Shown: positions 1 to 21,364 of the stretch, piece after piece
How the letters are laid out: every line of letters starts with the position of its first letter
Numbering within the stretch: the first letter of the stretch is position 1
Origin: a virus
Strand: one strand, 5' to 3'
Length of the DNA stretch: 21,364 bases
IMG/VR virus record: IMGVR_UViG_3300032285_004151
Location: 1-21,364 of that record
Program-made: the position numbers and the translations under genes
Notes under the pieces: generated by a model
Database searches by the model: none
What the model was told of the DNA's origin: nothing
What the model saw: the letters and a program-made list of their open reading frames with translations, nothing else

Positions 1-104
1 ACCATAGGACTAATAGTCATGTGGTAATTAGACATAGTCTTATTGTGATCACGAACAGGGTTAGCCTTGCGGCTAGGATCTGTCTCTCTACGTGGCTTAG
101 ACAT
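1..104 (-). CDS. Truncated N-terminus of an unknown basic protein
   Basis: An ATG at 104-102 opens a minus-strand frame that runs off the left edge with no stop (34 codons visible, beginning MSKPRRETDPSRKANPVRDH). It overlaps the stop of the upstream gene in a TAATG arrangement, the same coupling seen at several other junctions in this window. The visible part is rich in Arg, Lys and Asn and shows no signal peptide or membrane segment. I do not recognise the family. The frame is short, so the call rests mainly on the coupling and on the open frame. Confidence 0.5.
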   Translation of the reverse strand, partial: MSKPRRETDPSRKANPVRDHNKTMSNYHMTISPM

Positions 105-568
105 TACTTCTTCTTCTTTCTTGTCTTTGGAAGAGGTGTGCGAGCACGAGTAGTAGGAGACTTCTTCTTAAGTTTCTCTTTAGCAGCCATCTTCTCTTTA
201 AGAACTGACTCTGTAGTCTTCTTCTTAAGTGGCTCAATTTTTACAGAAGCTTTTTTCTTAGCCATTTCACTAAAAAGATGATCTGTAGGGTAACCTTTTT
301 TAGGATTAGGTTTTTCTGTGCCCTTAGGTTTTTCTGGATTTTTATGAGGATCTTTTTTATTTGACATAGGACGTATTTCATTGTAAGGATTCTTTGGTTT
401 AGGCTTAGGCTTTTCTGGATTTTTATGAGGATCTGGTTTTCTTCCACCCATGAAAGCATTGTGCTGCTCGTTATAATTATTGCTAGGTTTAGGATTAGGC
501 GTGCCTTTATAAGGATGCTTCTTTTTCTTTGGGTCTTCCCACTCATGATTAAACTGTTCGCGTGCCAT
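104..568 (-). CDS. Lys/Pro-rich repetitive protein of unknown function
   Basis: The 154-residue product is extremely basic and low in complexity. The middle holds two copies of a DPHKNPEKPK unit (about residues 46-77). The C-terminal third is dominated by KKK runs and ends in RKKKK. No folded domain, signal peptide or membrane segment is visible, and the protein is probably disordered. The charge suggests binding to nucleic acid or to a polyanion such as packaged DNA, but this is inference only. The start is supported by an AAGGAAGG ribosome binding site about 8 bases upstream of the ATG. The stop overlaps the start of the next gene. It is not recognised as any named family. Confidence 0.7.
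   Translation of the reverse strand: MAREQFNHEWEDPKKKKHPYKGTPNPKPSNNYNEQHNAFMGGRKPDPHKNPEKPKPKPKNPYNEIRPMSNKKDPHKNPEKPKGTEKPNPKKGYPTDHLFSEMAKKKASVKIEPLKKKTTESVLKEKMAAKEKLKKKSPTTRARTPLPKTRKKKK
330..434. repeat. 24-bp direct repeat inside the Lys/Pro-rich gene
   Basis: The same 24 bases occur at 330-353 and 411-434, 81 bases apart and therefore in frame. They encode the repeated DPHKNPEKPK unit. Identity at the DNA level, and not only at the protein level, suggests a recent tandem duplication or ongoing repeat expansion. Confidence 0.8.
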
Positions 569-626
569 GGTAATCCTTCCTTAGATCCTTGTATTTTCCC
601 TTAATTATGTCAGATTGTCTGTGTAA

Positions 627-803
627 CTACCGTGGTTTTGCCATAGCGGCTTTGAGGTTCTTTTGATACCCCTTGTTGCGGCAATCCGGGCACTTGCCTG
701 TAGGACCTGTAAAGTTTGAGGTAACTGGGTTCATCAAGATCCCACATCCCGGGCAGACCTTTGACCCATCGTAGACGGTTTCTGTATAGATTTCGCTTGG
801 CAT
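627..803 (-). CDS. Small zinc-ribbon protein
   Basis: A 58-residue frame begins at ATG 803-801 and stops at TAG 629-627. It contains two CxxC knuckles, CPGC at residues 17-20 and CPDC at residues 38-41, separated by 17 residues. This is the pattern of a single treble-clef or zinc-ribbon module. The start overlaps the stop of the upstream gene as TAATG, indicating translational coupling. Zinc ribbons of this size commonly bind nucleic acid or act as a small partner protein, and the role here is unknown. Its length hides it from gene callers with a 60-residue cutoff. Confidence 0.75.
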   Translation of the reverse strand: MPSEIYTETVYDGSKVCPGCGILMNPVTSNFTGPTGKCPDCRNKGYQKNLKAAMAKPR

Positions 804-1165
804 TACCAGAATCCCTGTCCCTGAGCGTTTCTTTGGGTACCCTCTGCCCCTGCAGTTCCGTAAGTATCGACGCGATTTGGATACGGCTGGAAGTCTTCTT
901 CTACATTCATGACATCATGAATGCCAAGAGTACGCTTGCGGTAACCGAAGCGTGGTGGCAAGACCTTGATTTGAGGTAAGTTTGGGCGAACAACCTGTTG
1001 TAGAAACTCACCGGGCATGGTCACTGAGTTTAAAGCTCGAGAGATTAAGGAGTCTTGTACCGACTCAAATGGGCCTAAATAATCGTATCGAATTTCAGGT
1101 TCATTAGACTCACCAACAATAGGGCGGTTCTTTGAGTGATCATAAATTCCATCTGGTGAGTTCAT
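803..1165 (-). CDS. Unknown phage protein (120 aa)
   Basis: A 120-residue soluble protein that is rich in Pro, Tyr, Gly and Asn and lacks Cys, signal peptide and membrane segments. The N-terminus is MNSPDGIYDHSKNRP. The C-terminus is Gly/Gln-rich and probably flexible (GTAGAEGTQRNAQGQGFW). The stop of the upstream gene directly abuts the ATG (TAAATG), and the stop overlaps the zinc-ribbon gene, so it sits inside an operon. I do not recognise the family. It might be a minor virion protein, since it lies on the side of the lysis genes away from replication, but nothing in the sequence proves that. Confidence 0.65.
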   Translation of the reverse strand: MNSPDGIYDHSKNRPIVGESNEPEIRYDYLGPFESVQDSLISRALNSVTMPGEFLQQVVRPNLPQIKVLPPRFGYRKRTLGIHDVMNVEEDFQPYPNRVDTYGTAGAEGTQRNAQGQGFW

Positions 1166-1714
1166 TTAATTCCAATGTGGTCGTAGATGGCTAAATTGCT
1201 TTGAGGTAGACGGATTAAACTCTGCAGGTACGTTTGAAGAAACATTTGCCTTACCGTCATTAACAAGATGAGGTGGTGGGGCTAGCCTTGTTTTAGGCGC
1301 ATTACGATTTACCTGCATTGCAATACCGCCTTCAATATAATCAACGGTATATAGAGATTGCTTCAATCTACGATCTGGTTGTAAACCTTCTGGCCAGAAG
1401 TAAGATGACATGCCAATCTTTTCACCTTTGTGAACACCACGTTGGTATCCTCTTTGGTTCTGTCGACTCTTTAAAGAATCTAATACTGTGTCTGATACAG
1501 TCTCTGTAGGCTTTCCACGATCATCACGACGAGAACGAATAGATCCAAGATAACCATCTGGATATTCAGCTTCTGGGGTTCTGCCGATACCAAGGCGCAG
1601 ATAATCAAGATCGCTGCGAGGTACAACTGGGGTACCGCCACCACCGGTGGTCGTATAAGCACCTACGTAGCCGTTAGCTCCTAGGTACTGCCAGTTTTGA
1701 TGTGATTGAGGCAT
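1166..1714 (-). CDS. Unknown phage protein (182 aa)
   Basis: The 182-residue product starts MPQSHQNWQYLGANGYVGAY. It has a Gly-rich stretch (TTTGGGGTP) near residue 25, a charged segment around residues 58-105 and a Pro-rich C-terminal half. There are no Cys residues, signal peptide or membrane segments. No Shine-Dalgarno sequence precedes the ATG. Instead a TAGACT box ends 6 bases before the start, which suggests leaderless transcription. It is the first gene of the unit that runs to the left edge, separated from the lysis genes by a terminator. The function is unknown. A small virion component is one possibility. Confidence 0.65.
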   Translation of the reverse strand: MPQSHQNWQYLGANGYVGAYTTTGGGGTPVVPRSDLDYLRLGIGRTPEAEYPDGYLGSIRSRRDDRGKPTETVSDTVLDSLKSRQNQRGYQRGVHKGEKIGMSSYFWPEGLQPDRRLKQSLYTVDYIEGGIAMQVNRNAPKTRLAPPPHLVNDGKANVSSNVPAEFNPSTSKQFSHLRPHWN

Positions 1715-1726
1715 GCTATAAGTCTA
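1715..1726 (-). promoter_or_regulatory. Candidate leaderless promoter (-10 box TAGACT)
   Basis: Reading the minus strand, TAGACT lies at 1726-1721, followed by six bases (TATAGC) and then the ATG at 1714. TAGACT fits the actinobacterial TANNNT -10 consensus. Its distance would place transcription start on the A of the ATG, the classic leaderless geometry. No -35 box and no ribosome binding site are visible. The site lies just downstream of a terminator, where a new promoter is expected. Confidence 0.5.
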
Positions 1727-1737
1727 CGCTTAAATGC

Positions 1738-1763
1738 AAAAAGCGGGAGGGTTTACCTCCCGC
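1738..1763 (-). terminator. Intrinsic terminator after the lysis genes
   Basis: A perfect 8-bp GC-rich stem, GCGGGAGG (1743-1750) with CCTCCCGC (1756-1763), encloses a 5-base loop. On the minus strand it is followed by TTTTT (1742-1738). It lies 17 bases beyond the stop of the small hydrophobic gene, so it ends the leftward lysis transcript. Confidence 0.85.
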
Positions 1764-1779
1764 TATTTGACTTAATATG

Positions 1780-1974
1780 TTACTTGGATGCGCCGATACC
1801 GAAGGCTGTGTCCTTTGGGTTCAATGCACGAAGAAGCGGACCAGCTACAGATGCTAGGGCTGCACTTGCGAGCGCCTTACCATCGTGGTTACCTGCCATG
1901 TATAGTGCGAGAACTGCTGAGACTGCGGTGCGTGCGTATGATGCTGCAACTGCTTGGATTGCCTTTGTGTTCAT
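1780..1974 (-). CDS. Small hydrophobic protein next to the endolysin, holin-like candidate
   Basis: The 64-residue protein is dominated by Ala, Leu and Val. An N-terminal hydrophobic helix covers about residues 8-27 (ending VSAVLALYMAG), followed by a short polar turn (NHDGK) and a second moderately hydrophobic segment (ALASAALASVAGPLLRAL). Its size, hairpin-like layout and position directly downstream of the CHAP endolysin fit a small holin or lysis accessory protein. Phage holins share little sequence similarity, so this is inferred from context. The hydrophobicity of the second segment is borderline, so a non-holin role remains possible. An AGGAAAA ribosome binding site precedes the ATG. 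An intrinsic terminator follows the stop. Confidence 0.65.
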   Translation of the reverse strand: MNTKAIQAVAASYARTAVSAVLALYMAGNHDGKALASAALASVAGPLLRALNPKDTAFGIGASK

Positions 1975-1985
1975 TTTTCCTATTC

Positions 1986-2480
1986 CTAAGCTGTAGGGTA
2001 CTTTGGACGTGCAACGCCCATGATTAGAGAATATGCACGGTGACGTAAGAATACACCGTCTCCGTTAGCCTGTGAACCAGCATGCCCTTCTCCTGAGGTA
2101 TTGCCCTCATAGGTAGTTAGGATGCCTTTCTTAGAGTCATTACTTACAACGATACCGACGTGTTCAGTATCTGTTGGGTTCTTGTCAAAGTTAAAAAATA
2201 CAACGTCTCCCGCTTCAGCCTTACCTACGGGAACGATCTGCTTGTTCTTAGCAAACCATTGATAGCCGGCATCGCAAGATGCAAAGCCCTTCTTTGTAGA
2301 GGCGGCTACTAGTGATGCAAGACCTGCCTCATCAAAGCACTTAGATACGAACATTGCGCACCAAGGCTGGTGGTTCATTCCGTACCAAGTACCAAAAATT
2401 GTGTCGTTATTTGTTCCTTCTTTGTAACCTTGATCAGCGTACTTCTTTGCTGTGGCTACAACCGTTGCTGCGTTGGCCAT
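1986..2480 (-). CDS. CHAP-domain endolysin
   Basis: A 164-residue predicted peptidoglycan hydrolase (amidase or endopeptidase) of the CHAP family. The catalytic Cys is C41 in PWCAMFVS, the catalytic His is H107 in TEHVGIV, and the downstream acidic/amide position lies in YEGNT (residues 124-128). GDVVFF (residues 91-96) is a standard CHAP core strand. The whole protein is essentially one catalytic domain, with no cell-wall-binding domain and no signal peptide, so export would need a holin. The ATG has a GAGGAGC ribosome binding site and lies within the end of the upstream membrane-protein gene (25-base overlap). Neighbouring membrane proteins support a lysis role. Confidence 0.88.
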   Translation of the reverse strand: MANAATVVATAKKYADQGYKEGTNNDTIFGTWYGMNHQPWCAMFVSKCFDEAGLASLVAASTKKGFASCDAGYQWFAKNKQIVPVGKAEAGDVVFFNFDKNPTDTEHVGIVVSNDSKKGILTTYEGNTSGEGHAGSQANGDGVFLRHRAYSLIMGVARPKYPTA

Positions 2481-2788
2481 GAGTGCTCCTCGATATGTTG
2501 TTCGAACTTTCCTTCAAGCTTAGAAACAGTTTGGCCGATCTCGACTTGGCTTGTTCTTAGCTCTTGGACTAGTGGTAGTAACTGTAACTTTACCACATCT
2601 ACAAGGGAGCTTCCGCCATTGTGGCGCAACTCTGCCGAGACGTCTTTCATCTCTTCTTGAGTTTTTGCCCTACTTTCCTCAATTACGTGTTGGATTGCTT
2701 TCTTTAGCACAAACCACAGACCTCCTCCGATACCGGCCGTAACAAAAAAATATGAATAAATAATTGTGGCCCAGTCAGAAGCGGTCAT
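2456..2788 (-). CDS. Membrane protein with coiled coil, possible holin
   Basis: The 110-residue protein has one clear N-terminal transmembrane helix (about residues 7-29, YSYFFVTAGIGGGLWFVL). A long charged helical region follows, with heptad-like spacing at about 30-105 and an ELRHNGGSSL segment in the middle. It is the first gene of the leftward lysis unit and overlaps the endolysin gene by 25 bases, so translation is probably coupled. A single helix plus coiled coil next to an endolysin suggests a holin or a membrane-tethered lysis accessory. A small membrane-anchored virion protein is an alternative. A GGAGA ribosome binding site lies about 5 bases before the ATG. Confidence 0.7.
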   Translation of the reverse strand: MTASDWATIIYSYFFVTAGIGGGLWFVLKKAIQHVIEESRAKTQEEMKDVSAELRHNGGSSLVDVVKLQLLPLVQELRTSQVEIGQTVSKLEGKFEQHIEEHSWPTQQRL

Positions 2789-2884
2789 TAAACTCTCCGG
2801 GATTGTAGGTACGGTGGTGTAACTATGCCCTTAATAATACACCTTGTAATGCTAAACTCAACGTACTGACATAAGGAGAAACTG
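2789..2884. promoter_or_regulatory. Divergent intergenic region with promoters for both directions
   Basis: This is the only divergently transcribed gap in the window, so promoters for the leftward lysis unit and the rightward cassette should lie here. Rightward, TTAATA (2831-2836), a 16-base gap and TAAACT (2853-2858) make a weak promoter match. AAGGAG (2873-2878) is the ribosome binding site of the rightward gene. Leftward, TACAAT and TATTAT boxes fit TANNNT but lack good -35 boxes. The exact promoter assignment is uncertain. Confidence 0.45.
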
Positions 2885-4795
2885 ATAAAAGCACTGCGTC
2901 TATTCGCAGCACTATCCGTAGCATTATTTTCTGCATTTTATCCAGTATTAATCGTATCAACAGCATTTGGAGATGAAGCATCTCTTAGCGCGCCAAGACA
3001 ACTACAGGTTGAAGTAAGCGATGGCTTAGTCAAACTGGAGTGGGAAGCTCCTGCCCAAGGAACGGTAGAACGCTATGCAGTTTTCTTTGATTGCCCAACA
3101 AATTTTACTGGTTGTGGTCAAGGCTGGGCTATTCCAAGTGGTAATGGTGGGGATGCAAACGCACTAAAAACAACCTTGACTATACCTGTAGAGGTATTAA
3201 ACTCAATAGTACCTAGCGCAACTATGTGGGATTTTAGAGTTAGAGCTGATAACGATACGGATCATATTTATTCCGCACTTTCAAATGGAGTTAAAATTCG
3301 TCTTGCTCCAGCTCCAGCTCCCAAGCCAGATCCTCAGCCAAGTCAAACGCCGCAGCCAACAGGATCTCCGACTCCTTCTCCAAGCGCTTCACCCGAGGCA
3401 TTGCCAACAAGTAGCCCAACACCAAGCCCGAGCCCAAGCCCAGAACCAACACCGCAATCATCTCCATCACCTAGTCCTTCCGCTTCAATAGAACCAGCAC
3501 CGCAAATAACACCGTCCCCCACACCGGAGCCATCACAATCGCCAGTACCAAGTATTTCTCCATCACCTAATCCTACTCCTCAACCTGATCCAACACCGCC
3601 ACCTGCGCCAAGTTTTCCTGAAAACTCTGTTCACGCTACCGGCGATGAATGGGGAGAGATAACTTTATCTGCCCCACAAGGGTCCGTATTTACTCAAGTT
3701 TACTTTGCTAACTATGGTTTACCTATCGATTATCACATAAATTCAGAGTGCTCTGCAGATGTAACAAGCTATGTTGCTGGTGCGTTTATTGGTAAAAATA
3801 CTGCAACGGTTGGGGTTACAAATACAGATATAAATGGTGATCCTTGCTATGGGATAGGCAAGCACATGTCTATTGTTTTAGTTTATGGGCCTGCGCCTAT
3901 AGTTCCACCAGTGGACCCTGCCCCAGCAGGTCCTGTTCTGGATCCTTCTCCAGATCCTGCTCCACGGCCGGAGCCTGTAGTTCAGCCACCTGCTGTAGAA
4001 CCTGCGCCGCAACCTGCGCCAGAGCCTGAGCCTGCCCCTGCGCCAGAAGTTCAGCCTGCGCCCGAGCCTGCTCCCGATCCAGCCCCTGAACCAGAGCCTG
4101 AGCCTGCCCCTGCGCCAGACCCACAACCTGAGCCAGCTCCTGAGCCCGAGCCAGCGCCAGACCCAGCACCCGCACCTGATCCTCAGCCTGCGCCCGCACC
4201 AGATCCTGCGCCTTTGCCAGAGCCTGCACCAGAGCCTGCACCTGCTCCCGAACCTTTACCTGCTCCTGATCCTGCACCTGAACCTCCTGTAGTAGAGGGG
4301 CTTATTCCAAACAGCCCTGACCAATTACCAGAGGATACACCTAAAGAAGCTCCAAAGGAACTTCTGGTACCGCATATCCAAGAAGATAAGCCTGGTGTAG
4401 AAAACGGCGGTATTGAATTTTTTGGTACTAAGAGCCAACCTCAAGTAGTTCAGGAAGACGGAACCCTAACTCCTCCGCCACCATTACCTGGTTCAGGAGA
4501 CCCTATTCCTCCTGATGCGATTACTATTTCGGAAACTTTTATTGGACAACCAGGTGGAGTTACATTTAATGCACCTGATATTGCCGTTCCCGTTGAGCTA
4601 GTTCCCGTTGAAGTGCCAGCTGCTTTAGACGCCATCCCTGGAGCTGGTGAAGCTATACAGGCAGTAAACCAAGCGTACGTTGCCCTTGCAAATATTGGAA
4701 ACGATATGTCCCCAATTACACGTAAGAAAGCTAAAAAGATTCTAGTTGCAACAATTGTTGCTTCTGGCATTTCACAACTAAGAAGGAGATTCTAA
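2885..4795 (+). CDS. Exported multidomain protein with FN3-like and SUEL lectin-like domains and Pro-rich linkers
   Basis: About 636 residues. The N-terminus ([14 protein letters not shown]...) is a typical Sec signal peptide of about 30 residues. An FN3-like domain follows (about 32-141, [22 protein letters not shown]), then a Pro/Ser/Thr linker (142-245). A lectin-like domain (about 248-335) has the SUEL/Gal-lectin hallmarks FANYG, IGK and [11 protein letters not shown] second Pro linker of PAPEPEP/PAPDP repeats covers about 336-470. The C-terminal region ends in a basic, weakly hydrophobic helix ([23 protein letters not shown]). The protein is probably exported and could bind sugars on a cell or virion surface. 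No ATG, GTG or TTG lies in frame between the upstream stop (2867) and TTG 3176, which would cut into the FN3 domain. AAGGAG is 6 bases before ATA 2885 and 3 before CTG 2882, so one of these is the likely start. The domain calls rest on motif reading only. Confidence 0.75.
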
Positions 4796-4971
4796 TGAAA
4801 GGCATCTTGCAAGATCTAGCTAACCAAATTTGGACCTTTGTGGGTTTATTTGCGGCATGGCTAGTGCTAACAGGTAGCGCCAAAACTGTTGTTGGGGATG
4901 CAATTCTTATCTCCATCTTTTTATGGGTAGCTACATACCGACTACGAAACCCTAAGGATAAAGATGAATAA
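4795..4971 (+). CDS. Small two-helix membrane protein, holin-like
   Basis: A 58-residue protein starts at an ATG that overlaps the stop of the lectin-like gene (TAATG) with AAGGAG 6 bases upstream. Two hydrophobic helices (about residues 13-27, TFVGLFAAWLVLTG, and 32-48, VVGDAILISIFLWVAT) are joined by a short GSAK turn. A charged tail follows (RLRNPKDKDE). This hairpin layout with a positive C-terminus is typical of small phage holins. It might instead assist the exported protein encoded just upstream. It overlaps the next gene by 8 bases. It is too short for many gene callers. Confidence 0.72.
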   Translation: MKGILQDLANQIWTFVGLFAAWLVLTGSAKTVVGDAILISIFLWVATYRLRNPKDKDE

Positions 4972-5254
4972 AATAAATAACACTATTGCTCGCATCTTTG
5001 CAGTATTTGCCGCATCTGGCTTATCTGTAATCGGTGCTGGAGCTTTGGCTGGCATTTCAACTATTAAAGCAGTAGCTGTAGCTGGAATTACCGGCGTAGC
5101 AACTGTTGTAGAAAGACTAGCTCGATCATTTCTAGATGATGGAAAGCTAGATAACTACGAAATTAACGCAGCTTTTTCTCAGATTGATAACAAGTCTTTA
5201 ACTGAAGAGGATTTAATCCTAGAAAAGAAAAAAGGCCCTAATTCTAGGGCCTAA
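4964..5254 (+). CDS. Small membrane protein, holin-like
   Basis: The 96-residue protein has a short basic N-terminus. Two hydrophobic Ala/Gly/Val-rich helices follow (about 8-30, IFAVFAASGLSVIGAGALAG, and 34-49, IKAVAVAGITGVATVV). A soluble, acidic C-terminal half ends EEDLILEKKKGPNSRA. The segment LDDGKLDNYEINAAFSQID looks like a small helical or EF-hand-like loop without a full set of calcium ligands. The layout resembles phage holins and other small actinophage membrane proteins. Function is inferred from size and topology only. Its last codons are built into a hairpin that terminates the opposite-strand operon. Confidence 0.7.
   Translation: MNKINNTIARIFAVFAASGLSVIGAGALAGISTIKAVAVAGITGVATVVERLARSFLDDGKLDNYEINAAFSQIDNKSLTEEDLILEKKKGPNSRA
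5228..5252 (-). terminator. Intrinsic terminator between convergent units
   Basis: A perfect 8-bp stem, AGGCCCTA (5233-5240) with TAGGGCCT (5245-5252), has a 4-base loop. On the minus strand it continues into TTTTTT (5233-5228), a proper U-tract, so it ends the long leftward operon just after the metallophosphoesterase. On the plus strand the stem lacks a U-tract but may still slow the rightward transcript. Confidence 0.8.
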
Positions 5255-5257
5255 TCT

Positions 5258-6301
5258 CTATTCAGTTCTAGCGTATATTTCTTCACCGCGGTACATAGTC
5301 TTTCCTTTATGGATGTGTACCTGGTCAAAGTGGAAGCTATCGTCATCTCCATCTTTATAGAAGATAACGCTTACACCCTGTTGCCAGTTTTCAAAGTACT
5401 GTAAGTGTCGGCCATCAGAATCTAATCCTGCCTTGACTGATGGCACTGCGCCATCTACTCGGCATAGACATCCTGGTGAAAAAGAAACACTCTTGATTGC
5501 TTGATCGCGGTCAAACACAGTCTTTGACTGCTGCTCCATGCGGTGGGTGTGGCCAAATAAAGTAGATATATTTGGGTTAGCGTTTGCATAAGCTGCAGCA
5601 GTTGATCCACCGCTATTAGCTTTATCTCCGTGCATAGCACGAAGACGCTTATTGATCCAGTGAGCTGCGGCAGGGTAGCCGTCAATTAGTTCTACACCCA
5701 ACTCATCGCAGCGTAATAGATTTTGTAAACTCATAACTGGCCATGAGTCTGGCATATTTGCTACACGAATACCATAAGCGGCTGCAGCATTTCTCATCAT
5801 GAACAGCTGTAGTCGCTTGTCATGATTTCCTTCAAGAAGGATAATGCGAGCATTTTCTCCAGCCTCTGCTCGTTGCTGTGCCAAAAAGAGATGACCACGA
5901 TCGATAGCCATCTGTGCAGTGTGGGCAAAAGCTGCTTCCTGCTCGTACTTTCCATACATAGGAAGATCTAAAAAATCTCCAAGATTAATAACTTGTGCAA
6001 GTGGGTGGCCATGGTCTAACCCAACAACTTGCAATGCCACATCCATAGCAGATTCATCATGGAATGGCTCTACGGTACCGTCTTCAAATTTACGATAACC
6101 GATTTGAGGATCAGGAAGTGCGACTGCAACTTTCCAGTCACTACTGATTAATGAAGGAGCTGTACGCTCTCTAGGTGTTACTACTGTTGGTTTTGCAGGC
6201 TGTACCGGAATCCATTCTGGTACTACGGTTGGTTCTCCACCTGCTTCTTTAAATGCTTGTAAAGCTTCCTTTACAGCAAAATAGTTTTCTTCTAACGACA
6301 T
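5258..6301 (-). CDS. Calcineurin-like metallophosphoesterase
   Basis: The product (about 347 residues) carries the ordered metal-binding motifs of the calcineurin-like phosphoesterase fold: DPQ (residues 64-66, where many relatives have DxH), GD (D109 in NLGDFLD), GNHD (158-161), a lone His in AMHGD (H224) and GHTH (250-253). These bind a two-metal centre that hydrolyses phosphomono- or diesters. The substrate is not predictable. Phage relatives are suspected nucleases, nucleotide phosphatases or DNA-end processing enzymes. The N-terminal 50 residues are a Pro-rich lead-in. The start at 6301 is preferred because GGAAA lies about 8 bases upstream. An in-frame ATG at 6307 is possible. It is the last gene of the leftward operon and is followed by a terminator. 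Confidence 0.88.
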   Translation of the reverse strand: MSLEENYFAVKEALQAFKEAGGEPTVVPEWIPVQPAKPTVVTPRERTAPSLISSDWKVAVALPDPQIGYRKFEDGTVEPFHDESAMDVALQVVGLDHGHPLAQVINLGDFLDLPMYGKYEQEAAFAHTAQMAIDRGHLFLAQQRAEAGENARIILLEGNHDKRLQLFMMRNAAAAYGIRVANMPDSWPVMSLQNLLRCDELGVELIDGYPAAAHWINKRLRAMHGDKANSGGSTAAAYANANPNISTLFGHTHRMEQQSKTVFDRDQAIKSVSFSPGCLCRVDGAVPSVKAGLDSDGRHLQYFENWQQGVSVIFYKDGDDDSFHFDQVHIHKGKTMYRGEEIYARTE

Positions 6302-6528
6302 CCACATTTTCCATTTCTATGCTCGTTCAATGACGAGAGGCCAAAGGTACAACCAGCGTCTTGATATAGGGAATAAAGTCGTCGTGTGGAGAAATCGGTA
6401 TCAGCGATAGAAAGGTCAAATACTTTCTTATCATCGTCAGATAAAGTTGCTCGCCACTGGCCAACGACACAGTTGTTATTTTCAAATGAATTTAAGTCTT
6501 TTGCTTTTTCGTAAAGCTCTGACAGCAT
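6292..6528 (-). CDS. Small protein with possible helix-turn-helix
   Basis: A 78-residue protein with a predicted helical core. The segments VGQWRATLSDDDKKVFDLSI and DFSTRRLYSLYQDAGCTF look like the helices of a small helix-turn-helix module. It ends LNEHRNGKCGCR with a Cys-x-Cys tail (Cys also at about 20 and 60). It overlaps the metallophosphoesterase start by 10 bases and is probably translated with it. The ATG has a strong GAGGGGG ribosome binding site. I recognise no named family. A DNA-binding or terminase-small-subunit-like role is conceivable but unsupported. Confidence 0.65.
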   Translation of the reverse strand: MLSELYEKAKDLNSFENNNCVVGQWRATLSDDDKKVFDLSIADTDFSTRRLYSLYQDAGCTFGLSSLNEHRNGKCGCR

Positions 6529-6546
6529 TCTTGCCCCCTCTTAGGA

Positions 6547-6582
6547 CTATAGGCTAGGATCCTTTCGAACCCTAGCCTATAG
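6547..6582. repeat. Perfect 12-bp inverted repeat (hairpin or operator)
   Basis: CTATAGGCTAGG (6547-6558) and CCTAGCCTATAG (6571-6582) are exact reverse complements around a 12-base spacer. They lie in the short gap between two leftward genes. No U-tract follows on either strand, so it is not a typical intrinsic terminator. An RNA processing or stability hairpin, or a dyad operator, are alternatives. Confidence 0.7.
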
Positions 6583-6593
6583 CATACACTAAA

Positions 6594-6893
6594 TTAGTAT
6601 GAAGTGCTTGAACCCTCGCTGAAGCTGTCAACGCTTCTTTTAACTGAAGGGTTCATGATACGACCATTAGCCTGTGTTGCTGAGGCTGCTGGTTCGTTTT
6701 GCTTCATGTATGTTGCTTTGATGGTATGTGCAGCACCCATTGAGTCTGGAGCTGAAGTACCCTTTTTACCCATAGCCTGAGTTGTTGGGTCCGCAGCTTG
6801 CGCACCCTTCTTAGGTACGAGCTTTCCTGCTTTAGGGGATGCTGAAGGTGAAGTAAACTTCGCGCCTTCTTTCCCGATTGTCTGACGTGCCAT
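6594..6893 (-). CDS. Unknown low-complexity basic protein (99 aa)
   Basis: The 99-residue product is rich in Ala, Ser, Lys, Gly and Thr and is probably disordered. It begins MARQTIGKEGAKF and contains two similar KKG.QAADPTTQAMGKKG-type segments around residues 28-46. It has no Cys, signal peptide or membrane helix. An AAGGAAG ribosome binding site precedes the ATG. It lies between the SpoVS-like gene and a hairpin-bearing gap. Abundant phage decoration or DNA-associated proteins can look like this, but no specific function can be assigned. Confidence 0.6.
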   Translation of the reverse strand: MARQTIGKEGAKFTSPSASPKAGKLVPKKGAQAADPTTQAMGKKGTSAPDSMGAAHTIKATYMKQNEPAASATQANGRIMNPSVKRSVDSFSEGSSTSY

Positions 6894-6941
6894 AATTATT
6901 ACTTCCTTAAGGTTGAGTTGAGATCTCGGTGTAAGGATACG

Positions 6942-7217
6942 TTAGATACCGAAGATTGTAAAGACAATCGCGGAGATCTGTCCGTCTCGGGAGTCGACCG
7001 TTGTAAATCCGGGAATACAAGCAAGTCTCATGCCTCTTGGGGCAACATATCCACTTGCGATCGCAATAGCCTTTACAGCCTGATTTACGGCTGAGGCCCC
7101 AACTGCACGTACTTTTACTTGGGGAGCTTCATAGAGGGCATGGGCTATAGCTGAGCCTACGGATTGGGCGTTAGATCCAGCGCCAACCCGCAAATACTTA
7201 TCTGCGTCTTCTGTCAC
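6942..7217 (-). CDS. SpoVS-like (Alba-fold family) protein
   Basis: The 91-residue protein matches the stage V sporulation protein S family along nearly its whole length. It has LRVGAGSNAQSVGSAIAHAL at the N-terminus, then the signature GASAVNQAVKAIAIASGYV (about 40-58) and CIPGFTTV (about 67-74). SpoVS relatives form small Alba-like dimers thought to bind nucleic acid. In Bacillus subtilis spoVS affects sporulation and septation. The role in a phage is unknown; chromatin-like DNA binding or modulation of host development are possibilities. The start is GTG at 7217-7215 with AAAGGA upstream. It follows the RuvC-like gene and could belong with the DNA-handling genes. Confidence 0.85.
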   Translation of the reverse strand: MTEDADKYLRVGAGSNAQSVGSAIAHALYEAPQVKVRAVGASAVNQAVKAIAIASGYVAPRGMRLACIPGFTTVDSRDGQISAIVFTIFGI

Positions 7218-7268
7218 TTTTTGTGGTCCTTTGGGTTCGATTTATAGTGATGCCCTCAGGACCTAGTA

Positions 7269-7844
7269 TTACGGCTTTTCCCTATATTTAGGGTCTAAAA
7301 GCTTTTTTATAATCTCTTTTTCATAGGCTGTCTCGCCGGTTCCAGAAGCTATTTTGGCCAAAGCGTATGAGTCGGCCGCGTTATCGTCGCTAAACTCTAC
7401 GGACCATTTCTTAAATACAGACAATAAGATCTGATTCTTTCCTACCCCAGTGCCTTTACCGGTAACATACTTCTTAACCATAGATGGCGCAACAATCAAA
7501 GGGTATTTAGCATCACTGTAATAGCAGAAAGAGGCGAGCTCTAACTTTGTCATTGCCCCGACCTCGCCAGCCATGTGTGCCATGGTAGATGAATACGCAT
7601 AGCCTTCCATAGCGGCGTCTACGATTCTGTATACCTCTAGTACGTTTTCACCTAAAAATAAAGCAATGTCTCGAAGACGGTCTACACCCCGTAGGGCTGA
7701 AGAATAAACCCAGGTCTTATAGCGTTGACCATCTTTACTAATCACAGTTATTCCGTAATGCGTTAAAGATTGGTCTATACCCAGATAAACTTCTTCAAGG
7801 TCTTTTATACCGCCATCAAAAACTAAGACCTTGCCTTTTTTCAT
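7269..7844 (-). CDS. RuvC-like Holliday junction resolvase
   Basis: The 191-residue protein has the RNase H-like fold pattern of RuvC. The four acidic catalytic positions appear in order: D24 in YLGIDQSLTHYG, E80 in AMEGYAY, D154 in SDDNAADSYALA and D158 in the same motif. GKGTGVGKNQIL (about 129-140) matches the resolvase loop before the last helix. It should cleave four-way DNA junctions formed in replication and recombination, trimming branches before packaging. Its ATG overlaps the upstream stop (ATGA). It lies in a cluster with RecA, a Cas4-like nuclease and a second junction-type nuclease. A related junction-specific nuclease without true RuvC specificity is the main alternative. Confidence 0.85.
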   Translation of the reverse strand: MKKGKVLVFDGGIKDLEEVYLGIDQSLTHYGITVISKDGQRYKTWVYSSALRGVDRLRDIALFLGENVLEVYRIVDAAMEGYAYSSTMAHMAGEVGAMTKLELASFCYYSDAKYPLIVAPSMVKKYVTGKGTGVGKNQILLSVFKKWSVEFSDDNAADSYALAKIASGTGETAYEKEIIKKLLDPKYREKP

Positions 7845-8338
7845 GTCGTAAATTTTCTCTGACGTGATCGAAGACTTCCTGTGTCATTAGTTCTACGAGT
7901 AAGTTCTCTAGAGACTACTGCCGCATCACGTTCAACATTTTCCATTCGAGCCTCAATAAGCTTTCTAAATGCATACTTGGTATCAAGTTCTCTAGAAAGA
8001 GCCTGGATCTCTGGCAATGCAGCAATAGTTGCTTTTACAAAGGTAACGGTAGTTCCTTTTGCGCCTGTCCAATTCTGAAGCAAAGCTGACGCTTCTGCTG
8101 TATCTAGAGCGCGTTGTGCCTCTCGCTCATCTACTACTGCAACTGCAAATAAACCGGCAGCGTGGTCATTCCACTGCGTAAACTGAACAAAGAGATCCAT
8201 CAATGCGGGATCATCTAGCTCAGTAATATCTCGGGGCAAGCTAGGGATCTCGTAGTTAGGTTTGTTTGGAAGACTAAATCCTCCAGCAGATAAAGTAGAG
8301 ATGGCTTGCTGACTTAGTGCGACCTTACTTGGTGTCAT
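7841..8338 (-). CDS. Unknown helical protein between nuclease and resolvase genes
   Basis: A 165-residue protein. Its N-terminal region is Pro-rich (KPNYEIPSLPRDITELDD), followed by a long Ala/Glu/Arg-rich helical region (about 45-150), probably a coiled-coil or helical bundle, and a basic tail (RRTNDTGSLRSRQRKFTT). There are no Cys residues and no membrane helix. It overlaps the Cas4-like gene by 14 bases and the RuvC-like gene by 4, so all three are likely co-translated. That tight placement suggests a partner of the nuclease or recombinase, but I recognise no family. Confidence 0.7.
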   Translation of the reverse strand: MTPSKVALSQQAISTLSAGGFSLPNKPNYEIPSLPRDITELDDPALMDLFVQFTQWNDHAAGLFAVAVVDEREAQRALDTAEASALLQNWTGAKGTTVTFVKATIAALPEIQALSRELDTKYAFRKLIEARMENVERDAAVVSRELTRRTNDTGSLRSRQRKFTT

Positions 8339-9215
8339 CGGTAGTTTCCCCTCTAAATGGCTTACAACGTGTACATCCTAACACAGAATCTAATGAGCAC
8401 TGAGGTGGTCGGTTATTCTCTACAGCCCAAACTACGTCAGATGCTGCCTCAAAATATGGGGCTGAAAAAGAAGGGTCATATGCAACAGTAAACTCTTTAT
8501 AATCCTGATTAGACTTAAGCTCATAAATAAAAACTATCTCGTTTGGAGCAGAGGGAAGCGAACCTTCTTCAGCCATAATGTGACAAAGGTGTAGGTATAC
8601 CTGTCCTTGAAGTTGGTGGGTTCTAAAAGGTTGACGGATATTACGCCAAGCTGTATCTAGATCATTACTTCCGCCAAATAAACTTGGGGCTTCGATACGA
8701 ATAGTTCCGGCACCGATTGTTTTAATTTCAATAAGAAAATCTTCGCCTAAACCCTTAACCCAACCATCTGAATGGCCCGAGATTCTATGGGCTTTGCTAA
8801 ATAGGGGTACCTCTTCGTACTCTAGATCCCGAGAGGCAATGCCACGAATATCTTTAGATGTAGCCCAAGTAAAGTCCCCGGTACGGTGATTATGCCACTT
8901 GCCAAACAGAACACCCATCTCACGCAAGTAACCTTGCCACTTAGCGTGAGCACCGTGCCCGGTATCAAAGATAGATTGAAGACGGAGTGTGGGGCGCTCT
9001 CTGGTCTCTACGTAGTTACCATTGAGAGCGTGGTAGGCCGCGAGCGCACACCACTCCGGCTTAATTATATCAGAGGGATGAAGAACGGTTTGACTACGTT
9101 CTTCAAAAGGTTTTGATAGAATATGCCGCTCTATCTCACCCATCAAGCGAGTATCTCTCTTTTTTGTTTCTAGATAATTCTTCAACTTAATACTAGATAC
9201 TGCTTGCTCTTTCAT
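8325..9215 (-). CDS. Cas4/RecB-like PD-(D/E)XK exonuclease with putative Fe-S cluster
   Basis: The 296-residue protein carries RecB/Cas4-type nuclease motifs in order: H87 (FDTGHGAH), D150 (ISGHSDGW), E163-x-K165 (LIEIKT) and a QxxxY-like motif (HQLQGQVYL, about 200-208). Four Cys frame the nuclease domain: C56 (PEWC) and C273, C281 and C284 near the C-terminus (CSLDSVLGCTRC). This is the one-plus-three arrangement that holds a 4Fe-4S cluster in Cas4 and AddB-type nucleases. It probably resects DNA ends for RecA-dependent recombination. No CRISPR array or other cas gene is visible, so a CRISPR role is not supported. The start overlaps the stop of the WhiB gene (TAATG). Confidence 0.85.
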   Translation of the reverse strand: MKEQAVSSIKLKNYLETKKRDTRLMGEIERHILSKPFEERSQTVLHPSDIIKPEWCALAAYHALNGNYVETRERPTLRLQSIFDTGHGAHAKWQGYLREMGVLFGKWHNHRTGDFTWATSKDIRGIASRDLEYEEVPLFSKAHRISGHSDGWVKGLGEDFLIEIKTIGAGTIRIEAPSLFGGSNDLDTAWRNIRQPFRTHQLQGQVYLHLCHIMAEEGSLPSAPNEIVFIYELKSNQDYKEFTVAYDPSFSAPYFEAASDVVWAVENNRPPQCSLDSVLGCTRCKPFRGETTDDTK

Positions 9216-9535
9216 TAAAATCCCTTATCTTGTTCCAGCCATTGGTCCAGTGTTAATCCGCGTTTAGTGTATTTTCTTTTAAGTGCGTTTCTTTCTCGAT
9301 GGCTCATACCACCAAAGATTCCATGCATCTCGTCAATAAGTATAGCCTCTTTTAGGCATTCTTTCCTAACGGGGCATGGAGGCCTGCCATCTCTGCCGTA
9401 GCAAATAGACTTTGCTTTATCAGCAATAGGCTTGTATAGATTCTTATCTCTAGGAGGAAAGAAAATTTCAGTATCCTCTCCTTTGCACTTAGCTTCATAG
9501 CGCCAAGCCCAGGGAGAGTTGTCGTCTTTATCCAA
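9215..9535 (-). CDS. WhiB-family Fe-S protein with extended Cys spacing
   Basis: A 106-residue WhiB-like regulator. Four conserved Cys (C17, C45, C54, C60) would bind a 4Fe-4S cluster. The GIFGG turn (residues 72-76) followed by a basic segment (RKYTKRG) is the usual WhiB C-terminal signature. In host proteins the middle pair is CxxC. Here it is C-x8-C because GRDGRPP-type residues are inserted. WhiB proteins bind the principal sigma factor and alter transcription. The phage copy may redirect host RNA polymerase or repress the host gene (shown for mycobacteriophage TM4 WhiBTM4). The start is TTG 9535-9533 with GAGGTG 5 bases upstream, immediately after the upstream TGA. It sits among recombination genes. 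Confidence 0.85.
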   Translation of the reverse strand: MDKDDNSPWAWRYEAKCKGEDTEIFFPPRDKNLYKPIADKAKSICYGRDGRPPCPVRKECLKEAILIDEMHGIFGGMSHRERNALKRKYTKRGLTLDQWLEQDKGF

Positions 9536-9853
9536 TCATTCACCTCTAATGAAATTTCGTAGTTCAAGAAAGTCCTCCTCTCCCAAAATTACGTAGTCCT
9601 CACCGTCGAGATGAATCCCTAATACTGGAGTGCGGCTATCTAAAATAGCTTCTTTTGTTATCTTCTTAAGTACTTCAGATTTAATGGTGACCTGTTTTTT
9701 ACCTGTCCATTTATGTTCGATAAGTAAATCATCAGTCCTAACGTCACCTTTACGACTCCAAAAAGCTCCGGAGGCAGCACTACGCTTGCCCCCGAACTCT
9801 TTCTCTAGCCGCTTTTCATGCTTAAGAGATTGTTTCTGACCCTCAGTCTTCAT
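9536..9853 (-). CDS. PD-(D/E)XK nuclease, Holliday-junction-resolvase-like
   Basis: A 105-residue small nuclease of the PD-(D/E)XK type. A basic N-terminus (KHEKRLEKEFGGKRSAASGAFWSRKGD) leads into D37 and the E46-x-K48 pair of LLIEHKWT. A later strand holds GIHLDGEDYVIL. The size and the order E17, D37, E46-x-K48 resemble archaeal Hjc-type resolvases and phage endonucleases of that fold. It probably cuts branched DNA. The gene overlaps the 3' end of recA by 11 bases, a strong hint of a role in recombination. A structure-specific endonuclease with another substrate is the alternative. Confidence 0.75.
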   Translation of the reverse strand: MKTEGQKQSLKHEKRLEKEFGGKRSAASGAFWSRKGDVRTDDLLIEHKWTGKKQVTIKSEVLKKITKEAILDSRTPVLGIHLDGEDYVILGEEDFLELRNFIRGE

Positions 9854-10919
9854 CGTCTTCTGAACCTACTATTGCTTGGATAACAGATCCGTGCTTTAAA
9901 GAGTCCATAACAGCCTGAGTTAGTTCATCCTTGAGGTCAATCTCTTCCCGAATTGAGTTAATTAGGTTGATTGATCCCTGCCACTTACGCTCATTATAGT
10001 ACAGCCAGCCGCCCCTACGTTCCACCACACCGTTTAGGAGTGACATAGCCACAATTTCTTTACCAAAGTCGTAGGAACCACGATCAATAGCCCCACCCTC
10101 TGAGAAATAAAAGTCCATATAAGCGGTTTGCTGTGGCGGGAAGGTCTTGTTCTTGATAGTACGAACTCGAATAGTCTGGCCTACACGGCGCTTGTTCTCC
10201 CCAGTTCCTACGTCAATCCACTCATCTCGCTTTACCTCGCAGCGGATAGAGTAAGCATAATCCTTGCCTAGACCCCCAGGCGTAGTGCGTGGATCTCCAT
10301 GCATAACACCAATCTTCATACGGTACTGGTTAATCATTAATCCCAATACTGGGCGTTCTGATCCGTCCATGAGCCGCTTTGTAGCTCCCGATACTTTTCT
10401 AAAGAACTTATTGGTAATAAGTGCGCCACGACCCACAGTGAATTCTTCCATAGTCTTCTCATCTTCAGCGCTAGGAACCAGGGCAGGAAGGGAGTCAACA
10501 ACAACCATGTCCACAGATTTGCTCTCCATGAACTGAATAACCGCTTCAAATGCATCCTCCATACTATTTGTTTCAACAATCAAAACTCGAGAGGTATCAA
10601 CCCCACACATCTCAGCGTATCCAGAATCAAACTGTTCCGCTGCAACCCACACGGCAGTAAAGTCAGGGTTGCGCTGCTGGTTTGCCCCAATTGTTTTAAG
10701 AGCAATCGCAGTCTTTCCATGAGACGCTTCACCAACAATTTCAACCCAATGGTTCATAGGCCAACCGCCTCCGAGAATGGTATCTAGGGTTAGTGAACCG
10801 CTAGTAATTCTCTCTGGGATATTAACATCGCTAGCAAATACGACTGTACCTGCACCGTTCTTTTTATTAATCTGCGCCATAACCTTTAGCGCTTCTGAGT
10901 TAATAGTTGCTGCTGCCAT
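9843..10919 (-). CDS. recA: RecA recombinase
   Basis: The 358-residue protein aligns with RecA through its core. The Walker A is GEASHGKT (63-70) in place of the common GPESSGKT. The catalytic Glu is E95 (AAEQ), and the Walker B is VDMVVVDS (136-143). INQYRMKIGVMHGDPRTTPGG corresponds to the loop 2 region. An acidic tail (VGSEDDED) matches the acidic C-terminus that tempers RecA activity in bacteria. It should catalyse ATP-driven strand exchange in recombination-dependent replication or repair. The start overlaps the upstream stop (TAATG). Together with adjacent nucleases and resolvases it forms a recombination module. Confidence 0.92.
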   Translation of the reverse strand: MAAATINSEALKVMAQINKKNGAGTVVFASDVNIPERITSGSLTLDTILGGGWPMNHWVEIVGEASHGKTAIALKTIGANQQRNPDFTAVWVAAEQFDSGYAEMCGVDTSRVLIVETNSMEDAFEAVIQFMESKSVDMVVVDSLPALVPSAEDEKTMEEFTVGRGALITNKFFRKVSGATKRLMDGSERPVLGLMINQYRMKIGVMHGDPRTTPGGLGKDYAYSIRCEVKRDEWIDVGTGENKRRVGQTIRVRTIKNKTFPPQQTAYMDFYFSEGGAIDRGSYDFGKEIVAMSLLNGVVERRGGWLYYNERKWQGSINLINSIREEIDLKDELTQAVMDSLKHGSVIQAIVGSEDDED

Positions 10920-11308
10920 TAGCCTATCCGATCTACGATTGTTGTTGGATTAAATCCACCGTCTTGTCCTACTTGTTTAGCTGCTCTTACTGGGCCGTTG
11001 CCTGTACCTGAGCTTGATAAACCAGAACCTTGTTGAACTATTGGATACCCGCAATCATAGCAGCGTTTACGTTGCGTGCCAAGTGGGGCAAAGTAATTGC
11101 CAGACATACATCCTGGGCACATCTCAGACTCTCGTGCGCTTTGAGCTCGGGTAACTAACTGATCTTCTTGTGGATCATATGACACAGGAAGATTTGGCTG
11201 TTGCTGTGCTGGTATAAAAGGTGCGGGTCTAGGTGGCGAAGATTGTGGTCTAGATTCTTGTGGGCGTGGTTGGCCCATCTTACGTGCATACCAATCTGCG
11301 TTACTCAA
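10919..11308 (-). CDS. Zinc-ribbon protein upstream of recA
   Basis: The product (129 residues from the preferred start) has a Pro/Gln-rich disordered N-terminal half. A zinc ribbon follows with CPGC (64-67) and CYDC (83-86), 15 residues apart, then a Gly/Ser-rich tail. Start choice: GGAGG lies exactly 6 bases before TTG 11308-11306, giving MSNADWYARKMG. A TTG two codons earlier directly abuts the GGAGG and is unlikely. The gene overlaps its upstream neighbour by 8 bases and abuts recA through a TAATG junction, so it probably works with DNA recombination or replication proteins. The exact function is unknown. Confidence 0.7.
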   Translation of the reverse strand: MSNADWYARKMGQPRPQESRPQSSPPRPAPFIPAQQQPNLPVSYDPQEDQLVTRAQSARESEMCPGCMSGNYFAPLGTQRKRCYDCGYPIVQQGSGLSSSGTGNGPVRAAKQVGQDGGFNPTTIVDRIG

Positions 11309-11729
11309 AATCAACCTCCGTAGTTAATAGATTGAGATCCATCAATGCTGCTAAACAAGAGACCGCTGAAGATAATGCAACAATCTTAAATAAACCTAGA
11401 ATGTGCTCATAATCTTCACCAATAATGGCTTCTTCTTCTGGGTTATCGCTAATCATTTCAAGCTTATAGGCAGACGCTGCGATTTCTGAAGCGGCATCTG
11501 TAAACCCATCTATTAATGGCATTAAAGGCATAAACTTTGAAATGCGTAAAGTACTTGCCTCTGCTTCCATCTCTGCAACTTCTTGAGATATCGGTGCCAA
11601 TCCCATGGTTGTTGCAATACCTTCTACGTCATCAAATACAGAATCGTAGATAAGCTGTCGCTTTATTGACGACATATTAACCTCAACTAATCTAGTTAAA
11701 GGTTTGCGCTTCCGTCTAAATAGTCCCAT
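11301..11729 (-). CDS. Unknown helical protein downstream of polA (142 aa)
   Basis: The protein starts MGLFRRKRKPLTRLVEV, a strongly basic N-terminus that could bind DNA or lie on a membrane. A helical, moderately acidic body follows. A hydrophobic helix near residues 112-130 (LFKIVALSSAVSCLAALMDL) could be a membrane segment or a buried helix. The start at 11729 overlaps the polA stop (TAATG) and has AGAGG upstream. An in-frame ATG at 11747 lies inside polA and lacks a ribosome binding site. No family is recognised. Confidence 0.65.
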   Translation of the reverse strand: MGLFRRKRKPLTRLVEVNMSSIKRQLIYDSVFDDVEGIATTMGLAPISQEVAEMEAEASTLRISKFMPLMPLIDGFTDAASEIAASAYKLEMISDNPEEEAIIGEDYEHILGLFKIVALSSAVSCLAALMDLNLLTTEVDFE

Positions 11730-13711
11730 TACTTTGCCTCTCCCCATCGGTCCACTAGCTTAACATCTGCAATCAAAGGTATCGACAGGGCATTTATTCC
11801 TTCCATGGCCTGTCTAATTGCCTCTACGGTTTCCTCAGCCAAGTGCTCAGGGGTAACGGTAACAAGCTCATCATGAATAGTAAGAATTAGCTCTGACCCG
11901 TGGGGGATCATAGCTTGGGCACGAACCATCGCAACCTTAATTAAATCAGCTGCGGAACCCTGGATCATGGTGTTAAAGGCTTGACGTTCAGCTCTAGCCC
12001 GAGTCCACTGATCTTTTGCTCTAAGTTCTGGTAAGAATCTACGGCGCTTTAGAATAGTACTTACATAAGGGATGGGGGTTTTCTTGCGGCAATCGCTAAT
12101 TACTTGACGCTTGTATCTGCCAACTGCAGGGAACTTTTTTCCAAAAGCCTCTAAAAGATCTCTTGCCTCATTAAGAGTACAGCCAATCTCACGAGCAATT
12201 TTATCGGGACCAACGCCATAGGCTAAAGAAAGAACCAATACCTTGCCCGCTTTACGGTCTACCCCCATTGTGTCTCCAATAGTGGTGTAGATATCTTCGC
12301 CGTTCATATAGGCGTTTACCATTGTACGGTCTCCGCTAAAGGAAGCGATAATTCTAGGTTCAATCTGAGAGTAGTCGGCAACAACGAGCTTATGTCCTTC
12401 TGGGGCAACAAAGAGGTTTCTAATTGCCTTACCATTTTTAGTATGAGGTGCTGGAACATTTTGTAGGTTTGGGTTTCTACTAGAGAAACGCCCAGTGTCT
12501 GCCCCGTACTGTACAAAGTCGGTGTGGATTCGTCCGTTAAACATAAGGCTTTCTTTTGCTACGGTCTTAGATTTGCCACCTAAAGTACGAGTGATATCCC
12601 CGCCCAAGTAAGGTATTACGTAGGTAGTCAGGAGCTTATTTAAATCTGAATAGGTTAGTAACTGATCTACTAAAGAATCTCGTCCTCTAAACACTGATAA
12701 AGCTGGCTCTGAAACTGAGTAGTCCCTAAAAGTAGGTGAGTAGTTAACCTCATTAGCGGCGCGTTTTTCTCCAGCGGGAGTCATGGTCTTAGGCTTTAAA
12801 CCTCTACCACCATCTTTGCGTGGCGTAAATAATATTTCTTGTTTTTCTGGTACGGAGTTTATATTAAAAGGGCGTTTAGCAAGAGCGTAGATCTTTCCCT
12901 TAGTGTCTTCAATTTGCTTTTCTAGGTCATCTTTTAAAGCCACAAGTTGATCAACATCTATATCTGCACCACGAAGCTCCATATGGCAAAGGGCATTAAG
13001 CACATCCATCTCAAGATTAAAAATAGGATTTAAATTTTCAGAGGTGAGCTTGTCTTTATAGGCTAGATAAAGTTTCCAGGTCCATTCAGCATCTAACCCG
13101 GCATAAGTTCCAACATCTGTGTACGAGTGAGCCTCAATCTCTTTACCAACACCCTTAACCATCTCATAACCAAACTCACGCTTTAGGCAGTCATCTAAAC
13201 CTAGGGAGATACGGTTACGGTTATCTAGGATAAAAGCGGCGTTAAGTGTGCAAAAGTAAGGGGCACTAGGTAGTTGTTTCATGTACTTAGTTACGCTCTC
13301 AAGGTCAAACTTAAGATTATGTCCAACCTTAATGCTGTCAGAACCCATCAAAGGTTTTAATGCTGAAAATACTTCTGCTGGAGTAAGTTGTGCGGGAGGA
13401 GTATCAAATATCTTCTTTGCTTTACGTTCGTCTTTACTGTAATCCTGTGGGCGCAGTTCTAAGCCCTTTTCAGCTCTAACGACGGCTGAAGGAAGTAAAG
13501 GAAACTCAGTGCGAAGATACTCCCCATTTGGGTGTCCCATAGGAATCACATCGACTCGACCATGGGTTGCCATAGCAATCCAAACTACTTTGTTTCTACG
13601 TGGATTTCCTCTATGGTCACCCATAGTTTCTACGTCAAAACAAAAAGCATCTTGCTTAGAGTAGTGCTCTACAAGATCTTTAAGATCTTCTAATGTAGTA
13701 ATAAAGTTCAT
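11729..13711 (-). CDS. polA: Family A DNA polymerase with 3'-5' exonuclease
   Basis: The 660-residue replicative polymerase combines a proofreading exonuclease with a Pol I-type polymerase domain and lacks the 5' nuclease domain. Exonuclease motifs are DxE (D26, E28), NLKFD (N132, D136) and YAGLD (Y203, D207). Polymerase motif A is VVADYSQIEPR (D446). Motif B is RKAGKVLVLSLAYG (K490, Y498). Motif C is TIHDELV (H613, D614, E615). In motif B the position equivalent to Escherichia coli F762 is Leu (L494). It should be the phage replication polymerase, with the primase, DnaB-like helicase and SSB candidate nearby. AGGAG precedes the ATG by 4 bases. The hairpin just upstream may control its expression. 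Confidence 0.93.
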   Translation of the reverse strand: MNFITTLEDLKDLVEHYSKQDAFCFDVETMGDHRGNPRRNKVVWIAMATHGRVDVIPMGHPNGEYLRTEFPLLPSAVVRAEKGLELRPQDYSKDERKAKKIFDTPPAQLTPAEVFSALKPLMGSDSIKVGHNLKFDLESVTKYMKQLPSAPYFCTLNAAFILDNRNRISLGLDDCLKREFGYEMVKGVGKEIEAHSYTDVGTYAGLDAEWTWKLYLAYKDKLTSENLNPIFNLEMDVLNALCHMELRGADIDVDQLVALKDDLEKQIEDTKGKIYALAKRPFNINSVPEKQEILFTPRKDGGRGLKPKTMTPAGEKRAANEVNYSPTFRDYSVSEPALSVFRGRDSLVDQLLTYSDLNKLLTTYVIPYLGGDITRTLGGKSKTVAKESLMFNGRIHTDFVQYGADTGRFSSRNPNLQNVPAPHTKNGKAIRNLFVAPEGHKLVVADYSQIEPRIIASFSGDRTMVNAYMNGEDIYTTIGDTMGVDRKAGKVLVLSLAYGVGPDKIAREIGCTLNEARDLLEAFGKKFPAVGRYKRQVISDCRKKTPIPYVSTILKRRRFLPELRAKDQWTRARAERQAFNTMIQGSAADLIKVAMVRAQAMIPHGSELILTIHDELVTVTPEHLAEETVEAIRQAMEGINALSIPLIADVKLVDRWGEAK

Positions 13712-13743
13712 TATTCTCCTAATAGTGTTCCTATATTAAGGGT

Positions 13744-13791
13744 GCCGGAGGGTCTTGAGAGAAAGGAGGTAGAAAGACAAGACCCCCCGGC
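13744..13791 (-). promoter_or_regulatory. Long hairpin with an anti-Shine-Dalgarno-like loop before polA
   Basis: A 14-base-pair stem with one A-C mismatch joins GCCGGAGGGTCTTG (13744-13757) and CAAGACCCCCCGGC (13778-13791). The loop is 20 bases. Transcribed leftward, the loop contains ACCTCCTTTCT, identical to the 3' tail of typical actinobacterial 16S rRNA. No U-tract follows, so this is not a classical terminator. It lies between the SSB candidate and polA, 32 bases upstream of the polA ATG, where it could tune polA translation or stabilise the upstream mRNA. Confidence 0.7.
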
Positions 13792-13804
13792 TATTTAGGA
13801 GAGA

Positions 13805-14515
13805 TTACTGGCCAGCCAGAATTTCTCTCGCAATTTCTTCAAGCTCAGCTGTGGTAGACATGCGAAGTGCATCTGGACCAAGCGGCTTCATTTGCGAGAT
13901 AACACCTGACATCTGAATAGGATCTAGATCCCAGTCATCAGCAAGGTCACGTTCCTTTACAGGAACAATTTGATATGTAGTCTTTGTGCCTACACCTGAA
14001 CGGCTGACCGCAAAGTACATATCTGGACGATCCAATGGACCAACCTTTTTATCGGTATTAAGTTTTTCAAGTTGACTGCAGAAACGAATACCAATAGTCA
14101 TTAGCTGAATTGTTGGTGTTTCGTCAGATAGGTTTACAACACTAAACGCAAACTTACGTTCTGGCTTATTGCCAACGCGTGCTAGTGGGTCGCCTTCCCA
14201 ACCAATAAAAGACTTCTTGCCTTTACGGTCTACCCAGTGCTGGAAAAAGACCATTGGTTCTGCTGAAAGGAACTTGATTAATTGGACGTCCTCTTCAAAC
14301 TTAAAATCATTTGTATAAGAACGGCTTGATTCTGCAACAGCCTTTTTTGCTGCTGCCCAACCGGTTTGAATTACTGAAGAACGCTCTGGAAACGAATCCT
14401 CGCTATCTTCTACATATAGATCTTCTTCAACATCAATCGTTGGATCTACTTCTACTTCATCTCCAAGATAGCTATTCATATTTGGAGCTTTACGTACTGT
14501 TGTGTCTGGGGTCAT
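13805..14515 (-). CDS. Probable single-stranded DNA-binding protein
   Basis: The 236-residue protein has an acidic, disordered N-terminus (about 17-40) and a helical lead-in. A beta-rich core covers about 68-200 (FKFEEDVQLIKFLSAEP, FFQHWVDRKGKKSFIGW, RPDMYFAVSRSG, TTYQIVPVKERD). The core looks like an OB fold of the gp32/gp2.5 kind. An alternating aromatic and basic pattern (F, W, Y next to K or R) fits ssDNA stacking. Position directly upstream of the polymerase supports a replication SSB. I see no decisive family motif and no zinc-binding cluster, so it stays a probable call. The C-terminus is acidic only in part. Confidence 0.6.
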   Translation of the reverse strand: MTPDTTVRKAPNMNSYLGDEVEVDPTIDVEEDLYVEDSEDSFPERSSVIQTGWAAAKKAVAESSRSYTNDFKFEEDVQLIKFLSAEPMVFFQHWVDRKGKKSFIGWEGDPLARVGNKPERKFAFSVVNLSDETPTIQLMTIGIRFCSQLEKLNTDKKVGPLDRPDMYFAVSRSGVGTKTTYQIVPVKERDLADDWDLDPIQMSGVISQMKPLGPDALRMSTTAELEEIAREILAGQ

Positions 14516-14530
14516 TTTATGACGCCTTTC

Positions 14531-15037
14531 TTAGCCATTAGCCATAGGTTGTTCGGTTTCATTTGTATGAATCTTAGTCCAGCTCTCCAGCAATTCTGCT
14601 GATAGTTCTGTATGTCGATTCCAGTCAATTCGAGGGGCGTCTATGAGCCCGCGGGAATTAAAACTGTTTATTGCAGAGAGAATCATATCACGACTGTACA
14701 TACGCCAGCCAGGCTTCTTCTTCCCATCAACAATAATCGACTTTAGGCGATAAGGTGCACGTGGTATATAACCCTTTCGTTCCCAAAGTCGAATAGTAAC
14801 TAGGGGGCGGCCTAGCGCTAAAGACAACGCTCCAGCACTAAAAAGCTCCACCTCTTTGCCATTAGGCAGTTTTTTTACCTGAGGATTTTCTTCCCAGGAC
14901 TCTACTTCTTTTTTAACTTTTACTGGATGTTCTTTAGCTATAGAGCGGCGTACTTGTTTAGAGCCTGGGTAAGTTTTACCTAGGCCCCCAAACATTGCAT
15001 CTATAACATCATCTTCCACGTTTTGCCCACTTTTCAT
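14531..15037 (-). CDS. MerR-like helix-turn-helix DNA-binding protein
   Basis: The 168-residue protein has a disordered, basic N-terminal third. A winged-helix segment follows at about 66-120: FSAGALSLALGRPLVTIRLW, then ERKGYIPRAPYR and a WRMYSRD wing. This is the pattern of MerR-type or excisionase-like DNA-binding domains, in which an aromatic-Glu-x-x-Gly-xx-Pro segment ends the recognition helix. A phage transcription regulator or replication-origin-binding protein is plausible. It overlaps the upstream small gene by 29 bases. No clear ribosome binding site precedes ATG 15037, so an internal start is possible. Confidence 0.7.
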   Translation of the reverse strand: MKSGQNVEDDVIDAMFGGLGKTYPGSKQVRRSIAKEHPVKVKKEVESWEENPQVKKLPNGKEVELFSAGALSLALGRPLVTIRLWERKGYIPRAPYRLKSIIVDGKKKPGWRMYSRDMILSAINSFNSRGLIDAPRIDWNRHTELSAELLESWTKIHTNETEQPMANG

Positions 15038-15188
15038 AAGTGCGTTTTGATGGTGGAAATTCTACCTGAACCCAAAAGAAAAGCAAATCCAGGGAACACT
15101 GTATGGTAGAAAGGTGTATTCCTAAAGAGATTGCTTTGGTAAAGAACCCCCATTGAACCCATAAACGCCCAACTCTACGTTCGTACAT
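15009..15188 (-). CDS. Small unrecognised protein (59 aa)
   Basis: A 59-codon frame runs from ATG 15188-15186 to TGA 15011-15009. It fills a gap that otherwise has no gene, starts 3 bases after the upstream stop and overlaps the MerR-like gene by 29 bases. The sequence (MYERRVGRLWVQWGFFTKAI...) alternates hydrophobic and aromatic residues and has a central hydrophobic stretch (LDLLFFWVQVEF). It ends with a basic tail (KRTYEKWAKRGR). It could be a small beta-rich or membrane-associated protein. The ribosome binding site is weak (AAGAAG). The evidence is the coding-like spacing and composition only. Confidence 0.6.
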   Translation of the reverse strand: MYERRVGRLWVQWGFFTKAISLGIHLSTIQCSLDLLFFWVQVEFPPSKRTYEKWAKRGR

Positions 15189-15191
15189 AGG

Positions 15192-15629
15192 TTACTTCTT
15201 ACTTGGAACAAACGCCCAGGTAACGGACTTAGGAAACATAGTATCGATGTCTTTTTCAGACAACTTACCTTCGTAAAGGCAAGCCATAACTTCGTCTTCA
15301 TCAACTGTAGGTACCGCTTTAATGCAACGATCTGCAAGACCCTTAGTGGCCAATAGCGCAACTGCTGCATCCATATCAAGCTTTTGTGATACACGGCGTT
15401 GACGTTGCAAAGACACATAACCATCAACTTCTTCAGGAAGCTCTAGCCATAGATGTCCTTTATCATCTTCTACACCGTTGATCTCTACCTGTTCCATAAG
15501 ATCATTTTTTACTTCTGTTTGAGCTTTTGATAACTCATCAATTTTTTTCTTGTAAGTAAGGTACTCACGCACTTTCATAAGAAGTGGGTTTGTAGATACT
15601 TTTCTTGGTGAAGCTTCAATATTTGGCAT
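15192..15629 (-). CDS. Unknown phage protein with coiled-coil N-terminus (145 aa)
   Basis: The 145-residue protein begins with a helical, charged segment likely to form a coiled coil (about 16-48, VREYLTYKKKIDELSKAQTE). A beta-rich part follows (GHLWLELPEEVDGYVSLQRQ), then a helical C-terminal domain (about 83-145) ending SVTWAFVPSKK. There are no Cys-metal motifs, apart from single Cys residues, and no membrane segments. A GAGGTAAGT ribosome binding site precedes the ATG. It lies between two small genes and upstream of the SSB candidate and polA, so a replication accessory role is possible but unproven. Confidence 0.7.
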   Translation of the reverse strand: MPNIEASPRKVSTNPLLMKVREYLTYKKKIDELSKAQTEVKNDLMEQVEINGVEDDKGHLWLELPEEVDGYVSLQRQRRVSQKLDMDAAVALLATKGLADRCIKAVPTVDEDEVMACLYEGKLSEKDIDTMFPKSVTWAFVPSKK

Positions 15630-15637
15630 ACTTACCT

Positions 15638-15727
15638 CTATCTCTTATTTTGATTGTTGTAGCCAACCCAAAAGTACACAAGGAGAAGTGTTATAGCAAA
15701 TCCACTATAGGTCAGAAGGTCAGCCAT
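15638..15727 (-). CDS. 29-residue single-span membrane peptide
   Basis: A frame of 29 codons runs from ATG 15727-15725 to TAG 15640-15638. The peptide (MADLLTYSGFAITLLLVYFW then VGYNNQNKR) is a single hydrophobic helix with a positive C-terminal tail, a typical small phage membrane protein. It sits 7 bases behind a good -10 box with a consensus -35 box, so it may be the leaderless first gene of the leftward transcript. A G-rich stretch (AGGGG) only 2 bases before the ATG is a poor ribosome binding site. The short length limits confidence. Confidence 0.5.
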   Translation of the reverse strand: MADLLTYSGFAITLLLVYFWVGYNNQNKR

Positions 15728-15734
15728 AGCCCCT

Positions 15735-15762
15735 ACACTAACAGAAAACCCCCCGGTGTCAA
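15735..15762 (-). promoter_or_regulatory. Promoter with consensus -35, inside the terminator hairpin
   Basis: On the minus strand TTGACA (15762-15757) is a perfect sigma-70-type -35 box. Sixteen bases later comes TAGTGT (15740-15735), which fits TANNNT. Transcription would start about 7 bases downstream, at or next to the ATG of the 29-residue peptide. The -35 box lies in the loop of the terminator for the preceding gene. It would drive the unit running toward the SSB candidate and polA. Confidence 0.65.
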
Positions 15763-15772
15763 ATCCGGGGGG
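15745..15772 (-). terminator. Intrinsic terminator after the RHH gene
   Basis: A perfect 8-bp stem, CCCCCCGG (15749-15756) with CCGGGGGG (15765-15772), has an 8-base loop. On the minus strand it is followed by TTTT (15748-15745) then CTGTT. It begins 30 bases downstream of the RHH stop and separates the two large leftward transcription units. The U-tract is short, so termination may be partial. Confidence 0.75.
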
Positions 15773-15802
15773 CTGGCTGGCAGGTGACTCTTAAGACATA
15801 GT

Positions 15803-15946
15803 CTACTGGTCTAAATACTCTTTTAGCGCTTGGATGATAACGTCTGTGACTGTGCGCTTTTCTGACGCAGCCTTCTCCTTCACAGCGGCCCAAAGCTCAT
15901 TGGATACGCGAATAGTCCTGGTAGGTGTTTTAGGTGAATTTGGCAT
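15803..15946 (-). CDS. Small ribbon-helix-helix DNA-binding protein
   Basis: A 47-residue protein lies between ATG 15946-15944 and TAG 15805-15803. After a Pro-rich lead it reads RTIRVSNELWAAVKEKAASE then KRTVTDVIIQALKEYLDQ, a complete ribbon-helix-helix module of the Arc/CopG/MetJ type. Beta strand TIRVS supplies DNA contacts, and two helices follow. Such proteins act as dimeric repressors of their own or nearby promoters. The adjacent terminator and promoter make local autoregulation likely, but this is inference. TTAGGAG lies 4 bases before the ATG, and the gap to the SNF2 gene is 7 bases. No toxin partner is visible, so a toxin-antitoxin role is not supported. Confidence 0.8.
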   Translation of the reverse strand: MPNSPKTPTRTIRVSNELWAAVKEKAASEKRTVTDVIIQALKEYLDQ

Positions 15947-15953
15947 TACACTC

Positions 15954-17573
15954 CTAAGTGTTTAGTAAGAATGCCCTCAAGGTGCCCACGGTAAGGTCTA
16001 CCCCGCCCTGGTCATTTATGCCTTCCCCATCGATTACCGCATTAGCTATAGCTGACTTCTGTAAAAGCATCTCGCGTTGCCGCTGTTCTAAAGAGTTTTC
16101 AACTAGGAGATCTTGTATAACGATTCGTTCCCAGGTACTAGATGCACGTTTAATACGGCCGTTACGTTGAACTGCTAATCCGGCATTCCAAGGAAGATCA
16201 TAATTGATCAAAAGGTTTGCTTGAGGTAAGTCTACACCATAGCCCCCAGCATCAGATGATATAAACAAACGACATTCTGGATCTGTTTGAAATTTAATCT
16301 TTGCTTCTTCTTTTTGTATCGCATTCATCTGACCGGTGTATACAACAGAGCCATATGGTAATGCGTCTTGTATAAGCTTAGTCATACCCACAAAACTAGT
16401 AAAGATAACAGCTTTGTTTCCATCGTACTGAGATAGGAAATCATCTACGTATTGTTTTAGTGTTAGTAGCTTTGGGCTAGTTTTAAGATTATCTAATAAC
16501 CCTAGTGCTTTTAATTCTGATGCATAGCCAGAACCACCTAGCATGCCTTTCATAACTGCGGTTGTGCCGTCGTTAGAGGTAACTATTTGTCCGGTATCAA
16601 ACTTATTAGCGCTAATTAAAAGAAGCTGTGGCTCATCACACAACAAGCGTAAACAAGTAAGCTTAGACATAATTAAACCACGAAGCTCGTCCATCATCCC
16701 GCCTTGATCTCCCTTACCATAATGAGAGAACAAATCAAAAGAACCACCAAAAGTTTCTAAAGCTTCGTCGAGGTTAAAGAGCAGGTCTCGCACGATGTGC
16801 GTGTAAATCTTTCTACTCTCTCGGTCAAACTCTACATAGATTGGCTCAGCATTTATAGACTCTGGTAGATAAGGCGCCACATCAGGGTCTGATTGTCGCT
16901 TTCGTACTGACGCACTTCCCAATGTTTTTACAAGTAATGGGATATTTCTGTATCTCTCAACCCCACCAAAACGATTACGAACAATAAAGGTATTGTCAAA
17001 CAGATCAAATCTACCGAGAACGCTAGAGTCTACAAACTGCATAATGCTGTAAAGCTCTTCTGGCTTACCGTTCTCCACAGGAGTACCAGTCAAGGCATAC
17101 TTAACTGGGCTTATAAGTTTTTTTACGTACTTGGCGCGTTTTGATCTAAATGATTTGATTGCGGTTGCTTCGTCACAGACGACAAACCCTCGCGGGAGCT
17201 GCTCAACCCACTTCCAGTCGTTAACAACTTGCTCGTAGTTAATAATGACATAGTCAACAAGCGTATGCCCCCAATCGAGCGCCTCGGCGTATTGCTTTGC
17301 TCGTTTTGACGGCGTACCATCAATGACCACAACGTTTGCAGATCCATCAGTAAATTTCTCAATCTGTTGCTTCCACTGATACTTCAGGGAGGAAAGGCAA
17401 ATTATAATGCCTGGACCTTCAATTTTCCCGGCATCCCTAAGCTCTTCTATAGCGGCAATAGTTAATACGGTTTTGCCCAAGCCTAAATCGTAGGCTACAA
17501 GCATTTTCTTCCGCTTAACCATGGCCTCTACAGCCTCTACTTGGTAGGGGAGTAATGTGCCTGTAAAGGTCAT
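15954..17573 (-). CDS. SNF2-type superfamily 2 helicase
   Basis: The 539-residue ATPase has SF2 motifs in order: Q-like lead LLPYQVEAVEAM (7-18), Walker A DLGLGKT (29-35), DEAT box (134-137), LTGTP (161-165), motif V DAGGYGVDLPQA and motif VI QRNGRIKRA in the second RecA-like lobe. The NYDLPWN step between them is typical of SNF2/Rad54-type translocases. It probably moves along or remodels DNA during replication or recombination. It is standalone, with no nuclease domain visible. It overlaps the dNMP kinase gene by 4 bases (ATGA). Confidence 0.9.
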   Translation of the reverse strand: MTFTGTLLPYQVEAVEAMVKRKKMLVAYDLGLGKTVLTIAAIEELRDAGKIEGPGIIICLSSLKYQWKQQIEKFTDGSANVVVIDGTPSKRAKQYAEALDWGHTLVDYVIINYEQVVNDWKWVEQLPRGFVVCDEATAIKSFRSKRAKYVKKLISPVKYALTGTPVENGKPEELYSIMQFVDSSVLGRFDLFDNTFIVRNRFGGVERYRNIPLLVKTLGSASVRKRQSDPDVAPYLPESINAEPIYVEFDRESRKIYTHIVRDLLFNLDEALETFGGSFDLFSHYGKGDQGGMMDELRGLIMSKLTCLRLLCDEPQLLLISANKFDTGQIVTSNDGTTAVMKGMLGGSGYASELKALGLLDNLKTSPKLLTLKQYVDDFLSQYDGNKAVIFTSFVGMTKLIQDALPYGSVVYTGQMNAIQKEEAKIKFQTDPECRLFISSDAGGYGVDLPQANLLINYDLPWNAGLAVQRNGRIKRASSTWERIVIQDLLVENSLEQRQREMLLQKSAIANAVIDGEGINDQGGVDLTVGTLRAFLLNT

Positions 17574-18112
17574 ACCAATAATTTCTGCATTCTAGAGTTA
17601 ACAAGTCCTTCTAAGTCTGCAATAGTCCCGTTGTTGGTCAAAATTTGATCTACAGGGTACCCATCCATTTGTGACTCAGATACATGGGAGTTAACTGCTC
17701 CGACACCGTTACGTTTTACACGCCAGATTTTGCCACCGGTAAATTTAATTTCATCGGCTTCATTTTCAAAACGAACGTCAGTTATTACATAGTGCCCCTC
17801 AAACTCAACACTTCTTAAAGCCTGTTTAATCCAGAAGTCATCTCCAAATAGTTTACGCGCAGCAACCCCGGAAGTCTGTAGTAGGCGTCGAACTTGTGGG
17901 TTTTGTTTAGCGGCTTCCCAACCAGCGCTATCCACTATCTCCTTAACAAAACGTGGTTCAAAAGCAACAGTATCGTACATAGGATTAGTTTCATAAAGAA
18001 AATCCCTAATCTTGTCTGCAAAGGCAATTCGTGTAAAACCATGCTGCTCTACCAGTACTTTAGCAACCGTATCTTTTCCGGACTGAGCGTAGCCAGTTAA
18101 ACCAATAATCAT
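17570..18112 (-). CDS. Deoxynucleoside monophosphate kinase
   Basis: The 180-residue P-loop kinase starts IIGLTGYAQSGKDTVAKVL, with Walker A GYAQSGKD (7-14). It also has FADKIRDFLY (31-40), GDDFWIK (90-96) and VITDVRFENEADEI (109-122), the pattern of phage T4 gp1-like dNMP kinases. It would phosphorylate dNMPs from degraded host DNA to dNDPs, feeding the phage polymerase. The length fits the family. It overlaps its neighbours by 4 bases on both sides, so it is part of one tightly coupled operon. Another P-loop nucleotide kinase specificity cannot be excluded. Confidence 0.85.
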   Translation of the reverse strand: MIIGLTGYAQSGKDTVAKVLVEQHGFTRIAFADKIRDFLYETNPMYDTVAFEPRFVKEIVDSAGWEAAKQNPQVRRLLQTSGVAARKLFGDDFWIKQALRSVEFEGHYVITDVRFENEADEIKFTGGKIWRVKRNGVGAVNSHVSESQMDGYPVDQILTNNGTIADLEGLVNSRMQKLLV

Positions 18113-18309
18113 GAGGCTGACTCCTTAAGTCTATCTTTTATGTTACTAATAATTACTGGGCCATTCAAAGACTGCCAGTATTCTTCTTCTGCTTTCATTT
18201 TTTCTTTGAGGCGTCGCTTATACCCACGCGTGTACTGCATACCGTTTGTGGACCCACCAATACTCTTACCTTTAGTAACAGCTGTACCACTACCCTTTTT
18301 TCGTGACAT
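18109..18309 (-). CDS. Unknown small basic protein (66 aa)
   Basis: The 66-residue protein has a Gly/Ser/Lys-rich flexible N-terminus (MSRKKGSGTAVTKGKSIGGS) followed by a charged helix (about 28-50, GYKRRLKEKMKAEEEYWQSL). It has no Cys, signal peptide or membrane segment. It lies between the primase and the dNMP kinase and overlaps both (20 and 4 bases). The basic character suggests nucleic-acid contact, but no family is recognised. Confidence 0.65.
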   Translation of the reverse strand: MSRKKGSGTAVTKGKSIGGSTNGMQYTRGYKRRLKEKMKAEEEYWQSLNGPVIISNIKDRLKESAS

Positions 18310-19267
18310 TTAATATTCCCCCTAGTTTTACACAATGAACTGCGTTCTCTATACCCCAGCGTACAGCATTCATGCTCATATCGCCAATATCCTTAGCGTT
18401 GCTGTCGCCGTAATTAAAAACCCAATATTCTATGCCACGTTTTCTGGCCTCTACTTTAAAATCCTCTAAAGCTTTATATCCGGCCGGATCTACAGCGGGA
18501 TTGTCAAAGGCAATGATTAACTTCTCGGCTTTACGCATTAGTTCATACTGGGCATCGCTAACTGTTGCGCCACAAAGAGCTACTCCACCACACTTAACTG
18601 CATCTAATGGAGACTCAACTACAACCATAACCCCGCCGCTCCAGGTAGTTATTCCAAACAAAGATTTAGATTTTTTAAGGCCCGTAGGTCGATTCATGAA
18701 GTGTCGTTCTAACTGCCCTTTTTCTTGCCACCCCATCAAGTTTCCAGTTTCTGGTTCTCTTATAGGAAGAATCCAAGAGTTAATAGAAGTAGACCACTTG
18801 ACAGAATACTTAGCACAAGCTTCTGCTGTGACTTGGCGAGCAGTTAATGCCCAGTCTGGTGGGTCTGTAAATACAGCAAGGCGTGCTTCGCTCATAGGAA
18901 CCACTGTAGGTAGTCGTACATATGAAGATTTAGACTCTTCCATTTGCTTTATAAGTTCTGGAAGATTTACGTCAATACTTGAAGACAACCACTCTTTGGC
19001 GGCATCGTAATCAGACAATCCATAAGATGTTTTAAAATCACGAAGATCACAGATTAAGCCGAGTAATGATCCTTTATATCCGCATGAAAAACAATTGTGT
19101 GCGCCGGTTTCTGAGTTAACCGACCAAGAAGGATTTATATCTTCTCTGCCGGTTCTCTCAACATGCATTGGACAATGTCCCGAGATTTCGCGGCCATGTT
19201 CGTATGCATCAATCCCCAGCTTTACTAGGACTGTATAAACCTCATTATCGCGGAATGCAGCAGCCAT
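18290..19267 (-). CDS. DNA primase (zinc-binding and Toprim domains)
   Basis: The protein (325 residues from the preferred start) has a CHC2-like zinc-binding domain: CPMH (32-35) and CFSC (59-62), with a GREDINPSW loop between. A Toprim domain follows: E218 in VVVESPLDAVKC, then DNPAVD (255-260) supplying the metal-binding Asp pair. It should synthesise RNA primers for the polymerase. Unlike T7 gp4 it carries no helicase domain; the DnaB-like helicase is a separate gene nearby. The ATG at 19267 is preferred because AGGAAA lies about 8 bases before it. An upstream ATG at 19282 has no ribosome binding site. It overlaps the upstream gene by 23 bases. Confidence 0.87.
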   Translation of the reverse strand: MAAAFRDNEVYTVLVKLGIDAYEHGREISGHCPMHVERTGREDINPSWSVNSETGAHNCFSCGYKGSLLGLICDLRDFKTSYGLSDYDAAKEWLSSSIDVNLPELIKQMEESKSSYVRLPTVVPMSEARLAVFTDPPDWALTARQVTAEACAKYSVKWSTSINSWILPIREPETGNLMGWQEKGQLERHFMNRPTGLKKSKSLFGITTWSGGVMVVVESPLDAVKCGGVALCGATVSDAQYELMRKAEKLIIAFDNPAVDPAGYKALEDFKVEARKRGIEYWVFNYGDSNAKDIGDMSMNAVRWGIENAVHCVKLGGILNVTKKG

Positions 19268-19514
19268 CACACTTTTCCTCATGTTCGAACTTAACTACAA
19301 TGTCTTTATTTGTTTCATCTGGATCTATATGTCCAATTCCATGCGAGCATAGTCGTTCCATCGCATAAACCATAGGATTCCAAATCTGTGGCCAAGACCG
19401 TAAATGATGGTCGCTACGGTTATGTAGAGTGCAGGTTGTTCCTTTACATTTTCCAGGAACATGCGCACGAGTAAACACTACATCTGAGTGCTCTAATTGA
19501 ACACTACCACTCAT
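19245..19514 (-). CDS. Cys/His-rich protein, probable metal binder
   Basis: The 89-residue protein contains Cys and His residues spaced for metal binding. CKGTTC with a following His lies at 23-31, then CSHGIGH at 56-62 and CDGCC at 82-86. SDHHLRSWPQIWN adds a His/Trp-rich segment. One or two zinc sites are likely. The same HGIGHIDPD and CDGCC features recur, as I recall, in uncharacterised actinophage proteins, so it may be a conserved phage family without known function. It overlaps both neighbours (11 and 23 bases) and sits between the WhiB/zinc-ribbon genes and the primase. Confidence 0.7.
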   Translation of the reverse strand: MSGSVQLEHSDVVFTRAHVPGKCKGTTCTLHNRSDHHLRSWPQIWNPMVYAMERLCSHGIGHIDPDETNKDIVVKFEHEEKCDGCCIPR

Positions 19515-19716
19515 CGTCTTCCTCCTCTAAGGGCTCTTCCGGCTTATAATCTTCCGGCATATCGGCTAGTGTAGGGGCAGTAGCTATAGTTCCGCAAAGT
19601 GCGCACTCCATATCAAGAAAATACATAGCAACTTGGTAGTCCCTAAATATTGTCTGCACTTTCCACAGCTCAGATCCGCAAGGGCATACGTGTGTAGGTA
19701 CGCCCCTAATGTCCAT
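19504..19716 (-). CDS. Small zinc-ribbon-like protein
   Basis: The 70-residue protein starts MDIRGVPTHVCPCGSELWKV and has CPCG (11-14) and CALC (38-41) knuckles that could hold one zinc. An acidic tail (PEEPLEEEDDEW) follows. The ATG at 19716-19714 overlaps the WhiB stop and has AAAAGG 6 bases upstream. A longer frame opening at 19812 would lie deep inside the WhiB gene and is not supported. Neighbouring Cys-rich genes suggest a set of metal-binding regulators, but the function is unknown. Confidence 0.68.
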   Translation of the reverse strand: MDIRGVPTHVCPCGSELWKVQTIFRDYQVAMYFLDMECALCGTIATAPTLADMPEDYKPEEPLEEEDDEW

Positions 19717-19978
19717 TCTTAACCTTTTTATTGCGTTGGCTCCTAATGCGAGTACGCTGACGTGGAGTTGTTCCCGCCCAGATGCCTTCAAGCCAAGGAG
19801 TCTGTAATGCATACTCTAAACAATCTGCTACTAAGGTGCAAGAATTACAAATACTTCTAGCTTCACTTAGCTTTGTTGGATCTATATATTCTTCTGGAAA
19901 GAACAAGTCTGAATTAGATTCATTACAAAGCTGCTCCCCGTTAAATGGGTAGTCGCCGTATTCAAAATTAAGCACCAT
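19706..19978 (-). CDS. WhiB-family Fe-S transcription regulator
   Basis: The 90-residue protein has the four WhiB Cys in canonical order: C18, then C44-x2-C47 and C53 (CNSCTLVADC). A GIWAGT turn (65-70) follows, with a very basic C-terminus (RQRTRIRSQRNKKVK) for DNA contact. LFFPE before the first Cys pair is typical. It should carry a 4Fe-4S cluster and act with the host principal sigma factor. The ATG at 19978 is preferred because upstream in-frame starts fall within the helicase gene. It overlaps the helicase stop by 11 bases and the zinc-ribbon start by 11 bases. It is the second WhiB in the window and is clearly divergent from the one at 9215-9535. Confidence 0.87.
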   Translation of the reverse strand: MVLNFEYGDYPFNGEQLCNESNSDLFFPEEYIDPTKLSEARSICNSCTLVADCLEYALQTPWLEGIWAGTTPRQRTRIRSQRNKKVKNGH

Positions 19979-21188
19979 ATTCTTGGAATCGCCCCTCTTC
20001 CCAGTCCCATAAGAGCTCAACTTCTGCTGGCCCGGTGTTACGACTTGCGACAATCTTTAACAAACGAGAACTATCATCATTTTCATCTTGACGCTGCAGC
20101 GCAAAGATAACGTCAGAATCTTGATGGAATGAAGATGAAAAAGCAATAGAGTCTGCGGTTATCTGCCCACCACGTACTTTGCTATTTAAAACCTGAGTTG
20201 TTTGAACTACAGGAATGCTAAATTTTTGTGCGACTCTCTTTAGTGATTGAGTTATATTTCTAAGTGCTATCGGGGTACCGCGTTCTCCCGATATCTCGTC
20301 AGTCATTAAATAAACTCCGTCTACAAAAAGAATATTTGGTTGAAGTTTTTCTAGCTTTATAGATAATTGAGAAACACTATAAGCTGAGATTGATTCAGTA
20401 AGATAAAACTTGTGCATGTTTTCCATGCCAGTAAGCATCTTCTGATAACGAGCTTCTTCGTCAGGCTTAAGACAACCTCTCTCTAATCTACCGCTTGAAA
20501 TATGTGCACGCATGGCGTCATGACGTCGCTGCTGTTCTAGGTTACTCATCTCAAAAGATTGAAAAGCAGGAACCCATCCGTCCTTGTGTACGTTAACAGC
20601 CATTTGCATAGCAAGCACTGATTTACCTGTTTTAGGTGGAGCAATAATTGTAATTAACTGACCTGCCTGTAAACCTGCAGTTGCTAGATCCATAACTTGG
20701 AAACCTGTTGCAACTCCTATAAGACCATTTGGTCGAGTTTTAATGTTTAGGTAATCATCGTATCTACCCATAGGTTGATTTGTAAGATCTATGTCTTCAC
20801 TTACTGGTGCGCCATCTTCTAAAAGGGAAGAATAACCTTTACCCATAATTGCAATAGCGGCATTATGATCTCCAGACTCAATTGCTGAAGCGGCTTGTTG
20901 AATTACCTCGATAGATTTATTGCGACGTCTAAATTCAATAAGCTGATCTAAAAGGTAATCTAAAGAATCATCTACGGCAAGAAGCGAATAAGTTGGGAAA
21001 TTATCTTTTACTGTAGTTGCTGTAGGTACTTCTTGATACTTAGTCCAGTGTTCCTTTAAAAAACGCCATACTGATTGGTTGCTCTCAACATAGAACCAAG
21101 ACTCTTCCACACCACGTTCTAAAAGGGGAGCTATATCTCTAGTTCTAATTGCGCGAGATAAAAGCCGGACCTCATTATCTGCCGCCAT
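19968..21188 (-). CDS. dnaB: DnaB-like replicative helicase
   Basis: The 406-residue protein has a DnaB-type N-terminal helical domain (about 1-110) and a RecA-like motor. The motor shows Walker A APPKTGKS (183-190), E213 in FQSFEMSN, Walker B ILFVDG (286-291) and a late SSSFHQDSDVIFALQRQ segment that is typical of DnaB motif 4. It should unwind DNA at the replication fork and recruit the primase. The core is shorter than cellular DnaB (about 470 residues), as in many phages. GGAGGGG lies about 4 bases before the ATG. It overlaps the upstream truncated gene by 14 bases. Confidence 0.88.
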   Translation of the reverse strand: MAADNEVRLLSRAIRTRDIAPLLERGVEESWFYVESNQSVWRFLKEHWTKYQEVPTATTVKDNFPTYSLLAVDDSLDYLLDQLIEFRRRNKSIEVIQQAASAIESGDHNAAIAIMGKGYSSLLEDGAPVSEDIDLTNQPMGRYDDYLNIKTRPNGLIGVATGFQVMDLATAGLQAGQLITIIAPPKTGKSVLAMQMAVNVHKDGWVPAFQSFEMSNLEQQRRHDAMRAHISSGRLERGCLKPDEEARYQKMLTGMENMHKFYLTESISAYSVSQLSIKLEKLQPNILFVDGVYLMTDEISGERGTPIALRNITQSLKRVAQKFSIPVVQTTQVLNSKVRGGQITADSIAFSSSFHQDSDVIFALQRQDENDDSSRLLKIVASRNTGPAEVELLWDWEEGRFQEYGA

Positions 21189-21364
21189 CTACCCCTCCAA
21201 TGTCTAAATACTTAGAGCCCCAACGTAGTGCTCGACTACTTATGTCTATAACATACCGCACATCTGGTCTATAAGGCAACTCGCCAACCAGATCCGAAAC
21301 TGTTGCGTATCCCGTGTAGTAGTTAAACGGGTTTGTCCCAAGATTATCAAGATCCTCTTGGATC
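21175..21364 (-). CDS. Truncated C-terminus of an unknown protein
   Basis: A minus-strand frame enters from the right edge and ends at TAA 21177-21175. About 62 C-terminal residues are visible, with NPFNYYTGYATVSDLVGEL and YVIDISSRALRWGSK among them, ending DIGGVDGGR. It overlaps the DnaB-like start by 14 bases, the same coupling used elsewhere, which supports it as a real gene of the replication operon. The visible part has no diagnostic motif and the N-terminus is outside the window. Confidence 0.65.
   Translation of the reverse strand, partial: IQEDLDNLGTNPFNYYTGYATVSDLVGELPYRPDVRYVIDISSRALRWGSKYLDIGGVDGGR

Follow-up and report, generated by a model that had tools for sequence, protein, structure and literature searches.

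A SUEL-type lectin domain in a predicted surface protein of uncultured freshwater actinophages

Introduction

Most known SUEL or rhamnose-binding lectins (RBLs) come from animals and plant enzymes. What would such a lectin do in a protein encoded by a virus of bacteria? The question is raised by IMG/VR virus record IMGVR_UViG_3300032285_004151, a stretch of 21,364 bases analysed here in full and referred to as the window. An earlier examination of the letters of this DNA (the sequence-only reading) had proposed a lectin-like module within an exported phage protein. The phage origin is borne out by the record itself and by its gene content. Two WhiB transcription-factor genes (9215-9535 and 19706-20053), a mark of actinophages, occur together with genes for RecA, a DnaB-type helicase, a primase, an SNF2-type helicase and a dNMP kinase, and this combination identifies the window as a phage of actinobacteria. 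Its DNA polymerase I is nearest to those of Streptomyces phages, and relatives of its CHAP endolysin are also found mostly in Streptomyces phages. The window is an uncultured virus of freshwater actinobacteria, organisms that are among the commonest lake bacteria.

The lectin gene and its start codon

The gene for the lectin protein (2885..4795, plus strand) specifies 636 amino acids from an apparent ATA start to a TAA stop. As the sequence-only reading had it, this is the window's only large plus-strand protein, and the residue range given there for the lectin, 248-335, is consistent with a start at 2885 and a length of 636 residues. A listing of open reading frames with the usual start codons yields only 539 residues, beginning at a TTG at 3176, and the signal peptide would be lost from that version. 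AUA initiation is very rare. For this gene it is indicated by conservation and by a survey of starts. A Shine-Dalgarno sequence, AAGGAG (2873..2878, plus strand), lies 6 nucleotides upstream of the ATA. The arrangement AAGGAG-N6-ATAAAAGCACTGCG is kept in the window and in three related phage loci (L003, L004 and L005), where the signal peptide begins at the ATA. In L004 and L005 a TAG stands immediately 5' of the ATA, so that a longer frame is excluded in those two. ATA is also found at the same place, with a Shine-Dalgarno-like sequence, in L007 (where that sequence is weak), L011, L103 and L104. The ATA positions are L003:5938, L004:5938, L005:5938, L007:5699, L011:5732, L103:5851 and L104:5512, the corresponding window region being 2873-2887. 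Among 46 family starts picked by our rule (some picks are uncertain), TTG is the commonest (23) and ATG is rare (4). This usage suggests weak initiation for a membrane-targeted surface protein.

Architecture and export of the protein

From its N-terminus the protein consists of a signal peptide, an FN3-like domain, a Pro/Ser stalk, the SUEL domain, a Pro/Glu/Ala stalk and a conserved C-terminal domain. The signal peptide (2885..2971, plus strand, with a presumed downstream boundary) is recognised from the sequence and from an n/h/c pattern found family-wide, and it is without a lipobox. A simple signal-peptide rule is passed by 46 of 55 family members (several of the failures are cut at the 5' end) versus 0 of the 21 other proteins of the window. 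The leader that had been read in the sequence is thus present and kept among relatives, and the lectin protein is very probably an exported surface protein. It contains no LPXTG motif (one match occurs in the 55 relatives), and anchoring by sortase was rejected because the motif is absent from the window protein.

The FN3-like domain (2984..3310, plus strand) had also been claimed, and here the outcome is mixed. Residues 34-142 of the window protein have no match to Pfam fn3, and the tentative assignment draws on relatives: PF00041 is matched by 7 of 55, with a best E of 1.2e-7, and a distant match occurs in phage DSL-LC01. The FN3-like copy of L011 scores 22.7 bits against a PF00041 cut-off of 25. 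With the FN3 part alone, no significant match was obtained among solved structures. A Pfam SusE match in the window protein (E 0.04) is at chance level and was discarded.

Both of the long Pro-rich linkers that had been described are present, as judged by composition. Stalk 1 (3311..3622, plus strand) is Pro/Ser-rich, with 104 residues and 39% Pro. Stalk 2 (3890..4294, plus strand) is Pro/Glu/Ala-rich and repetitive, with 135 residues and 47% Pro; as an extended Pro-rich chain it would presumably span about 40 nm.

A SUEL domain with a predicted sugar site

The SUEL/RBL domain occupies 3626..3889 on the plus strand, a placement based on profile searches, phmmer, the predicted fold and the site residues. 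Within the 21 kb record, Pfam PF02140 (SUEL_Lectin) has a match at 3665-3874 (E 6.4e-6). When the isolated segment is compared with all of Pfam, the match has E 1.7e-4 and 22.3 bits; since the curated cut-off is 31.4, this match by itself is borderline. The L003 domain likewise falls below the cut-off (21.0 bits), and that of another relative, L014, exceeds it (36.7 bits). The limits of the Pfam match leave out the N-terminal Glu of the sugar site, and 3626-3889 is a good domain boundary. Against solved structures, phmmer finds a sea-urchin RBL (5h4s, 3.6e-8), CSL3 (1.8e-4) and RemA (1.6e-3). A profile built from four phage domains strengthens all three, to 4e-29, 9.3e-15 and 1.9e-13 (RemA entry 8gl6), respectively.

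An AlphaFold2 model of the window domain, made from 44 aligned phage domains, has pLDDT 94.2 and pTM 0.86. It matches eleven SUEL/latrophilin lectin entries with Z 10.8-12.4: the lectin domain of rice beta-galactosidase at 12.4, SUL-I at 11.6, latrophilins at 10.8-11.6 and CSL3 at 10.8. Unrelated structures in the fold search reach Z of about 5 and below, with the exception of the Plasmodium P113 and RIPR chains at 8.1-8.7. The module had been proposed to be of SUEL type, and a confident match to an unrelated beta-sandwich would have spoken against it; no such structure matched the model better than the SUEL lectins. Because L014 is above the cut-off, the profiles match solved RBLs, the fold is confidently predicted and the site residues are kept, it is virtually certain that 3626-3889 is a SUEL/RBL domain.

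The primary sugar site of CSL3 consists of Glu7, Tyr27, Asn74, Asp79, Gly83 and Lys86 (PMC3269628), and in the lectin of latrophilin-1 a Glu and a Lys, Glu42 and Lys120, are essential (PMC2430599). All six CSL3 residues are kept in the window domain, and they are nearly invariant in 53 phage domains. The Glu equivalent to CSL3 Glu7 and latrophilin-1 Glu42, a sugar contact, is at 3647..3649 (51 of 53), the Tyr27 equivalent at 3713..3715 (53 of 53) and the Asn74 equivalent at 3821..3823 (53 of 53). The motif Asp-Pro-Cys-Tyr-Gly (the DPC motif, 3839..3853) supplies Asp79 (53 of 53), the seventh RBL cysteine (52) and Gly83 (51). The Lys equivalent to CSL3 Lys86 and latrophilin-1 Lys120 is at 3860..3862 (53 of 53). 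All of these are on the plus strand. A complete predicted rhamnose/galactose site in the window SUEL domain is thus well supported by residue conservation. For scale, the single RBL domain of latrophilin-1 binds sugar weakly, with a Kd of 1.8 mM (PMC2430599).

The lectin module has two cysteines only, as had been noted. These are residues 289 and 321, which correspond to Cys4 (3749..3751, plus strand; kept in 52 of 53 phage domains) and Cys7 of the eight cysteines of animal RBLs. In animal RBLs these two are disulfide-bonded to each other (PMC3269628). The eight cysteines and four disulfides of the classical animal egg RBLs are not found in the window domain, and since Cys4 and Cys7 alone are kept it is not filed in that subgroup.

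Spread of the family and exchange of the head

Queries with the FN3 region and the C-terminal domain detected relatives in uncultured phages. L003 has the same architecture as the window protein. What L004 and L005 lack is the SUEL domain; their signal peptide, FN3-like domain, stalks and C-terminus are all retained. In L004, identity to the window is 71-95% across the remainder of the protein and the neighbouring genes. The absence of the SUEL domain from proteins that are otherwise kept indicates that the head is an exchangeable module between Pro-rich stalks. Of 55 family members, 25 have PA14, 7 have fn3 and 2 have SUEL (at E 0.01). An alternative, positive selection acting on the head, was rejected. 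The SUEL-domain dN/dS between the window and L003 is 0.17, which is purifying selection, and in this pair variation would therefore come by module exchange and not by fast point change. The stalks also vary. L006, L011, L014 and L016 have, in place of the Pro-rich stalk, long stretches rich in Ala, Lys and Glu that are probably coiled coils.

Searching viral contigs with the window's SUEL domain as a single sequence brought up no relative, and an alignment query found 63 viral loci. Each of eleven long phage records has exactly one SUEL domain, and it occurs only in a frame of this gene's length. Most long records without SUEL have PA14. In one of these (the L032 record, G005:62075-62428) PA14 is in a separate frame of 318 residues, and the surface protein there has neither SUEL nor PA14; the 318-residue protein is possibly a tail protein or a second surface protein.

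Stalks with exchangeable lectin heads resemble fibres, and phages do carry sugar-binding domains on their virions. The protein might then be a head or tail fibre whose lectin tip binds host cells or particles. PHROGs searched with the window protein gave nothing, including no tail or capsid family, and the PHROG tail matches that were seen are isolated, in single relatives. The Sec-type signal peptide makes a virion fibre unlikely, and together with the basic, hydrophobic C-terminal end it is a family-wide feature. With homologues also in what look to be bacterial chromosomes (see below), a virion role is most improbable.

Among 50,697 GenBank phage records the family was not found, except for a distant, fused form in phage DSL-LC01. 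Searches of the open-access literature for phage RBLs, for SUEL in phages and for Nanopelagicales phage surface proteins turned up nothing relevant. The SUEL domain itself is already known, and two proteins of uncultured phages carry its name; the family, its anchor, its partner and the swapping of heads are apparently undescribed in that literature.

The C-terminal domain, its partner and the gene module

The conserved C-terminal domain (4298..4792, plus strand, about 165 residues) is 87-88% identical in L003, L004 and L005 and was detected in 21 viral loci and 3 bacterial genomes. At its end the sequence NIGNDMSP[IV]TRKKAKK, which hardly varies, is followed by a hydrophobic segment and RRRF. 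The short hydrophobic helix (4739..4780, plus strand), with RRRF after it, is presumed from hydropathy and an AlphaFold2 helix to be a membrane anchor. Its mean hydropathy is 1.92 over 14 residues and 0.69 over 19 residues, the latter below the usual transmembrane level. The model of the whole domain has a helical end, with pLDDT 76 and pTM 0.45 (low overall confidence). The C-terminus of the lectin protein would thus be held in the membrane.

The last base of the lectin gene is also the first of a gene for a partner of 58 residues with two hydrophobic helices (4795..4971, plus strand). A query with this partner found 132 viral loci, of which 80 were kept; at nearly all of them the partner comes immediately after a surface gene that encodes this C-terminus. 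In phage DSL-LC01 the surface protein itself ends in a partner-like stretch (22% identity, so that homology is judged from pattern and position). L122, L130, L145, L149 and L151 have this fusion too. The partner follows or is fused to the product of 45 of 47 complete distinct phage SUEL genes. An automatic pattern detected it behind 34 and it is fused in 5; six of the other eight (L148, L159, L162, L164, L166 and L169) have it on reading of the sequences. It is absent at L156 and L167, whose SUEL proteins seem to be of another kind and do not have this C-terminus. The surface protein and the 58-residue partner probably form a membrane-anchored complex.

Behind the partner gene is one for a membrane protein of 96 residues (4964..5254, plus strand), which is present at 66 of the 80 partner loci. 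It matches phrog_26427 and, weakly, phrog_443 (holin). The 'nuclease' label of phrog_26427 is a misfit for a small hydrophobic protein and was set aside; the product is more likely to be holin-like. These proteins share a conserved tail, LARxFLDDGKLxxxEINxAF. The CHAP endolysin gene (1986..2480, minus strand) is divergent from the lectin gene in the window. A CHAP gene is near the module at 43 of the 80 loci, co-directional in 38 of those 43 and often directly after the 96-residue gene. A gene for a protein of 110 residues with a hydrophobic segment (2456..2788, minus strand) adjoins the endolysin gene; a Pfam Rpb4 match of this protein was below the Pfam cut-off and was not accepted.

Such surroundings raise the possibility of an accessory role in lysis, in which a wall-spanning protein and its partner would aid envelope disruption, for example by holding endolysin or holin at the wall. 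A CHAP endolysin and small membrane proteins stand beside the module at many loci, and in some phages the partner is fused to the surface protein. Exchangeable lectin heads, however, are not needed for lysis. There is also no lipobox in the first 45 residues, the first Cys being residue 70, so the protein is not a spanin of the known lipoprotein type, and that candidate was rejected. The bacterial homologues bear on the same question.

Homologues in bacterial genomes

The partner query also detected three contigs of actinobacterial metagenome-assembled genomes (MAGs). Each has a gene with the C-terminal anchor, a partner nearby and host-type neighbours (L110:6508-7992, L109:1701-3887 and L108:10704-12836). 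In L110 the gene and partner lie between PAP2-type and EamA-type genes, near threonyl-tRNA synthetase and cytochrome bc genes (names by reading), and this contig looks chromosomal from its gene content. The neighbours in L108 and L109 are host-type genes, also by reading. No lysis gene was recognised in the flanks read at the three loci. That three bacterial genomes keep surface protein and partner among host-type genes in this way is a further argument against a lysis accessory, and such a role is rather improbable.

A profile of the C-terminal domain gave matches in 3 of the 296 genomes from one actinobacterial order, all of them the MAGs just described, and a phylum sample of 396 genomes added none. 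Such rarity in the host order favours transfer between phage and host over a core host gene. The order is taken to be 'Ca. Nanopelagicales' from the freshwater origin, the MAG names and genomes of mostly 1.0-1.5 Mb. The genome that contains L108 has a further copy of the C-terminal domain (L177, G003:C114:12416-12616) that carries an in-frame TAG and seems to have decayed. In another genome of the order (L178), a SUEL domain and an FN3-like stretch are both part of a large repeat protein of surface type.

The gene could be a passenger of host origin that replaces or adds to a host surface protein and has no role in infection, given that the same anchor and partner exist in actinobacterial genomes. 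It is nevertheless far commoner in phages (132 viral partner loci) than in the host order (3 of 296 genomes), and one SUEL gene per phage, a conserved gene order and purifying selection also argue against a passenger. This explanation is very unlikely.

A possible role in masking the surface of infected cells

The sequence-only reading had suggested host-cell adhesion, exclusion of competing phages or an altered host surface, any of which may apply; the C-terminal anchor, the partner, the exchange of heads and the ATA start emerged from the present analysis. The best explanation, which we hold at about even strength, is a phage-encoded, anchored lectin on the infected actinobacterium that would mask surface glycans. 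The protein would be exported by way of its signal peptide, its C-terminus held in the membrane, and the stalk would take the lectin through the cell wall. Late in infection the lectin would bind glycans of the host surface. Receptor glycans covered or cross-linked in this manner could keep other phages out (superinfection exclusion), and covered glycans could also spare the progeny from binding to infected cells and debris. Variation in host surface glycans might be the reason why phages exchange heads. Exclusion or masking as such is given something close to, at most equal to, an even chance. Late timing is proposed because of gene order only, and late expression of the lectin gene is to be read as presumptive. 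Several points count against the masking explanation. A single RBL domain binds sugar weakly, as in latrophilin-1, and some receptor RBLs may have protein as their ligand. The 11 long phage records have no second SUEL domain in a tail protein, which would have pointed to a target shared by tail and lectin. The predicted hydrophobic C-terminal segment is also short, and its AlphaFold2 model is of low overall confidence.

An adhesin would make a different use of the same protein. It would attach the infected cell to neighbouring cells, particles or mucilage, and either new hosts would be close by when progeny emerge or the cell would be shielded from grazers during phage replication. PA14 and SUEL both occur in adhesins, and among PDB entries the nearest bacterial RBL belongs to RemA, a surface adhesin involved in gliding (PMC8056085). 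The large host-order repeat protein with its FN3-like stretch and SUEL domain points in the same direction. Proximity to the endolysin gene, on the other hand, suggests late expression, which would be too late for the cell to benefit for long, and free-living planktonic hosts would presumably gain little from aggregation. Adhesion is possible but unlikely.

On the masking explanation, exchangeable lectin heads (SUEL, PA14 or other) on an anchored stalk with a two-helix partner would constitute a new phage surface-display system. It would be present in many freshwater actinophage lineages, would remodel the glycans of infected cells and would evolve by head swaps; the case for this wider proposal is evenly balanced. 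The SUEL fold and a complete predicted sugar site occur in many phage proteins, and these are nearly always of one exported type with a common anchor and partner. If the proteins do coat infected cells, freshwater actinophages would use lectin swaps to govern who competes at the cell surface. This idea is testable because 'Ca. Planktophila' and its phages are now in culture (PMC10202952).

Comparison with known systems

The animal egg RBLs (SUEL, CSL3 and SUL-I; PF02140) share with the phage domain the fold (Z 10.8-11.6), the YG and DPC motifs and the six CSL3 site residues. They differ in having eight cysteines and tandem repeats, whereas the phage protein has two cysteines and a single domain between stalks. 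In structure the best match is rice beta-galactosidase 1 (5iaz), whose C-terminal lectin domain aligns over 93 residues with an rmsd of 2.1 (Z 12.4). That domain is attached to an enzyme, and its sequence identity to the phage domain is 24%. RemA of Flavobacterium johnsoniae (8gl6; profile E 1.9e-13) is a bacterial surface adhesin whose RBL is without most of the eight cysteines. It is, however, a host gene product exported by Type 9 secretion and has no anchor or partner in common with the phage protein.

Closer relatives are found in phages. Two proteins of uncultured Caudovirales phages that are named as containing a SUEL lectin domain, A0A6J5NGG5 and A0A6J5PD65, have domains 45% and 39% identical to that of the window (TM 0.88 and 0.84) in proteins of 652 and 657 residues, and are described by database names only in the sources read. 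WJZ48438 of Actinomycetia phage DSL-LC01, annotated as hypothetical, is likewise exported and stalked, with an FN3-like domain 40% identical and a C-terminal membrane part like the 58-residue partner. It differs in its other head domains, its Thr-rich stalks and the fusion of the partner. For phage superinfection-exclusion surface proteins, as a general class, no sequence relation to the lectin protein was found; they are, as it is predicted to be, encoded by the phage and exported to the host envelope.
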